Assembly (NCBI RefSeq): GCF_004217045.1
Contig: NZ_SGXM01000008.1
Coordinates: forward strand, 124,001-188,000
Length of the DNA: 64,000 nucleotides
Direction: 5' to 3'
DNA from: Cupriavidus agavae
GTDB lineage: Bacteria > Pseudomonadota > Gammaproteobacteria > Burkholderiales > Burkholderiaceae
The position numbers were made by a program, and so were the translations under genes. Below are positions 1 to 64,000 of this stretch, in pieces (positions within the stretch are counted from its first letter, which is position 1; the number at the start of each line of letters is the position of its first letter). The notes beneath the pieces are model-generated. The model did not search any database, was not told the origin of the DNA, and saw only the letters and a list, made by a program, of their open reading frames with translations.

Positions 1-337
1 GCGGCGGCAGGTCGCCGCCGGCCAGCGAAGGCAGCGCGGCAATCGACACGCGGCCCTTGCGGCGCTCGGCGTGGTCGCGCAGGTCTTCGAAGACACTCTC
101 GAAGTCCGCCAGCAGCCGGCGCGCCGCCTCGTCGAAGCGGCGGCCGTCGGCGCTCAGGTCCACATGGCGCGTGGTGCGCTCGAACAGGCGGCTGCCGGCT
201 TGCTCCTCGATGGTCTGGATCAGCGTGCTGAACGCCGATTGCGAGAGATGGCACGCCTGCGCGGCGCGCGTAAAGTTGCGGTGGGTGGCCAGCGCGACGA
301 ACGCGCGCAGGTGCTTGACCGAGAGGTTGGCGAGCAT
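1..337 (-). CDS. LysR-family transcriptional regulator, N-terminal part (cut by window edge)
   Basis: The minus-strand frame starts with an ATG at 337 and runs off the window start, so only about 112 residues are visible. The N-terminus MLANLSVKHLRAFVALATH followed by a helix-turn-helix (NFTRAAQACHLSQSAFSTLI) and the conserved RLFERTTRHVDLSADG is the classic LysR winged-helix DNA-binding domain. The effector domain begins at the edge (KGRVSIAALPSLAGG). It is divergent from the AtuA-like/Bug cluster, so by LysR convention it probably controls that cluster; the ligand cannot be told from this fragment. Confidence 0.93.
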   Translation of the reverse strand, partial: MLANLSVKHLRAFVALATHRNFTRAAQACHLSQSAFSTLIQTIEEQAGSRLFERTTRHVDLSADGRRFDEAARRLLADFESVFEDLRDHAERRKGRVSIAALPSLAGGDLPP

Positions 338-406
338 GGGCGGGGGCGGAAAATGATATGAACGTGATTCATCGAATTTCTCAATAGGTTAATCCAAATC
401 ATCCGT

Positions 407-436
407 TTGTCGAGGTTAACCGGCTGCGCCTAGAAT
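407..436 (+). promoter_or_regulatory. Candidate sigma70 promoter of the AtuA-like operon
   Basis: TTGTCG (407-412) and TAGAAT (431-436) are separated by 18 bases. The expected transcription start near 443 lies downstream of an in-frame ATG at 435 that overlaps the -10 box, which argues that the real start codon of the AtuA-like gene is 471. The spacer contains GGTTAACC and a further GGTTAA occurs at 387-392; these could be LysR contacts, which is inference. Confidence 0.45.
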
Positions 437-470
437 GCAATCGCTGCCTACTGGAACCCTGCCAACGCCC

Positions 471-1832
471 ATGACTGCCCCCCTGCTGATCGGCTCCGGA
501 GCCGGCTTCTCCGGCGACCGTACCGATGCCGCCCTGCCCGTGGTGCGCACGCTGATCGCCGCGGGCGGCCCCGGCGCCCTGATCTTCGAGACGCTCGCCG
601 AGCGCACGCTGGCGCTGGCCCAGCTGGCCCGGCGCGAGAATCCCGAACACGGCTACGAGCCGTTGCTCGACCTGCTGCTGACGCCGGTGCTGGGCCTGTG
701 CCTGCGGCACGGCATTCCGGTCATCGGCAACTTTGGCGCGGCCAATCCCCACGCCGCCGCGCGCCGCGTGCTGGCGCTGGCCGCCGAGCTGGGCCTGCCC
801 GCGCCGCGCGTGGCCGTGGTGGAGGGCGATGATCTCTCGCACGAAGCCGGCCGCGCCATGCTGCGCGGCATCGTCGGCGAGGCGTTTCCCGAGGCGCGCT
901 TCGTCTGCGCCAACGCCTATATCGGCGCGCGGGCGATTGCCGACGCGCTGCGCGAGGGCGCCCAGGTGGTGGTCTGCGGCCGCGTGGCCGACCCCGCGCT
1001 GGCGGTCGGGCCGGCCATGGCGCACTTCGGCTGGGCCTGGGACGACTGGGACCGCCTGGCGGCGGCCACCATGGCGGGCCATCTGCTCGAATGCGGCGCC
1101 CAGGTCAGCGGCGGCTATTTTGCCGACCCCGGCATGAAGGACGTGCCGGACGTGCACGACGTGGGCTTCCCGATCGCCCGGCTCGACGCCGGCGGCGGCA
1201 TCGAGATCTTCAAGGCGGCCAACACCGGCGGCTGCGTGGATCTGCGCACCGTGAAGGAACAGTTGCTCTACGAGGTACACGACCCCAGCGCCTACCTGAC
1301 GCCGGACGTGGTGGCCGATATCGGCGCGGTCACGGTCGAGCAGGTTGGCCCGGACCGCGTGGCCGTGGGCAATGTGCGCGGCCATCCGCGTCCGGCCGAG
1401 CTGAAGGCGAACCTGTTCCACCAGGGCGGCTGGTTCGCCGAGGGCGAGATCTCCTACGCCGGCCCGAACGCCGCCGCGCGGGCGCGCCTGGCTGCCGACA
1501 TCGTCCGCAAGCGCATGCAGGGGCTGGGCCATGAGGCGCCGATCCGCTGCGACCTGATCGGGGTGCTGAGCGTGTTCGCCGACGACGGCGGCGCCATGCT
1601 GGCCGCGCCGCAGCCCCACGAGGCCGGGGCGCGCGACGTGCGCATGCGCGTGGCGCTGGCCCACGAGGACAAGGCGGTTGCCCAGGCGCTGCTGCGCGAG
1701 GTCAACGCGCTCTACACCTGCGGCCCGGCCGGCGGCGGCGGCGTGCGCACCGCGCTGCGTGCGCGGCTGAACGCCACGTCCTGCCTGGTGCCGCGCGACG
1801 CCGTGGCCGTCACCCATTCCTTCGTTGCCTGA
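471..1832 (+). CDS. AtuA-like (DUF1446) acyclic terpene utilisation family protein
   Basis: A protein of 453 residues from the ATG at 471. It begins LLIGSGAGFSGDRTDAALPVV and continues with GALIFETLAERTLALAQLAR, the glycine-rich opening and FETLAE signature of the AtuA/DUF1446 family. AtuA occurs in terpene and branched-acid catabolic clusters, but its reaction is not biochemically settled. The length fits the family core without the C-terminal domain, which is supplied by the next gene 12 bases downstream. An ATG at 435 is rejected because it falls inside the predicted -10 box. It lies in a presumed operon with the small partner and a Bug receptor, suggesting catabolism of an imported carboxylate. 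Confidence 0.82.
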   Translation: MTAPLLIGSGAGFSGDRTDAALPVVRTLIAAGGPGALIFETLAERTLALAQLARRENPEHGYEPLLDLLLTPVLGLCLRHGIPVIGNFGAANPHAAARRVLALAAELGLPAPRVAVVEGDDLSHEAGRAMLRGIVGEAFPEARFVCANAYIGARAIADALREGAQVVVCGRVADPALAVGPAMAHFGWAWDDWDRLAAATMAGHLLECGAQVSGGYFADPGMKDVPDVHDVGFPIARLDAGGGIEIFKAANTGGCVDLRTVKEQLLYEVHDPSAYLTPDVVADIGAVTVEQVGPDRVAVGNVRGHPRPAELKANLFHQGGWFAEGEISYAGPNAAARARLAADIVRKRMQGLGHEAPIRCDLIGVLSVFADDGGAMLAAPQPHEAGARDVRMRVALAHEDKAVAQALLREVNALYTCGPAGGGGVRTALRARLNATSCLVPRDAVAVTHSFVA

Positions 1833-1844
1833 CCGGAGCCCGCG

Positions 1845-2210
1845 ATGACCCCCCCGACCGCCGCGCCCGCCGCCACCGCGCCGCTCTACCAGTTTGCCCA
1901 TGGCCGCACCGGCGACAAGGGCGACCGCTCCAACATCAGCGTGATCGCCTACGATGCCCGCGATTTCGACCACCTCGTGGCCCATGTCACCGAGGACGCC
2001 GTGCGCGCGCTGTTCGCCGCCCGCCGGCCCCGGGCCGTGAAGCGCCATGTGGTGGCGTCGATCCAGGCGATGAACTTCGTCATCGACGGCGTGCTCGATG
2101 GCGGCGTCAACGATGCGCTCAATCTCGATACCCACGGCAAGGCGCTGGCCTTCCTGCTGCTGGGCCTGCCGATCCCCCTGCCGCCGCGGCTCGCCGGCGG
2201 CGCTGCATGA
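1845..2210 (+). CDS. AtuA-like ferredoxin-fold domain protein (small partner)
   Basis: A 121-residue protein with the motif YQFAHGRTGDKGDRSNIS near the N-terminus, the hallmark of the domain that forms the C-terminus of longer AtuA proteins, and the C-terminal NLDTHGKALAFLLLGLPIPLP. Here it is a separate gene 12 bases after the AtuA-like core, so the two probably form one enzyme. Its stop overlaps the opening of a longer frame of the downstream Bug gene. The family assignment is firm by motif; the substrate is unknown. Confidence 0.82.
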   Translation: MTPPTAAPAATAPLYQFAHGRTGDKGDRSNISVIAYDARDFDHLVAHVTEDAVRALFAARRPRAVKRHVVASIQAMNFVIDGVLDGGVNDALNLDTHGKALAFLLLGLPIPLPPRLAGGAA

Positions 2211-2260
2211 CCGCCGAGCCGTTCCCCATGTCAAAACGAGTCAAGAAAGAGGAGACAACG

Positions 2261-3232
2261 ATGTACGGATTCCGCAAGCCGCTGGCGATTGCCGCCTGGG
2301 CGATGTGCCTGGCCTTGCCCGCAGGCAGCGCCTGGGCAGAGTTTCCCGACAAGCCGGTGCGCTTCGTGGTGCCGTTCGCGGCCGGCAGCGCCACCGACCA
2401 GCTGGCCCGCGCCATCGGCCAGGCCATGACCGTGGACAGCAAGGTCACCGTGGTGGTGGACAACAAGCCCGGCGCCAATGGCTTCATCGCCGCCAGTGAC
2501 GTGGCCAAGGCCGCGCCCGATGGCTACACGGTGCTGATCACCACCAACACCACGCACGCCGCCAACGAACACCTGTTCAAGAAGCTGCCGTATGACCCGG
2601 TCAAGGACTACGCCCCGCTGACCGCGCTGGGCCGTGGCGGCCAGATCATGGTGGTCAACCCGCAGGTGCCGGCCAAGACCGTGGGCGAGTTCATCGCACT
2701 GGCCAGGAAGGAGCCGGGCAAGCTGAGCTTCGGCAGCGGCAGCTCGTCGTCGCGCATCGCCGGCGAACTGTTCCAGCAGATGGCGCATGTGCAGTTGCTG
2801 CATGTGCCGTACAAGAGCAACCCGCTGGCCATTACCGACCTGCTCGGCAACCAGATCCAGATGATGATCACGGATACCGCCACGGGCCTGCCGCAAGTCA
2901 AGACCGGCAAGCTGCGCGCGCTGGGTGTGTCGGGCAAGGCCCGTTCGCCGCTGGCGCCGGAAGTCCCGACCATCGACGAGGCCGGCGTGAAGGGCTACGA
3001 GATGAGCTACTGGTTCGCCGCCTACGCCCCGGCCGGCACGCCGCCGGCGGTGGTGACCAAGCTGAGCCAGGCGCTGGTGAAGGCCGCAAAGAGCGAGACG
3101 GCGTCGCAGTTCTACAAGACCACCGGCACCGAGGTGTTCACGAGCTCCCCGGCCGAACTGGCGAAATTCCAGTCGCAGGAGTCGGAGAAGTGGGGGCGGA
3201 TCATCAAGTCCGCTGGCATCCAGCCGGAGTGA
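2261..3232 (+). CDS. Bug-family tripartite tricarboxylate transporter substrate-binding protein
   Basis: A 323-residue periplasmic receptor. The start at 2261 is preceded by AGAGGAG and begins a clean Sec signal peptide (MYGFRKPLAI, cleavage after SAWA at about 26). The mature protein opens FPDKPVRFVVPFAAGSATDQLAR and contains VVDNKPGANGFIA and PDGYTVL, all Bug/TctC signatures. No TctA or TctB membrane gene lies nearby, so it is an orphan receptor like most of the large Bug families in Bordetella and Cupriavidus. Its position after the AtuA-like pair suggests it captures that pathway's substrate (inference). Confidence 0.92.
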   Translation: MYGFRKPLAIAAWAMCLALPAGSAWAEFPDKPVRFVVPFAAGSATDQLARAIGQAMTVDSKVTVVVDNKPGANGFIAASDVAKAAPDGYTVLITTNTTHAANEHLFKKLPYDPVKDYAPLTALGRGGQIMVVNPQVPAKTVGEFIALARKEPGKLSFGSGSSSSRIAGELFQQMAHVQLLHVPYKSNPLAITDLLGNQIQMMITDTATGLPQVKTGKLRALGVSGKARSPLAPEVPTIDEAGVKGYEMSYWFAAYAPAGTPPAVVTKLSQALVKAAKSETASQFYKTTGTEVFTSSPAELAKFQSQESEKWGRIIKSAGIQPE

Positions 3233-3285
3233 TGGGGGACGCAGAAACGGGTACGGTTTGATCGCCCCCTTTCTGTTTTAGCCCC

Positions 3286-3308
3286 CCTCTCCCGCGTTGC
3301 GGGAGAGG
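3286..3308. repeat. Palindromic intergenic repeat, copy 1
   Basis: Ten-base perfect arms CCTCTCCCGC and GCGGGAGAGG around GTT, between the convergent Bug and lipoprotein genes. Related palindromes lie at 13233-13270 and 21390-21420. Upstream, 3239-3255 (ACGCAGAAACGGGTACG) is found inverted at 13280-13296 beside copy 2. It may act as a transcription barrier for both converging genes. Confidence 0.7.
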
Positions 3309-3323
3309 TTAGCACCCCCAGCT

Positions 3324-5432
3324 TCAAGGCTTCAACTTCCCCCGGTAATCCACCGCATACGGCAGCTTGCCCGGCGATGCCGAGCCCACCGGCTGCGACA
3401 GCTTGTCGAACTCGGTCTGCCCGAATGCGTCAAGCCGGCCCAGCGTGGCGGCGGTCTTGTCGCCGCTGACGATGGCGTCCGGTGCCAGCGCCACCATGGC
3501 TTCCGAAGCCTTGCGCACGGCCGCGAGGTAGCTGGCGGTGTCGTCAAGGTTGACCTGCTTCAGGTCAACGACCGTACGCAGCCAGTCTCCCCAGTAGAAC
3601 TCCGTGTACTCCGTGGCGCCCGAGGGCGGCGCGTAGCCGACGTCGCGCGTGAAGTAGACCAGCGAGCGGTACGGGTCGTTGCCCAGGCCGTTGTTCAGGC
3701 CCACGGCGCGCGGCAGGTCGGCCGGGTAGACCGGGCGGTTCTCGCCATCCTTGAGCCAGACCAGCTTGCGCTCGCGCAGCGTGCGGAAGAACTGGGCGCG
3801 GTTCAGGCCGGACAGGTTGTCCTGGACCCGCACCCACATCTTCGCCTGCGGGCCGCCCGTGGGCGCCTCCATGACCGTGCTGAAGGCGTGGTGGCCATCG
3901 GTCAGGTACGGCTCGCCGAACGGGCCCACCACCAGCGTCTTCATGTCCTCGGGCTTCTCGCCCACGGCCTTGGTGCAGGTGAACGAACTCAGGTCGTCGA
4001 TGCGCGAGGTGGCCGTGACGCCGGTCTTGGCTGTCTTGTTCTGGCCGTTGTTCTCGCAGGCGTCGTCGAAGTTCTTGAGCGGTTCGACGGCGTAGCGCCC
4101 GAGCTTGTAATAGATCTGGTCGCGGCCGATGGCCGGCTGCGTCGGGCGCAGGTCGGCCATGGTCACCAGCGCGTTCTGGCCGGCGGCGGCAGTCAGGTAG
4201 GTGGCAATGGGCGTGGGCGCCGGCAGCGGCGCGCAGACGGCCGGCAGCTGGCGTTCGGTGCCGGGCACCTGGCGCAGCTGGTAGGCCAGGTTGCGGCTCA
4301 CCGGCAGCCAGGTCAGCGTGGCGCTGCGTGGCTGGCTGGCCACGGTTTCCTGCCAGTTGCCCGACAGCAGGCCGTTGGCCGTGGCGCCGCCCACGCTGTT
4401 GTAGGCCAGCCTCACGTCGACCGGGATGTTGTCGGCCGCCAGCGCGTCGCCGGTCACCGAGACGATGTTGCGGCGCGTACGGCCCGTGACGGCGTTGCTG
4501 GCGTCAAGTTCGGGTTCAGAGCAGATCCAGTCGCCGTCCACGGCGTTGGCGGCCAGCGCGGTGGCCGGGCGCACCACCCAGTTGCCGGTGGCGGCACTGG
4601 CGCTGGCGCCGGTCTCGTCGACGAACAGCGCCACGCTGCCCTGCTGGCGGCCCACGAACACGCGGCCCACCTTGCTGCCGCCCAGCGTCAGCGTGTAGGC
4701 GCCGGGGTAGCGCGACTGGTCGGCGTCGGCGCTGAGCTGCCCGGCCTGGCCGCCCGCGCAGCTGGCGCTGTAGCCCTGGCCGGCGCAGACGCGCACGGCG
4801 CCGGTGGCGTCGATGGCAAGCTGGCCGGCGCTGGCCGCATCGCCCGCCTGGCGCAGGTAGCTGTAGGTGCCGGCCACGTCGGCCAGTTGCGCGCCACGGT
4901 TGGCGGCCGAGACGTAGCCCTGCAGCAGCGCGCCGTTGCCGGCCAGCACGTTGGGCACCTGGCCCAGGGCGCCGGACAGCAGGCCGTCGTCCACCGAGAA
5001 GCTGAACGTGATGGCAGCCGCCGCGGCCGCCAGCGCGGCCGGCACGTCGCTGTCCGAGGCTGCCAGATTCGAGACGCGATACATGTTGCCCTCGACCTTG
5101 TACTGGCCCACCAGTGTACCGGCCAGTCCGAAGCGGGAATCGAGGAAGCGCAGCGTCAGCTGGCCGGCGGCGGGCTGGTCGAGCGCCACGGAGACGGTGT
5201 CGCCAAAGCTGGCCGCGCCCACGTAGAGCGAGCCGCCCGACAGCGGCTGGACGGCGGCCGGCGTGGTGCCCGTGCCGCCATTGCCGGCGTTGCCGGTGTT
5301 GCCGTTGCCGGCACTGCTGCCGTTGTCATCGCTGCCGCCGCAGGCGGCCAGGGCGGCGGCCAGCGCCAGAATGGTGGCGGCGCCAATCGTCTGCGATACC
5401 CGGCTGGCGGGCTTCCTCGACCTGCTTCCCAT
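3324..5432 (-). CDS. Lipoprotein with C-terminal ParB-like (ParB/Srx-type) domain
   Basis: A 702-residue protein. The ATG at 5432 is preceded by AGGAAAA and opens a lipoprotein signal ending LAALAAC (lipidated Cys 31), followed by a Ser/Asn/Gly-rich linker. The middle is a beta-rich region I do not recognise. The C-terminal third has LRPTQPAIGRDQIYYKLGRY, then GEPYLTDGHHAFSTVMEA and the conserved YFTRDVGYA, which fit the ParB-like putative nuclease family (ParBc_2 type), known from secreted bacterial proteins. A longer upstream frame lacks a signal and is rejected. It is convergent with the Bug gene and has a 157-base gap to the divergent gene at 5590. Its biological role is unknown. Confidence 0.75.
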   Translation of the reverse strand: MGSRSRKPASRVSQTIGAATILALAAALAACGGSDDNGSSAGNGNTGNAGNGGTGTTPAAVQPLSGGSLYVGAASFGDTVSVALDQPAAGQLTLRFLDSRFGLAGTLVGQYKVEGNMYRVSNLAASDSDVPAALAAAAAAITFSFSVDDGLLSGALGQVPNVLAGNGALLQGYVSAANRGAQLADVAGTYSYLRQAGDAASAGQLAIDATGAVRVCAGQGYSASCAGGQAGQLSADADQSRYPGAYTLTLGGSKVGRVFVGRQQGSVALFVDETGASASAATGNWVVRPATALAANAVDGDWICSEPELDASNAVTGRTRRNIVSVTGDALAADNIPVDVRLAYNSVGGATANGLLSGNWQETVASQPRSATLTWLPVSRNLAYQLRQVPGTERQLPAVCAPLPAPTPIATYLTAAAGQNALVTMADLRPTQPAIGRDQIYYKLGRYAVEPLKNFDDACENNGQNKTAKTGVTATSRIDDLSSFTCTKAVGEKPEDMKTLVVGPFGEPYLTDGHHAFSTVMEAPTGGPQAKMWVRVQDNLSGLNRAQFFRTLRERKLVWLKDGENRPVYPADLPRAVGLNNGLGNDPYRSLVYFTRDVGYAPPSGATEYTEFYWGDWLRTVVDLKQVNLDDTASYLAAVRKASEAMVALAPDAIVSGDKTAATLGRLDAFGQTEFDKLSQPVGSASPGKLPYAVDYRGKLKP

Positions 5433-5589
5433 GTCTTTTTTCCTTTTGTCGTGTGGTCCGGTGCGGCGTGCGCGGCACGTTGCCGCGCGCCAGTCTAGGC
5501 ATGGGCCGTGACGCTCGCGTGACAGCCTGGCTGCTGACCCGGCGGTTTTTGGCCTAGAGTGAGGACAGGACACTCACAGGAGCCGCGTC

Positions 5590-6351
5590 ATGGCGCATGG
5601 TCCGCATGGACGGCCGTCGGGCCGCCGCAGATGGCTGATCGCAGGCGGGTGGAGCGTGTTGCTGGCGCTGCCGGTCACGCCGGGCATCGCCCAGCCCGGC
5701 CGCAAGGGCAAGGACTCGGGCAAGGACGGAGGCAGGTCGAGGATCGGCGTGATCGGCTCGGGCAAGATTGGCGGCACCGTGGGCGGGCTGTGGGTCCGGG
5801 CCGGACATCCGGTGATGTTCTCGTCGCGCCACCCCGAGTCGCTCAAGCCGCTGGTCGACGGCCTGGGCCCGCTGGCGCAGGCCGGCACCGTGGCCCAGGC
5901 GGTAGCCTTCGCCGACGTGCTGCTGCTGGCCGTCCCCTACGGCGCGGTGCCCGAGGTGGGCCAGCAGAACAACTGGAAGGGCAAGATCGTGCTAGACGCC
6001 ACCAATGCCATTGCCGGGCGCGACGGCGCGGTGGTGGACGAAGTCAAGGCCAACGGTATCGGCGCGACCACGGCAAAGTACCTGCCCGGCGCGCGCGTCG
6101 TCCGCGCGTTCAACTTCACCAGTGCCGGCGATTTCGCCCGCGAAAGCCATCGCAAGCCGCCGCTGATGGCGGTGCCGCTGGCCGGCAACGATGCCGAGGC
6201 GCTGATGGTGGCGTCGGCGCTGGTCAGGGAGGCGGGATTCGATCCCGTGGTGGTGGGCGGGCTGTCCACGGCCGACCGCTTTGCGCCGGGCGGCAAGCTG
6301 TTCCGCCAGGCGGGTACGGCCGAGGAGTTCCGGCGCGCGATGGCCGAATAG
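5590..6351 (+). CDS. F420-reductase-like NAD(P)-binding protein with probable Tat signal
   Basis: A 253-residue protein whose ATG at 5590 follows ACAGGAGC. The N-terminus has GRRRWLIAGG and a hydrophobic stretch ending at AQ (about 35), resembling a twin-arginine signal. After a charged linker comes a Rossmann fold with IGVIGSGKIGGTVG (GxGxxG at 56-61), then SSRHPESL and LLLAVPYGAVPEV, the pattern of the NADPH-dependent F420 reductase (FNO) family. Members in organisms without F420 are usually annotated as generic NADP oxidoreductases. The export signal on such a cytosolic fold is unusual. Substrate unknown. Confidence 0.75.
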   Translation: MAHGPHGRPSGRRRWLIAGGWSVLLALPVTPGIAQPGRKGKDSGKDGGRSRIGVIGSGKIGGTVGGLWVRAGHPVMFSSRHPESLKPLVDGLGPLAQAGTVAQAVAFADVLLLAVPYGAVPEVGQQNNWKGKIVLDATNAIAGRDGAVVDEVKANGIGATTAKYLPGARVVRAFNFTSAGDFARESHRKPPLMAVPLAGNDAEALMVASALVREAGFDPVVVGGLSTADRFAPGGKLFRQAGTAEEFRRAMAE

Positions 6352-6383
6352 TCAGATTCGGACGGAAGGGGGCAAGGGGGCGC

Positions 6384-6770
6384 CTAGCGGCGGCGCCACT
6401 CCATCGCCACCATCGAGGGCGTGAAGCCAAGCTGGCCGAAGAACGCGGCTTCGGACGAACGCGCCGCGCGCAGGACCCAGGTGATATCGGGATCGTTGCC
6501 CATGACATGCCGCAGCAGGGCGCGGCCGATGCCACGGCGCCGGTGCTGGGGCGCCACGGCCACCATCGAGATGTAGCCGTTGGAAATGTCGTCGCAGAGC
6601 GCACGGGCAAAGCCGATGACCTCGCCGGCCTCCACGGCCACCGCCACCCGCTGGGAGTTGGCGATCAGCTGCGCGAACCGTTCGGGGTTGTTGACCTGTT
6701 CCCAGCCGTTGGCAACCAGGAGCAGCCTGGCCGCCTCGATTTCAGCGGGCAACGGGTTACGAACTTCCAT
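6384..6770 (-). CDS. GNAT-family N-acetyltransferase
   Basis: A 128-residue protein. The start at 6770 is chosen because AGGAGGA sits just upstream; a longer frame to 6863 has no such site. It shows the GNAT core: an N-terminal helix, VIGFARALCDD, then SMVAVAPQHRRRGIGRALLRHVM, in which QHRRRGIG is the acetyl-CoA pyrophosphate-binding motif A. The C-terminus AFFGQLGFTPS is motif B. The substrate is not predictable. It is convergent with the upstream reductase gene (32-base gap) and divergent from amn. Confidence 0.88.
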   Translation of the reverse strand: MEVRNPLPAEIEAARLLLVANGWEQVNNPERFAQLIANSQRVAVAVEAGEVIGFARALCDDISNGYISMVAVAPQHRRRGIGRALLRHVMGNDPDITWVLRAARSSEAAFFGQLGFTPSMVAMEWRRR

Positions 6771-7006
6771 CGACGATTCCTCCTGCCTGATACTGGCACC
6801 GCGCCATGCATCCCCATCGAAAGTGGGGCACAGGAACGCTCCGGGCCGCGTTTCCCGCGGCACGCCGTGCCAATGCCGCCCGATTTGGCGACAGAGTGTA
6901 GCGAAGCGGATGCGGCGGCGTCAAACTACTTCGTCCGCGCAGTGCGGCCTCGCGCACGGTACGGCCGCGCACGCGGCAGCCCTGTCACCCGCCGGACGCT
7001 GGCGGT

Positions 7007-8497
7007 ATGATGGCTGCCATGAACGCACCGATCTTCTCTTCCGCCCATCCGGCCGATCAGCTGGCCGAGTTCACCGACGCCGACAGCGCCCTCGCGCGCA
7101 TCGGCGAGATCTACGACAGTTCCGTGGCGGCGGTGCGGGCGCGCTTCGACGCCTTCGCCCAGGGCAAGCCCCTGCCGTCGGCGGCGCACGCGTGCTACCC
7201 CTACCTCGGCATCTCGGTCAACCTGGAGACGATGGTGACCGACAGCCGGCCGTCCTGGGGCACCGTGGCCTATCCGGGCGTCTACGGCACCACCGTGACG
7301 CGGCCGGACCTGCTGTGCGACTACTACCGCGACCAGATCGAACGCCTGATGCGCTACCACCGGGTTCCGGTCGTGGTGGGCCTGTCCCGGCAGCCGATCC
7401 CGCTGCCGTTCGTGATCGAGGCGTCGACCACCGACATCAGCTACACGCAGGCGCGCGAGCTGGAAGCGTCGTTCGTACTGCCCGAACTGAGCCGCATCGA
7501 CGATTCGATCGCCAACGGCACCTACGAGCCCACGCCGGGCGAGGCCTGGCCGCTCTCGCTGTTCTCCGCCGAGCGCGTCGATCTGGCACTGCAGCGCCTT
7601 TACCACTACACGGGCACCGCGCCGCAGCACTTCCAGCGCTTCGTGCTGTTCACCAACTACCAGCGCTACGTGGACGAGTTCGTCACGCTGGGCCGGGGAC
7701 TGATGGCCAGCGGCGGCGGCGACGGCTATGTCCGCTTCGTCGAGCCCGGCGACGTGGTGCAGCCGCTCGGCGCGGTGGAGCCCGAGGACGCCTCGCGTCC
7801 GCGCGCACTGCCGCAGATGCCGGCGTACCACCTGGTGCGCGAGGACGGGCTGGGCGTGACGCTGGTGAATATCGGCGTGGGGCCTTCCAACGCCAAGACC
7901 ATGACCGACCACCTGGCGGTGCTGCGGCCCCATTGCTGGCTGATGGTGGGCCATTGCGGCGGCCTGCGCCGTTCACAGCAACTGGGTGACTACGTGCTGG
8001 CCCACGCCTACGTGCGTGACGACCACGTGCTCGACCACGATTTGCCGCCGTGGGTGCCGGTGCCGCCGATTGCCGAGATCCAGGTCGCGCTGCAGGAGGC
8101 CGTGGCGCGCGTGACGGGGTTGTCGGGCACCGAGATGAAGACGCGCATGCGGACCGGCACGGTGGTGTCCACCGACGACCGCAACTGGGAGCTGAAGTCC
8201 AAGGCGCTCTACGCGCGCTTCAATCAGTCGCGCGCCATCGCCATCGACATGGAGAGCGCCGCCGTGGCCGCCAACGGCTTCCGGCTGCGCGTGCCGTACG
8301 GCACGCTGCTGTGCGTCTCCGACAAGCCGCTGCATGGGGAGCTGAAGCTGCGCGGCATGGCCAACGCGTTCTATCGCCAGCGCGTCAGCCAGCACATGAC
8401 CATCGGGCTCGAAGCCATCCGTATCCTGCGCGAGAACGGCGTGGAGCAACTGCATTCCCGCAAGTTGCGCAGCTTCGACGAACCGGCGTTCCGCTAG
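7007..8497 (+). CDS. amn: AMP nucleosidase
   Basis: Hydrolyses AMP to adenine and ribose 5-phosphate, regulating adenylate pools in the cytosol. The protein of up to 496 residues matches the E. coli enzyme (484 residues) in layout: the N-terminal AMN domain with VKY-like tract FVLFTNYQRYVDEFV, then a phosphorylase-type catalytic domain with TLVNIGVGPSNAKTMTDHLAV, GHCGGLR, RTGTVVSTDDRNWEL, AIDMESAAVAANG and the C-terminal LHSRKLRSFDEPAFR. Start codons at 7007, 7010 or 7019 are all possible. It is monocistronic, with OmpW convergent downstream. Confidence 0.95.
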   Translation: MMAAMNAPIFSSAHPADQLAEFTDADSALARIGEIYDSSVAAVRARFDAFAQGKPLPSAAHACYPYLGISVNLETMVTDSRPSWGTVAYPGVYGTTVTRPDLLCDYYRDQIERLMRYHRVPVVVGLSRQPIPLPFVIEASTTDISYTQARELEASFVLPELSRIDDSIANGTYEPTPGEAWPLSLFSAERVDLALQRLYHYTGTAPQHFQRFVLFTNYQRYVDEFVTLGRGLMASGGGDGYVRFVEPGDVVQPLGAVEPEDASRPRALPQMPAYHLVREDGLGVTLVNIGVGPSNAKTMTDHLAVLRPHCWLMVGHCGGLRRSQQLGDYVLAHAYVRDDHVLDHDLPPWVPVPPIAEIQVALQEAVARVTGLSGTEMKTRMRTGTVVSTDDRNWELKSKALYARFNQSRAIAIDMESAAVAANGFRLRVPYGTLLCVSDKPLHGELKLRGMANAFYRQRVSQHMTIGLEAIRILRENGVEQLHSRKLRSFDEPAFR

Positions 8498-8526
8498 GTC
8501 GCCGCCGCCTCCCGGCCCCTGGAACG

Positions 8527-8553
8527 AAAAAAGCGCGCGGGATTGCCGCGCGC
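8527..8553 (-). terminator. Intrinsic terminator of ompW
   Basis: Read on the minus strand, GCGCGCGG and CCGCGCGC pair around a five-base loop (8533-8553) and are followed by six T. It lies 54 bases beyond the ompW stop. Confidence 0.85.
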
Positions 8554-8607
8554 AGGGAGACGGAGAAGGGCGCCGGGTCGGCACCCCTTCCGGAGACAAC
8601 GCAAAAA

Positions 8608-9273
8608 TCAGAAGCGGTAGCCCACGCCCGCGCTGAACAGCCACGGATCGAGCTTGACCGTCGAGATCTTGGTCGAGCCCGCATAGACGTTGCTCGAAAT
8701 CCAGACCTTCTTGGCGTCGACGTTCAGGAACCAGTTCTTGTTGATCCGGTAGTCCATGCCGATCTGCAGTGCCGGACCCACGCTCCAGCGGTCCAGGCCC
8801 AGCCCGCCGGCCAGGTCGCCGCCGTAGATGCGCGTCACGTTGACACCGGCACCCACGTACGGGCGGAACGTGCCGTTCGGCACGAAGTGGTACTGCAGCA
8901 GCAGGCTCGGCGGCAGGTGCTTGAACGTGCCGATCTTGCTGCCGTCGAGGCTGACGTTCTGCTTCTGCGGCACCGTCAGCACGAGTTCCGCGGCGATATG
9001 CGGCACGATGAAGTACGTGACGTCGATTTCCGGAATCCACTTGTTGTTGACGTGGATGCGGTCTGAGGCGCCGACGCCGCCCACGGGGTCGGACTTGTTT
9101 GCCATGTCCAGGTAGGTGCCGCGCAGGCGCACCATCCAGTTGCCCTGGGCGTCATCGGCGGCGAAGGCCGGCGCTGAAAGGCTGCCGAACGTGGCGGCGG
9201 CGAGCGCCAGGCAGATCGAGGAAGCGATGGTCTTGCTGCGGGGAGTGCTGCGGGGAGTGGAGGTAGTGGTCAT
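8608..9273 (-). CDS. ompW: OmpW-family outer membrane protein
   Basis: A 221-residue protein with a Sec signal (cleavage after APAFA at about 38) and a mature domain typical of the eight-stranded OmpW barrel: GNWMVRLRGTYLDM at the start, IPEIDVTYFIVPHIAAELVLTVPQKQNV in the middle, LPPSLLLQYHF, FRPYVGAGVNVTRIYG, and a terminal GVGYRF ending in the aromatic residue used by the BAM machinery. OmpW proteins carry small hydrophobic compounds. It is monocistronic with its own terminator. The 348-base upstream gap must hold its promoter, which I could not place. Confidence 0.93.
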   Translation of the reverse strand: MTTTSTPRSTPRSKTIASSICLALAAATFGSLSAPAFAADDAQGNWMVRLRGTYLDMANKSDPVGGVGASDRIHVNNKWIPEIDVTYFIVPHIAAELVLTVPQKQNVSLDGSKIGTFKHLPPSLLLQYHFVPNGTFRPYVGAGVNVTRIYGGDLAGGLGLDRWSVGPALQIGMDYRINKNWFLNVDAKKVWISSNVYAGSTKISTVKLDPWLFSAGVGYRF

Positions 9274-9621
9274 TGGTCAAACACTCGACTTCGAAAAAGT
9301 GTGACCAGTGTGGGCGTTGCCAATCGCCCGGACCTTGATGCAGGACAAGTGGAGCGCAGCCGACACGTTTGGCGTGCCGAGGCGTCGCCCGCACGCGACA
9401 CCATCGCCCGAAAGCCCTGTCCGGGGCTTGCGCCTGCGCCCCGATGCTTCTATTCACATGCGGATTTATTCGTGGCGCGCGCCGCCGCCCGCCCTTACGC
9501 TGTGCGCACGGTGGTTGTGCACCGCGCATGTCGTGGGCGTCCGCGAGGACGTCTTTGCAGGTGTGCCCTCTGGGGGGAGGGCACACCGTTTTTCTGCCCG
9601 GCGCGTGCGCCGGGCCGCTGG
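9274..9621. other. Intergenic region between ompW and leuA (348 bases)
   Basis: No supported gene. It holds the ompW upstream region, a plus-strand terminator at 9560-9593, and a perfect GC-rich hairpin GCCCGGCGC/GCGCCGGGC at 9597-9616 next to the leuA stop, which may end leuA transcription although it lacks a minus-strand T-run. Confidence 0.6.
9560..9593 (+). terminator. Plus-strand intrinsic terminator without an upstream gene
   Basis: GGTGTGCCCTC (9560-9570) and GAGGGCACACC (9577-9587) pair perfectly around TGGGGG and are followed by G and five T. The T-run is on the plus strand, yet both flanking genes (ompW and leuA) are on the minus strand, so the transcript it ends is unidentified. 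Confidence 0.75.
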
Positions 9622-11316
9622 TCAGGCCGCCTGCGCCTGCTCGCCGCCGCGCGCCGCCAGGTGCCGGTTCACGCCCGATACCACGGCCTTGAGCGACGCC
9701 GTGACGATGCTGCTGTCCACGCCGGCGCCGAAGCCCGTGGGCGAATCGCCGACGCGTACTTCCACGTAGCAGGCCGCATTGGCGTTGGCGCCGGTGGTCA
9801 TGGCGTGCTCGTGGTAGTCCATCACGCGCACCGTCAGGCCCAGGCCGCGCGCGAAGGCGTCCACGGCCGCGTCGATCGGCCCGTTGCCGGCGCCCCGGAT
9901 ACGCACCGGCTGGCCGTCGCGCTCCAGTTCCATCTCGATCTCCACGGTGCTGTCGCCGGTGGACACCATGCGGTGCGAGGCCAGCCGCAGCGGCGCGTCC
10001 ACGTCGAGGTACTCGCGCCGGAACAGCGCGTAGAGATCCTCGGCGCTGGCTTCGAGCCCGGTCTCGTCCGTCATGACCTGCACGGCGCGGCTGAACTCGA
10101 TCTGCAGCCGGCGCGGCATGAAGATGCCGTGAACCTGTTCAAGCAGATACGCCATGCCGCCCTTGCCCGACTGGCTGTTCACGCGGATCACCGCGTCATA
10201 GCTGCGGCCCAGGTCGGCCGGGTCGATCGGCAGGTAGGGCACTTCCCAGATGGCGTCGGGCTTCTGCTGGGCAAAGCCCTTGCGGATGGCGTCCTGGTGC
10301 GAGCCAGAGAACGCCGTGAAGACGAGGTCGCCCACGTACGGGTGGCGCGGGTGCACCGGCAGCTGGTTGCAGTGCTCGACGCACTGCCTGACCTCGTCGA
10401 TATCGGAGAAGTCCAGTTCGGGGTCGACACCCTGCGTATAAAGGTTGAGCCCCAGCGTGACCAGATCCACGTTGCCGGTGCGCTCGCCGTTGCCGAACAG
10501 GCAGCCTTCCACGCGGTCCGCGCCGGCCATCACGGCCAGTTCGGCGGCGGCCACGGCGGTGCCGCGGTCATTGTGGGGGTGCACCGAGAGCACGATGTGC
10601 TCGCGGCGCGCCAGCCGGCGGTGCATCCACTCGATCTGGTCCGCGAAGATATTGGGCGTGCTGCATTCCACCGTGGTGGGCAGGTTCAGGATCATCGGCC
10701 GGGCGGCGTCGGGCTGCCAGACCGCCGAGACAGCGTCGGAAACTTCGAGCGAGAAATCGAGTTCGGCCAGGCTGAAGGTCTCGGGCGAGTACTCGTACGA
10801 CCAGGCCGTGCCGGGCATGGCGTCGGTCAGTTCGCGGATCAGGCGCGTGCCGGCGACGGCCACTTCCTTGATTTCCTCGCGCGAGGCGTTGAAGACGATG
10901 CGGCGCCAGGCCGGCGCGATCGGGTTGTAGAGGTGGACCGTGGCGCGCCGGGCGCCGCGCACGGACTCCACCGTCCGGCGGATCAGGTCTTCCCGCGCCT
11001 GCGTCAGCACGACGATCGTGACGTCCTCGGGAATGCGGTTCTCCTCGATCAGCATGCGCACGAAATCGAAATCGGTCTGCGAGGCCGACGGGAACGCGAC
11101 CTCGATCTCCTTGATGCCGATCTTGACCAGTTGTTCGAAGAACCGGAGCTTGCGCGGGCCGTTCATCGGCTCGATCAGCGCCTGGTTGCCGTCCCGCAGG
11201 TCGGTGCTCATCCAGCGCGGGGCGCGGGTGATCTGGCGCGAAGGCCAGGTGCGGTCGGGCAGGTCGACGACAGGGGCGGGACGGTACTTGGAGGCGGGGT
11301 TGCGCAACATGGGCAT
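9622..11316 (-). CDS. leuA: 2-isopropylmalate synthase
   Basis: Condenses acetyl-CoA with 2-oxoisovalerate in the first committed step of leucine synthesis. The 564-residue length and the opening [19 protein letters not shown] mark the longer LeuA type. The TIM-barrel synthase domain has [11 protein letters not shown] and the metal motif [16 protein letters not shown]; the C-terminal third is the allosteric LeuA dimerisation domain ([15 protein letters not shown], with [15 protein letters not shown]). The start at 11316 follows GAGGGAGA. It stands alone rather than with leuBCD. Upstream is a leucine-codon leader suggesting attenuation. Confidence 0.96.
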
Positions 11317-11419
11317 GAGTTTTCTCCCTCGCTGGGGAAGTCAGGGCGGGACGCGGCCGTCGTGCGGGGCGTTCCGGATCAAACGGAATGACGGAAGAGG
11401 AGGCGAGGGGCTGCCGAGC

Positions 11420-11444
11420 TTGCCACGGGCTCTAGGCCCGGCAA
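11420..11444 (-). promoter_or_regulatory. Hairpin overlapping the end of the putative leuA leader peptide
   Basis: On the minus strand TTGCC-GGGC pairs with GCCC-GT-GGCAA around CTAGA, giving nine base pairs with a two-base bulge. It starts directly after the leucine codon cluster at 11453-11467 and contains the leader stop codon, the position of a ribosome-sensitive stem in attenuation leaders. No clear U-rich terminator was found between it and leuA. Confidence 0.45.
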
Positions 11445-11581
11445 CCGATCGGTAGGTCTAGCAGTAGCGAGGCGGCGCCCGGCAGGCGGACCGGCAGCAG
11501 GCCCGTCGCGCCCGCGCGCACGGCGGCATCGATGCGCGGGGCATCGGCGGCGTGGCGGAGGGAGAGGGCGGCTGGTTGCAT
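11432..11581 (-). CDS. Putative leucine leader peptide of leuA (attenuation)
   Basis: A 49-codon ORF from ATG at 11581 to TAG at 11432-11434, 115 bases before leuA. Near its end are the residues SLLLDLP, with leucines encoded CTA-CTG-CTA-GAC-CTA at 11453-11467. CTA is a rare codon in GC-rich genomes, and a run of CTA near the end of a short ORF before leuA is the hallmark of the E. coli leuL control region. Nine of 49 residues are Leu. A good ribosome-binding site is not visible, and the sequence resembles no family I know, so this is inferred from codons and position. Confidence 0.55.
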   Translation of the reverse strand: MQPAALSLRHAADAPRIDAAVRAGATGLLPVRLPGAASLLLDLPIGCRA

Positions 11582-11624
11582 GCGGTGAGGTCAGGTATCG
11601 GCCCGAAGATCGGCCGACCGCCAC

Positions 11625-11654
11625 AGCGTAGTGCAAAACCCTTAGGCGCGTCAA
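11625..11654 (-). promoter_or_regulatory. Candidate sigma70 promoter of leuA and its leader
   Basis: On the minus strand TTGACG (11649-11654) and TACGCT (11625-11630) are 18 bases apart. The predicted start near 11618 would place the leader-peptide ATG about 37 bases into the transcript and leave an untranslated leader of about 300 bases before leuA. Confidence 0.45.
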
Positions 11655-11807
11655 CCGGGGCGGCGTCGTTCGGCTTACCCCCAACGGATGATTTCCACCC
11701 GTTTTGTACGGTGCCGCTCAGCCCTCTGGCCGGTACAGCGCGGCGCACATCGCGCCTAGATTGGAGGGCAGATGGGACGGGACCGATAACGACGAAGGGG
11801 ACGAATC

Positions 11808-13196
11808 ATGCGTACACGCACGTGGACGAGCTGGCTTGCCTGCATGGCGACGGCATTGATGCTCGGGGCTTGTGGCGGCGGAGGCGGCGGGTCCGGCAGC
11901 AGCGCGGGCGCGCCGGCGGACACGGGCGGCGGTGCGGGCGGTGGCGGCAGCGGCGGCGGCACGACCACCACGCCGGTGGCGAAGTCCTACACCGTGGTCA
12001 TGAGCCAGACCTCGGGCCAGGTCAGCGTGGGCAATTCGATTTCGCTGACGGCATCGGTCGTCGACGATCTCGGCAATGACGTGACAGGCTCGACGAGCTT
12101 CGTCTGGTCGAGCACGAACGGCGGTGTTGCCAACGTGGCCAACGGCACGGTGCCGGGCAGCGTCGTGGTGACCGGCGTGGGCACCGGCACGGCCTCGATC
12201 AACGTGCTGGCTACCGTGACCGGCGCCAACGGCGCCACCACCACGCTGCCGCTGACCTCTGCCACGATCACCGTGGTGGCGGCCGGCGTCAGGACCTACA
12301 GCCTGGCGATGCCGTACCCGGTGCTGTCGATGACCAACGGCCAGGTGCTGCCGGTCACGGCGTCGCTGATCGACAGCGACGGCGCCGACCGCTCAGCCGC
12401 CGGCATCGGCTGGACATGGCGCAGCAGCACGGTGGCGGTGACGGTCACGGGCGCGGCCAATGTCGGCACGCTGACCGGCGTCAACACCAGCGACAACGCG
12501 GCGCAGTCGGTGGTCAGCGTCCAGGTGACCACGCCCGACGGCAGCACGCTGACCGGCGCCTTCCTGGTCTCGGTCTTCAAGAGCAGCGTGCAGACGTACC
12601 GGCTGGTGCTGTCGCAGTACGGCCAGCAGATCAATGCGCTGAACGTGCTCAACGGCTATCCGCAGAAGTACGACTCGCAGGTGGTGCGCAACGATGGCGG
12701 CGATGCCACGCCCGACTTCACGGGCCTGTGGAGCATCACCACGACCTCGCCCTCGCTGGCGGCGCTGCACAACGGCACGACCCACGTGACCACGGTGACC
12801 ACGAGCCGTCCCAACGGATCGCTGCCGCTGCAGAGTGTGCTGTCGCAGGTGGCCGGCAGCCTGACGCTGGCCGCCAAGCCGCGCGCCTCGCTGCTGGTCA
12901 CCGAGACGCCGAAGTGGGCACTGGTCTATGACGGCCCCGATCCGCTGGTGGTGCCCGGCGGCGGCATTCCGGTGGCGGCCCATGTCATGGAGCGCGGGTT
13001 CGACAACGGCATCATGAACTGCAACGGCACCTGGGCCTGGAGCGTGGTGAGCGGCCCCGTGACGCTGGTGCCGGCGCTGACCGACAACTCGCGGACCATC
13101 GTGCCGACCGGATCAGGACCGTTCATGCTGAAGGCCACGTGCACGGCCGGCACGGACACGCCGGTGTCGCTGATGATTCCGGGGACGGCGCAGTAG
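11808..13196 (+). CDS. Lipoprotein with Ig-like repeats, function unknown
   Basis: A 462-residue protein with a lipoprotein signal ending MLGAC (Cys 22) and a Gly/Ser-rich linker to about residue 50. The remainder is Thr/Val/Ser-rich beta structure. Segments such as VSVGNSISLTASVVDDLGNDVTGS and VLPVTASLIDSDGADRSAAG, each followed by a tract like TGVGTGTASINVLATV, resemble bacterial Ig-like (Big) domains, at least two in the first half. It probably sits on the cell envelope. It has no catalytic motif I recognise and no operon partner. Confidence 0.75.
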   Translation: MRTRTWTSWLACMATALMLGACGGGGGGSGSSAGAPADTGGGAGGGGSGGGTTTTPVAKSYTVVMSQTSGQVSVGNSISLTASVVDDLGNDVTGSTSFVWSSTNGGVANVANGTVPGSVVVTGVGTGTASINVLATVTGANGATTTLPLTSATITVVAAGVRTYSLAMPYPVLSMTNGQVLPVTASLIDSDGADRSAAGIGWTWRSSTVAVTVTGAANVGTLTGVNTSDNAAQSVVSVQVTTPDGSTLTGAFLVSVFKSSVQTYRLVLSQYGQQINALNVLNGYPQKYDSQVVRNDGGDATPDFTGLWSITTTSPSLAALHNGTTHVTTVTTSRPNGSLPLQSVLSQVAGSLTLAAKPRASLLVTETPKWALVYDGPDPLVVPGGGIPVAAHVMERGFDNGIMNCNGTWAWSVVSGPVTLVPALTDNSRTIVPTGSGPFMLKATCTAGTDTPVSLMIPGTAQ

Positions 13197-13232
13197 GGGA
13201 GTCAGAACCCGCAGTATTTGCGTTGACCCTGT

Positions 13233-13270
13233 GTTTGCTCCCCTCTCCCGCGCGGGAGAGGGGAGCAAAC
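13233..13270. repeat. Palindromic intergenic repeat, copy 2 (38-base perfect palindrome)
   Basis: The arms GTTTGCTCCCCTCTCCCGC and its reverse complement abut with no loop. It lies between the convergent lipoprotein gene and the feo operon. The core CTCCCCTCTCCC/GGGAGAGGGGAG also occurs at 21390-21420, and the side sequence 13280-13296 is the inverse of 3239-3255 beside copy 1. Confidence 0.8.
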
Positions 13271-13320
13271 CGGCGCGAGCGTACCCGTTTCTGCGTGACA
13301 GATGTGCCGCCCGGAAACAA

Positions 13321-13347
13321 GAATGGCGACCTTTCAGGTCGCCATTC
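13321..13347 (-). terminator. Probable terminator of the feo operon
   Basis: GAATGGCGACCT and AGGTCGCCATTC form a 12-base-pair stem around a three-base loop. Read on the minus strand it is followed by TTGTTT, 22 bases beyond the stop of the last feo-operon gene. Confidence 0.7.
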
Positions 13348-13368
13348 GCTTGAACCGGGGCAGAAAAA

Positions 13369-13692
13369 TCAGGTCTTCCGTACGAACCGGATCACCTGCT
13401 CGTCATCCGCACGACTGCCACTGCCGCCCGACGATCCCGACGTATTCGATCCGCACGAACTGCAGCCGCTGTTGGTATCGCATCCCGTGGCGCAGCCTGC
13501 CGCCTGGGTGGGCGAGAGGCGGCGCGCCAGCCAGCCGCGCCAGCCCGGTGCCGCCGCGCCGCCCAGCGTGGCGGCCAGGCTGGCCTTGGCGCGCTCGCGT
13601 GTGCGGGGCATGTACCGGCCGGCCACGTGCACGGCACAGGCCAGCACGATCAGCGGCACCACGATGGTTTCAAAGGCGTGATAGAGCGTCAT
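13369..13692 (-). CDS. DUF6587-type small membrane protein of the feo operon
   Basis: A 107-residue protein with one N-terminal membrane segment (FETIVVPLIVLACAVHVAG) and a Cys-rich tail containing GCATGCDTNSGCSSCGSN. It lies 37 bases after feoB. Small cysteine-rich proteins at this position in betaproteobacterial feo operons fall in the DUF6587 group and take the place of FeoC; a metal-binding or FeoB-assembly role is only a suggestion from context. Confidence 0.75.
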   Translation of the reverse strand: MTLYHAFETIVVPLIVLACAVHVAGRYMPRTRERAKASLAATLGGAAAPGWRGWLARRLSPTQAAGCATGCDTNSGCSSCGSNTSGSSGGSGSRADDEQVIRFVRKT

Positions 13693-13729
13693 GGCCGTTT
13701 GACCCGGTTAGGCGATGGCGGTTCAGCGG

Positions 13730-15589
13730 TCAGCTGAACGCCAGCGCGGCGCGGTAAGTGATGAACGAGGCGAGGTAGGCCAGCCCCGTCAGGTAGGCGG
13801 CGGACAGCGCCATCACCTTCCACGAGTTGGTCTCGCGCTTGATCACCGCCAGCGTCGAAATGCATTGCGGTGCAAACACGTACCACGCCAGCAGAGACAG
13901 CGCCGTGGCCAGCGACCACTGCGCGGCAATCATCGGCGCCAGTTGCACGGCCACAGCGTCGTCGCTGCCCGACAGCGCGTAGACGGTCGCCAGTGCGCCA
14001 ACCGCCACTTCGCGAGCGGCCAGACCCGGCACCAGCGCGATACAGATCTGCCAGTTGAAGCCGATCGGCGCGAACACATACTCCAGCGCGCGGCCGATCA
14101 TGCCGGCGAAGCTGTAGTCGATGGCCGGCTGCGTGGCGCCGTCCGGCGGCGACGGGAACGTGGCCAGGAACCACAGCAGCACGGTCAGCGTCAGGATCAC
14201 CTTGCCCACGCGCGACAGGAAGATGCGGGCGCGCTCCCACAGGCCGATGGCGATGTCGCGCGGATTCGGCACGCGGTACGACGGCAGTTCCATCAGCAGC
14301 GGATGGTCGGTGCGGTCGCGGCGGAACCACTTCAGTATGTAGGCCACCACCAGCGCGCTGACGATACCGGCCACGTACAGCGCGAACAGCACCAGCCCCT
14401 GCAGGTTGAACAGGCCGGCCACGGTGCGCTCGGGGATGAACGCGCCGATCAGCAGCGCATAGACCGGCAGGCGTGCCGAACAGGTCATCAGCGGCGCGAC
14501 CAGGATCGTGGTCAGCCGGTCGCGCGGGTCCTGGATCGTGCGCGTGGCCATGATGCCCGGAATCGCGCAGGCGAAGCTCGACAGCAGCGGGATGAACGAG
14601 CGGCCCGACAGGCCGGCGCCCATCATCAGGCGGTCCAGCAGGAACGCGGCACGCGGCAGGTAGCCCGATTCCTCAAGGGTCAGGATGAACAGGAACAGGA
14701 TCAGGATCTGGGGCAGGAACACCACCACGCTGCCCAGGCCCGCGATCAGGCCGTCCACCAGCAGGCTCTTGAGCATGCCGTCGGGCATCAGGCCGCCCAC
14801 CACTTCGCCCAGCCAGTGCACGCCACCCTCGATGCCGTCCATCATCGGCTCGGCCCACGAGAACACGGCCTGGAACATGAAGAACAGCAGCACGGCCAGG
14901 ATCACCAGGCCGAACACCGGGTGCAGCACCACGCGGTCCACCGCGTCGTCGATGCGGGCGGTGCGCGTGGGCATGGTCACGGCTGCGTCCAGCAGGCGCT
15001 TGACCTCGGCGTGGGTGTCGAGCTCGGACACGCTGTCGATCGGCTGCGCCGGCAGGGCGGGCGGCAGGGCACCGTCGAACAGGCTCACGAGGGCGGCGGT
15101 GCCGTCGCGCCTGACCGCCACGGTCTGCACCACGGGCACGCCCAGCGCCTGAGACAGCGCGTCACGGTCGATCACGATGCCGCGGCGCGCGGCGGAATCG
15201 CTCATGTTGAGCACCACGACCATCGGCAGGCCCAGGCGGCGCAGTTCGAGCACGAAGCGCAGGTGCAGGCGCAGGTTGGTGGCGTCCACCACCGAGACCA
15301 GCAGGTCCGGGCGCGCCTCGCCGGGCCGTTGTCCCATGCACACTTCGCGCGTGATGGCCTCGTCGAGGCTGGCGGAGTGCAGGCTGTAGGCGCCCGGCAG
15401 GTCGAGGATGCGGACAGTGCGGCCGGCCGGCGACGTGAACGTGCCTTCCTTGCGCTCCACCGTGACGCCGGCGTAGTTGGCCACCTTCTGGCGGCTGCCG
15501 GTCAGGCGGTTGAACAGTGCGGTCTTGCCGCAGTTGGGGTTGCCGACCAGCGCGATGCGCAGGGCCGAAGCATTCGGAGATGCAGACAT
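13730..15589 (-). CDS. feoB: Ferrous iron transporter FeoB
   Basis: Inner-membrane Fe(II) transporter with a cytosolic N-terminal G protein. The G domain shows G1 GNPNCGKT (16-23), the switch YAGVTVE, G3 ILDLPGAYSL and G4 VLNMSD. It is followed by membrane segments with the Gate motifs (FVLPQILILFLF and RAAFLLDRLM, then GRSFIPLLSSFACAIPGIMATRT). At 619 residues it is shorter than E. coli FeoB (about 773), as is common in betaproteobacteria. It is 50 bases after feoA and 37 before the small membrane gene, so one operon. Confidence 0.97.
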   Translation of the reverse strand: MSASPNASALRIALVGNPNCGKTALFNRLTGSRQKVANYAGVTVERKEGTFTSPAGRTVRILDLPGAYSLHSASLDEAITREVCMGQRPGEARPDLLVSVVDATNLRLHLRFVLELRRLGLPMVVVLNMSDSAARRGIVIDRDALSQALGVPVVQTVAVRRDGTAALVSLFDGALPPALPAQPIDSVSELDTHAEVKRLLDAAVTMPTRTARIDDAVDRVVLHPVFGLVILAVLLFFMFQAVFSWAEPMMDGIEGGVHWLGEVVGGLMPDGMLKSLLVDGLIAGLGSVVVFLPQILILFLFILTLEESGYLPRAAFLLDRLMMGAGLSGRSFIPLLSSFACAIPGIMATRTIQDPRDRLTTILVAPLMTCSARLPVYALLIGAFIPERTVAGLFNLQGLVLFALYVAGIVSALVVAYILKWFRRDRTDHPLLMELPSYRVPNPRDIAIGLWERARIFLSRVGKVILTLTVLLWFLATFPSPPDGATQPAIDYSFAGMIGRALEYVFAPIGFNWQICIALVPGLAAREVAVGALATVYALSGSDDAVAVQLAPMIAAQWSLATALSLLAWYVFAPQCISTLAVIKRETNSWKVMALSAAYLTGLAYLASFITYRAALAFS

Positions 15590-15639
15590 GATGGGCGAGA
15601 GATCCTGGCGGGCAGTGCCGGCTGTCGGATGGCCGGGGT

Positions 15640-15942
15640 TCAGGCGATGCGCTGGGCCGGGTCGGAAGATTCCTGGCTGGCAGGGGCGATGCTGGAGACC
15701 GTGGCGCTGGCCACTTCCACCGCGATGCGGGCCGCTTCCGCGCGGCGCAGGGCAAAGCGCGTGTAGCCCACCTGCGCCACGATGGGGTCCTTGCCGAACG
15801 GACCGAAGGCAATGATCTGCACGGTCTCGCCGGGCACGAAGCCCAGGTCGCGCAGGCGGCGCGCCACGGCGTCGTTCGGGGTGGTGTCATCCACCGATTT
15901 GACTGTGGCGGCAGTGCGCCGGGGCAATTCAGACAACCGCAT
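15640..15942 (-). CDS. feoA: Ferrous iron transport protein FeoA
   Basis: A 100-residue SH3-like cytosolic protein required for FeoB activity. It has MRLSELPRRTAATVKSV at the start, RRLRDLGFVPGETVQII and FGKDPIVAQVGYTRFALRRAEAARI, all typical of FeoA. The start at 15942 gives the usual length plus a roughly 25-residue tail; the much longer upstream frame is rejected because it would run through the Fur box. First gene of the operon. Confidence 0.93.
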   Translation of the reverse strand: MRLSELPRRTAATVKSVDDTTPNDAVARRLRDLGFVPGETVQIIAFGPFGKDPIVAQVGYTRFALRRAEAARIAVEVASATVSSIAPASQESSDPAQRIA

Positions 15943-16004
15943 AAGGGGATTTTCCAGTCCAGCGGAGGGCGCGAAAACCGCCGCTCGCAAAGGAGGTGCA
16001 GGTA

Positions 16005-16024
16005 AATAAAAATCGTTCTCGATT
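16005..16024 (-). promoter_or_regulatory. Fur box and -10 region of the feo operon
   Basis: The plus strand reads AATAAAAATCGTTCTCGATT, close to the Fur inverted repeat. On the minus strand a -10 element TACAAT within TGCTATACAAT (16022-16029) abuts it, 60 to 80 bases before feoA. Iron-bound Fur would block transcription; this matches the known control of feo operons. Confidence 0.65.
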
Positions 16025-16289
16025 GTATAGCATTCACACGAAATCCGCGCCGAAAGCCGTTCGTAAGCCATTCCTTGGCGGCAGATGACAGAATTTTCAT
16101 GTCCGGGCCATGCGGCGGCAACGCCTGTATGCAGGTCTGCCGGCAGGCGGCGGTTCGTTCCGCCCCGTGCATCAATCGGCGCGATTCGCGCCACTTTCCC
16201 ACCGAATAACGCATTTGCGGTATTGGTCCGGCGCCGCGCCGGGCATAAGCTACGCGAACGCTGAACACCCCGTTCCACGCGTACTTCAC

Positions 16290-16321
16290 AGCCACTGGTC
16301 CCAGGACCGGTGGCTTTTTTC
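16290..16321 (+). terminator. Plus-strand intrinsic terminator without an upstream gene
   Basis: AGCCACTGGTC and GACCGGTGGCT pair (one G-T wobble) around CCAG and are followed by six T on the plus strand. No plus-strand gene precedes it for many kilobases, so it may end a small RNA. Confidence 0.75.
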
Positions 16322-16334
16322 TTGGCGTCACATT

Positions 16335-17246
16335 CTAGATCCAGATCGGGCCCTGGAGCGCCGATTGCGCCGCGGCCGCCCGGACGGTTTCGACGAAATG
16401 GTCGCGGGCCGGATGGTCGGGCGCCGTCTTCCACAGGCAGTAGACCTCGGACGGCACCGTGGCATCGCGCAGCGGCCGGAAGGCCGCGCCGGCCATGCCC
16501 GAGCGCGCCATTGCGGCCGGCACCACGGCCACGCCCATCCCCTGCGACACCAGTGATACCACCGACAGCCAGTGCCGCACCTCGTGCTGGATGCGGGGGT
16601 AGAAGCCGTGCGTCGCGCACATGTCGAAGATCCGGCTGTAGTAGTCGGGCGACGCCTTGCGCGAGAACAGCACGAACGGCTCGCCGCGCAGATCCGACAG
16701 CGCCACCGCGTCGCGCGCCGCCAGCGGGTGCCCGGCGGGCATGCAGCAGACGAACGGCTCGGAATGGGCCAGCGTGGTGGCCAGTTCGTCGGGCACCCGG
16801 CTGGTATGGACAAAGCCGGCGTCCAGCTCGCCATGCAGCAGCGCATCGATCTGCTCCTGCGAGTTAAGTTCGGTCAACGCCACATGGATGCCCGGGTAGC
16901 GCGCCTGGAACTCCTGCAGGCGCTGCGGCAGCCCGCGATACAGCATCGACCCGACGAAGCCGACGCGCAGCCGGCCTACCGCGCCGGCCTCGATCTCGCG
17001 CGCCAGCAGCCGCGCCGATTCGGCCTGCGCCAGCAGCGCCGAGGCCGATTCGCGGAATGCCCGGCCTGCGGCCGTCAGCCTCACGCCGCGGCTGTCGCGC
17101 TCGAACAGCCGTGCGCCCACCGACGCTTCGAGTTGCTGGATGTTCAGCGACAGCGGCGGCTGGGAGATCGACAGGCGCCGGGCGGCGCGGCCAAAGTGCA
17201 GTTCCTCGGCCAGCACGAGGAAATAGCGGAGGTGGCGAAATTCCAT
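16335..17246 (-). CDS. LysR-family transcriptional regulator
   Basis: A 303-residue full-length protein: HTH MEFRHLRYFLVLAEELHFGRAARRLSISQPPLS, then RLFERDSRGVRLTAAG, and an effector domain (GRLRVGFVGSMLYRGLPQRL). The N-terminus most resembles the BenM/CatM/HcaR-like branch that controls aromatic and carboxylate catabolism. It is divergent from an acyl-CoA dehydrogenase-Bug-CaiB cluster with a 132-base gap holding an inverted repeat, so it probably controls that cluster. Confidence 0.93.
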   Translation of the reverse strand: MEFRHLRYFLVLAEELHFGRAARRLSISQPPLSLNIQQLEASVGARLFERDSRGVRLTAAGRAFRESASALLAQAESARLLAREIEAGAVGRLRVGFVGSMLYRGLPQRLQEFQARYPGIHVALTELNSQEQIDALLHGELDAGFVHTSRVPDELATTLAHSEPFVCCMPAGHPLAARDAVALSDLRGEPFVLFSRKASPDYYSRIFDMCATHGFYPRIQHEVRHWLSVVSLVSQGMGVAVVPAAMARSGMAGAAFRPLRDATVPSEVYCLWKTAPDHPARDHFVETVRAAAAQSALQGPIWI

Positions 17247-17273
17247 GGCGATATGAATTTTGTATGGATCAAG

Positions 17274-17289
17274 CCAATTTTAGAATTGG
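17274..17289. promoter_or_regulatory. Inverted repeat in the LysR/acyl-CoA dehydrogenase divergent promoter
   Basis: CCAATT-TTAG-AATTGG, six-base perfect arms, 28 bases before the LysR start and 90 bases before the acyl-CoA dehydrogenase start. It is a candidate LysR binding site by position and symmetry only. Confidence 0.4.
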
Positions 17290-17378
17290 ACGCGAATCGT
17301 TGCCGGTCGAATAATGGCCCAAACCATCCCGCCTGCGTTGCTACATATAGATAAGGCGGAATCCCGGAGACGATTGCC

Positions 17379-19169
17379 ATGACCCCCGCCCAGCCTGCCG
17401 CGGCCGAGATCCGCGCGCCCCAGCCCTCCGCCCATCCCGTTCCCGACCGCCACGGCGCCAGCCTGTTCGCCGCCGACCCGGACCTCCGGGCGCTGCTGCC
17501 GCTGTACCTGCCGGCTGACCTGTTCGCGCACCTGTTGCCGCACCTCGAACGCATGGGGGCGCTCGCAGGTGGCGTACTAGACACTCTGGCGAACGAGGCC
17601 GACCACGCGCCGCCCACGCTTTCGCACCGCACCCGCAGCGGGCTGGACGCGCAGCAGATCCACAAGCATCCGTCTTACGTGGAACTGGAGCGCGTGGCGT
17701 TTGCCGAGTTCGGGCTGGCCGCCGCGTCGCACCGGGGCGGTGTGCTCGGCTGGAGCAAGCCGATGCCGCCGGCGGCCAAGTACGCGCTGACCTACCTGTT
17801 CGTGCAGGCCGAGTTCGGGCTGTGCTGCCCGTTGTCGATGACCGATTCGCTGACGCGCACGCTGCGCAAGTTCGGCGAGCCGGCGCTGGTCGAGCGCTTC
17901 CTGCCGAACCTGACCACGCAGGTGTTCGACGATCTCTACCAGGGCGCGATGTTCATGACCGAGCAGGGCGCCGGCTCCGACGTGGCTGCCACGGCCACCC
18001 GGGCCATCCGCGACCCGCAGGCCGAGGGCGGCTGGCGGCTGGTGGGAGACAAGTGGTTCTGCTCGAATCCCGACGCGGCGCTGGCCATGGTGCTGGCGCG
18101 CATGGAGGAGGCCGATGGCACGAGCGTCGCTGGCATCAAGGGCGTGTCGCTGTTCCTGCTGCCGCGCACGCTGGCCGATGGCAGCGCCAACCACTACCGC
18201 ATCATCCGGCTCAAGGACAAGCTCGGCACGCGCTCGATGGCCAGCGGCGAGATCCGGCTCGAAGGCGCCCACGCGCATCTGGTGGGCGAGCCGGGCCGGG
18301 GCTTCGTGCAGATGGCGGACATGATCAACAACTCGCGGCTGTCGAACGGGGTGCGGGCGGCCGGGCTGATGCGCCGCGCGCTGACCGAGGGCCAGTTCAT
18401 CGCCCGCGAGCGCCGCGCGTTCGGCAAGCGGCTGACCGACATGCCGCTGATGCGCCGCCAGTTGCTCAAGCTGACATTGCCCACCGAGCAGGCGCGCACG
18501 ATGGTCTTCCAGACCGCCGAGGCACTGCGCCGCGCCGATGCGGGCGAGGCTGGCGCCTATCCGCTGATGCGCATCCTGACGCCGCTGATCAAGTTCCGCG
18601 CCTGCCGCGACGCCCGCAAGGTGACCGGCGACGCGATGGAGATACGCGGCGGCTGTGGCTACATCGAGGAATGGAGCGATCCGCGCCTGGTGCGCGACGC
18701 GCACCTCGGGTCGATCTGGGAGGGCACCAGCAACATCGTGGCGCTCGACGTGCTGCGCGCGGTCCGCCGCGAGGGCTCGCTGCCGGTGCTGCAGGCGCAT
18801 CTGGCGGGTCTGCTGGCCGACACGCCGCTCGATGCCCGGGCGCGCGCCACGTTCGAACTGGCCATCGCCAACGCGGCCGCGCTGGCATCGCGCGCCGCGG
18901 AAGCTGGCGCCGATGGCGACGTGCTGGCGCGCCAGGCCGCCTCGGGGCTGTACCACGTGACCAGCGCCGTGGCGATGGCGTGGGAAGCCGGCCGCATCGG
19001 CTCGGCCCGGCGCATGCGGCTGGCGCAACTGGTGCTGGCGCACCGGGTGCTGCCGCAGGATCCGCTGGCCGGTGGCGCCGAACCCGACTGGCTGGCCGAG
19101 ACCGTGGCGCCGCCGCCCGATGGCGCGGTCCGGGCGGCGGAGCGCGTCGACCAGATCAACGTGTTCTGA
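17379..19169 (+). CDS. Acyl-CoA dehydrogenase (AidB-like branch)
   Basis: A 596-residue flavoenzyme, longer than the usual 380-residue class because of an N-terminal extension with RTRSGLDAQQIHKHPSYVELERVAF, as in AidB-like proteins. The FAD/substrate motif GAMFMTEQGAGSDVAATATRA and the C-terminal catalytic-domain motifs AFGKRLTDMPLMRRQL and IRGGCGYIEEW...SIWEGTSNIVALDVLR are clear. The start follows CCGGAGAC. The downstream Bug receptor and CoA-transferase suggest that an imported carboxylate is CoA-activated and then dehydrogenated. Substrate not predictable. Confidence 0.9.
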   Translation: MTPAQPAAAEIRAPQPSAHPVPDRHGASLFAADPDLRALLPLYLPADLFAHLLPHLERMGALAGGVLDTLANEADHAPPTLSHRTRSGLDAQQIHKHPSYVELERVAFAEFGLAAASHRGGVLGWSKPMPPAAKYALTYLFVQAEFGLCCPLSMTDSLTRTLRKFGEPALVERFLPNLTTQVFDDLYQGAMFMTEQGAGSDVAATATRAIRDPQAEGGWRLVGDKWFCSNPDAALAMVLARMEEADGTSVAGIKGVSLFLLPRTLADGSANHYRIIRLKDKLGTRSMASGEIRLEGAHAHLVGEPGRGFVQMADMINNSRLSNGVRAAGLMRRALTEGQFIARERRAFGKRLTDMPLMRRQLLKLTLPTEQARTMVFQTAEALRRADAGEAGAYPLMRILTPLIKFRACRDARKVTGDAMEIRGGCGYIEEWSDPRLVRDAHLGSIWEGTSNIVALDVLRAVRREGSLPVLQAHLAGLLADTPLDARARATFELAIANAAALASRAAEAGADGDVLARQAASGLYHVTSAVAMAWEAGRIGSARRMRLAQLVLAHRVLPQDPLAGGAEPDWLAETVAPPPDGAVRAAERVDQINVF

Positions 19170-19216
19170 ACGCCCCCGAGCCAACCCAATAAAACCAGAC
19201 CCACCCGGAGACAACC

Positions 19217-20206
19217 ATGCCCCAATGGCACCGCCGCGCGGCCCTCGCCGCGCTCGCCGCCTGCGCGCTCTGCGCCACCGCCACCCCCGCCTTCGCCCAG
19301 AAGGATTTCCCGAGCAAGCCGATCATGCTCGTGGTGACCTACCCGCCCGGCGGCCCCACCGACGCCATGGCCCGCACGCTGGCCGCCGCGCTCAAGAACA
19401 GCCTGGGCCAGCCCGTGGTGGTGGAGAACCGCGCCGGCGCCGGCGGCAACATCGGCGCCGAGGTGGTAGCGCGCGCCGAGCCGGACGGCTATACGCTGAT
19501 GTTCGGCACGTCGGCGCCGCTGGCCATCAACGTGAGCCTGTACCGCAAGATCAACTACGACCCGGTCAAGAGCTTCGCGCCCGTGATCCAGATCGGCCAT
19601 CTGCCCAACGTGCTGGTGGTGAACCCCAGCGTGCCGGCGAAGAACGTGCAGGAGCTGATCGCCTATGGCCGCGCCCATCCGGGCAAGCTGACCTATGCCT
19701 CGTCGGGCAATGGCGCATCGTCGCACCTGGCCGGCGTGCTGTTCAACAACCTGGCCGGCACCGATTTCCAGCACGTGCCGTACAAGGGCACCGGCCCGGC
19801 GCTGAACGACCTGCTCGGCGGACAGGTCAGCATGACGTTCACCGACGTGCTGACCGCGCTGCCGTTCATCAAGAGCGGCAAGGTGCGCGCGCTGGGCGTG
19901 ACCACCAGGGGCCGCTCGCAGGCGTTGCCCGAGGTGCCGACCGTGGCCGAGCAGGGTGTTGCCGGCTTCGACGTTTCGGTATTCTTCGGTGTGGTGGCCC
20001 CGGCGGGCACGCCGCCGGCCGTGATCGGCAAGCTCAACCGTGCGTTCGCCGACGCGCTGCAGCAGCCTGAAGTCCGCAAGACGCTGCTGGCGCAGGGGCT
20101 GGAAATGGCGCCGTCCACGTCGCCCGAACAGCTTGGCAGCTTTGTGAAGGCCGAGGTGGGCAAGTGGCGCGCCGTGGTGCAGAAGTCCGGCGCGCAGCTG
20201 GACTGA
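19217..20206 (+). CDS. Bug-family tripartite tricarboxylate transporter substrate-binding protein
   Basis: A 329-residue periplasmic receptor with a Sec signal (cleavage after TPAFA at about 27). The mature part opens DFPSKPIMLVVTYPPGGPTDAMAR and contains VVENRAGAGGNIGAEVVARAEPDGYTLMFG, LTYASSGNGASSHLAGVLF and HVPYKGTGPALNDLLGGQV, strong Bug/TctC signatures. It is orphan (no TctAB genes), 47 bases after the dehydrogenase and 25 before the CoA-transferase. The start follows CCGGAGAC. Confidence 0.94.
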   Translation: MPQWHRRAALAALAACALCATATPAFAQKDFPSKPIMLVVTYPPGGPTDAMARTLAAALKNSLGQPVVVENRAGAGGNIGAEVVARAEPDGYTLMFGTSAPLAINVSLYRKINYDPVKSFAPVIQIGHLPNVLVVNPSVPAKNVQELIAYGRAHPGKLTYASSGNGASSHLAGVLFNNLAGTDFQHVPYKGTGPALNDLLGGQVSMTFTDVLTALPFIKSGKVRALGVTTRGRSQALPEVPTVAEQGVAGFDVSVFFGVVAPAGTPPAVIGKLNRAFADALQQPEVRKTLLAQGLEMAPSTSPEQLGSFVKAEVGKWRAVVQKSGAQLD

Positions 20207-20231
20207 TCGCCAACAATTACAAGGAAGAGAC

Positions 20232-21371
20232 ATGACGCCAACCCCCACCGGCGCGCTGGCCGGCATCCGCGTAGTGGACCTGTCGCGCATCCTGGGCGGC
20301 CCGTTCTGCGGCCAGATCCTCGGCGACCATGGTGCCGACGTGCTCAAGATCGAGCCGCCGCAGGGCGACGACACCCGCACCTGGGGCCCCCCGTTCCGCG
20401 AGGGCGTGGCGTCGTACTACTTCGGGCTGAACCGCAACAAGCGCGTGATGAAGCTCGACCTGACCGCCGATGCCGACCGCGAGGTGCTGATGGCACTGCT
20501 GGCCGAGGCCGATGTGCTGGTGGAGAACTTCAAGACCGGCACGATGGAGAAATGGGGCATCGGCTACGACGCGCTGTCGCAGCGCTTTCCGCGCCTGGTG
20601 CACTGCCGCGTGTCGGGCTTTGGCGCCGATGGTCCGCTGGGCGGCCTGCCGGGCTACGACGCGGCCATCCAGGCAATGGCCGGCATCATGAGCATCAACG
20701 GCGAGCCCGAGGGCGATCCGCTGCGCGTGGGGCTGCCCGTGGTGGACATGGTGACCGGCCTGAACGCGGCGCTGGGCGTGCTGCTGGCGTTGCAGGAGCG
20801 CGAGCGCAGCGGGCGCGGACAGTTCGTCGAGGCGGCGCTCTACGATTCGGGTTTGTCGCTGCTGCATCCGCACGCGGCCAACTGGTTCATGAGCGGCAAG
20901 ACGCCGGGCCGCACCGGCAACGCCCATCCGAACATCTATCCGTACGACACGGTGGCCACGGCCACCGATCCGATCTTCCTGGCCGTGGGCAACGACCGCC
21001 AGTTCCGTATCCTGTGCGCGCACATCGGCGTGCCCGAACTGGCCGACGACGAGCGCTTTGCCACGGCTGGCGCGCGCTCGGTGAACCGGGCGATGCTCAA
21101 GGGCACGCTGGAATCGAGGATGGCCACCTGGGACGGCAAGGCGCTGGCCGATGAACTGGCCGCGGCCGGTGTGCCATGCGCCCCGGTGCTGTCGGTGCCG
21201 GACGCATTGAACCATCCGCACACGGCGCATCGGGAGATGGTGGTGGAGATGGCGGGCGGCTACAAGGGGCTGGGCGCCCCGGTCAAGCTGAGCCGCACGC
21301 CGGCAACGTACCGGTACGCGCCGCTGACGGAAGGGAATGCGTTCCTGCCGAGAGAGGCGGCGAACGACTAG
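20232..21371 (+). CDS. CaiB/BaiF-family CoA-transferase
   Basis: A family III CoA-transferase of 379 residues, moving CoA between carboxylic acids. Family motifs: the opening GALAGIRVVDLSRILGGPFCGQILGDHGADVLKIEPP, then YYFGLNRNKRVMKLDL, DVLVENFKTGTMEKWGIGYDAL and the FGADGPLGGLPGYD segment, where the Asp following PGY is the expected catalytic residue. The C-terminus has PVKLSRTPATYRYAPLTEG. It is the last gene of the cluster, which ends at palindromic repeat copy 3. Probably activates the substrate bound by the neighbouring Bug receptor (inference). Confidence 0.93.
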   Translation: MTPTPTGALAGIRVVDLSRILGGPFCGQILGDHGADVLKIEPPQGDDTRTWGPPFREGVASYYFGLNRNKRVMKLDLTADADREVLMALLAEADVLVENFKTGTMEKWGIGYDALSQRFPRLVHCRVSGFGADGPLGGLPGYDAAIQAMAGIMSINGEPEGDPLRVGLPVVDMVTGLNAALGVLLALQERERSGRGQFVEAALYDSGLSLLHPHAANWFMSGKTPGRTGNAHPNIYPYDTVATATDPIFLAVGNDRQFRILCAHIGVPELADDERFATAGARSVNRAMLKGTLESRMATWDGKALADELAAAGVPCAPVLSVPDALNHPHTAHREMVVEMAGGYKGLGAPVKLSRTPATYRYAPLTEGNAFLPREAAND

Positions 21372-21389
21372 TTGATACCCGCTGGTTGT

Positions 21390-21420
21390 CTCCCCTCTCC
21401 CACTTCATGGGAGAGGGGAG
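21390..21420. repeat. Palindromic intergenic repeat, copy 3
   Basis: Perfect 13-base arms CTCCCCTCTCCCA and TGGGAGAGGGGAG around CTTCA, between the convergent CoA-transferase and lactate permease genes. It shares GGGAGAGGGGAGCAAAC with copy 2. Confidence 0.75.
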
Positions 21421-21438
21421 CAAACATTCGGGAGAGGC

Positions 21439-23151
21439 TTAGCCCGGAATCATCCCCGTCAGCCAGTACGCCTGCACCATCGTGATCACGCCCACGATGA
21501 ACGCGAACAGCAGGCTGTGCTTGACCGTAAAGCGGAACAGCTCCGATTCCTTGCCCACCAGCCCGGTTGCCGCGCAGGCCACCGCGATCGATTGCGGCGA
21601 GATCATCTTGCCGGTGACGCCGCCCGTGGTGTTGGCGGCCACCAGCAGCGTGTCCGAGACGCCGATCTGGTGGGCCGTGGTGTGCTGCAGCGAGCAGAAC
21701 AGCGCGTTGGACGAGGTATCCGAACCGGTCAGGAACACCCCGAGCCAGCCCAGCAGCGGCGAGAAGAACGGGAAGGCGGCGCCCGTGCCGGCCAGCAGCA
21801 GCGCCAGCGTCGACGACATCCCCGAGTAGTTCGCCACGAACGCGAATGCCAGCACCAGGCCGATCGACAGGATCGGGCGGCGCAGTTCGAGCAGCGTTTC
21901 GCCAAACGTGGCGATGGCATCGCGCGGCTTCATGCGCAGCAGGATCACCGAGATGATCGACGTCAGCAGGATCGCCGTGCCCACGGCCGAGAGCAGGTCC
22001 AGCTTCATCACCGCCTCGTAGGGCTTGGGCGAGGCCACGATCGGCGCGGCCTTGATCACGAGCTGGTCGAGCATCGGCACCTTGAACTTCAGCACCGTGC
22101 CGGCCATCGCGCCGTTGGCGGCGAACAGCGCCTTGAACGAAGGCAGGCTCCACACCGTGACGATGGCCGTCAGGATGCCGAACGGCGCCCAGGCGCGCAC
22201 GGTCTGGCCGAACGTGTACGGCGAGGCCTTGCGGCGCGACGGCTCACCCATGCCGCCACCCATGCCGCCACCCATGCCGGCCATGGCGATGGTGCCGCCA
22301 GCCCCGACCGAACCACCGGCCGTCCGCGACGCGGAGCGCGGCTGCCAGACCCGCAGGAATCCCGCCAGCGACACCAGGCTGACCAGCGCCGAGGTGATGT
22401 CCGGCAGTTCGGGGCCGATATGGTTGGACGTGAAGTATTGCGTCACGGCAAAGCTGCCGCCCACCACGAACGCGGCAGGCCACGTCTCGCGCACGCCCTT
22501 CCAGCCATCCATCATGAACACGAGCCAGAACGGCACCGCCAGCGACAGCAGCGGCAACTGGCGCCCGGCCATCGCGCCGATGTGCATCGGGTCGAGCCCG
22601 GTCACCTGCCCGGCCACGATGATCGGGATGCCCATCGCGCCGAACGCCACGGGCGCCGTGTTGGCGATCAGGCAGAGGCCGGCCGCGTAGAGCGGGTTGA
22701 AGCCCAGGCCCACCAGCAGCGCCGCCGTGATGGCCACCGGCGCGCCGAAGCCCGCCGCGCCTTCCAGGAATGCCCCGAACGCGAAGCCGATCAGCAGCAT
22801 CTGCAGGCGCTGGTCGTCGGTGATCGACAGCACCGAGGCGCGGATCACGTCGAACTGGCCCGTCTTGACGACGATCTTGTAGAGGAACACCGCCGTGACG
22901 ATGATCCACGCGATCGGCCACAGCCCGTAGGCAAAGCCGAAGCCAGCCGCGGCCAGCGCCTGCGGGGCCGGCATGCCGTAGGCAAGGATCGCCACGGCCA
23001 GCGCCAGTGCCAGCGTGATGGCTGCCGCGACGTGGCCCTTCATGCGCAGCACGGCCAGCGCGATGAAGAAGAAGATGATGGGGATGGCCGCCGCGAGCGC
23101 GGACAGCCACAGGCTGCCGAGCGGCGTATAGATCTGGGTCCAGGCTTGCAC
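21439..23151 (-). CDS. lldP: L-lactate permease (LldP/LctP family)
   Basis: A 570-residue inner-membrane proton-linked permease for lactate and glycolate. It starts [25 protein letters not shown] and contains [48 protein letters not shown], and [25 protein letters not shown] with [19 protein letters not shown], all LctP hallmarks. A Gly/Met-rich cytosolic loop ([13 protein letters not shown]) lies near residue 290. The lutBCA genes are directly upstream on the same strand, 60 bases away. In that gap 23165-23181 resembles the regulator's operator in only 11 of 17 positions. Confidence 0.94.
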
Positions 23152-23211
23152 GGGTTGTCTCCTTGATGTGGTGTACGAATTCTTGTGTGGCCGCGTGGGC
23201 CGGGCGCCCTG

Positions 23212-24657
23212 CTATTCGGGCTGGTTGCGCTCGGCAAGCAGGTCCGACAGGCTCTTCGGCGCTGGCGTGAGCGGCTTGCGATGCTGCGTCCAGCCCATCT
23301 GCCTGCCTGGCGTCAGCGCCCGCAGCCGCGTGGCGGCCCAGCGGAACACGCGGTAGGCGGCCGGATGGGCGAACGCGCCGCTCCAGAAGCGCCAGACCAG
23401 ATGCTCGCGCCGGCTGAACTTCGCGCCTTGTCCCTTGAGTGGATGCGGCACGGCTTCCCCGGGGTTGCGATTCGATTCGGTGCGCAGCCGCACCAGCAGT
23501 TGCGGAATCGGGATGCGCACCGGGCACACCTCGCCGCACGCGCCGCACAGGCTCGATGCGGTGGCGAGGTCGGCCGTGGCGTCGAGGCCCAGCAGGTGGG
23601 GCGAGATGATCTTGCCGATCGGCCCCGGATACGTGGTGCCGTAGGCGTGCCCGCCGATGCGCGTGTACACCGGGCAGTGGTTCATGCAGGCGCCGCAGCG
23701 GATGCACTGCAGCGTGGCCCGCAGTTGCGCGTCGGCGTAGGCCTGGCTGCGGCCGTTGTCGAGCAGCACGAGGTGCACTTCGCGCGGGCCATCCTGCTCG
23801 CCGGGCTTGCGCGGGCTGGAAATCAGGTTGAAATAGGTGGTGATCGGCTGGCCCGTGGCCGAGCGCGTCAGCAGGCTCGACAGCGGCACGATGTGCGCGA
23901 GCTTCGCCACCACCTTTTCCATGCCCATGACGGCCACGTGCACGGCGGGAACGGTGGTCGACAGCCGGCCGTTGCCCTCGTTCTCCACGAGCCACAGCGT
24001 GCCGGTGTCGGCGGCGGCAAAGTTGACGCCCGACAGGCCGATGTCGGCCTCCACGAACGCCTGCCGCAGCGCGCGGCGGCCGGTCTGGATCAGCGCGTCG
24101 ACGTCCTCGGTGTAGGGCGTGTCCGGAATGTTGCGCTCGAACAGCGTGGCGATGTCGGCCCTGGTCTTGTGGATGGCCGGCATGACGATGTGCGACGGCT
24201 TCTCGCCGGCCATCTGCACGATGTACTCGCCCATGTCGGACTCGATGCAGTCGATGCCGCGCTCGGCCAGGTAATGGTTCAGTTCCATTTCCTCGCTGGC
24301 CATCGACTTGCCCTTGATCACGCGCTTTGCCGCGTGGCGCTGGGCGATACCGTGGATGATCGCGTTGGCTTCCCCGGCCGTCTCGGCCCAGTGCACCTGC
24401 ACGCCGGCGCGGGTCAGGTTGGCTTCGAGTTCGGTCAGCAGGTCGGGCAGGTTCGCCAGCGCGTGCTGGCGCACCGCCTCGCCGAGATCGCGCAGGTGCT
24501 CCAGCTCGTCGCCATCGGGAAACTGCACGGCACGCTTGTGCTGCAGGAAATCCATCGCGCCGCGAAAGCTCTTGCGCAGCTTGGGGTCGTCGAGCGCCTC
24601 GCGGGCGCGGGCACGGAAATCCGCCGACGGGACGAAATGCAGGGTCTGCTGGCTCAT
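23212..24657 (-). CDS. lutB: Lactate utilisation iron-sulfur protein LutB
   Basis: A 481-residue subunit of the three-part L-lactate oxidation complex. The N-terminal part is the LUD domain (SMASEEMELNHYLAERGIDCIESDMGEYIVQM). Two 4Fe-4S motifs follow: CIRCGACMNHCPVY and CGACGEVCPV. The C-terminal tail (GRQMGWTQHRKPLTPAPKSLSDLL) is typical. The ATG at 24657 overlaps the lutC stop by four bases, showing translational coupling; the longer upstream frame is rejected. Confidence 0.95.
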   Translation of the reverse strand: MSQQTLHFVPSADFRARAREALDDPKLRKSFRGAMDFLQHKRAVQFPDGDELEHLRDLGEAVRQHALANLPDLLTELEANLTRAGVQVHWAETAGEANAIIHGIAQRHAAKRVIKGKSMASEEMELNHYLAERGIDCIESDMGEYIVQMAGEKPSHIVMPAIHKTRADIATLFERNIPDTPYTEDVDALIQTGRRALRQAFVEADIGLSGVNFAAADTGTLWLVENEGNGRLSTTVPAVHVAVMGMEKVVAKLAHIVPLSSLLTRSATGQPITTYFNLISSPRKPGEQDGPREVHLVLLDNGRSQAYADAQLRATLQCIRCGACMNHCPVYTRIGGHAYGTTYPGPIGKIISPHLLGLDATADLATASSLCGACGEVCPVRIPIPQLLVRLRTESNRNPGEAVPHPLKGQGAKFSRREHLVWRFWSGAFAHPAAYRVFRWAATRLRALTPGRQMGWTQHRKPLTPAPKSLSDLLAERNQPE

Positions 24658-25370
24658 TGCGCGGCCTCCCCGGCAGGGGCGGTGACGATCACCACCCAGA
24701 GCTGGCGCGGTCCGTGAGCGCCGTACGCCAGCGTCTGCTGGATGTCGGAAGTCTTGGACGGGCCGGAAATCATCACGAGGTTGGTCGGCATGCCGCCGCC
24801 CCACTGTTCGGCGCGCACCGCGCTGTGCAGGTCAGGATGCAGCGTCGCGGCGTGGACCAGCGCGATATGGATCGGCGGCACCAGCGACATCGTGCGCGGC
24901 GAGCCGGGGTCCGGCGCCACGACCAGCGTGCCGGTGGCGGCCAGCCCCGAGCGGGCCACGGTAAAGCCGGCGTCGACGGTATCGAACAGCTCGGCCTTCC
25001 AGGCATCGATGGGGCGCCCGAAGGTGATGGCGGCCGTGCCGGGCGGCAGCGCGGCGGCCAGTGCGGCGCCCTCGGGGCGCGCGGTGTCGAGCAGCAGGCG
25101 CCGGACGCCCGCTGCGGCCAGTCGCCCGGCAACCAGGGCGGGCCAGCTGACGGCATCGGCGCGGATCACGTCGGCATGGCAGGCGGTCAGATTGGCCTCC
25201 AGCGCCGCCACCATCGCCGGGATGGACGGCGGGTCGCCACGCCGGGTATCGAAATGCGTGTCGATGCGGCGGTCCAGCGCGGCGGTGTCGGCGCCGAGCG
25301 TCTTGCCCGAGGTCGGCACGGCGGCGCGCAGCCGGCCAAGCATGCGCTCGCGGGCGCTCATCGCGGTCAT
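24654..25370 (-). CDS. lutC: Lactate utilisation protein LutC
   Basis: A 238-residue LUD-domain protein: SGLAATGTLVVAPDPGSPRTMSLVPPIHIALV and NLVMISGPSKTSDIQQTLAYGAHGPRQLWVVIV are the LutC/YkgG signatures. The start at 25370 is preferred to 25361 because it forms an ATGA overlap with the lutA stop; the stop forms another ATGA with lutB. It therefore sits as the middle gene of a tightly coupled lutA-lutC-lutB order. Confidence 0.94.
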   Translation of the reverse strand: MTAMSARERMLGRLRAAVPTSGKTLGADTAALDRRIDTHFDTRRGDPPSIPAMVAALEANLTACHADVIRADAVSWPALVAGRLAAAGVRRLLLDTARPEGAALAAALPPGTAAITFGRPIDAWKAELFDTVDAGFTVARSGLAATGTLVVAPDPGSPRTMSLVPPIHIALVHAATLHPDLHSAVRAEQWGGGMPTNLVMISGPSKTSDIQQTLAYGAHGPRQLWVVIVTAPAGEAAQ

Positions 25371-26140
25371 GCCGCACCTCCGGTACGGCGCCACAGGAAC
25401 GACGCCAGATGTTCCACGGGCAGCGGCGCGCCGGCATGGGCCGCCGCATGGCCGATGTTGAGCAGGCAGCCGCAGTCGGCGGAGACCAGCCGGTCGCAGC
25501 CGGTGGCGCAGGCCGAGGCCACCTTGTCGCGCACCATCGCGCCCGAGATGTCGGCATGCTTCAGCGAAAATGTGCCGCCAAAGCCACAACACTCGGATTC
25601 GCGCTCGTGCTCCACGCGGGTCACGCCGGGCAGCGCATCGACCAGCGCCACACCGTGGCCGCGCGTACCCATTTCGCGGCGGGCCGCGCACGAGGTGTGC
25701 AGCACCACACGCTCGTGGTCGCCCGCCGGCAGGTCGTCGAAGCGCACGTGCAGCACATTGAGCAGGAATTCGGCCAGTTCGTAGGTGCGGCTGGCGATGT
25801 CGCTGGCCAGCAGCGCGGCATTGGCGTCATCGGCAAACAGCGTCGGCCAGTGGTGGCGCATCATGCCGCCGCACGAGCCGGACGGCACGATCACGGGCCA
25901 GGGCTCGCGGAACAGTTCCAGTTGGGCGCGTGCTACCTTGCGGGCCTGCCCGGGGTTGCCGCTGCTATAGGCCGGCTGGCCGCAGCAGCTCTGCCCGCGC
26001 GGGAAGTGGACCGTCAGCCCTTCGCGCTCCAGCAGGCGCACGGCGTCGAGGCCGGCTTGCGGGACGAACAGGTCGACCAGGCAGGTGCCGAACAGATACA
26101 CCTGGGACGGGACGGATGTGGGGTACTGCCTGGATTGCAT
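25367..26140 (-). CDS. lutA: Lactate utilisation iron-sulfur protein LutA
   Basis: A 257-residue protein with two cysteine-rich CCG domains: HFPRGQSCCGQPAYSSG with VPSGSCGGMMRHHW in the first half, and HTSCAARREMG, ESECCGFGGTFSLKHADIS and SADCGCLLNIG in the second. These bind iron-sulfur clusters in LutA and in heterodisulfide-reductase-like proteins. First gene of the lut operon; the divergent promoter region contains the GntR operator at 26237-26253. Confidence 0.95.
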   Translation of the reverse strand: MQSRQYPTSVPSQVYLFGTCLVDLFVPQAGLDAVRLLEREGLTVHFPRGQSCCGQPAYSSGNPGQARKVARAQLELFREPWPVIVPSGSCGGMMRHHWPTLFADDANAALLASDIASRTYELAEFLLNVLHVRFDDLPAGDHERVVLHTSCAARREMGTRGHGVALVDALPGVTRVEHERESECCGFGGTFSLKHADISGAMVRDKVASACATGCDRLVSADCGCLLNIGHAAAHAGAPLPVEHLASFLWRRTGGAA

Positions 26141-26236
26141 TGTCTGCCTCCGGATGGCGGCGCTGCGCGCACCGGAGGGTGGCCGGGCGCGGCGTCATTT
26201 TTGGAGGCATAATTCCCGCTCCCGCGCCGGAGCACA

Positions 26237-26253
26237 AATTGGTTGGACCAATC
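26237..26253. promoter_or_regulatory. GntR/LldR-type operator 1 in the lutA-regulator divergent region
   Basis: AATTGGTTGGACCAATC, arms ATTGGT and ACCAAT around TGG. It matches the TGGT-N3-ACCA type operator of the PdhR/LldR branch of FadR-like regulators. A plus-strand CATAAT (26211-26216) lies just upstream, so bound repressor would cover the start of the regulator transcript. Confidence 0.7.
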
Positions 26254-26286
26254 GCGCGGTGGAAGCCCACATCGAGGGAAAAAGAG

Positions 26287-26994
26287 GTGAAGACGGCTGG
26301 CGCACGCAACCGCGTGGAAGACATCATGCGCAGGATCGAGACCGCGCTGCTCGACGGCACCTGGGCGGCAGGCACGCGCCTGCCCGCCGAGCGCGTGCTG
26401 GCCGACCAGTACGGCGTGGCGCGCAACACGGTGCGCGAGGCCATCCAGCGGCTGGCGGCGCGCGGGCTGTTGCAGAGCCGGCGGGGCGCGGGGGTCTATG
26501 TCACCGACCAGCTCCGCAGCGGCATTGCGTCGCCGTGGGGGCAGCTCGTGGCGGACCATCCCGCGCTGCGCGATGACATCCTGGAGTTCCGCCGTGTGCT
26601 GGAGGGCGCCACCGCCTACTTCGCCGCGCTGCGCGCCGACGCGGGCGACCTGAAGCGGATCCGGGCGCTGATGAAGGCGCTCGAACGCTCGCGGCAGGAA
26701 GATGACAAGACGGCCGAGGCCGAAGCCGACGCCCAGTTGCACGACGCCATCGCCCAGGCATCCCACAACACGATGTTCCTGCACCTGCACACCAGCGTGA
26801 TCGGCATGCTGCGCGAGCACATCACGATCAATGGCACCGGGCTGCGCGAGGCCGACGCGGGGTCGTCGGACCTGCTGCTGCTCCAGCACCGGACACTGTG
26901 CGACGCCATTCTCGGGCGCCGGCCGGAGGAAGCCCGCACGGCCATGCAGACCCACATCGATTTCGTGCGCAGCCGCGTCGAGGGCGACAGCTGA
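26287..26994 (+). CDS. FadR-subfamily GntR regulator, probable lactate-responsive repressor
   Basis: A 235-residue protein. The GTG at 26287, eight bases after GAGGG, is chosen because it places ARNRVEDIMRRIETALLDG at the very N-terminus, where GntR winged helices begin. The HTH shows GTRLPAERVLADQYGVARNTVREAIQRLAARGLL; the FCD ligand domain has DILEFRRVLEGATAYFAALRA, DAQLHDAIAQASHN and LLLQHRTLCDAI, with Asp and His residues that ligate metal in FCD proteins. It is divergent from lutACB-lldP and flanked by two operators, so it probably represses the lactate genes and itself. Confidence 0.88.
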   Translation: MKTAGARNRVEDIMRRIETALLDGTWAAGTRLPAERVLADQYGVARNTVREAIQRLAARGLLQSRRGAGVYVTDQLRSGIASPWGQLVADHPALRDDILEFRRVLEGATAYFAALRADAGDLKRIRALMKALERSRQEDDKTAEAEADAQLHDAIAQASHNTMFLHLHTSVIGMLREHITINGTGLREADAGSSDLLLLQHRTLCDAILGRRPEEARTAMQTHIDFVRSRVEGDS

Positions 26995-27007
26995 GCGTAC
27001 CGTCCGA

Positions 27008-27024
27008 AATTGGTCGTACCAATT
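27008..27024. promoter_or_regulatory. GntR/LldR-type operator 2, downstream of the regulator gene
   Basis: AATTGGTCGTACCAATT is a 17-base near-perfect palindrome, 13 bases after the regulator stop and 771 bases from operator 1. Both flanking genes converge here, so it cannot be a simple promoter operator; looping with operator 1 is a possible role. Confidence 0.7.
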
Positions 27025-27066
27025 GCTGCGTACGGCAAGCCAATGGAATCAACCACTTGCCGGCGG

Positions 27067-28146
27067 CTACACCAGCTCGGACGTCACCAGTTCGCGCTTG
27101 AGATAGGCGTAGAAAATGGGCCCGGCAATCACGCCCGGGATGCCGTAGATCGTTTCCATCACCAGCATCACCGTCAGCAGTTCCCAGGCGGCCGCCTGTA
27201 TACGCGCGCCGATGATCCGCGCGTTCAGGAAGTATTCGAGCTTGTGGATGATGACGAGGTAGAGCAGCGACACGATGGCAATCGGCAGCGAGACCGACAG
27301 CGAGGCCACCACGATGGCCGTGTTCGAGATCAGGTTGCCGAGCACCGGCAGCAGGCCGGCCACGAACGTGATGACCACCAGCGTCTTCGACAGCGGCAGG
27401 TGCTGGCCGAACAGTGGCAGCACCACCAGCAGGTAGACCGCCGTCAGCGTGGTGTTGATCAGCGAGATCTGGATCTGCGCGAAGATGAACTGGGCAAACG
27501 ACTGCTGCAGCGTGCGGGAGCGGTCGATCAGCGCGGCGGCCAGCGGCCGGCGGTTGGGCCGCGCGATGGCGCGGTAGAGCGCCACCATCGCCCCGATCAC
27601 GAGCCCCAGCACGATATGGAGCAGCGTGCGCAGGATGTCGGTGCCGAGCCGCTGGGCCATCTGGGCGTGCTCGCGCAGCGCGGAGATCAGCGCGGTGGCC
27701 AGTTCCTCGACGCCGTTGGGCAGGTAGTCGCTGATCCAGGCTGGCAGTTGCGCCCGGGACTGGTCGATGATGTCGGCCGCATGGTCGAGCAGCCGGTTGA
27801 TCGTGACGCTGTCGACGTTCAGGAACCGGATCAGCGCCCAGATGCCGGCGGTCAGCGCCAGCAGGATGATGGCCGACAGGATGGCCACGGCGATCGCGTC
27901 GCGCCGGGAGTGCGTCAGGCGCGGCGCCAGCACGTCCACCAGCGAGTACAGCAGCAGGCCCGAGAGCAGCGCGGCCACGAGGTTGGCCTGCATCACCAGC
28001 AGCAGCGCAGCGGCCATCAGCACGTAGGAGACCACCGTGACATGGAACCAGCGGGCCGCCCCCTGGGGCCCCGGCGCGGCGGTCGAAAAGGTGGGGACGC
28101 CGGTTTCGGCGCGGTCTTGCGGGTGTTCTGGGTCCAGCCGGGACAT
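27067..28146 (-). CDS. PerM/AI-2E-family membrane transporter
   Basis: A 359-residue protein with about eight membrane segments. The start at 28146 (MSRLDPEH) precedes a disordered 30-residue tail and the first helix pair VVSYVLMAAALLLVMQANLVAALLSGLLLYSLVD. Family features include the long amphipathic middle region and the C-terminal half LYRAIARPNRRPLAAALIDRS, FAQFIFAQIQISLINTTLTAVYL and IYGIPGVIAGPIFYAYLKREL. Substrates of this superfamily vary and cannot be inferred. It is divergent from eutB and convergent with the GntR gene. Confidence 0.88.
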   Translation of the reverse strand: MSRLDPEHPQDRAETGVPTFSTAAPGPQGAARWFHVTVVSYVLMAAALLLVMQANLVAALLSGLLLYSLVDVLAPRLTHSRRDAIAVAILSAIILLALTAGIWALIRFLNVDSVTINRLLDHAADIIDQSRAQLPAWISDYLPNGVEELATALISALREHAQMAQRLGTDILRTLLHIVLGLVIGAMVALYRAIARPNRRPLAAALIDRSRTLQQSFAQFIFAQIQISLINTTLTAVYLLVVLPLFGQHLPLSKTLVVITFVAGLLPVLGNLISNTAIVVASLSVSLPIAIVSLLYLVIIHKLEYFLNARIIGARIQAAAWELLTVMLVMETIYGIPGVIAGPIFYAYLKRELVTSELV

Positions 28147-28347
28147 ATTTGTGCGGATTCTGCGTCGCAAGCGTTGCGCAAAAAAGGTTTCGACAGGCGC
28201 TGATTGTCGAGTGGGCGCGTAACAATGGCAAGTCAGGATGACCGGACAAGCCGGCGGCAGCGGCCGGCGCCGGGCGTGAACCTTGCGTCGCCCGTGACCT
28301 ATATTGAAGTGGAAAGGACGGCGCAAATCACCGGGAGACCCCTCGCC

Positions 28348-29730
28348 ATGGCCTTTGCCCATACCGTCGGCGCCCGCCGGCACGTCTTTGCCGACCTGCG
28401 CACGCTGCTGGCCCGCGCCAGCCCGGCCCGCTCGGGCGATGCGCTGGCCGGCCTGGCCGCCGACAGCGAGGAGCAGCGCATGGCCGCCCGCATGGCGCTG
28501 GCCGACATGCCGCTGGCGCACTGCCTGGAAGAAGCCGTGGTGCCGTACGAGGACGACGAGGTCACGCGCCTGATCGTCGACAGCCATGATGCCGGGGCCT
28601 TTGCCGAGATCGCCAGCCTGACCGTGGGCGGCTTGCGCAACTGGCTGCTGCGCCACGAGACCGACAGCGCCACGCTGGCCCGCGTGGCACCCGGCATCAC
28701 CCCCGAGATGGCGGCTGCCGTCAGCAAGCTGATGCGCAACCAGGACCTGATCGCCGTGGCGCGCAAGTGCCGCGTGGTGACGCGTCTGCGCAACACGATC
28801 GGGCTGCCGGGACGGCTGTCGGTGCGCCTGCAGCCGAACCACCCGACCGACGATCCGCGCGGTATCGCGGCATCGATTGTCGACGGCCTGCTCTATGGCT
28901 GCGGCGACGCCACGATCGGCATCAACCCGGCCAGCGACAACCTGGGCGCCATCGTGGCGCTGCTCCGGCTCGTGGACGACATCCGCACCCGCTACGACGT
29001 GCCGACGCAGTCCTGCGTGCTGACCCACGTCACCAACACGCTGCGCGCCATCGGGCAGGGCGCGCCGGTGGACCTGGTGTTCCAGTCCGTGGCCGGCAGC
29101 CAGGCCGCCAACGAGGCGTTCGGCATCTCGCTGGCGCTGCTCGACGAGGCGCGGCAGGCGGCGCTGGCGCTGCAGCGCGGCACGGTGGGCCGGAACGTGA
29201 TGTATTTCGAGACCGGCCAGGGCAGCGCGCTGTCGGCCAACGCGCACCACGGCGTGGACCAGCAGACCATGGAGGCACGCGCCTACGCCGTGGCGCGCCG
29301 CTTCGAGCCGCTGCTGGTCAACACGGTGGTCGGCTTTATCGGGCCCGAGTACCTGTATGACGGCAAGCAGATCATCCGCGCCGGGCTGGAAGACCACTTC
29401 TGCGGCAAGCTGCTGGGCGTGCCGATGGGCTGCGACGTCTGCTACACGAACCATGCCGAGGCCGACCAGGACGACATGGATACGTTGCTGACCTTGTTCG
29501 GCACGGCGGGCATCAACTTCATCATGGGCGTGCCGGGCGCCGACGACATCATGCTGAACTACCAGAGCACCGCCTTCCACGACGCGCTGTACCTGCGCGA
29601 GACCATGGGCCTGCGCCCGGCGCCCGAGTTCGAGGCCTGGCTCCAGGGCATGGGCATCCTCGACGACACCGGGCGGCTGCTGGAGCCGGCGGCGCGGCAG
29701 CCCCTGCTCGCGCTGGCCGGCTCGATCTGA
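28348..29730 (+). CDS. eutB: Ethanolamine ammonia-lyase large subunit
   Basis: The cobalamin-dependent subunit that converts ethanolamine to acetaldehyde and ammonia. The 460-residue product from 28348 begins MAFAHTVGARRHVFADLRTLL, matching the usual EutB N-terminus; an in-frame extension to 28204 is rejected. Motifs include ARSGDALAG, LRNTIGLPGRLSVRLQPNHPTDDPRGI, FQSVAGSQAANEAFGI, YFETGQGSALSANAHHGVDQQT and GCDVCYTNHAEADQDD. No microcompartment, EutA reactivase or ethanolamine permease gene is adjacent. Confidence 0.96.
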   Translation: MAFAHTVGARRHVFADLRTLLARASPARSGDALAGLAADSEEQRMAARMALADMPLAHCLEEAVVPYEDDEVTRLIVDSHDAGAFAEIASLTVGGLRNWLLRHETDSATLARVAPGITPEMAAAVSKLMRNQDLIAVARKCRVVTRLRNTIGLPGRLSVRLQPNHPTDDPRGIAASIVDGLLYGCGDATIGINPASDNLGAIVALLRLVDDIRTRYDVPTQSCVLTHVTNTLRAIGQGAPVDLVFQSVAGSQAANEAFGISLALLDEARQAALALQRGTVGRNVMYFETGQGSALSANAHHGVDQQTMEARAYAVARRFEPLLVNTVVGFIGPEYLYDGKQIIRAGLEDHFCGKLLGVPMGCDVCYTNHAEADQDDMDTLLTLFGTAGINFIMGVPGADDIMLNYQSTAFHDALYLRETMGLRPAPEFEAWLQGMGILDDTGRLLEPAARQPLLALAGSI

Positions 29731-29757
29731 ACCACGCAACCATTCGGGAGGCTGCCG

Positions 29758-30522
29758 ATGCCCCAGGAACCCACTGCCGCCGCCGATCCCTGGACTCGCC
29801 TGCGCCAGTTCACGCGCGCCCGGGTGGCGATCGGCCGCACCGGCCATGCGCAGACCACCGACACGGTGCTCGCGTTCGGCCTGGCCCACGCCCAGGCGCG
29901 CGACGCCGTGCACCTGCCGCTCGACACCCGTGCCGTGGAACTGGCCTTGCGCGAGGCGGGGCAGACGGTGCTGCACGTGCACAGCGCCGCGCCCGACCGC
30001 GACACCTACCTGCGCCGGCCGGACCTCGGGCGGCGCCTCGACGCCGCCGGCGCCGCCCTGCTGCAGCCAGGCGCGCACGCGTTCGACGTGGTGTTCGTGA
30101 TCGCCGATGGCCTGTCGGCGCTGGCGGCGCAGCGCCACGGCGTGCCGCTGCTGCAGGCGGTGCTGGCACGGCTGCGGCAATGGCGCATCGGCCCGGTGGT
30201 GGTGGCGCAGCAGGCGCGCGTGGCGCTGGGCGACGAGATCGGCGAGCGCCTGCGGGCGCGGCAGGTAGTGATGCTGATCGGCGAGCGGCCCGGACTCAGC
30301 TCGCCGGACAGCCTCGGCATCTACCTGACTTTCGATCCGCGCGTGGGGCGCACCGACGCGCAGCGCAACTGCATCTCGAACGTGCGCCCGGAAGGGCTGC
30401 CGTACGCGCAGGCGGCGGACCGGCTCGTGTTCCTGCTGCGCGGCGCGGCGGCGCTGGGCCGCTCGGGCGTGGACCTCAAGGATGACAGCGCCGGGCCGGA
30501 GGCGGCGCTTCCGGCCGGCTAG
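29758..30522 (+). CDS. eutC: Ethanolamine ammonia-lyase small subunit
   Basis: A 254-residue partner of EutB, 27 bases downstream. It shows the EutC pattern: TPARIAIGRTG-like ARVAIGRTGHAQTTDTVLAFGLAHAQARDAVH, then VIADGLSALAAQRHGVPLLQAV, DEIGERLRARQVVMLIGERPGLSSPDSLGIYLTFDPRVGRTDAQRNCISNVRPEGLPY. These contribute to the cobalamin-binding interface. The last four bases overlap the stop of the convergent LysR gene. Confidence 0.96.
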   Translation: MPQEPTAAADPWTRLRQFTRARVAIGRTGHAQTTDTVLAFGLAHAQARDAVHLPLDTRAVELALREAGQTVLHVHSAAPDRDTYLRRPDLGRRLDAAGAALLQPGAHAFDVVFVIADGLSALAAQRHGVPLLQAVLARLRQWRIGPVVVAQQARVALGDEIGERLRARQVVMLIGERPGLSSPDSLGIYLTFDPRVGRTDAQRNCISNVRPEGLPYAQAADRLVFLLRGAAALGRSGVDLKDDSAGPEAALPAG

Positions 30523-31463
30523 TCCCCGGTGCTCTCGCTGACCGCACTGCCGGCGTGGGCGCGGGGCCAGATTGCCTGCAGCTCGGTCTTCAGGAAGGTC
30601 AGCAGGTAGCGCGTGGCCATGGTCTGGTAACGGTTGGGCATGGTCAGCATGTAGAGCTTGCTGCCGAAGACGCTGATGCGGTAGTCGGCCAGCAGCGGAA
30701 CCAGCGCGCCGGTGGCGAGATCCGCCCCCACGGCGTAGAGCGGGAAGATGCCGATGCCGAGCCCGCTCACGACGGCGTCCTTCAGGAAGGCGAAGTTCTC
30801 CGAACTCAGCGTGGGATCGAGCACCACCTGCTCGCGCTCCGCGCCGCCCTCGCGCAAGCCCGACGCCTTCAGTTTCTGGCCAATCGGCGATGCGCAGACG
30901 ATGTCGTGCCCGGTCAGGTCCGCCAGCGCCACGGGCGGCGTGCGCCCGGCCAGATACGACGGCGCGGCGCAGACGACCCAGTCCACGGTGCCGATTTCGG
31001 TAGCCACGACCGAGTCGGGCGGCGTGGAGATGATACGCAGCGCCACCTCGACATCCTCCGAGACGAGGTTATGGATGCGGTTGTCGAACACCACGTCGAG
31101 CGTGATGTCGGGATAGCGCTGCTTGAACTGCACCAGCAGCGGCGACAGCATCGCGTGGCCCAGCCCCGTGGGCACCGACAGCCGCACATGCCCCTGCAGG
31201 CTCTTGCCCATGCTGCTGATCAGCGCGTTGGCAGCCGCCACCTCGCCCAGGATATTGCGCCCGTGCTCGTAGAGCCCGGCCCCCACCGGCGTGGGCTCCA
31301 CGTGCCGCGTGGTCCGCCGCAGCAACTGCACCCCCAGCTCCTCCTCCAGCGCCTTGAGGTGGTAGCTGACATTGGCGCGCGTCATCTTGAGCTTGCGCGC
31401 GGCGGCGCTGAGGTTCCCGGCATCGACGATATCGACGAACAGGCGCAGGGCGTTGAGATCCAT
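30519..31463 (-). CDS. LysR-family transcriptional regulator
   Basis: A 314-residue protein of the CrgA/DsdC-like branch: MDLNALRLFVDIVDAGNLSAAARKLKMTRANVSYHLKALEEELGVQLLRRTTRHVEPTPVG and an effector domain with LQGHVRLSVPTGLGHAMLSPLL. Start at 31463 is the first ATG before the HTH. It is convergent with eutC (four-base overlap) and downstream of the MHS transporter, from which a terminator separates it. Target genes are not evident; the transporter or eutBC are candidates. Confidence 0.92.
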   Translation of the reverse strand: MDLNALRLFVDIVDAGNLSAAARKLKMTRANVSYHLKALEEELGVQLLRRTTRHVEPTPVGAGLYEHGRNILGEVAAANALISSMGKSLQGHVRLSVPTGLGHAMLSPLLVQFKQRYPDITLDVVFDNRIHNLVSEDVEVALRIISTPPDSVVATEIGTVDWVVCAAPSYLAGRTPPVALADLTGHDIVCASPIGQKLKASGLREGGAEREQVVLDPTLSSENFAFLKDAVVSGLGIGIFPLYAVGADLATGALVPLLADYRISVFGSKLYMLTMPNRYQTMATRYLLTFLKTELQAIWPRAHAGSAVSESTGD

Positions 31464-31505
31464 GAGAAGACGGGCGCGGCAGGTTGGCGGGCAGAAAACG
31501 ACAAA

Positions 31506-31521
31506 GGGGCCCGAAGGCCCC
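31506..31521 (-). terminator. Intrinsic terminator of the MHS transporter gene
   Basis: On the minus strand GGGGCC-TTCG-GGCCCC is followed by TTTGTCGTTTTC. It lies 25 bases beyond the transporter stop and includes the stable TTCG tetraloop. Confidence 0.85.
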
Positions 31522-31546
31522 TCAGTTTGCCATGGAGCCGTACGGC

Positions 31547-32860
31547 TCAGTGCTCGTGATGCAGGTACTTCGCCTGGCGTGGCAGGCGCAGGCTGACCAG
31601 GAAGGCCAGCACCATCATGCCGGTGACGTACCAGTAGAACGCGTTCTCGTGGCCCATCGACTTCAGGCCCAGGGCCACGTACTCGGCGGTGCCGCCGAAG
31701 ATGGCGTTGGCCACCGCGTAGGCCAGGCCCACGCCCAGCGCGCGCACTTCCGGCGGGAACATCTCGGCCTTCACGATGCCGCTGATCGAGGTGTAGAAGC
31801 TGACGATGGCCAGTGCCACGCAGATCAGCAGGCCGGCCAGCCCGGGGCTGGAGACGGTCTTCAGCGCGGTCAGGATCGGCACCGTGGCCAGGGCGCCCAG
31901 CGCGCCGAACAGCAGCATGTTGTTGCGGCGGCCAATGCGGTCCGACAGGGCGCCGAAGAGCGGCTGCATGCACATGTAGAGGAACAGGCAGCCGGTCATC
32001 ACGTAGCTCGTGGTCTTGATCGGCAGGCCCGCCGTGTTGACCAGGAACTTCTGCATGTACGTGGTGAACGTGTAGAAGATCAGCGAGCCGCCGGCCGTGT
32101 AGCCCAGCACCGTGAAGAACGCGGCCTTGTGGTGGCGGAAGATCTCGGCCACGCTGCCGGCTTCCTTGCTGTTGCGTTGCTGGGCCGTGGTGGTCTCGTG
32201 CAGCGTGCGGCGCAGCAGCAGTGCCACCACCGCCGTGATGGCGCCCACCACGAACGGGATGCGCCAGCCCCAGGCCTTGAGGTCTGCCTCGGTCAGCAGT
32301 TGTTCGAGGACCACCACCACCAGCACCGCCAGCAGTTGGCCGCCGATCAGCGTGACGTACTGGAACGACGAGAAGAACCCGCGCCGGCCCTTGAGCGCCA
32401 CTTCGCTCATGTAGGTGGCCGTGGTGCCGTACTCGCCGCCCACGGACAGCCCCTGCAGCAGCCGCGCGGCCAGCAGCAGCGCCGGTGCCCAGTTGCCGAT
32501 GGTCTCATAGGTGGGCAGGCAGGCAATCAGCAGCGAGCCGAAGCACATCATGATCACGGAGATCAGCATCGAGTTCTTGCGGCCGTTGCGGTCGGCGATG
32601 CGGCCGAACAGCCAGCCGCCGATCGGGCGCATCAGGAAGCCCGCCGCGAACACGCCGGCGGTGTTCAGCAACTGCGCCGTGGGATCGGCCTTGGGGAAGA
32701 ACGACGGCGCGAAGTAGATCGCGCAGAACGCATAGATATAGAAGTCGAACCATTCGACCAGGTTGCCCGACGACGCGGCGACGATGGCGAAGACGCGCTT
32801 TCTGGTTTCCTCGGGAGATGGTGCCGTGCCGGAGAGGGCGGGGGAGGCGATGTCTGTCAT
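31547..32860 (-). CDS. MHS-family MFS transporter (KgtP/ShiA-like)
   Basis: A 437-residue twelve-helix proton symporter. The start at 32860 follows AGAAGG; a longer frame is rejected. Motifs: [48 protein letters not shown] (the MFS loop 2-3 signature), [19 protein letters not shown] and [19 protein letters not shown]. Length and sequence fit the metabolite:H+ symporters such as the alpha-ketoglutarate permease; the actual substrate (a dicarboxylate or similar) is not fixed by sequence. Confidence 0.92.
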
Positions 32861-33241
32861 AGGACCTTCTGTACTTGGCGGCGCGGGGGTGCCGCTGAAT
32901 GGGAACGGGCGCGGGGGCAAGGCGTGTGGCCGGCCCCGGATACCGGGGCGAGGGGGCGCCTTCCGGGCCGGGCCCGTCTGCGCAGCTAGCCTAGCGCGGA
33001 TCGGGGCGGCGCCCAAGGGGCCGGGGTCGCGTGGCAGGCTGGCGGTTTTTCAGGGGCCTTGCCAGGCGGGGCTTTGCAAGGAATTGTTCCGCCTGGTGGA
33101 AAGAGTTTCCTGCAACCGGCGCCGGCCACGAAAACTTTCACTGTCCTGCGCGCCGTCATCCGGATAACTTGCGCCGGGCTGCCCGGCTGGGCAATCATGC
33201 AGGTCGATTCTGCATGGCGAGCCTTTCATTTCCCTTGTCAC
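32861..33241. other. Divergent intergenic region (381 bases)
   Basis: Lies between the MHS transporter (minus) and a small secreted protein gene (plus). I see an imperfect dyad CCAGGCGG/CCGCCTGG with a 19-base spacer at 33062-33096, and no ORF with coding character. No convincing promoter was found, although both flanking genes must start here. Confidence 0.5.
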
Positions 33242-33559
33242 ATGTTTCCGTTCCGATTGCTCCTAAGCCTTCCGCTGCTCTGGCTGCCGGCACTGGCCCT
33301 GGCCGAGCCTGACCTCGTGCAGTGCGACCGCGTGGACCAGGCACACCTGCGGACCGCCTCGGAAGATCACCTGCTCGCCATGCGATGCCGCGCCCGCCAG
33401 ATTTCGTACGAGGCACCCCGGCTCAAGGGCGTGACCCAGAAGTTCAGGGACGATCTGGTGTTTGCCTGTCTCGACCAGGCCGATGCCATCGAGCACCAGC
33501 TGCGCGTCAAGCATGGCTACACACGTGAATCGCTCGCCCGCCGCAAATGCGACGGATAG
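33242..33559 (+). CDS. Small secreted protein with four cysteines, function unknown
   Basis: A 105-residue protein. The ATG at 33242 opens a textbook Sec signal (MFPFRLLLSLPLLWLPALALA, cleavage after residue 21). The mature 84 residues contain four Cys (in VQCDRVDQ, AMRCRARQ, FACLDQAD and RRKCDG), probably two periplasmic disulfides, and are predicted helical. An upstream in-frame ATG at 33197 would bury the signal. I do not recognise a family. It stands alone before an acyl-CoA dehydrogenase gene with its own promoter. Confidence 0.65.
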   Translation: MFPFRLLLSLPLLWLPALALAEPDLVQCDRVDQAHLRTASEDHLLAMRCRARQISYEAPRLKGVTQKFRDDLVFACLDQADAIEHQLRVKHGYTRESLARRKCDG

Positions 33560-33615
33560 GTATCACCAGATCGATTGTCAAATTTTCCTGTCGGTTCTGT
33601 CCAACTTGCCGGGGA

Positions 33616-33643
33616 TTGTCAAAAAGCACGGCCCGCGTAGTAT
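33616..33643 (+). promoter_or_regulatory. Candidate sigma70 promoter of the acyl-CoA dehydrogenase gene
   Basis: TTGTCA (33616-33621) and TAGTAT (33638-33643) are 16 bases apart, 42 bases before the start codon. A second TTGTCAAA occurs upstream at 33575-33582. Confidence 0.5.
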
Positions 33644-33685
33644 GGACGCCCATTGTGGTTGCACCGCCTTACCCGGAGATTTGCC

Positions 33686-34843
33686 ATGGCCCTCGACGCC
33701 GAATCCTTTGACCTGTTGCGCGCCGCCGTGCAGCGCTTTATCGACGAACGGCTGAAGCCGGCCGAGGACACGCTCGAAGAGACCGACGACGTGCCGGCCG
33801 ATATCGTGGCCGACATGAAGGAAATGGGCCTGTTCGGGATCTCGATTCCCGAGGAGTACGGCGGTATCGGCCTGTCGATGTCGCAGGAATGTGATGTGGT
33901 CTATGACCTCGGCCATACGGCGTTCGCGTTCCGCTCGGTGTTCGGCACCAACGTGGGCATCGGCTCGCAGGGCATCCTGATGGACGGCACCGAAGCGCAG
34001 AAGCAGCAATACCTGCCGAAGATCGCCAGCGGCGAGCTGGTGATCTCGTTCGCGCTGACCGAGCCGAACGCCGGCTCCGACGCCGCATCGCTGCAAACCC
34101 GCGCCGAACTCGACGGCGACCACTACGTCATCAACGGCACCAAGCGCTTCATCACCAACGCCCCGCGTGCCGGCGCGTTCACGCTGATGGCCCGCACCGG
34201 CGGCCAGGGCGCCTCGGGCATCTCGTCGTTCATCATCCCGGCCGACACCCCGGGTATCTCGCTGGGCAAGCCCGACAAGAAGATGGGCCAGCGCGGCACC
34301 AAGACCTGCGACGTCGTGCTCGAAAACGTGCGCGTGCCGGCCGCCAACATCATCGGCGGGGTCCCGGGCGTGGGCTTCAAGACGGCCATGAAGGTGCTGG
34401 ACCGCGGCCGCCTGCATATCTCGGCGCTGGCCTGCGGCATGGCGCACCGCCTGATCACCGATGCCGTGGCGTACGCCAGGGAGCGCAAGCAGTTTGGCAA
34501 GCCGATCGGCGACTTCCAGCTGATCCAGGCCATGCTGGCCGACAGCCAGGCCGAGCTGTACGCGGGCCTGTCGATGGTGCGCGACTGCGCGCAGCGCTAC
34601 GACGCCAAGCCGGCCGGCAAGAGCGACCCCGAGGTCAGCATGCTGGCATCGTGCACGAAGATGTTCTGTACGGAAATGGTGGGCCGCGTGGCTGACCGCG
34701 CGGTGCAGATCCACGGCGGCGCCGGCTATATCGCCGAGTACAAGGCCGAACGTTTCTACCGCGACGTGCGCCTGCTGCGCCTGTACGAAGGCACCACGCA
34801 GATCCAGCAACTGATCATCGCCAAGCAACTGCTGCGCGACTGA
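33686..34843 (+). CDS. Acyl-CoA dehydrogenase
   Basis: A 385-residue enzyme of the standard four-domain length. The ATG at 33686 follows CGGAGA. Motifs: EEYGGIGLSMSQECDV, the FAD-binding FALTEPNAGSDAASLQTRAELDGDHYVINGTKRFITNAP, VLDRGRLHISALACGMA, ERKQFGKPIGDFQLIQAMLAD and GGAGYIAEYKAERFYRDVRLLRLYEGTTQIQQ, where the glutamate of YEGT is adjacent to the adenine site; the catalytic Glu position of short-chain enzymes falls in this segment. Fatty or branched acyl-CoA is the likely substrate. A small gene follows 51 bases later. Confidence 0.94.
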   Translation: MALDAESFDLLRAAVQRFIDERLKPAEDTLEETDDVPADIVADMKEMGLFGISIPEEYGGIGLSMSQECDVVYDLGHTAFAFRSVFGTNVGIGSQGILMDGTEAQKQQYLPKIASGELVISFALTEPNAGSDAASLQTRAELDGDHYVINGTKRFITNAPRAGAFTLMARTGGQGASGISSFIIPADTPGISLGKPDKKMGQRGTKTCDVVLENVRVPAANIIGGVPGVGFKTAMKVLDRGRLHISALACGMAHRLITDAVAYARERKQFGKPIGDFQLIQAMLADSQAELYAGLSMVRDCAQRYDAKPAGKSDPEVSMLASCTKMFCTEMVGRVADRAVQIHGGAGYIAEYKAERFYRDVRLLRLYEGTTQIQQLIIAKQLLRD

Positions 34844-34894
34844 GCGCGAGCCAGCCCGACAGACCGGGACATCGGACCGGCGACAGGAGACAGG

Positions 34895-35443
34895 ATGAGC
34901 AAGATCCAGGCAACGACCCCGCAAGGGCTGGCAGTGGCCGATGGCGAGGCCGTGCACCGGCTGCGCGCCGTGGTGGCCACGTACCGCACCACGGTGCAGG
35001 CGTACACGCTGGTGGTATCGGCCGACGAAATGACGGCGCTGACCAACGGCCCGGCGCCGGCCCATTCGGCCCGCGACTACCGCGCCCAGGCCCATCTGGA
35101 CCGCTTGCGCGATGCCGTGCGCGACTCCGGCCTGGCCCTGCCGAGCGCCATCGTCGTGGCGGTGTCGGGCGGTCGCATGCGTTGCGAATGCGACCACCTC
35201 TACGCGCTGGAACTGCGCCCCGCAGCCGGCGACAGCCTGATCGTGCTCGACGGGCACGAGCGTCTGGCCGAACTGGCGGCGTCAGGGCGCGGCGATATCA
35301 AGACGCTGGTCACGGCCGTACTGTGCGCTACCTCGATCGACGGCACCGACCATGCGTCGAGCGCCGCGACCGAGGCGGGCTGCGCCATGATGCACCGCTC
35401 GGCGGCCGCCCGCTGGGCGGGCGCCACGCGGGTCTGGCAGTAG
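34895..35443 (+). CDS. Uncharacterised protein with DGQHR-like pattern
   Basis: A 182-residue protein, probably cotranscribed with the acyl-CoA dehydrogenase (51-base gap; start after GGAGACAGG). The order of elements resembles the DGQHR/DndB fold: TTVQAYTLVVSADEMTAL, then LDRLRDAVRDSGLALPSAIVVAVSGG, then SLIVLDGHERLAELAASGRGDIKTLVTAVL, where LDGHERL (118-124) sits at the place of DGQHR. The signature is degenerate and I infer the relation by eye only. It otherwise looks hypothetical; the role beside a fatty acid gene is unclear. It is convergent with the next gene (8-base gap). Confidence 0.55.
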   Translation: MSKIQATTPQGLAVADGEAVHRLRAVVATYRTTVQAYTLVVSADEMTALTNGPAPAHSARDYRAQAHLDRLRDAVRDSGLALPSAIVVAVSGGRMRCECDHLYALELRPAAGDSLIVLDGHERLAELAASGRGDIKTLVTAVLCATSIDGTDHASSAATEAGCAMMHRSAAARWAGATRVWQ

Positions 35444-35451
35444 CAGTCCGG

Positions 35452-35823
35452 TCAGGACCAGATGGTATCGGCGTCGCGCAGCAGGTGGCCCGCGAGGATG
35501 TAGTCACCGAGGCGCGTCGCCTTGGCTTCGAGCTGTTCCAGTTCGAGGCCGGCCAGCAGCCCAAGATCGAACTGGCAATAGAGATTGCGTTGCCGGAACG
35601 TGGTCTTGGGCCTGGCCAGCCCTTCCAGCAGGGCGTCGCGTGACCGCACCGCGATGCTTTCCTGCCCGCGGTATTGCACCCTGATCCCACGCTTTTCGCC
35701 GAGCCGGCCGAGTTCGACGGCATCCTGCCATCCCGTTTCGTAATCCAGCTCCAGCGCAAGCCCCTGACTCGCGCCCAGAAGCCTGAGCGCCTCTGCCTTG
35801 CTGCCTGCTCGCACGATGGACAT
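35452..35823 (-). CDS. Unrecognised gene under a LexA-type promoter
   Basis: A 123-residue soluble protein with no signal or membrane segment, starting MSIVRAGSKAEALRLL at 35823 after GAGGTGGGG. It contains LALELDYETGWQDAVELGRL and YCQFDLGLLAGLELEQLEAKATRLGDYILAG and is largely helical, acidic and leucine-rich in its second half. I recognise no family and no catalytic motif. Its start is 22 bases from a consensus LexA box that overlaps a near-consensus sigma70 promoter, so it is probably induced by DNA damage. A SulA-like or other SOS role would be a guess. Confidence 0.75.
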   Translation of the reverse strand: MSIVRAGSKAEALRLLGASQGLALELDYETGWQDAVELGRLGEKRGIRVQYRGQESIAVRSRDALLEGLARPKTTFRQRNLYCQFDLGLLAGLELEQLEAKATRLGDYILAGHLLRDADTIWS

Positions 35824-35844
35824 CCCCACCTCAAGTCTCAAAAA

Positions 35845-35864
35845 CACTGTATGAATATACAGTG
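35845..35864 (-). promoter_or_regulatory. LexA (SOS) box
   Basis: The 20-base palindrome CACTGTATGAATATACAGTG contains CTGT-N8-ACAG, the exact SOS-box spacing with an A/T-rich centre. It overlaps the -10 element of the promoter at 35854-35882. Confidence 0.8.
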
Positions 35865-35882
35865 TTCGGTGGATTGTCTCAA
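35854..35882 (-). promoter_or_regulatory. Sigma70 promoter of the LexA-controlled gene
   Basis: On the minus strand TTGAGA (35877-35882) and TATATT (35854-35859) each match five of six consensus bases and are exactly 17 bases apart. The -10 lies inside the LexA box, the classic repression arrangement. Confidence 0.75.
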
Positions 35883-35902
35883 GGCTCTCGCGCCGGTCGG
35901 CT

Positions 35903-38794
35903 TCAGGGCGTGCCGGAAGGACTGGCCGAGGCCGGGCCCTGCGCGGCGGGCGCCGAAGCGGCCTGCGCGCCGGCCGGGGCTGCCGGCTGGCCAGCGGCCG
36001 CGTTATCGAAATCGCCGGCAAATGCCTGCGACAGCATGGCCGGACCCAGGTAGCGGCGGATCGCGGCGTTGACCGCCTCCGGCGTGGCTGTGCGGATACG
36101 CGCCTCGATCCCGGCGGTATGGGCCATGGTGCGGCCCAGGTACGCCTGGTTGGCCAGCGCGCCGGCCAGCGCTCCGTCACGGGTGCGGCTGATCTTTCCC
36201 TGTTCCAGCAGGCCATTGGATGCTTCGGCCAGTTCCTCCGCCGTGATGCCGTCGCGGACGAAGCGCGCCATTTCCTCGTCCACGGCGCGGCGCAGCCGGG
36301 GCAGGTTGTGCGGCGCGTACATCGCCCACAGGCCGAAGCGCCCGGCGCGATCCAGCGCGCCGACGTTGACCGAACTCGACACCCCATAGCTGATGCCGTC
36401 GCGCTGGCGCAGCCGGTCCGCCAGGCGGCTGCGCATGCCGGTGCCGCCGAACACGCGGCTGGCGATCAGCATCAGCGGGTAGTCCGGGGAGTCGCTGACG
36501 AGGTCGATCGGCTGCGAGGCCACGAACACGGCATTGGCCTTGCCGGCCGTGTTGAGCGTGAACTGCGAGCCGGGAATCTCCACGAAGGGCCGGTCCACCC
36601 GTTCGAAGGGCACCGCTGCCCGCCAGTCGCCGAACAGGTAGGCCGCCTGCCGTGCGGCGTCGTCCGCGTCGAAATCGCCGACGAGGGCAAGCTGGGCGTG
36701 GCCGGCGCCGTAGAACCGCGCGTGGAAGTCGCGCAGGTCGTCGAGCGTGACCGTGCGCAGCTCGGCCAGGCTTTCGTCGAACGTGGGGGTGTAGCGCGGA
36801 TCGCCGTCGCGGTACGGGTTGCCATGGCGCCCCAGCACGTTGGGGGCCAGCGCGCCCGGCTGGTTGCGCTGGCTCTCGATGCCCGCGATGCTGCTGGCGC
36901 GCAGCGTTTCGAGTTCGTTGGCCGGGAAGGTCGGCATGCGCAGCACCGTGCGCAGCAGCGCCATCAGCTCCGGCAGATGCTCGCGGCGCGTCTCGAAGCG
37001 CACCGACAGCCGTTCGGCGTTGCCCGAGATCGCCACGTTGGCTTTCAGGGCTTCGAGCCGGTCGGCAATCTGCTGGCGGCTGAAGGCACCGGCGCCGCGG
37101 TCGAGCATGGCCGCCGTCAGCGAACCGGTCGCCGACTTGCCCTGCAGCGCTTCCAGGTTGCCCACGCGCAGGATCAGCGTGCCGTTGACCGCGCCGCCCC
37201 GGCTCGGCTTGGGCAGCAGGGCCAGCTGCATGCCATTGGGCAGCGTCTGGCGCCGGGTGTGGGCGTCGATATTGGCCGGCGCCGGGTCGAAGGCGGCCAC
37301 GGCCTGCGCCGCCGGCTTGCCGGCGTAGCCCTGGGTCAGCGCGGCCACGTCCGGCGCGGCCGGGATGCTGGCCAGTTGCGGCCGGTCCCCCGGAATGAAC
37401 TGGCCGACCGTGCGGTTGGCGGGCCGGAAATAGTTCTCGGCCACGCGCTGCACGTCGGCCAGCGTGGTCGATTCCACGCGGTCGCGGTAGATGAAGAACA
37501 GGCGCCAGTCGCCCTTGGCGATGGCGCCCGACAGCGCCACGCCATAGGCCGCCGGATCGTTGAGCGTCTTCTCGAACCCGTTGCGCAGCCGGATGCGCGC
37601 GCGCTCCACCTCTTCCTGCGTCACGGGCTGCGTGGCGAGGCTTTCAACGGCGGCGATCAGCGCGTCGCGCACCGGCTCGATCGGGCGGTCCTTGCTGGTG
37701 CCGGCGGCAAACACGATCACGCCGGGGTCCTTCATCGTCGAGAAATACGAACCCTGCCAGGCCGCCTTGCGCGTATCCACGAGCGCCCGTTCGAGCCGCC
37801 CGCCGGGCGTGTCGGCGAGGATGACCGACAGCATGTCGAGCGCGGTCATGTCGGGGTGCGCACCCGGGCCCACGTGGTACATCGCGGCCACGATGCGGCT
37901 GTCGCCCGAGCGGGTCAGCGACACCTCGCGCGTGCCCTCCTGCGGCGGCTCCACGGTGTACTCGGCCGGCAGCACGCGGGTGGGGCGCGGGATCGGCCCG
38001 AACGCCTGCTCGATGCGGGTCAGCGTGCGCGCCGGGTCGAACTGGCCCGTCACCACCAGCACGGCATTGTCGGGCTGGTAGTAGCGCCGGTAGAACGCCC
38101 GCAGGTTGTCGATGCCCACGCGCTCCACATCGCTGCGCGCGCCGATCACGGCCTTGCCGTAGTTGTGCCAGCGGTAGGCGGCGGCGTACATCTGCTGCTG
38201 GAGCATCCGCATCGGATTGTTCTCGCCGATCTCCATCTCGTTGCGGACCACCGTCATTTCGCTGTCGAGGTCGGGGCGCGCCACGAAGCTGTTGACCATG
38301 CGGTCGGCCTCCATGCGCAGCGCCCAGTCGAGGTTGTCGTCACTGGCCGCGAAGGTCTGGAAGTAGTTGGTGCGGTCCTGGTTGGTCGTGCCGTTGTACT
38401 GCATGCCGCGCCGCGCGAACTCGGTGGGAATCGTGCGGCCCGGCAGCGACGGCGTGCCCTTGAACAGCAGGTGTTCGAGCAGGTGGGCCATGCCCGTCTC
38501 GCCGTAGTTCTCGTGCCGGCTGCCTACCAGGTACGTGATGTTCACCGTGGTGGTCGGCTGCGCGTCGTCGGGTGCCAGCAGGATGCGCAGGCCGTTCGGC
38601 AGGCGGTACTCGCTGATGCCCTCGACCGTGGTGACCAGCGCGGCGCGGGCCAGCGGCGCGGCCGGCATCGCAGGGGCTGGCTTCGCGGCCTGGGCGGCGG
38701 ATGCGGCCAGCGCCGCCAGCGCGGCCAGCAGGGCGCATGCGGTGCGCGAAGTGCGGGAAGTGCGGGAAACGAGGGAAAGGAGGGTACCGAACAT
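35903..38794 (-). CDS. M16-family zinc metallopeptidase (pitrilysin-like, two domain pairs)
   Basis: A 963-residue secreted or periplasmic protease. The start at 38794 gives a signal peptide (MFGTLLSLVSR to about SAAQA, residue 36). The active domain has LPNGLRILL followed by GMAHLLEHLLFKGT, the inverted zinc motif HxxEH at 104-108, and the distal ExxxxxxE region (ENNPMRML). The second half repeats the fold (RRQTLPNGMQLALLP) but has GSLTAAMLDRGA in place of HxxEH, as expected for the inactive lobe. The C-terminal tail is Ala/Pro-rich. Substrate unknown. Confidence 0.9.
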   Translation of the reverse strand: MFGTLLSLVSRTSRTSRTACALLAALAALAASAAQAAKPAPAMPAAPLARAALVTTVEGISEYRLPNGLRILLAPDDAQPTTTVNITYLVGSRHENYGETGMAHLLEHLLFKGTPSLPGRTIPTEFARRGMQYNGTTNQDRTNYFQTFAASDDNLDWALRMEADRMVNSFVARPDLDSEMTVVRNEMEIGENNPMRMLQQQMYAAAYRWHNYGKAVIGARSDVERVGIDNLRAFYRRYYQPDNAVLVVTGQFDPARTLTRIEQAFGPIPRPTRVLPAEYTVEPPQEGTREVSLTRSGDSRIVAAMYHVGPGAHPDMTALDMLSVILADTPGGRLERALVDTRKAAWQGSYFSTMKDPGVIVFAAGTSKDRPIEPVRDALIAAVESLATQPVTQEEVERARIRLRNGFEKTLNDPAAYGVALSGAIAKGDWRLFFIYRDRVESTTLADVQRVAENYFRPANRTVGQFIPGDRPQLASIPAAPDVAALTQGYAGKPAAQAVAAFDPAPANIDAHTRRQTLPNGMQLALLPKPSRGGAVNGTLILRVGNLEALQGKSATGSLTAAMLDRGAGAFSRQQIADRLEALKANVAISGNAERLSVRFETRREHLPELMALLRTVLRMPTFPANELETLRASSIAGIESQRNQPGALAPNVLGRHGNPYRDGDPRYTPTFDESLAELRTVTLDDLRDFHARFYGAGHAQLALVGDFDADDAARQAAYLFGDWRAAVPFERVDRPFVEIPGSQFTLNTAGKANAVFVASQPIDLVSDSPDYPLMLIASRVFGGTGMRSRLADRLRQRDGISYGVSSSVNVGALDRAGRFGLWAMYAPHNLPRLRRAVDEEMARFVRDGITAEELAEASNGLLEQGKISRTRDGALAGALANQAYLGRTMAHTAGIEARIRTATPEAVNAAIRRYLGPAMLSQAFAGDFDNAAAGQPAAPAGAQAASAPAAQGPASASPSGTP

Positions 38795-38975
38795 GCAGAC
38801 TCCAGGGGCGGCGTCGGGGCGCCGCGAACGAGCAGATTCTAGCCGCTGACTTGCCCCGTGAAACGAGCGCGGACGCACTTTCAGAATTCGGGACATTTTT
38901 CGCGGAGGCTTTGAGAATCGGTGCCAGCCCAGGCTGGACAAGGGCTCGCTGCCGTCGGCGGGGGCGCTCAGGCGC

Positions 38976-40544
38976 ATGTCCGATTCCAGCGCATTTGATC
39001 GGCGGCAAAGGCGTACGATGCTCGGCATGGAACTCGATCCCGACACCTGCTACAAGGCCATCGCCTCGCATGACCGCCGTTTCGACGGACGCTTCTTCGT
39101 GGGCGTGTCGTCGACGGGCGTGTACTGCCGGCCGATCTGCGCGGTGCGCACCCCCCGGCGCGAGAACTGCACGTTCTACGAGTCGGCCGCTGCCGCCGAG
39201 AAGCACGGCTTCCGCCCCTGCCTGCGCTGCCGTCCCGAACTGGCGCCCGGCCACGGGCTGGCCGATATCTCGGGGCGGCTGGCGCAGGCGGCGGCCACGC
39301 TGATCGACGAGGGCTTCATGGCCGAAGCCGGCGTGGCGCAACTGGCCGCGCGCATCGGCGTGACCGAGCGGCACCTGCGCCGGCTGTTCGATGCCGAGTT
39401 TGGCGTCTCGGTGCACGAGTACGCGCAGACGCAGAAGCTCCTTCTGGCGAAACGGCTATTGACCGACACCACGCTGCCGGTCACGCAGGTGGCGCTGGCG
39501 GCCGGCTTCGGCAGCGTGCGGCGCTTCAACGACGTGCTCAAGGAGCGCTACGGCCTGACCCCGCTGGCGATGCGACGGCGTGCCGCCGAAGGCATGGCGG
39601 ACCGGCTCGTCTTCGAACTGGGCTACCGGCCGCCCCTGGCGTGGGACCAATGGCTCGGATTCCTGGGCGTGCGGGTCGTGGACGGCATCGAGCAATGCCA
39701 TGGCGGCGCCTACACGCGCACGCTCGGCATCGACGCCGACGGCCGGCGGCACCTTGGCTGGGTGCGGCTCGAACATGTGCCGAAGCGTACCGTGGTGCGC
39801 GTCACCTTGTCGGCGTCGCTCGCGTGTGTGATTCCACAGGCGCTGGGCAAGGTGCGGCGGCTCTGCGATCTTGGCTGCCGGCCCGATATCGTCGATGCAC
39901 ACCTCGGCGATCTGGCCGCCGATACGCCGGGGGTCCGGCTGCCCGGTGCGTTCGATGGCCTGGAGATTGCCGTGCGCGCCATCGTCGGACAGGTCATTTC
40001 GGTGGTGCAGGCGCGGCGTATCCTGGCGCGGCTGGTGCAGATCGCCGGCGCGGCGTTGCCCGGGGACGCGCTGGCCGGGCTGGCAGCGGCGCCGCACGCC
40101 GCGCCGCTGACCCATGCGTTTCCCACGGCCCAGGCACTGGCCGCGCTGCCCGATGCCGACTATCAGGCGGCTGGCGTGCCGATGGCCAAGACCCGCACGA
40201 TCCGCGCGCTGGCGCGTCTGGTAGCGGCCGGCGAGATCCGGCTCGATCCGCACGCGGCGCCCGATGACACCGTGGCGAAGCTGCGCGCGGTGGAGGGCAT
40301 TGGCGACTGGACCGCGCAATACGTGGCGATGCGTGCACTGGGCTGGCCCGACGCGTTCCCCGGCACCGACTACGCGCTGCGCAAGGTGCTCGGCGTCAGC
40401 ACGGTCCGCGCGATGCAGGCCAGCACCGCGCAATGGGCGCCGTGGCGCGCCTACGCGGCCATTCATCTCTGGCACCGCTACGAGGCGCTCAAGCAGGCGC
40501 CGGTGCAGGGCGGTGCCGATATCGGACAAGAGGAGTTGGCATGA
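38976..40544 (+). CDS. Fused Ada-type regulator and AlkA-type 3-methyladenine DNA glycosylase
   Basis: A 522-residue fusion. N-terminal Ada zinc domain with C51, C55, C82 and C85 (VYCRPIC and FRPCLRCRP), the site that accepts methyl groups from phosphotriesters; an AraC-type HTH (about 95-190, VTERHLRRLFDAEFGVSVHEY and VALAAGFGSVRRFNDVLKERYGLTP); an AlkA N-terminal domain; and an HhH-GPD glycosylase domain with AVEGIGDWTAQYVAMRALGWPDAFPGTDYALRK, whose Asp in DAFPGTD is the catalytic position. It lacks the Ada methyltransferase domain, which follows as ogt. The start may also be 39018. Both genes form an adaptive alkylation response unit. Confidence 0.93.
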   Translation: MSDSSAFDRRQRRTMLGMELDPDTCYKAIASHDRRFDGRFFVGVSSTGVYCRPICAVRTPRRENCTFYESAAAAEKHGFRPCLRCRPELAPGHGLADISGRLAQAAATLIDEGFMAEAGVAQLAARIGVTERHLRRLFDAEFGVSVHEYAQTQKLLLAKRLLTDTTLPVTQVALAAGFGSVRRFNDVLKERYGLTPLAMRRRAAEGMADRLVFELGYRPPLAWDQWLGFLGVRVVDGIEQCHGGAYTRTLGIDADGRRHLGWVRLEHVPKRTVVRVTLSASLACVIPQALGKVRRLCDLGCRPDIVDAHLGDLAADTPGVRLPGAFDGLEIAVRAIVGQVISVVQARRILARLVQIAGAALPGDALAGLAAAPHAAPLTHAFPTAQALAALPDADYQAAGVPMAKTRTIRALARLVAAGEIRLDPHAAPDDTVAKLRAVEGIGDWTAQYVAMRALGWPDAFPGTDYALRKVLGVSTVRAMQASTAQWAPWRAYAAIHLWHRYEALKQAPVQGGADIGQEELA

Positions 40545-41029
40545 CACAACATCGCATCATCGACAGCCCACTGGGCAACATCCTGCTGCGTGCCGAGGCC
40601 GGCGCGCTGACGGGCGTCTTCTTCGCGGGCCAGAAGTACTACCCGGCGCAGGATGGCGCCGGGTTTTCGGAGTCAGGCACCGAGGGGCGGGTACTGACGC
40701 AGGCCACCGAGCAACTGCGCGCCTATTTCGACGGCACGCTGCGGCGCTTCACGGTGCCGTTCCGCTTTGCCGGCAGCCCCTTCCAGCAACGGATCTGGCA
40801 GGCGCTCTGCGACATCGGATTTGGCGAAACGGCTACGTACGGTCAGCTCGCGCTGGGCATGGGACTACCGTCGAGCCATTCCCGCGCGGTGGGCGGGGCA
40901 GTGGGGCGCAACCCGCTGTCGGTGATCGTGCCGTGCCACCGTATCGTCGGGGCCTCGGGCGCGCTGACCGGCTACGCGGGCGGCGTCGACCGCAAGCGGA
41001 CCCTGCTCACGCTCGAAGGCGTGCTGTAG
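40541..41029 (+). CDS. ogt: Methylated-DNA-protein-cysteine methyltransferase
   Basis: A 162-residue suicide enzyme that removes O6-alkyl groups from guanine in DNA. The active-site motif is VIVPCHRIVGASG (acceptor Cys 132), with the helix-turn-helix FQQRIWQALCDIGFGETATYGQLA and the arginine finger region SRAVGGAVGRNPLS. Its ATG at 40541 overlaps the stop of the Ada-AlkA gene (ATGA) and is preceded by AGGAG, so translation is coupled. Confidence 0.96.
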   Translation: MTQHRIIDSPLGNILLRAEAGALTGVFFAGQKYYPAQDGAGFSESGTEGRVLTQATEQLRAYFDGTLRRFTVPFRFAGSPFQQRIWQALCDIGFGETATYGQLALGMGLPSSHSRAVGGAVGRNPLSVIVPCHRIVGASGALTGYAGGVDRKRTLLTLEGVL

Positions 41030-41110
41030 ACGCCGCTCCGTCCACGCCCTTCGAGTGAAGTTTTCAGCGCTGAAAGCCTAGCGGACGCTACCCCACTGAA
41101 GTGCTGTCGC

Positions 41111-41137
41111 TAAAGTTGCGTAATATTTTGCCGAAGG
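41111..41137 (+). promoter_or_regulatory. FliA (sigma28) promoter of the flagellar brake gene
   Basis: TAAAGTTG, eleven bases, then GCCGAAGG. The -35 matches seven of eight and the -10 five of eight of the sigma28 consensus TAAAGTTT-N11-GCCGATAA, with exact spacing, 131 bases before the ycgR-like start. Confidence 0.65.
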
Positions 41138-41268
41138 CCATGCATACGCTTGCGCGGCCCTGACGGCGCGCTTACCATGCGGCGCTGGCCGCCGACCCAA
41201 TTTCAGCCGGAACGCGTGGGTAGCCACGGCGAGCGCGGCGCAACCCACCATTCGAAGTGCGTATTTCC

Positions 41269-42063
41269 ATGAGTCTTCAAGATCCCCGCGGGCCGCAGGC
41301 AGGCCGATCCCCATCCCAGGTCGAGGGCGAGCCGGACGACCATGGTTCAGGACGTTCCGACGAGCGCTACCGCCTGACGCATAGCTCGCAGATCGGCACC
41401 GTGCTGCGCGACATGGCCTGGCAGAAGTGCCTGCTGAACGTGCGCTCGCGCTCGGGCTCGGAAATCGTGACGTCGATCCTGCACGTCGATCCGGCCAACC
41501 GCACGTTCATCTTCGACTGGTGCCGCGCCGATGGCGAGCGGCAGGCGCTGATGTCGTCGGAGCAAAACGCCTTCTCGGGCCTGCTGCGCGGCGTGCCCGT
41601 GAATTTCACGATCGGTGCGCCCGGCGCCACCCGCTTCGAGGGGGGGCCGGCCTTCATCGCCGATTTCCCGGAAAAGCTCTATCACTTCCAGCGCCGCCGC
41701 CACTTCCGTGCGCGCACGCTGCTGACCAAGGGCTACCGCTGCGAGGTGCAGCTGCCCGATTCGGCCGACAAGACGGTGATGCAGCTCGATATCGCCGATC
41801 TGTCGCTGTCCGGCGTGGGCCTGCGCTCGCGTGCGGTGGGCGCCGAGCAACTGCCGGTCGGCACCACGATCAAGCGTTGCCGGCTCGATTTCGGCGAACT
41901 CGGCCGGCTCGAAGTGGATATGCAGGTGGTGGGCCACTGGCTGGTGGGCTTCGACGACAAGACCGTGCACCACTACGGCTGCGCGTTCCTGAACCCGGAT
42001 GGCCGCATGGAGAACTTCCTGCAGCGGCTGGTGTTCCAGCTGGAACTGGCGCACCGGGGCTGA
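41269..42063 (+). CDS. YcgR-like flagellar brake protein (PilZ domain)
   Basis: A 264-residue cytosolic protein that in enterobacteria binds cyclic di-GMP and slows the flagellar motor. The N-terminal YcgR domain (about 35-130) is followed by a PilZ domain with QRRRHFRAR (RxxxR-type motif, 141-149) and DLSLSGVG (D/NxSxxG motif, 177-182), both needed for cyclic di-GMP binding. The start is either ATG 41269 or GTG 41257. It is monocistronic with a FliA-type promoter, in keeping with flagellar control. Confidence 0.9.
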   Translation: MSLQDPRGPQAGRSPSQVEGEPDDHGSGRSDERYRLTHSSQIGTVLRDMAWQKCLLNVRSRSGSEIVTSILHVDPANRTFIFDWCRADGERQALMSSEQNAFSGLLRGVPVNFTIGAPGATRFEGGPAFIADFPEKLYHFQRRRHFRARTLLTKGYRCEVQLPDSADKTVMQLDIADLSLSGVGLRSRAVGAEQLPVGTTIKRCRLDFGELGRLEVDMQVVGHWLVGFDDKTVHHYGCAFLNPDGRMENFLQRLVFQLELAHRG

Positions 42064-42087
42064 CGCCACACCCCGGCCCGGCACCGC

Positions 42088-42936
42088 TCAGGTGCCGACC
42101 AGCTTGCCGATCGCGGCTGCCGCCTCGCGCATGGGGCTGAGCAGCCGCGCGATCATTTCAGATTCCGATACCTTGTTGGCTTTCACGCTGACGCTGATGG
42201 CGGCCACCACCACGCCCGCCTGGGAGCGCACCGGCACCGCAATCGCGCGCAGCCCGGGCTCCAGTTCCTCGTCGATCAACACATAGTCCAGCTCGCGTGC
42301 GCGCTGGAAAGCCGTTTCCAGCTCGGGCCGCGATACCTTGGTCAGCAGCGTGCGCGGGCGCAGTTCGGCGTGCTCGAAGAACGCTTCGAGCACCGCCTCG
42401 GGCTGGTGCGCCAGCAGCAGGCGGCCGGTGGAGGTGCAGTAGGCCGGTAGCCGGCTGCCCATGCCCAGCGCATGCGTGAGCACGCGCTGCACTTCGGAGC
42501 GCACCAGGTACAGGATGTCGATGCCGTCGAGGATGGCCAGCGCCGAGGTTTCGTGCACGCGGTCGCTGAGCGTGTCGAGGATCGGCTGCGCAAGCGAGAC
42601 CAGCGAAGTCGACGAGAAATAGGCGTGGCCCAGATGCAGCACGCGCGGGCGCAGCGCGAAGTGTCCGTCCTGCTGGCTCACGTAGCCAAGCTGCTCCAGC
42701 GTATAGAGGCAGCGCCGCACCGAGGCGCGCGATAACTGCGTACGCTGCGCCACCTGCGAGATGGTCAGCGGGCGCTTGCGCTCGGAGAATGCCTCCAGCA
42801 CCGTCAGGCCGCGCGCCAGCGACAGCATGAAATTGGGATCGCCGGCGAAGCTGTTGAGGATGTCGGCCGGCGGATGCGCGGCGCGTACGGTATCGGCCTG
42901 GGCCGGCTTGATCGTGATGGGGCTGGGGGCGTCCAT
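42088..42936 (-). CDS. IclR-family transcriptional regulator (PcaR/PobR-like)
   Basis: A 282-residue regulator. HTH region FMLSLARGLTVLEAFSERKRPLTISQVAQRTQLSRASVRRCLYTLEQLGYV, and an IclR effector domain with VHETSALAILDGIDILYLVRSEV, LPAYCTSTGRLLLAHQPEAVLEAFF and ELEPGLRAIAVPVRSQAGVVVAAISVSVKANKVS. These resemble the PcaR/PcaU group for aromatic degradation (protocatechuate). No such pathway genes are adjacent, so its target lies elsewhere. Convergent with ycgR. Confidence 0.92.
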   Translation of the reverse strand: MDAPSPITIKPAQADTVRAAHPPADILNSFAGDPNFMLSLARGLTVLEAFSERKRPLTISQVAQRTQLSRASVRRCLYTLEQLGYVSQQDGHFALRPRVLHLGHAYFSSTSLVSLAQPILDTLSDRVHETSALAILDGIDILYLVRSEVQRVLTHALGMGSRLPAYCTSTGRLLLAHQPEAVLEAFFEHAELRPRTLLTKVSRPELETAFQRARELDYVLIDEELEPGLRAIAVPVRSQAGVVVAAISVSVKANKVSESEMIARLLSPMREAAAAIGKLVGT

Positions 42937-43177
42937 GAAGCGTAATGGGGCGTTGCGCGTTCGATAATCGCGCATCTTAACGCTCCGACCCGCCTGCTGG
43001 CCAATCTCGGGGCAAAAAAATGTCGCCGGGGTCGGCGACGGGGCAAGGGGTCGTTCAAGAGGGGTCTCTCGCGACGGTTCAAGTATAGATACCGGCACAA
43101 AGGCATGACATACAGCTTCCGTGGGGTTTCGGGTGGTGCACTGATAGTGCGCGCGGCGCCGCCCGAGCCGGGTCGGG

Positions 43178-45508
43178 TCAGGGTTTGCCGAGGAAGAAGT
43201 AGAACGCGTACTGGCCCCCCGAGGCGCGGCCATAGCCGAGGTAGAGCGGCCCGATGGGGCTGTCCACGCCGAGGAACACCGACGCGGACTTGAGCAGTCC
43301 CGTGGGACTGCCGGCCACCAGCGGCGCACCGACCCGGCCCGCTTCGAGCGAGCCGCCCACGTACACCCCGTCGAGGAAGGTGTGATGCACCACCTTGTTG
43401 TAGTAGACCAGCCGCCCGAACTGCACATTGCCGCCGATCAGCTGGCCGGTGTTGAAGCCGGATTGCTGCAGGAAGCCGCCCCACTGGAACAGGTCGTAGT
43501 CGGGCAGGGCCGGCCCGCCCAGGTTGCTGCCGGCCCGCACGCTGGCGCTGAGCGTATGGTTGCCGAACGAGTAGGCGCCCGTGGCGCTGAATTCGCCCTT
43601 CAGATAGGTGTTGGTGGCGCCCATGGCGGCCTGCGACGAGAACACGTTCAGCGTTGCGCCGTAGCCGTAGCGCGGAAAGTTGGTGCTGTCGAGCTGGTCG
43701 ACCAGCAGCCGGGCCGCTATCGCACGCCGTTCGATGCCGCCGTCAGGCACCGGGGGTAGCTGCGCCACGGAGCCGGTGGCCAGCGAAATGTTCTGGTGGC
43801 CGATCACCACCCCGAGCCGCGCCTCGCCGTACTTGGTGAACTGGCTGCCGATATCGAGCGCCAGGTCGGTGCGGCGCAGGTCGTACTCGGCGATCTTGGT
43901 CGTGCCGCTGAAGACGTTCACGGGCCGGCGCTCCAGTTCCACGCGCGGCGCCACGAAGAAGAACTGGCGGGTGTCGAGCGGCTGGTAGAACTCGCTGACC
44001 AGGCTCGATGTCTGTCCCACCTGCACGTCAGTGCGCCACTCGGCGCCCAGTGCATTGATCCAGCTGCGCCGGTAGCTGCCCAGCAGGTTGAAATAGGCAT
44101 TGCCGCGGAAGTCGGAACTCAGGCCCAGCCCGAAGCGCAGGTAGTCGGGGCCGTAGGTCTTCTCCACCGCGCTGACGCCCAGAATGCGCTTGCCCGGCTC
44201 TTCGAGGAAGCGGTAATTGACGTGTTCGAAGTCGCCGGTGCCGAACAGCCGCCGCATGTCGCGGTCGAGCGTGGCCTGGGTGATCGGCTCGCCGGGACGC
44301 GTCTCCATCGTGGCCGCCGCAAAGCCCGGGTTCACGCGCTCCAGCGGTGCGAAGCGGATCTCGTCGACTGGGCGCAGGTCAGGCGGCGGGAGTGCCCGCT
44401 GGGCGGTACGCAACTGGGCGTACTGTTCGGGCGGCAGCGCCAGCGCGGCCAGCCGACTGGCTTCGCGCCGCGCGGCGGCCTCGCCGATCGGTATCGTGCG
44501 CGGCAGGTCGTCGAAATTGCCCGCCGAGAAATCGCCCAGTTCGGGCAGGATCAGGATGTCGGTGGGCCGCAGCATGCCGAGCGACGTCCGCACGTTCTGC
44601 TCGGTCAGGATGTTGAGCATCTGGCCCGTCACGCCAATCAGCGAGGTCAGTTCCTCGCGCTTCATCAGCGGCGTGCCGAGGTTCACGGCGATCACGATAT
44701 CGGCGCCCATCCGGCGTGCCACGTCCACGGGCAGGTTGTCGGTCAGCCCGCCGTCGACGAGCAGCTTGCCCTCGTACTCGGTGGGCGCCACCGCCCCGGG
44801 CACCGACATGCTGGCGCGCATCACGTTGGCCAGCTCGCCCCGGCTGAACACCACGGGCGTTCCCGCCACGAGGTCCGTGGCCACGGCCCGGTACGGAATG
44901 GGCAGCAGGTCGAAGTCGCGATAGCCGGGCGCGTTGGCCAGCTTGCGCAGCACGGTTTCGAGCTGGACGCCCGACACCACGCCCTTGGGCAGCAGCAGGC
45001 CGTCGCGGCGCACGCCGATCTCGGGCGTGACCAGGTTGGTGTGGTCCTCGATCTTGCGGCGGATGGCCAGGTCCTGGCGCGGCGGCCGTTCCTTGAACAG
45101 CACCTCGGTACTGAGCCCGGCGACGAGCTTCTCCATGTCGGCCGTGCTCATGCCCGTGGCGTAGGCGCCGCCCACGAGCGAGCCCATGCTGGTGCCGGCG
45201 ATGCAGTCCACCGGCACGCGCAGTTCCTCCAGCACCTTGAGCACGCCGATATGCGCCGCGCCACGCGCGCCGCCGCCGGAGAGCACCAGGCAGACGCGGG
45301 GCCGGCCCAGTGGCGGCAGCGCCGTGGGGCCCACCGTGCTGGCCGGCGTGGCGGGCGCCAGCACGGGCGGCGCCACCGGTGCGGGGTCCGGCCGCGGCAG
45401 CAACTGGCCGCCGGCTTCGGACGCGAGCGCCGGCTGCGCGCACAGCAGCGCGGACAAAGGGGCCAGCAGTCGGAGGGCCCGGACGAAGAAACGCGGGGCA
45501 GGAACCAT
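43178..45508 (-). CDS. Patatin-like phospholipase autotransporter (type Vd, PlpD-like)
   Basis: A 776-residue outer-membrane protein. Signal peptide to about residue 29 (MVPAPRFF...PALA), a patatin domain (about 70-270) with the oxyanion-hole GGGARG (78-83), nucleophile motif GTSMG (Ser 107) and catalytic DGG (Asp 252), then a POTRA-like segment (EPITQATLDRDMRRLFGTGDFEHVNYRFL) and a C-terminal Omp85-type beta-barrel ending GGQYAFYFFLGKP. This order defines the type Vd secretion family of Pseudomonas PlpD. It probably presents or releases the lipase domain at the cell surface. Confidence 0.9.
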   Translation of the reverse strand: MVPAPRFFVRALRLLAPLSALLCAQPALASEAGGQLLPRPDPAPVAPPVLAPATPASTVGPTALPPLGRPRVCLVLSGGGARGAAHIGVLKVLEELRVPVDCIAGTSMGSLVGGAYATGMSTADMEKLVAGLSTEVLFKERPPRQDLAIRRKIEDHTNLVTPEIGVRRDGLLLPKGVVSGVQLETVLRKLANAPGYRDFDLLPIPYRAVATDLVAGTPVVFSRGELANVMRASMSVPGAVAPTEYEGKLLVDGGLTDNLPVDVARRMGADIVIAVNLGTPLMKREELTSLIGVTGQMLNILTEQNVRTSLGMLRPTDILILPELGDFSAGNFDDLPRTIPIGEAAARREASRLAALALPPEQYAQLRTAQRALPPPDLRPVDEIRFAPLERVNPGFAAATMETRPGEPITQATLDRDMRRLFGTGDFEHVNYRFLEEPGKRILGVSAVEKTYGPDYLRFGLGLSSDFRGNAYFNLLGSYRRSWINALGAEWRTDVQVGQTSSLVSEFYQPLDTRQFFFVAPRVELERRPVNVFSGTTKIAEYDLRRTDLALDIGSQFTKYGEARLGVVIGHQNISLATGSVAQLPPVPDGGIERRAIAARLLVDQLDSTNFPRYGYGATLNVFSSQAAMGATNTYLKGEFSATGAYSFGNHTLSASVRAGSNLGGPALPDYDLFQWGGFLQQSGFNTGQLIGGNVQFGRLVYYNKVVHHTFLDGVYVGGSLEAGRVGAPLVAGSPTGLLKSASVFLGVDSPIGPLYLGYGRASGGQYAFYFFLGKP

Positions 45509-45723
45509 GGGTCGGGGACCGTGCCGGGAATCGGCTCCGCGCAACACTAGCAGCAGCGCCGCGCCGCGCGCCGTGCAGTCGAAACAATTCAACATGGGCG
45601 CGGATTCGTGCATAACGGCGTTCGCAGAGATTGATGCGGCGCAGCCCGGCGCCGTGACGGTGCGAACCGCACCGGCGTGGCCGACTTATACTGGCGCGGT
45701 TCCCGCTTCCCTGCTGCCGTGCC

Positions 45724-45921
45724 GTGTCCGCCGACGATTCCTTCCCGCTTCCCGAAGACCCCAAGCCGCTGCCGCCGGACCGTCCCGGCGACAACGAGTG
45801 CTGCCAGAGCGGCTGCGACCCCTGCGTGTTCGATTTCTACAACGACGAGATGGAGCGCTACCGGCAGGAGTTGCGGGCGTGGGAAGCGCGGCAGGCTGGC
45901 CGCGTGAAGGTCGATCCGTGA
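45724..45921 (+). CDS. Oxidoreductase-like (PF09791-type) small protein
   Basis: A 65-residue protein starting GTG at 45724. The motif PPDRPGDNECCQSGCDPCVFDFYNDEMERYRQELRAW has the CCxSGCxxCVxD pattern of the oxidoreductase-like N-terminal domain family. The four cysteines suggest metal binding. It ends in GTGA, coupling it to the sirtuin gene. No function is established for stand-alone bacterial members. Confidence 0.85.
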   Translation: MSADDSFPLPEDPKPLPPDRPGDNECCQSGCDPCVFDFYNDEMERYRQELRAWEARQAGRVKVDP

Positions 45922-46793
45922 GCGATACCGGGCCGGGCGCACCGGGCGCGCGGGACGAGCGGCTGGCGGATTTCGTTGCCCGGCACCCGCGCCTGTTCGT
46001 GCTGACCGGCGCCGGCATCAGCACCGATTCCGGCATCCCCGGCTACCGCGACGAGCACGGCCGCTGGCAGCGCTCCGCGCCCATGACGATCAGCCGGTTC
46101 ATGAGCGGGCATGCCGAGCGGCAGCGCTACTGGGCGCGCAGCATGGTGGGCTGGCCCGTGGCCGCCGCGGCCCGGCCGAATGTCAGCCATCGCGTGGTGG
46201 CCCGGCTCGGAGACGCCGGCCGCATCGCCGGGCTGGTCACGCAGAATGTGGATGGCCTGCACCAGCGTGCCGGCAGCCGCGCGGTGATCGAGCTGCACGG
46301 CAGCATCGGCGAGGTGGTTTGCCTCTCATGCGCTACGCACTATCCGCGCGCCGAGGTGCAGCGCCGGCTCTGGCAACACAACCCCGACTTCCGCGACATC
46401 AGCGCGCTGCCCGCCGCCGATGGCGACGCCCACCTCGAATCGCCGCTGTTCGACAACTTCGCCGTGCCGGTCTGCGAGCGCTGCGAGGGCGTGCTCAAAC
46501 CCGATGTGGTGTTTTTCGGCGAGTCGGTGCCGCGCGAGCGCGTGGCGGCCGGGCGGGCGGCGCTGGAGTCCGCCGACGCGATGCTCGTCATCGGCTCGTC
46601 GCTGACCGTGTTCTCGGGCTACCGCTTCTGCCTGTGGGCCAGCGAACGCGGGCTGCCGCTGGCGGCGCTGAACCTCGGCACCACGCGCGCCGACGCGCTG
46701 CTGGACCTGAAAGTGTCCGCGCCCATCGGGCCGGCGCTGGCCGCCGTGGCCGATGCGCTCGGGCTGGGCGACGGCGGGGCTACTTCAGGTTGA
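45918..46793 (+). CDS. Sirtuin-type NAD-dependent protein deacylase
   Basis: A 291-residue protein. NAD site [15 protein letters not shown] (31-45), [12 protein letters not shown], catalytic His 127 in ELHG, and the zinc cysteines C135-LS-C138 and C186-ER-C189. The start GTG at 45918 overlaps the previous stop. The C-terminal [11 protein letters not shown] and [16 protein letters not shown] belong to the family. Length exceeds CobB; this resembles the class common in Burkholderiaceae. It ends with a 14-base overlap of the convergent DUF1439 gene. Confidence 0.94.
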
Positions 46794-47343
46794 GCTGGAC
46801 GCGCACTTCCTCGGGCGCCACGGTGATGGCGCCGGGCTCCACTTCCTTGCCGTTGAAGCGCAGTTCCTCGGGCTTGAACGTATAGAGTGGGTAATCCTTG
46901 AGCAACTGCTCGGCCACCACGGCGCCGATGGCGTTGAGCTGCTGGCCGTACTGGGCCATGCCCTGCACCTGCACATCCTGCACCGTGGGTTTGTCGAGCA
47001 GCACGGCGCGCTGGGTGGCGTCGTAGCGCACGCCGCTGTTCAGCGACATCGTGCCGTTGACAGGCGGCGTGGGGATGACCGTGTTGGTCATCACGGCATC
47101 CATCTGCGTGGTGATGCGGTTGCCGGCCTCGTCGAGCACCAGGCGTGGGCGCGAGAGCTTCACGCTGACCAGTTCGCCATAGCGCAGCGTGGTCGGGAAT
47201 TTCTTCTCCACGGCGCTCTGCAGTTCGGCCTTGCTGAATGTGTATTCGCCGGTCCAGACGTTGTAGCCGGCGTGGGCGGTCCCGGCGAATGCGGCGAATG
47301 CGGCGGCTGCGGCCAGGCGGAAGGCGGACGGGGTCGAAAACAT
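46780..47343 (-). CDS. DUF1439-family exported protein
   Basis: A 187-residue protein with a Sec signal (cleavage after TAHA, about 25). The mature part starts YNVWTGEYTFSKAELQSAVEKKFP and shows SVKLSRPRLVLDEAGNRI, LNSGVRYDATQRAVLLDKPTVQDVQVQGMA and YPLYTFKPEELRFNGKEVEPGAI, the DUF1439 layout, related to E. coli YceB. These are thought to be lipid-binding (BPI-like) folds; no lipobox is present here, so it is probably periplasmic. A longer frame upstream is rejected. Confidence 0.85.
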   Translation of the reverse strand: MFSTPSAFRLAAAAAFAAFAGTAHAGYNVWTGEYTFSKAELQSAVEKKFPTTLRYGELVSVKLSRPRLVLDEAGNRITTQMDAVMTNTVIPTPPVNGTMSLNSGVRYDATQRAVLLDKPTVQDVQVQGMAQYGQQLNAIGAVVAEQLLKDYPLYTFKPEELRFNGKEVEPGAITVAPEEVRVQLNLK

Positions 47344-47442
47344 GGCGCTCCGGGGCGGATGATCGATTCCGGTGTGACTGGCGCCCGATGGCGATCGTTC
47401 CGGGATGTGACGCGTGAAGCGCAAGGGGCTGCGCAGTACGGA

Positions 47443-47646
47443 TCAGTAGTGCGGCGGGATTTCGTGCTGCGGCCCGGCTTCGGCGGCGGTCGAGGCGCTG
47501 TTGCGCACCTGCTGGTAGAGCGCGCGGAACTGGGCCTGCAGCAGGTCAAGTTGTTGCTGCTGGCGCGCCACGGTCAGGTTCAGGGTGTCGATCAGGTCCT
47601 CCTGGAAGGCGACCTTGATTTCGAGATCGGTCAGGCGGGATTCCAT
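47443..47646 (-). CDS. slyX: SlyX family protein
   Basis: A 67-residue coiled-coil protein: MESRLTDLEIKVAFQEDLIDTLNLTVARQQQQLDLLQAQFRALYQQV followed by a short tail ending IPPHY. Both the LEIKVAFQEDLIDTLN core and the terminal PPHY are family hallmarks. The start at 47646 follows CCGGAGAAA. Role unknown. Confidence 0.93.
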   Translation of the reverse strand: MESRLTDLEIKVAFQEDLIDTLNLTVARQQQQLDLLQAQFRALYQQVRNSASTAAEAGPQHEIPPHY

Positions 47647-47717
47647 CAGCGTTTCTCCGGTTGGCCGCGCATTGTACGGGATGCGGTCAGCCGGAGAGCG
47701 GGCGGGGCGTGCGTGGC

Positions 47718-49660
<1,943 letters not shown>

Positions 49661-49682
49661 GCCGCACCAGCCTGACGCAGGC

Positions 49683-49717
49683 AAAAGCCGGCACGAGCGA
49701 TCGTGCCGGCTTTTTTT
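49683..49717 (+). terminator. Intrinsic terminator of argG
   Basis: AGCCGGCACGA and TCGTGCCGGCT pair around GCGA and end in a run of seven T (49711-49717). Confidence 0.95.
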
Positions 49718-49800
49718 CGTGCTGGCGGCTCCCGGTAAGCGCCGCCAGCACGGTGCGCCGCATCGCGGCACAATGCAGGCTCAGCCAAACGGGGATGACC

Positions 49801-50826
49801 ATGCCTGACTTCGCCATGCAGTACCGCCGCCTCGGCGCCAGCAACCTGAAGGTATCCGCCCTGTGCCTGGGCACGATGATGTTCGGCGACCAGACCGACG
49901 ACGCCGAAGCCGGCCGCATCGTGGACAGCGCGCGGGCGCACGGCGTCAACTTCATCGACACCGCCGACGTCTACACCAAGGGCGCGTCGGAGGAAATGGT
50001 GGGCCGTCTGCTCAAGGGCGACCGCGCCGACTGGGTGCTGGCCACCAAGCTCGGCAACGTCATGGGCCCCGGCCCGAACCAGCAGCACTACTCGCGCCCG
50101 TGGATCATGCGCGAGGTGGAAGCCAGCCTGCGCCGGCTGGCCACCGACTATGTCGACATCCTGTATCTGCACCGCGACTTCGCCGGCGCCAACCTGGAGG
50201 AACCGGTGCGGGCAATGGGCGACCTGATCCGCGCCGGCAAGATCCGCTACTGGGCGGTGTCGAACTTCCGGGGCTGGCGCATCGCCGAGATCGCCGCGCT
50301 GTGCGACCGCCTGGGCGTGCCGCGCCCCGTGGCCTGCCAGCCGTACTACAACCTGCTGAACCGGATGCCCGAGGTGGAAATCCTGCCGGCCTGCCAGCAT
50401 TTCGGCCTGGGCGTGGTGCCCTACAGCCCGATCGCGCGCGGCGTGCTGACCGGCAAGTACCTGCCCGGCCAGGCGCCGGCCGAGGGCACGCGTGCGGGCC
50501 GCGCCGACCGCCGCATGATGGAAACCGAGTTCCGCGAGGAGTCGCTGGTCATCGCCCAGACCCTGAAGGCGCATGCCGAGGCGCGCGGGCTCAGCGCCGG
50601 GCAGTTCGCCACGGCCTGGGTGCTGGCCAATCCGATCATCAGCTCGGTGATCGCCGGGCCGCGCACGCTGGCCCAGTTCGAGGACTATTTTGGTGCGGTG
50701 GGGGCGGTGCTTTCCGCGCAGGAGGAAGCCATGGTCGACGATCTGGTGCCGCGCGGCCACGCCTCCACCCACGGCTACAGCGACCCGAGCTATCCGTTCG
50801 GCGGCCGGCCCGTGGACGGGGCCTGA
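49801..50826 (+). CDS. Aldo/keto reductase
   Basis: A 341-residue NADPH-dependent reductase. The start 49801 has GGGG seven bases upstream; 49795 is possible. Catalytic tetrad signatures: GVNFIDTADVYTKGASEEMVGRLL (Asp and Tyr), VLATKLG (Lys) and YLHRDF (His). The C-terminal part PYSPIARGVLTGKYLPGQ, FRE and SSVIAGPRTLAQFEDYFGA are of the YajO/AKR11-12-like branch. Substrate not predictable. Gap to the next gene is 262 bases. Confidence 0.92.
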   Translation: MPDFAMQYRRLGASNLKVSALCLGTMMFGDQTDDAEAGRIVDSARAHGVNFIDTADVYTKGASEEMVGRLLKGDRADWVLATKLGNVMGPGPNQQHYSRPWIMREVEASLRRLATDYVDILYLHRDFAGANLEEPVRAMGDLIRAGKIRYWAVSNFRGWRIAEIAALCDRLGVPRPVACQPYYNLLNRMPEVEILPACQHFGLGVVPYSPIARGVLTGKYLPGQAPAEGTRAGRADRRMMETEFREESLVIAQTLKAHAEARGLSAGQFATAWVLANPIISSVIAGPRTLAQFEDYFGAVGAVLSAQEEAMVDDLVPRGHASTHGYSDPSYPFGGRPVDGA

Positions 50827-51088
50827 CCGGCGCGTAAGGATGACAATCCGGCGCGCCGCTTACACACCGTCCTGACACCGCGGTGTGACGCCCGGTCGGC
50901 CTTGCCGGGCCGCTGTTGCGCGGATGCTCACACACGGCGTTTGAATGCGTGTGCCAGCCAACTTCCATGCTCCATTCCGCAGCCGATACGCGTAATATAA
51001 AAACACGCGGCGGCTGCCGGATGGCGGCTTCCGGACCTGGGCTAGGAGCCGGCGACGCCTGCCGAAACGGCGGGGCCGGCGCAACCGG

Positions 51089-54000
51089 ATGCGAAACGTG
51101 TCTCGTCGTGGCTGGATTCTCGCTGGGGTGGCAGTCGCCGTATGCGGTGGCGCCTATGTCGTCGTGAGCCTCGTCGCGAGCGAGGCGCGTACGTCCCAAT
51201 GGCAGGCGCGCTACATGAGCCGGCTCGGCAAGGCGCTGACCTACGAAGTCCAGCCCGGCGCCAGCGACAGCATCCGCTATCCCCACTCTGGTCCCTATGA
51301 CCTGCGGCTCGGCTACGAGCGGCTGGGCGAATTCGGCGAGCGCCTGCTGCGGGAGGGCTACATCACGGTGGCGCAGTCGCGCATGTCGCCCGACATGGTC
51401 CGGTTGATGGAACAAGGCATCTTCCCGCCCTACCGCGAGAAAAACCAGGCCGGCCTGCTGGTGCGCGACTGCAACGCGCTGACGTTGTCGCACGAGCGCT
51501 ACCCGCAGCGCCAGTATGACGACTTCGAAGCCGTTCCCAAGGTGCTGATTGCCTCGCTGCTGTTCGTCGAGAACCAGAACCTGCTCAACCCCGAATACCC
51601 GATGATGAACCCGGCGCTCGACTGGCGCCGGCTGTCGCGCGCCGTGCTCGACCAGGGTATCCGGCTGGCGGACCGCAACCACGCCACGCCCGGCGGCAGC
51701 ACGCTGGCCACGCAGATCGAGAAATACCGCCACTCGCCCGAGGGCAAGACCCAGTCGATCCCGGACAAGCTGCGGCAGATGACCTCCGCTTCACTGCGTG
51801 CCTACCGCGACGGGCCCGACACGCAGCGCGCGCGCGAGAACATCGTGGTGGACTACCTGAACACGGTGCCGATGTCGGCGCGCGCCGGCCATGGCGAGAT
51901 CGACGGCATCGGCGACGCGCTCTACGTCTGGTACGGCGAGGACTTCGCCGAGGTCAACGGGCTGCTGCGCGGCATGGACCCGCGCAACCCCACGCCGCGC
52001 CAGGCGCAGGCGTACAAGCGCGCGCTGTCGCTGATCATCTCGCAGCGGCGCCCGTCGTACCACCTGCGGCGCGACGACACCAACCTCGACGCGCTGACCG
52101 GCAGCTACCTGCGCCTGCTGGCCGCCAACAACACGATCACGCCGGAGCTGCGCGACGCCGCGCTGGCGCAGTCGCTGGACAAGGCGCCGCCGCCGCAGCG
52201 CCCCCAGCCGGCGCCGTGGGTGACACGCAAGGCGGTCAACCAGGTGCGCAACGACGTCTCGCGGATGCTGCATGTGGACAGCCGCTACGATCTGGACCGG
52301 CTGGACCTGACCGTCGACAGCACGATCAACCGCGAGGCCCAGCGGCTGGTGACCGAGACGCTGCAGCGCATCCGCAACAAGGACGACGCGCGCCAGATGG
52401 GCCTGTACGGCAAGAACCTGCTGCGCGACGGCGACGACCCGTCGCGGCTCGTGGCCAGCTTCACGCTGTTCGAGCGCGTGGGCAACGCCAGCGTGGTGCG
52501 GGTGCAGGCCGACAATGTCGACCAGCCGTTCGACATGAACAGCGGCGCGCGGATCAACCTGGGCTCCACGGCCAAGCTGCGCACGCTGGTGACGTACCTG
52601 GAGGTGGTCAACGAGATCTATGACCGCCACAAGGACCTGAGCCGGGCCGAACTGACCGCGCTGCAGGTGCCGCGCCAGGACGCTCTGACACGCTGGACCG
52701 TCGACTACCTGATCAAGGCGAAGACGCCGGCCGAGCGCCAGCGCCAGGCCGTGCTCGACGCCGCCATGGAGCGCAAGTACTCGGGCAATGCCGGCGAGGC
52801 GTTCTTCACCGGCGGCGGCATGCAGGCGTTCACGAACTTCGAGAAATGGGAGGGCGAGCGCCAGATGACGGTGCGCGTGGCGTTCCAGCACTCGGTGAAC
52901 CTGGTTTTCATCCGCATGATGCGCGACATCGTGCGCTACGAGGTCTGGCAGGCGCATCCGGACGCCGCGACGATCTTCGAGGACCGCGCCGAGCCGCGCC
53001 GGCGCGGCTACCTGGTGCAGTTCGCCGACGAGGAAGGCTCGGCCTTCATGACCACGTTCTGGCAGCGCTACCGGGGCAAGAGCGACGACGAGCGCCTCAA
53101 GGCGCTGCTTGACCGCGTGAAGCTGCCCACGGCGCGGCTGGCGGCGGTGCGGCTCTCCGTCACGCTGCTGAGCGCCCGGCCCGAAACCGATTTCGACACC
53201 TTCGCCCGCACGCTGCGCGCCCGCATGCCGAAGCAGATGCCGAAGCTGTCCGACGACGATCTGCAGAAGCTGTTCGTCAAGTACGGGCACGACAAGTTCA
53301 GCCTCAACGACCGGGGTTACCTGTCGCGCATCCATCCGCTGGAACTGTGGATGGTGGAGTACCTCGGCAAGCATCCGGACGCCACGCTCAAGGACATCCT
53401 GCAGGCCAGCGAGCCCGACCGCCAGACCGTCTACGCATGGCTGTTCAAGACACGCAGCAAGCTGGGGCAGGACGCGCGCATCCGCACGCTGCTGGAGCGC
53501 GAGGCGTTCGGCAAGATCGCGGTGCGCTGGCAGCGGCTGGGCTACCCGTTCGATTCGCTGACGCCGTCGTACGCCACGGCGGTGGGAGCCTCGGGCGACC
53601 GCCCGGCGGCGCTGGCAGAACTGGCCGGCATCATCCTCGGCCACGGCGTGGATGCCCAGCCGTCAGCCGTGCGCACGCTGGCGTTTGCCGCCAACACGCC
53701 GTACGCCACCACCTACGGCCTGCATCCGCAGCCCGGCAAGCCGCTGATCGCGCCCGAGATTGCCGGGCTGGCGCGGCGTTCGATGCTCGATGTGGTCCAG
53801 GCCGGCACGGCCAAGTCGATCAACGGCCTGTTCGTGCCCGTGAACCGCAAGGGCCAGGCGCAGGGCGTGCCGCTGCTGGTGGGCGGCAAGACCGGCACGG
53901 GCGACCAGCGCTACCAGACCTATGGCTCGGGCGGACGCGTGATCTCGTCGCGTGCGGTGAACCGCTCGGCAACGTTCGTGTTCCTGATTGGCGAAAGGTA

Positions 54001-54253
54001 TTTCGGCACCGTCACGGTGCATGTGAAGGAGCCGTACGCGGCGCGCTACGTGTTCACGAGCGCGATCGCCGTACGGGTGCTGCGCGCCCTGGCGCCGCAG
54101 ATCACGGCCATGGCCGCGCCGGGCACCGACGCCACGCTGCTGCGCTGCCGCGACACCGCCGCGCCGGCGCTGACGGCGTTCAGCCCGCCGCCCGGCGCCG
54201 CCGCCGCCGCCGCCGCGTCAGCGCTTGCGCCGGACCGCGTCGTAGATGAATAG
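51089..54253 (+). CDS. Bifunctional penicillin-binding protein (glycosyltransferase 51 and transpeptidase), atypical
   Basis: A 1054-residue inner-membrane protein with one N-terminal anchor (about 8-30). The glycosyltransferase domain shows VPKVLIASLLFVENQNLL (catalytic Glu in FVEN) and ATPGGSTLATQIEKYRH. The transpeptidase triad is S493-TAK496, S602-VN604 and K934-TGT. The separation of SxN and KTG, about 330 residues, is far larger than usual, and includes a charged helical insert. The Pro/Ala-rich tail ends near 1054. It makes peptidoglycan but is divergent from canonical PBP1a/1b. It overlaps the 3-prime end of the convergent gene at 54218. Confidence 0.85.
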   Translation: MRNVSRRGWILAGVAVAVCGGAYVVVSLVASEARTSQWQARYMSRLGKALTYEVQPGASDSIRYPHSGPYDLRLGYERLGEFGERLLREGYITVAQSRMSPDMVRLMEQGIFPPYREKNQAGLLVRDCNALTLSHERYPQRQYDDFEAVPKVLIASLLFVENQNLLNPEYPMMNPALDWRRLSRAVLDQGIRLADRNHATPGGSTLATQIEKYRHSPEGKTQSIPDKLRQMTSASLRAYRDGPDTQRARENIVVDYLNTVPMSARAGHGEIDGIGDALYVWYGEDFAEVNGLLRGMDPRNPTPRQAQAYKRALSLIISQRRPSYHLRRDDTNLDALTGSYLRLLAANNTITPELRDAALAQSLDKAPPPQRPQPAPWVTRKAVNQVRNDVSRMLHVDSRYDLDRLDLTVDSTINREAQRLVTETLQRIRNKDDARQMGLYGKNLLRDGDDPSRLVASFTLFERVGNASVVRVQADNVDQPFDMNSGARINLGSTAKLRTLVTYLEVVNEIYDRHKDLSRAELTALQVPRQDALTRWTVDYLIKAKTPAERQRQAVLDAAMERKYSGNAGEAFFTGGGMQAFTNFEKWEGERQMTVRVAFQHSVNLVFIRMMRDIVRYEVWQAHPDAATIFEDRAEPRRRGYLVQFADEEGSAFMTTFWQRYRGKSDDERLKALLDRVKLPTARLAAVRLSVTLLSARPETDFDTFARTLRARMPKQMPKLSDDDLQKLFVKYGHDKFSLNDRGYLSRIHPLELWMVEYLGKHPDATLKDILQASEPDRQTVYAWLFKTRSKLGQDARIRTLLEREAFGKIAVRWQRLGYPFDSLTPSYATAVGASGDRPAALAELAGIILGHGVDAQPSAVRTLAFAANTPYATTYGLHPQPGKPLIAPEIAGLARRSMLDVVQAGTAKSINGLFVPVNRKGQAQGVPLLVGGKTGTGDQRYQTYGSGGRVISSRAVNRSATFVFLIGERYFGTVTVHVKEPYAARYVFTSAIAVRVLRALAPQITAMAAPGTDATLLRCRDTAAPALTAFSPPPGAAAAAAASALAPDRVVDE

Positions 54254-54469
54254 CAGCACCAGCGCGCCGATGATCGACGCAATCCAGCCCACCGCCTCGC
54301 CCGGCTCGTAGAACCCCATCGCGCGGCCCACGTAGCCGGCCGCCAGCGCGCCGAGCACGCCCAGGATGATGGTCATGATCCAGCCCATCTTGTCGTCGCC
54401 GGGCTTGATCGCCCTTGCGACCAGGCCGACGATCAGCCCAACGAATACCGTGCCGAGAAATGCCATCAT
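54218..54469 (-). CDS. GlsB/YeaQ/YmgE-family small membrane protein
   Basis: An 83-residue protein with three membrane segments: MAFLGTVFVGLIVGLVARAI, KMGWIMTIILGVLGALAAGYVG and AVGWIASIIGALVLLFIY. KPGDDKMGW after the first segment is the family signature (transglycosylase-associated protein). The start at 54469 follows AAGGAG. Its last 36 bases overlap the 3-prime end of the convergent PBP gene. Stress-related role in related bacteria. Confidence 0.9.
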   Translation of the reverse strand: MMAFLGTVFVGLIVGLVARAIKPGDDKMGWIMTIILGVLGALAAGYVGRAMGFYEPGEAVGWIASIIGALVLLFIYDAVRRKR

Positions 54470-54550
54470 GGTGCGCTCCTTGCAGGCGGTGACAGGACAT
54501 TGCGATACGACGGCACCCATCATGCCATGCCGGGCGGCCGGCCATCTGTC

Positions 54551-54582
54551 GGCGGCGATCTGAAAATTTTCAAATCGCCGCC
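54551..54582. terminator. Strong hairpin between the GlsB-type gene and fusA
   Basis: GGCGGCGAT and ATCGCCGCC flank a self-complementary A/T core (TGAAAATTTTCA), 24 bases beyond the fusA stop. It lacks a T-run but could end or protect the fusA transcript. Confidence 0.55.
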
Positions 54583-54605
54583 GGACCGCGCCGCCCGGGC
54601 ATGGA

Positions 54606-56711
54606 TCAGTGCTTGCGGGCGGTGATGATCGCCTCGGCGACGTTGGCCGGCGCTTCGGCGTAGTGCTTGAACTCCATCGTGAACGTGGCACGGCCCTGGG
54701 TCAGCGAGCGCAGCGAGGTGGAATAGCCGAACATCGTGGCCAGCGGCACCTCGGCGCGCACGATCTTGCCGCCGCCGCCCGCGATGTCTTCCATGCCGTG
54801 CACCATGCCCCGGCGCGAGGAAAGGTCACCCATCACGTTGCCGGTGAACTCCTCGGGGGTTTCCACCTCGACGGCCATCATCGGCTCCAGCAGCACCGGC
54901 TTGGCCCGGCGCATGCCTTCCTTGAACGCCATCGAGCCGGCCATGCGGAACGCGTTCTCGTTCGAATCCACGTCGTGGTACGAGCCGAAGACCAGCGTGG
55001 CCTTGACGTCCACCACCGGGTAGCCGGCCAGCACGCCGTTCTCCAGCGTCTCGCGGATGCCCTTGTCGACGGCCGGGATGAACTCGCGCGGCACCACGCC
55101 GCCCTTGATGGCATCGACGAACTCGTAGCCGCCGCCCTGCTGCATCGGCTCCACGTTCAGCACCACGTGGCCATACTGGCCGCGCCCGCCCGACTGCTTG
55201 ACGAACTTGCCTTCCACGTCCTTGGCAACGGACTTGATCGTCTCGCGGTAGGCCACCTGCGGCTTGCCGACCGACGCCTCCACGCCGAACTCGCGCTTCA
55301 TGCGGTCAACCAGGATTTCCAGGTGCAGCTCGCCCATGCCCGAGATGATGGTCTGGCCCGATTCCTCGTCGGTCGCCACGCGGAACGACGGATCCTCCTG
55401 CGCCAGCCGGTTCAGGGCAATGCCCATCTTCTCCTGGTCGGCCTTGGTCTTGGGCTCCACGGCCTGCGAGATCACCGGCTCGGGGAAGGTCATCTTCTCC
55501 AGGATGATGACCTTGGCCGGATCGCACAGCGTGTCGCCCGTGGTGGCTTCCTTCAGGCCCACGGCGGCGGCGATGTCGCCGGCGCGCACCTCCTTGATCT
55601 CGTTGCGCACGTTGGCGTGCATCTGCAGGATGCGGCCCAGCCGCTCGCGCTTGGCCTTGATCGGGTTGTAGACCGTGTCGCCCGAGTTCACCACGCCCGA
55701 ATACACGCGGAAGAAGATCAGCTGGCCGACGAACGGGTCGGTCATGATCTTGAAGGCCAGCGCCGAGAACGGCTCGTCGTCGCTCGGATGGCGCTCGGCT
55801 TCCTTGTCGTCCTCGGTATGGCCCAGGATGGCAGGTACATCGACCGGCGACGGCAGGTAATCGATCACGGCGTCGAGCATGGCCTGCACGCCCTTGTTCT
55901 TGAATGCGCTGCCGCACAGCATCGGCACGATCTCGCCGGCCACGGTGCGCTTGCGCAGCGCGGCCTTGATCTCGTCCTCGGACAGCGTCTCGCCGCCCAG
56001 GTATTTTTCGAGCAGTTCCTCGCTGGCCTCGGCGGCGGCCTCGATCATCTTGTCGTGCCACTCCTGCGCCAGATCCCTCAGTTCGGCCGGAATCTCGGTG
56101 TACTCGAAGCTCACGCCCTGGCTGGCGTCGTCCCAGACGATGGCGCGCATCTTGACCAGGTCGACCACACCCAGGAAATGGTCTTCGGCGCCGACCGGAA
56201 TCTGGATCGGGATCGCATTTCCTTTAAGACGGCTGTGGATCTGGTCGCGCACGCGGAAGAAGTCGGCGCCCACGCGGTCCATCTTGTTGACGAACGCGAT
56301 GCGCGGCACCTTGTACTTGTTGGCCTGGCGCCAGACGGTTTCTGACTGCGGCTGCACGCCGCCCACGGCGTCGTAGACCATGCAGGCACCGTCGAGCACG
56401 CGCATCGAGCGCTCCACCTCGATCGTGAAATCCACGTGTCCGGGGGTGTCGATGATGTTGATGCGGTGCTCGGGGTAGTTGTTGGCCATCCCCTTCCAGA
56501 ACGCGGTGGTGGCGGCCGACGTAATCGTGATGCCGCGTTCCTGCTCCTGCTCCATCCAGTCCATGGTGGCCGCGCCGTCGTGCACCTCGCCAAGCTTGTG
56601 GTTCACGCCTGTGTAGAACAGGATGCGCTCGGTGGTGGTGGTCTTGCCGGCGTCGATATGCGCGCTGATGCCGATGTTGCGATAGCGTTCGATGGGGGTC
56701 TTGCGGGGCAC
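54606..56711 (-). CDS. fusA: Elongation factor G
   Basis: The 701-residue GTPase that drives ribosomal translocation. GTG start at 56711 with AGGAG seven to eight bases upstream. G domain: [15 protein letters not shown] (G1), [19 protein letters not shown] (G3), NKMD (G4) and CGSAFKNKG. Domains II to V follow, ending [25 protein letters not shown]. It is stand-alone with no rpsL, rpsG or tuf neighbours, so the str-operon copy is probably elsewhere and this is a second fusA paralogue. That is an inference from context. Confidence 0.97.
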
Positions 56712-56795
56712 GGTGATTCTCCTGGTTAGGGCACCACGGGGCGTAAAGCGTAGCACTTTCGCCAAAACTCCGTATTCCCGCCGGCCACCATGGGA

Positions 56796-57719
56796 TCAGG
56801 GCCAGCTTTCGCGGGCGTACACACCGGCCTTCGCCCGCGCCAGCGCGGCGCGGGCGGCCGCCTGTGTATCGGTATAGAACGGCGGGTCGGCCAATGGCAA
56901 GCCGTTGTCGCGCGCCGTTTCCACCAGGATCCGGAGGTAGCCGGTCATGTTCATGGCCGTGAAGCCGTTCGGATCGTGGAAGGCGACCAGCACCGGCGTC
57001 ACGCCCTCCACGGGCTGCAGCCGCCCGGCAGCCATGGCCTGGCCCACGCGTTCGAGTTCGTGGCGCATGTGCGGACGCCGGCGCAGGCTGATGTTCCAGC
57101 CCCAGAACTTGCCGTCGCGCGCGTTGGCGTCGGTCATCAGCATGGCCATGCCCACCTGCCCGTAGACGCCCTCGGTCCGGGCGTCGTGGCGCCAGGTGGG
57201 TGGCCGCACCACGGGCAGCGCCGCGCCACACTGCAAGGCGATATCGGCCGCGCCACGGCGCAGCGAGGCGGCCAGCACGTCAGACGGAAGCCGGGTGTGC
57301 GAGGTATGGCCCTCGGCCATGCCGCTGTGCACGGCCATCAGTTGGCCCTGCGCGCAGGTAGCGCGCATCTGCGCCCGCCCTTCGGGGCCGCCGCCGCGCA
57401 GCCGGTGCTCGGTCTGGACGAAGAACAGCGCCTTGATCCCCGGCGTGACCGGGTTATCGGCCAACTGGCGCAGGATCAGCGGCGTGCCGCCATACGGTCC
57501 GCTGTCGGGGCCGTCGTCGAATGTCAGCAGGAACCGCACCGGGGCCAGCCGGGCGGCGGTGTCGGACGGCAGCGGCTGCACCGGGCCCAGCGCACAGCCG
57601 GTCAACGCCAATGACCCGGCGAACATGGAAAAACGTGTGAGTCGATGCAAAGGAAGTGATGCGCGGTGCACTAGAGTGGTAAGAGGGGCGAAATTGTCAG
57701 CGCGCGTCTGATCCGCCAT
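56796..57719 (-). CDS. Polysaccharide deacetylase-like lipoprotein
   Basis: A 307-residue protein. The long start at 57719 (MADQTRAD) is preferred since it gives Arg/His residues before the h-region FSMFAGSLALTGC, with lipidated Cys 42; a start at 57626 would leave only ten residues before the lipobox. NodB motif 1 is LLTFDDGPD (66-71), motif 2 HSGMAEGHTSHTRL, motif 3 RPPTWRHD. It probably removes acetyl groups from a glycan at the envelope. Located 84 bases downstream of fusA's start on the same strand; no operon with it. Confidence 0.8.
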   Translation of the reverse strand: MADQTRADNFAPLTTLVHRASLPLHRLTRFSMFAGSLALTGCALGPVQPLPSDTAARLAPVRFLLTFDDGPDSGPYGGTPLILRQLADNPVTPGIKALFFVQTEHRLRGGGPEGRAQMRATCAQGQLMAVHSGMAEGHTSHTRLPSDVLAASLRRGAADIALQCGAALPVVRPPTWRHDARTEGVYGQVGMAMLMTDANARDGKFWGWNISLRRRPHMRHELERVGQAMAAGRLQPVEGVTPVLVAFHDPNGFTAMNMTGYLRILVETARDNGLPLADPPFYTDTQAAARAALARAKAGVYARESWP

Positions 57720-57821
57720 TCAGCGGGTGCCTCACGGCGGCGGGGGCGGCGCGTTCCTAGAATGACTGGGACTCCCGGATCCTCCCGGATTTCCCAGATT
57801 CCACCGTACAAGAAGACAAAC

Positions 57822-58538
57822 ATGCTCCGCTCGCTGGCTCCGGCCCTGTTGCTGCTTTCCCTGTCTCATGGCGCGCTCGCGCAGACCGCCGCGCCGGGCG
57901 CCGCGTTCTCGGCGGCCGCGCCGGGTGCCGCGCTGCCGGACGGCTGGCAGAACAAGCCCGTGGTGTCGGGCAAGAAGCTCACGCGCTATGCACTGGTGGC
58001 CGAGCAAGGTACCACGGTGCTGCAGGCCGATGCCAGCGGCTCGGCGTCGGGACTGGTGCACGAGGGCGACGTGGATCTCGGTAAGACGCCGGTGGTCAGG
58101 TGGCGCTGGAAGGTGGCCGCCCCGATCCCCGAGGCAGACAACAGCCAGAGCGACCGCGAGGATGCCCCGGCGCGGCTCGTGTTCTTCTTCGACGGCAAGG
58201 GCAACAATCTGTCGATCGGCGACCGCGCCGAGATGCTGGCCGCCAGCGCCGCCGGCGAGAAGCTGCCCTATGCCACGCTGATGTATATCTGGACCAACAG
58301 CGCGCCGGTGGGCACCGTCATCCCCAACCCGCATACCAAACGCGTGCAGATGATCGTGGTGGGCGGCGAGGCCGGCAAATGGCAGACGCTGCGCCGGAAC
58401 GTGGCCAGCGATTACCAGAAGGTCTTCAAGGAGGCGCCCGGCAAGCTGACCGGCTACGGCATCATGACCGATACCGACAATACGGGCGGCAACGCCCGCG
58501 CCTGGTACGGCGACATCAGGTTCGGCGCGGCGCAGTAA
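57822..58538 (+). CDS. DUF3047-family exported protein
   Basis: A 238-residue protein with a Sec signal (MLRSLAPALLLLSLSHGALA, cleavage after 20). The mature part has LPDGWQNKPVVSGKKLTRYALV, VVRWRWKVAAPIPEADNSQSDREDAPARLVFFFDG, LPYATLMYIWTNSAPVGTVIPNPHTKRVQMIVV and GIMTDTDNTGGNARAWYGDIRF, the DUF3047 signatures. The fold is probably beta-sandwich (concanavalin-like), by analogy. Divergent from the deacetylase; 26 bases from the convergent lipoate-ligase-like gene. Function unknown. Confidence 0.85.
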   Translation: MLRSLAPALLLLSLSHGALAQTAAPGAAFSAAAPGAALPDGWQNKPVVSGKKLTRYALVAEQGTTVLQADASGSASGLVHEGDVDLGKTPVVRWRWKVAAPIPEADNSQSDREDAPARLVFFFDGKGNNLSIGDRAEMLAASAAGEKLPYATLMYIWTNSAPVGTVIPNPHTKRVQMIVVGGEAGKWQTLRRNVASDYQKVFKEAPGKLTGYGIMTDTDNTGGNARAWYGDIRFGAAQ

Positions 58539-58564
58539 GCGGCAGGCAACCGCCTTGCCGGGGT

Positions 58565-59338
58565 TTACTGGCCTGGCGCCGGCTGCGCCAGGATGGCCGC
58601 GGCGATTGTCGCCTTGACCCGCGCCGTCAGTCCGGCGGTGTCGCCATCGGGGGCGCCGCCCATTGCCTCGCGCACGCTGACCACCTTGGCTGGATCGTAA
58701 TGGCGTCCGCTCTGGATCGCCGCCTCGAACGCGTTGGCCCGCGCGTTGATTTCCTCCGGATCGGCATCCACCAGCAGGATGGCGTGCGCCAGCACCAGAT
58801 GCCGCTGACCGTCGGCCGATTGGGTATCGGCCGGCGCGCGGCGCCAGTACTGTGCCGTGCCGGCGATCTTGCGCGCCCGTTCGGCCGGCCCCCAGGCCAG
58901 GTTGTAGCGGCCGTCGCAGAACGATCCTTCCACCGCCTGCCAGTGGGTCTCCACGCCCACCTCGCGCAACCCCGCCGCGATGACCTCGCACAGATGCAGG
59001 TAGACCGGCTCCATCCATGACGCCGCCCCGCGCGGCACCGCGTAGGCCAGGCTCACGTTGAGGATGCCCGGCCCCTGCGGCACCAGCCCGCCGCCCGACA
59101 TGCGCAGCCACACCGGACAACCCCGGGCGGCGAAGTCGGCGCGGGCCGCCTCGATGCCGGGCTGGCGCAGATAGCTGCGCGGCATCACCAGCGCAAGCGG
59201 CGCCTCCCAGAGCTGGGCCACGGGGCCGCGCCGGGCGGCGTGGTCGAGCAGCGCCAGTTCGGCCGCGATCGGGTCTGGCTCGGCGGGATCGGGCTCGGTG
59301 AACGAGAAAGGCTGGGCGGCATCGGACATCGCGGTCAT
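58565..59338 (-). CDS. Lipoate-protein ligase A-like (biotin/lipoate A/B ligase family) protein
   Basis: A 257-residue protein. Core motifs: [29 protein letters not shown] replaces the lipoate-binding RRxSGGG-aVfHd region of LplA, then [29 protein letters not shown] with the conserved Lys (RKIAGTAQ). The start is either 59338 or 59329. It lacks the usual His in the G-A-V-F-H-D loop (PQGPGILN here), so it may be a transferase variant rather than a full lipoate ligase. Isolated from other lipoate genes. Confidence 0.8.
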
Positions 59339-59432
59339 GGCTGGGCTTCCACGCAGGAGTTGCCGCCGGTGCCGGGCACGCGGCGGATAACGCATTTTTC
59401 CACGGCAAACGCGCCGTGCGCCAGATTGGTGC

Positions 59433-59460
59433 TAAAAAAACAGGCAGGGCCGGCCGTTAT
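59433..59460 (+). promoter_or_regulatory. Possible FliA (sigma28) promoter of the chemoreceptor gene
   Basis: TAAAAAAA (59433-59440), 12 bases, then GCCGTTAT (59453-59460). The -10 matches six of eight but spacing is one longer than the usual 11 and the -35 is weak. It sits 68 bases before the start codon. Confidence 0.35.
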
Positions 59461-59527
59461 TGCTGAGGACTTGCGCGGCAGTCTGGTCGTCTCTCGCGCG
59501 TTCCCTGACCTCTCAGCCTGTCGGATC

Positions 59528-61090
59528 ATGAACCGTCTCACGCTCAATACCAAACTCTGGGCGGCGCTCGCCGTCATGTGGGTGCTGCTGCTCGCGCTCG
59601 GCACCTGGAACGCCTTCCATGCCAAGTCCGTCATGATGGCCGAACGCCGCGATGCGCTCAAATCGCTCGTGGCGACCGGCGAGGGCATCGTCAAGCTCTA
59701 CGCCGAGCGCGCCGCCAAGGGCACGATGACGAAGGAAGACGCCCAGAAGGCCGCCAAGGACGCGCTGCGCGCCATGCGCTTCGGCCAGAACGGCTACCTG
59801 TTCATCGTCGATTCCAAGCCGCAGGTGATCCTGAACCCCGGCCTGCCACAGACCGAAGGCAACCTCGTGGGCGAGTTCAAGGACCCCGACGGCGTCTATG
59901 TCTACCGCGCGATCCTCGAAGGCGCACGCCGCACCACCGGCGATGACGCTGGCTTCTCGATGTACCGCGGCCGCCTGCCCGGCACCGAGAACCCGCAGCG
60001 CAAGCTGACCTATGGCCGGCACGTGGCCGACTGGGACTGGTTCGTGGCCACCGGCGTGTTCCTGATCGACATCGAGGACGCCTTCCGCGCCAACCTGATC
60101 AACGCGTTCCTGAGCACGCTGCTGATTGGCGCGCTGATTGCCGGCGTGATGGGCATGATCATGCGCACCGTCAAGCGCAGCCTCGGCGGCGAGCCGGCCT
60201 ACGCGGTGGAAGCCGTGTCGCGCATTGCCGGCGGCGACCTGACCGTGCCGGTGCAGGTGCGTGCCGATGACCAGCACAGCGTGCTGGCCGCCATGCAGCA
60301 GATGCAGCAGCGCCTGTCGGCGACGATGGGCGATATCCGCGGTGCCGCCAGCTCCATTGCCACCGCCACCAACCAGATCTCGGCGGGCAACCACGACCTG
60401 TCCCAGCGGACCGAGGAACAGGCTTCCGCGCTGGAGCAGACCGCGTCGAGCATGGAAGAACTGACCGGCATCGTGCGCCAGAACGCCGACAACGCCCGCC
60501 AGGCCAGCGCGCTGGCGGTCAACGCCTCGGACATCGCCAATCGCGGTGGCCAGGTGGTCAGCGAGGTCGTGGCGACGATGGGCGAGATCAACGGCGCCTC
60601 GCGCAAGATCGTCGACATCATCGGCGTGATCGAGGGTATCGCCTTCCAGACCAATATCCTGGCGCTCAACGCCGCCGTGGAAGCGGCGCGGGCCGGCGAG
60701 CAGGGACGCGGGTTTGCCGTGGTGGCCGGCGAGGTGCGCAGCCTGGCGCAGCGCAGCGCCAACGCGGCCAAGGAAATCAAGACGCTGATCGACAACTCGG
60801 TGGCCCAGGTGGACACCGGGGCGGCGCTGGTGGGCCAGGCCGGCACGACGATGGACGAGATCGTGCAGGCCGTGAAGCGCGTGACCGACATCATGGGCGA
60901 GATCAGCGCGGCTTCGGCCGAGCAGAGCACCGGCATCGAACAGGTCGGCCAGGCGGTGACGCAGATGGATTCGGTCACGCAGCAGAACGCCGCGCTGGTG
61001 GAGGAAGCCGCCGCAGCGGCCCAGTCGCTGGCCGAGCAGGCCGATTCGATGCTGCGCGCGGTGTCGACGTTCCGCCTCGCGCACGTTTAA
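59528..61090 (+). CDS. Methyl-accepting chemotaxis protein with single Cache domain
   Basis: A 520-residue chemoreceptor. TM1 (about 9-28), periplasmic sCache_2 domain ([44 protein letters not shown]), TM2 (about 195-217), HAMP, and a signalling domain with the hairpin tip [50 protein letters not shown]. Flanking the tip are the coiled-coil methylation helices. The ligand is unknown; sCache_2 often senses small carboxylates. The start at 59528 is placed at [11 protein letters not shown], upstream frame rejected. Confidence 0.95.
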
Positions 61091-61112
61091 AGATTTTCTG
61101 ATGCAGCAAGCG

Positions 61113-61141
61113 AAAAAGCCGCGGACGCCCCGCGGCTTTTT
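61113..61141. terminator. Bidirectional intrinsic terminator
   Basis: AAAAAGCCGCGG and CCGCGGCTTTTT pair around ACGCC, giving a T-run on either strand. It lies between the converging chemoreceptor and luciferase-like genes. Confidence 0.9.
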
Positions 61142-61159
61142 CCATTCGGCCAGTGCGTC

Positions 61160-62170
61160 CTAGAGCGCCGGCGGCGGGCGCAGCGCCCGCATCGCCTCGG
61201 CGGCCATCCCGAACGAACGCAGGCGCGCCGCGTGATCGAAAATCTGGCCGGTCAGCATCAGCTCGTCGGGGCGCAGGTCGTCCACAAAGCGCTGGATGCC
61301 GGCCTGCACCGTGGCCGGATCGCCCACCACGGAGCACCCCAGCGAGCGGTTGATGTGGTCGGCCTCGCTGGCATCCCAGAGCCGGCTGATGTCGTCCACC
61401 GGCGGCTTCAACTGGCCCGGCGTGCCGCGCACCAGCGCCAGGAACTGCTGCTGCAGCGAACTGAACAGCCGGCGCGCCTCGTCGTCGGTCTCGGCGGCGA
61501 ATACGTTCAGGCCGAGCATCACATGCGGGCGATCGAGCTGCGCCGACGGCCGGAACGTGCGCCGGTACAGATCCACGGCCTGCCGCATGAAGCCCGGCGC
61601 GAAGTGCGAGGCAAACGCGAACGGCAGGCCCATCGCCGCCGACAACTGGGCGCTGAACAGGCTCGAACCGAGCAGCCACAGCGGCACGTCGAGCCCGGCG
61701 CCCGGGACGGCGCGGACCCGCTGTCCCGGTCGAACTTCGTCGAAATACGATTGCAGCTCCTCCACATCCTGCGGAAATGCGTCGGCGGTGTCGTGCGCCA
61801 GGTGGCGCCGCAGCGCGCGCGCCGTGGGCTGGTCGGTGCCCGGCGCACGGCCCAGGCCCAGGTCGATCCGGCCCGGATACAGCGATGCCAGCGTGCCGAA
61901 CTGCTCGGCCACCACCAGCGGCGAGTGGTTGGGCAGCATGATGCCGCCCGAACCCACGCGGATGGTGCTGGTGCCTTGCGCCACGAAGCCGATCAGCACG
62001 GCGGTGGCGGCGCTGGCAATGCCGGGCATGTTGTGGTGCTCGGCCAGCCAGAACCGGCGGTAGCCCAGCCGCTCGGCATGCTGGGCCAGGGAGAGGGAGT
62101 TGCGCATGGCCTGCGCGGCGTTGCTGCCTTCCGCAATCGGCGAAAGGTCGAGCAGGGAGTAGGGAATCAT
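61160..62170 (-). CDS. LLM-class flavin-dependent oxidoreductase
   Basis: A 336-residue luciferase-like monooxygenase: [64 protein letters not shown] (AEHHN is a family hallmark), [43 protein letters not shown], and [31 protein letters not shown]. It belongs to the MsnO8/YhbW-type subgroup. Substrate unknown; needs reduced FMN from a reductase not seen here. Confidence 0.93.
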
Positions 62171-62296
62171 TGCGTACTGCGCGCGGCACGGGCCGCACGC
62201 GATCTGGAAGGGGGACGGGCTATGGTAGTCACCCCCGCCAGATCCTGCTCGGCGTGGCGCAGAAGCCCTGCCGGCCGTGTGGACTCAGGCGCCCGG

Positions 62297-63271
62297 CTAG
62301 TGCCCGGCCGGCCGGGGTGCCACGTCCACGTCTGCCGGCGCGGCGCCGAGCGGCGTCTGCAGCCGCTTCCACTCGTCGAACCCCCCCGCCAGCGCCCAGG
62401 TGTTCGGATAGCCCGCCGCACGTAGCCGTTCGGCCAGAACTGCCGCCGACATCTCGTTGGGACAGGCGCAATACACCACGAAATCGCTGTCGGTGCGCTG
62501 TTCGGCCAGCAGGTCGATTGGCGCGTGCAGTTCCATGACCACCGCGCCGGGTATGCGCTCGATGGGCGCATTGCCGTCGGCCCGTACGTCGAGCACCACC
62601 ACCCCGCGCTCGCTTGCGGCCCGGCGCTGTTCCAGCTCCATCACGGTCATGCGCGGAATCTTGCCGGTGCGGCGCAGCAGGCGCCAGCGCTGCCAGAAGC
62701 GCCAGGCGATGAACAGCGCGAATCCGCCCACCACGGCCATGAAGGCGATATGCCCGTAGGCGCTGAACGCCGCCAGGATCGTATCGACGAAATCGCTGAA
62801 GACCACGCCGGCCAGCAGCGCCCCTCCGGCCCACACCAGCGCGCCAAGCGCGTCGTAGAACAGGAAGGTCAGGAACGGCGTGGCTGTCATCCCGGCCATC
62901 GCGGTGGAGAGCGCGCCGGCGCCCGGCAGCAGCTTGGCGAACACCAGCGAGCGGGGCCCCACGCGCAGGTAGAGCGACTGGGTCTGCCGGATGCAGGTGT
63001 CGGGCGAGATCGACACGCGGCAAATGGTGCGCAGCATGGGCTGGCCCAGGCGCTTGCCGGCGAAGTACCAGGCGGTATCGGCAATCAGGCACGCCGCCAC
63101 CACGGCAAACAGCACGGCGCCGATCGATGGCCCGGTTTCCTGCATCGACAGGGCACCCGCCACGAACAGCATCGGATAAGCCGGCACCGGGAGCCCGGCC
63201 TGCTCGGCCAGCACGCTGAAAAATACCAGCGTCAGCCCGTGGCCATCGAGCAACGACTGCAAATCACCCAC
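62297..63271 (-). CDS. DedA-family membrane protein fused to a rhodanese domain
   Basis: A 324-residue protein. The N-terminal DedA (SNARE-associated) domain spans about 1-195 with FFSVLAEQAGLPVPAYPMLFVAGAL, FAGKRLGQPMLRTICRVSISPDTCI, GPRSLVFAKLLPGAGALSTAMAGMT and YDALGALVWAGG. After the last helix a rhodanese domain (about 210-310) shows VVVLDVRADGNAPIERIPGAVVM and the active-site loop VVYCACPNEMSA (Cys 268). DedA proteins act in membrane lipid and proton homeostasis; the fused sulfurtransferase suggests redox or sulfur sensing, which is inference. Confidence 0.9.
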   Translation of the reverse strand: MGDLQSLLDGHGLTLVFFSVLAEQAGLPVPAYPMLFVAGALSMQETGPSIGAVLFAVVAACLIADTAWYFAGKRLGQPMLRTICRVSISPDTCIRQTQSLYLRVGPRSLVFAKLLPGAGALSTAMAGMTATPFLTFLFYDALGALVWAGGALLAGVVFSDFVDTILAAFSAYGHIAFMAVVGGFALFIAWRFWQRWRLLRRTGKIPRMTVMELEQRRAASERGVVVLDVRADGNAPIERIPGAVVMELHAPIDLLAEQRTDSDFVVYCACPNEMSAAVLAERLRAAGYPNTWALAGGFDEWKRLQTPLGAAPADVDVAPRPAGH

Positions 63272-63292
63272 GACATGTCTCCGCCAGGTTGG

Positions 63293-63757
63293 TCAGGGCC
63301 GGCGGCGGATGGAATTGGGGGCGCTGCCGGCGCCGGATGCTAGTGTGCCAGTGCGCTGAACAGTCTGCATCGGCAATATCGCGCTGGCTTCCACTGCCGA
63401 CAGTGTGTCATTGAAAGCGTCCAGGATGGCGATGTAACGCGGCAACAGTGTGTTGACCACGGCGCCATTGCCTTGTCCGGCGGCCGACTCGATCGATTTG
63501 CCGGCGGCCACCAGCGATGTGCAGCCGGCCAGGGCGGCGGCGCCCTTGATGCGGTGGACGGTGCGCCGCACGCCGGGCCAGTCGCGGCGGGCCACGGCGA
63601 ACCGCAGGTCGGCGAGGTCCGTGGCGTTGGTTTCGAGCAGGCGCGCCACCAGCATCGATTGCAGGGCGGCGTCGTGCCGCGACGCCTCGGCCAGCGCGGC
63701 GCCGATGGCGGACAGCTCGTCAGGGGGCAATCGGTGCCGGACACCGGCAGGCTTCAT
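63293..63757 (-). CDS. Hpt-domain protein
   Basis: A 154-residue histidine phosphotransfer protein. The phospho-acceptor motif is RTVHRIKGAAALAGC (His 68), within a four-helix bundle of about 20-130. The C-terminal tail (SGAGSAPNSIRRRP) is low-complexity. It overlaps the upstream response regulator stop by four bases (ATGA), so the two are one operon and probably one phosphorelay. Confidence 0.85.
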   Translation of the reverse strand: MKPAGVRHRLPPDELSAIGAALAEASRHDAALQSMLVARLLETNATDLADLRFAVARRDWPGVRRTVHRIKGAAALAGCTSLVAAGKSIESAAGQGNGAVVNTLLPRYIAILDAFNDTLSAVEASAILPMQTVQRTGTLASGAGSAPNSIRRRP

Positions 63758-64000
63758 GGAATCAACCGGCAGCGGCGCGCAAAATCGACGAGATCCACCA
63801 GCGATTCAGCCCCGAGCTTGGTCATGATCCGGCTCTTGTAGCTGCTGACGGTCTTGTTGCTGATGAACAGCGCCTTGCCAATCGACTTGTTGCTCATGCC
63901 GCGCGCGAGCATCCGGAGTATCTCCATCTCCTTGTCGGACAACCTGCGCAGGCCCTCGTTGTCGCTGACGATCTGGCCCTCGCGCGGGGTTTCGCGCGGG
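63754..64000 (-). CDS. LuxR/NarL-type response regulator, C-terminal part (cut by window end)
   Basis: About 81 C-terminal residues are visible. The LuxR-type HTH reads LSDKEMEILRMLARGMSNKSIGKALFISNKTVSSYKSRIMTKLGAESLVDLVDFARR, closest in pattern to the BvgA/EvgA group, where SNKTVSTYK is typical. The receiver domain lies beyond the window. Such regulators work with a phosphorelay kinase and an Hpt domain, here possibly the following gene. Confidence 0.88.
   Translation of the reverse strand, partial: PRETPREGQIVSDNEGLRRLSDKEMEILRMLARGMSNKSIGKALFISNKTVSSYKSRIMTKLGAESLVDLVDFARRCRLIP

Follow-up and report, generated by a model that had tools for sequence, protein, structure and literature searches.

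A candidate LexA box and its promoter are conserved in Cupriavidus upstream of a gene for a 123-residue protein without a curated family

Lineage-specific SOS genes are where bacterial DNA-damage responses differ, and many of them have no known role. Sanchez-Alberola et al. (2012, PMC3323433) predicted the LexA regulons of beta-proteobacteria, among them Ralstonia eutropha, R. metallidurans and Cupriavidus taiwanensis, and the accessible part of that article names two hypothetical genes, hypA and hypB, as possibly LexA-regulated. The operator type described there, CTGT-N8-ACAG, is shared by the candidate LexA box CACTGTATATTCATACAGTG of Cupriavidus agavae that is analysed here. As far as the regulon is set out in that part of the article, its core genes lexA, recA, uvrA, dinB and imuA have boxed counterparts in the C. 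agavae genome. A boxed Rad3-like helicase corresponds there to the gene listed as 'Helicase c2', and a boxed PA0069-type radical-SAM protein to the splB-type gene. In the same genus, C. metallidurans CH34 has lexA and recA, according to an excerpt of PMC2864759.

The window, i.e. the whole stretch of 64,000 nucleotides that was analysed, carries the 20-bp candidate box on the minus strand at 35845..35864, the CTGT-N8-ACAG core occupying 35847-35862. The palindrome ends 21 bases 5' of the ATG of a coding sequence located on the same strand (35452..35823), which reads from this ATG at 35823 through 123 codons to the stop TGA at 35454-35452 and whose orthologues in the genus are 72-87% identical at the protein level. 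A ribosome-binding site, GAGGTG (35827..35832, minus strand), is located 3 bases 5' of the ATG. The initial annotation had claimed a TTGAGA/TATATT promoter with a 17-base spacing and a -10 hexamer lying within the CTGT-N8-ACAG box. The minus-strand sequence agrees on every point, with the -35 hexamer TTGAGA at 35877..35882, a 17-base spacer and the -10 hexamer TATATT at 35854..35859. This promoter is of a near-consensus sigma70 type and, its -10 being inside CACTGTATATTCATACAGTG, the candidate operator overlaps it.

The bare CTGT-N8-ACAG pattern was rejected as evidence on its own. The window contains a single occurrence where 0.59 are expected (at least one was found in 42 of 100 shuffles), and the 39 sites of the 5.79-Mb genome compare with 25 for a reversed control pattern, which makes the motif alone weak evidence. 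Since the pattern was not beyond chance, the genes behind other sites of the genome were inspected in 20 stretches that cover some of the 39 sites and were chosen mostly for their A+T-rich inner bases. Boxes were found 5' of lexA (two boxes), recA, uvrA, dinB, a UvrD-like helicase (identified with Pfam) and imuA (NCBIfam NF033429), in line with the assertion that boxes of this form mark SOS genes. Boxes also precede a TIGR03916 radical-SAM protein, the PA0069-type radical-SAM protein (weak SPL match, E 0.00095) and the Rad3-like helicase (Pfam DEAD_2, with NCBIfam matches below cutoff), and among the 20 inspected stretches several others had no recognisable repair gene behind their box. A scoring matrix was derived from the ten own-genome boxes that precede the genes named here, picked by these genes and leaving out the target. 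On this matrix CACTGTATATTCATACAGTG scores 33.96 bits, the second-best place in the window scoring 0.3, and the leave-one-out scores of the ten boxes themselves range from 18.2 to 36.9. No site reaching 24.4 was found in 20 Mb of simulated first-order Markov sequence. The full 20-bp box, taken together with its conservation, is far beyond chance.

Homologs of the 123-residue protein were searched for in 398 Burkholderiaceae genomes covering 25 genera, and relatives of any kind were detected in 67 of these genomes and 3 of these genera. Loci shared with named records indicate that the window's genus in this set is Cupriavidus and that another genus is Ralstonia. Of the 60 Cupriavidus genomes, 59 contain a relative of some kind; in 57 the best match reaches at least 71.5% identity, the level taken here as orthologous. 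The three remaining genomes are G291 (97% complete, best match of 68% identity), G385 (86% complete) and G398 (54% complete); the gene is dispensable in G291, given that this 97%-complete genome has no orthologue-level copy. The proposal had been made to depend beforehand on conservation of the box upstream of orthologues. CTGT-N8-ACAG was found within 300 bases upstream at all 57 loci selected by identity, one of which is the window's own, and at all 35 named orthologue loci, whose genomes largely overlap with those of the first set and mostly bear the label Cupriavidus (one bears Ralstonia sp. and one Burkholderiaceae bacterium); the promoter layout was kept as well. Removal of identical genes left 56 unique orthologue loci, defined by an identity above 71% plus a box. 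When unique loci were picked by identity alone, 56 of 57 had the box; the one without it, L058, falls among the paralogues in the protein tree and adjoins an H-NS gene.

Upstream box scores of the 56 unique orthologues range from 23.5 to 35.7, and the first base of CTGT lies 35 to 42 bases before the start codon in 55 of them, with L039 at 212. Across the aligned orthologues the box core hardly varies, in contrast to the sequence upstream of it, where variation spares the -35 hexamer. The -10 hexamer TATATT is identical in 56/56 loci and TTGNNN is placed 17 bases upstream of it in 54 and 18 bases upstream in 2. When the last 14 bases before the start are compared, the 12 commonest forms, which account for 47 of the 56 loci, all contain GAGG. 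A protein identity of 72-87% associated with a near-invariant operator and promoter argues for a lasting selection on both the gene and its control.

From these comparisons we estimate at roughly 0.85 the probability that the 123-codon gene is under LexA control, a prediction for which comparing sequences could hardly provide firmer ground. Because each examined close relative having the gene carries the box, the gene is very probably part of the SOS response to DNA damage in Cupriavidus. In undamaged cells, LexA sitting on the 20-bp box would cover the -10 hexamer and RNA polymerase could not start. DNA damage would activate RecA and lead to the self-cleavage of LexA, and the near-consensus sigma70-type promoter would then produce a short-leader mRNA for the 123-residue alpha/beta protein. 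We infer this repression and induction from the established knowledge of LexA; the elements present in the sequence are the box, the promoter, the frame, their conservation, and lexA and recA genes standing behind boxes of the same form.

The gene adjoins an M16 peptidase gene, its upstream neighbour (35903..39046 on the minus strand as the longest frame), as had been noted at the outset and as the Pfam matches PF00675 and PF05193 indicate. The true start of this neighbour, which we count as context and not as a part of the boxed unit, is probably later since the first codons of the longest frame overlap the Ada frame. An alkylation-repair unit had also been placed within 3 kb: the unit is indeed there (Ada-AlkA protein and O6-methylguanine methyltransferase, 38976..41029 on the plus strand, identified with Pfam), but slightly further away, the Ada-AlkA frame starting at 38976, 3.15 kb from the start of the 123-codon gene, followed by the methyltransferase. 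The M16 gene lies directly upstream in 48 of the 56 unique orthologue loci, and an Ada N-terminus was found at 30 of the 35 named loci in the flanks retrieved, which extend to 4 kb at most. An M16 match was not found in C. respiraculi (L047), where only 170 bases separate the gene from Ada. This neighbourhood is a hint at most because close relatives share gene order anyway. On the other side of the gene, the window contains a convergent frame of 182 aa without curated family (34895-35443, plus strand); at 23 of the 35 named orthologue loci, a relative of this frame stands downstream of the gene.

The initial annotation had described the protein as of no family it knew. This stands as regards curated families, no Pfam, NCBIfam or PHROG family being matched, but a database name does exist: NCBI and UniRef entries called 'PHA-granule associated protein 4', up to 87% identical, belong to the same protein family. 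We take this name as a label since the phrase was not found in the open-licence PMC papers searched. Comparison of 27 family members with PADLOC and Pfam returned stray weak matches, each in a single member, such as HTH_41 (Pfam, E 0.0071). By Pfam, the 123-residue protein has no recognised DNA-binding domain, and neither it nor the 27 family members match the H-NS C-terminal DNA-binding domain. No match to the protein was obtained in a PDB sequence search with E values up to 10, nor in phage records searched at E 0.01. The protein is near neutral (pI 6.6, for a family median of 5.9), and D34, K73, R77, R79, C83, D107 and other positions are invariant among 65 sequences. Its structure was predicted from the family sequences with a pLDDT of 94.3 and the element order E-H-E-H-E-E-H-E-H-E-E; comparison of this model with solved structures gave no clear match, which is not proof of a new fold.

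Extra copies of the gene, at about 46-72% identity, number 0 to 10 per genus genome having an orthologue. A plasmid collection contains 21 records with a match, of which 4 hold an orthologue (80-90% identity; three of these records are replicons of at least 2.5 Mb) and 17 hold more distant copies. Plasmids with distant copies include pHG1 of C. necator H16, which has them in two places, as well as two from Aeromonas and one from Vibrio. Upstream of the Cupriavidus paralogues, none of 42 unique rows has a site scoring above 5.7, a level to be compared with shuffled upstream regions, for which the 99th percentile is 6.8 and the highest score 15.0. The 13 unique Ralstonia rows are divided, with 5 scoring at least 27, single rows at 17.7, 10.8 and 8.2, and 5 below zero. 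In Ralstonia L175, L101, L075, L166 and L088, the LexA-type boxes are found 195-252 bases before the homologous (putative) start.

A tree was built from 96 proteins and 123 columns and rooted on the long Aeromonas branch, about half of its forks being unresolved and its root unsure. One group of this tree (SH-aLRT 99) gathers the Ralstonia rows with all Cupriavidus paralogues but L067b and L091b, which form long branches outside it, and the six best-scoring Ralstonia rows cluster together (87). In the simplest history, LexA control would belong to the vertically inherited gene and would have been lost in most accessory copies, the reverse history being possible.

Inspection of flanks of up to 4 kb at 45 paralogue loci (9 from Ralstonia) revealed an H-NS-type gene at 21 and a cold-shock gene at 11. 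The predicted LexA-controlled copy differs in this respect from these H-NS-containing accessory modules of plasmids and islands: neither H-NS nor cold-shock genes were found in the fetched flanks of the 35 named orthologue loci (0/35 for each). Within 8 paralogue-rich genomes, H-NS is present within 4 kb of 25 of the 44 listed paralogues and is divergent within 1.5 kb for 17 of them, where whole-genome density predicts 0.008 per locus, a background that should be read bearing in mind that accessory DNA may be richer in such genes and that the paralogue copies are not independent. When the neighbouring frames of paralogues were clustered, the recurrent clusters were H-NS (19 loci), cold-shock (10), a 77-aa type (10), a Lys/Ala-rich protein (7) and Hfq (5), the H-NS, cold-shock and Hfq identities being assigned by Pfam on one example each; the H-NS C-terminal domain was matched in the example neighbour of one paralogue. 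A divergent pair made of a paralogue and an H-NS-type gene, 0.26-1.2 kb apart, recurs at L057, L058, L063, L071, L077 and other loci, and in G291 (C6, C7, C9) 6 of the 7 copies are arranged in this way.

Given the recurrent H-NS, cold-shock and Hfq neighbours of the accessory copies, our leading guess, which we put forward tentatively, is that the nucleoid or nucleic acids are the target of the protein; it may for example change H-NS-type silencing or the handling of RNA or DNA during SOS. Against this guess stand the near-neutral pI, the lack of a recognised DNA-binding domain and of a clear structural relative, and the restriction of the H-NS link to paralogues. A more elaborate proposal would make it an SOS-induced protein of new fold, from a family that acts on nucleoid silencing of the H-NS type or on the RNA/DNA-binding regulators associated with it; the copy on the chromosome would be damage-induced, and those on plasmids and islands would carry their own H-NS, cold-shock or Hfq gene. 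This proposal is a long shot which, if true, would link DNA damage to the release of silenced foreign DNA in Cupriavidus. Two other roles rank behind the nucleoid or nucleic-acid guess. The protein might be an SOS checkpoint protein, i.e. a lineage-specific inhibitor of cell division taking the place of SulA. Like SulA it is small and predicted to be LexA-controlled, and no SulA (PF03846) match exists in the C. agavae genome, E. coli being matched among 14 control genomes. However, the protein itself has neither a SulA family match nor a clear structural match, and many box-less accessory paralogues reside on plasmids and islands, where freely expressed division inhibitors would be odd cargo; we regard this role as improbable. 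The database name suggests instead a polyhydroxyalkanoate-granule protein, which would also be LexA-controlled. NCBI and UniRef entries from both Cupriavidus and Ralstonia bear this name, and according to the available part of PMC4879537, PhaM attaches the PHB granules of R. eutropha, the nucleoid being the most likely site of attachment. Against it, Pfam detects no phasin domain in the protein or in the 27 family members and the name has no counterpart in the literature searched above, and we consider a granule function doubtful.

Two further alternatives concern the box and the weight of the gene. Rather than being a LexA box, the palindrome could terminate transcription of the M16 protease gene, and in the window it can fold into an 8-bp hairpin of -8.4 kcal/mol followed by TTTTT. 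Yet TTTT occurs within 14 bases after the box in just 5 of the 56 unique orthologue loci, the box is kept in the 8 loci for which the search yielded no M16 gene directly upstream, and what is conserved is the sequence itself, beyond its pairing, matching the lexA and recA boxes. On these grounds the terminator was rejected as highly improbable. It could also be that LexA binds the box while the gene contributes little, being conserved but accessory and without important SOS function. The lack of an orthologue-level copy in the 97%-complete G291 and the occurrence of family relatives in only 67/398 genomes and 3/25 genera are in line with such a minor role, whereas the 72-87% identity across the genus and the near-invariant operator and promoter speak against it, and we hold it to be rather unlikely.

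As far as the accessible part of PMC3323433 allows a comparison, the 123-codon gene may be the hypA gene of that study, and for this reason we claim no priority for its LexA control. Another gene of the genome, encoding a 105-aa protein behind two LexA-type boxes (L002:1263-1577 minus; G000:C1:1202962-1203276), is a good hypA candidate and fits the description given there better, because it is found in 9 of 25 genera against 3 of 25 for the 123-codon gene. The 105-aa protein has no curated family; its homologues are present in 34 of 100 family genomes, and 6 of the 8 loci retrieved have a box. In the open-licence PMC titles and abstract beginnings searched, the 123-codon gene was not found described as LexA-controlled or damage-induced, the term 'PHA-granule associated protein' together with LexA was not found in the open-licence PMC literature, and the main text of PMC5343134, in its available part, contains no LexA. 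The gene and its operator are kept in 57 of the 60 genomes examined in a genus that includes model hosts for bioplastics and metal resistance. They provide a concrete reason to check the vague name 'PHA-granule associated protein 4', and draw attention to a protein family with accessory copies that keep company with genes for nucleoid proteins.

Other boxed sites of the genome are of various kinds. Around position 1632 of L017, the box CTGTATATATATACAG lies in a stretch without clear gene, and the box CTGTATATCCATACAG precedes a zinc-ribbon-like frame of 82 aa (L015:1662-1907, plus strand). A 142-aa protein without curated family (L008:1811-2236 plus; G000:C2:157310-157735) has a box at -99 and is present in 3 of 100 family genomes, with a box in 3/3. 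Finally, the box CTGTACGTTTATACAG is located 31 bases upstream of a gene for an 86-aa protein (L004:1775-2032 plus; G000:C1:1579274-1579531), relatives of which occur in 7 of 100 family genomes, and a box was found at 7 of 8 fetched homologue loci.
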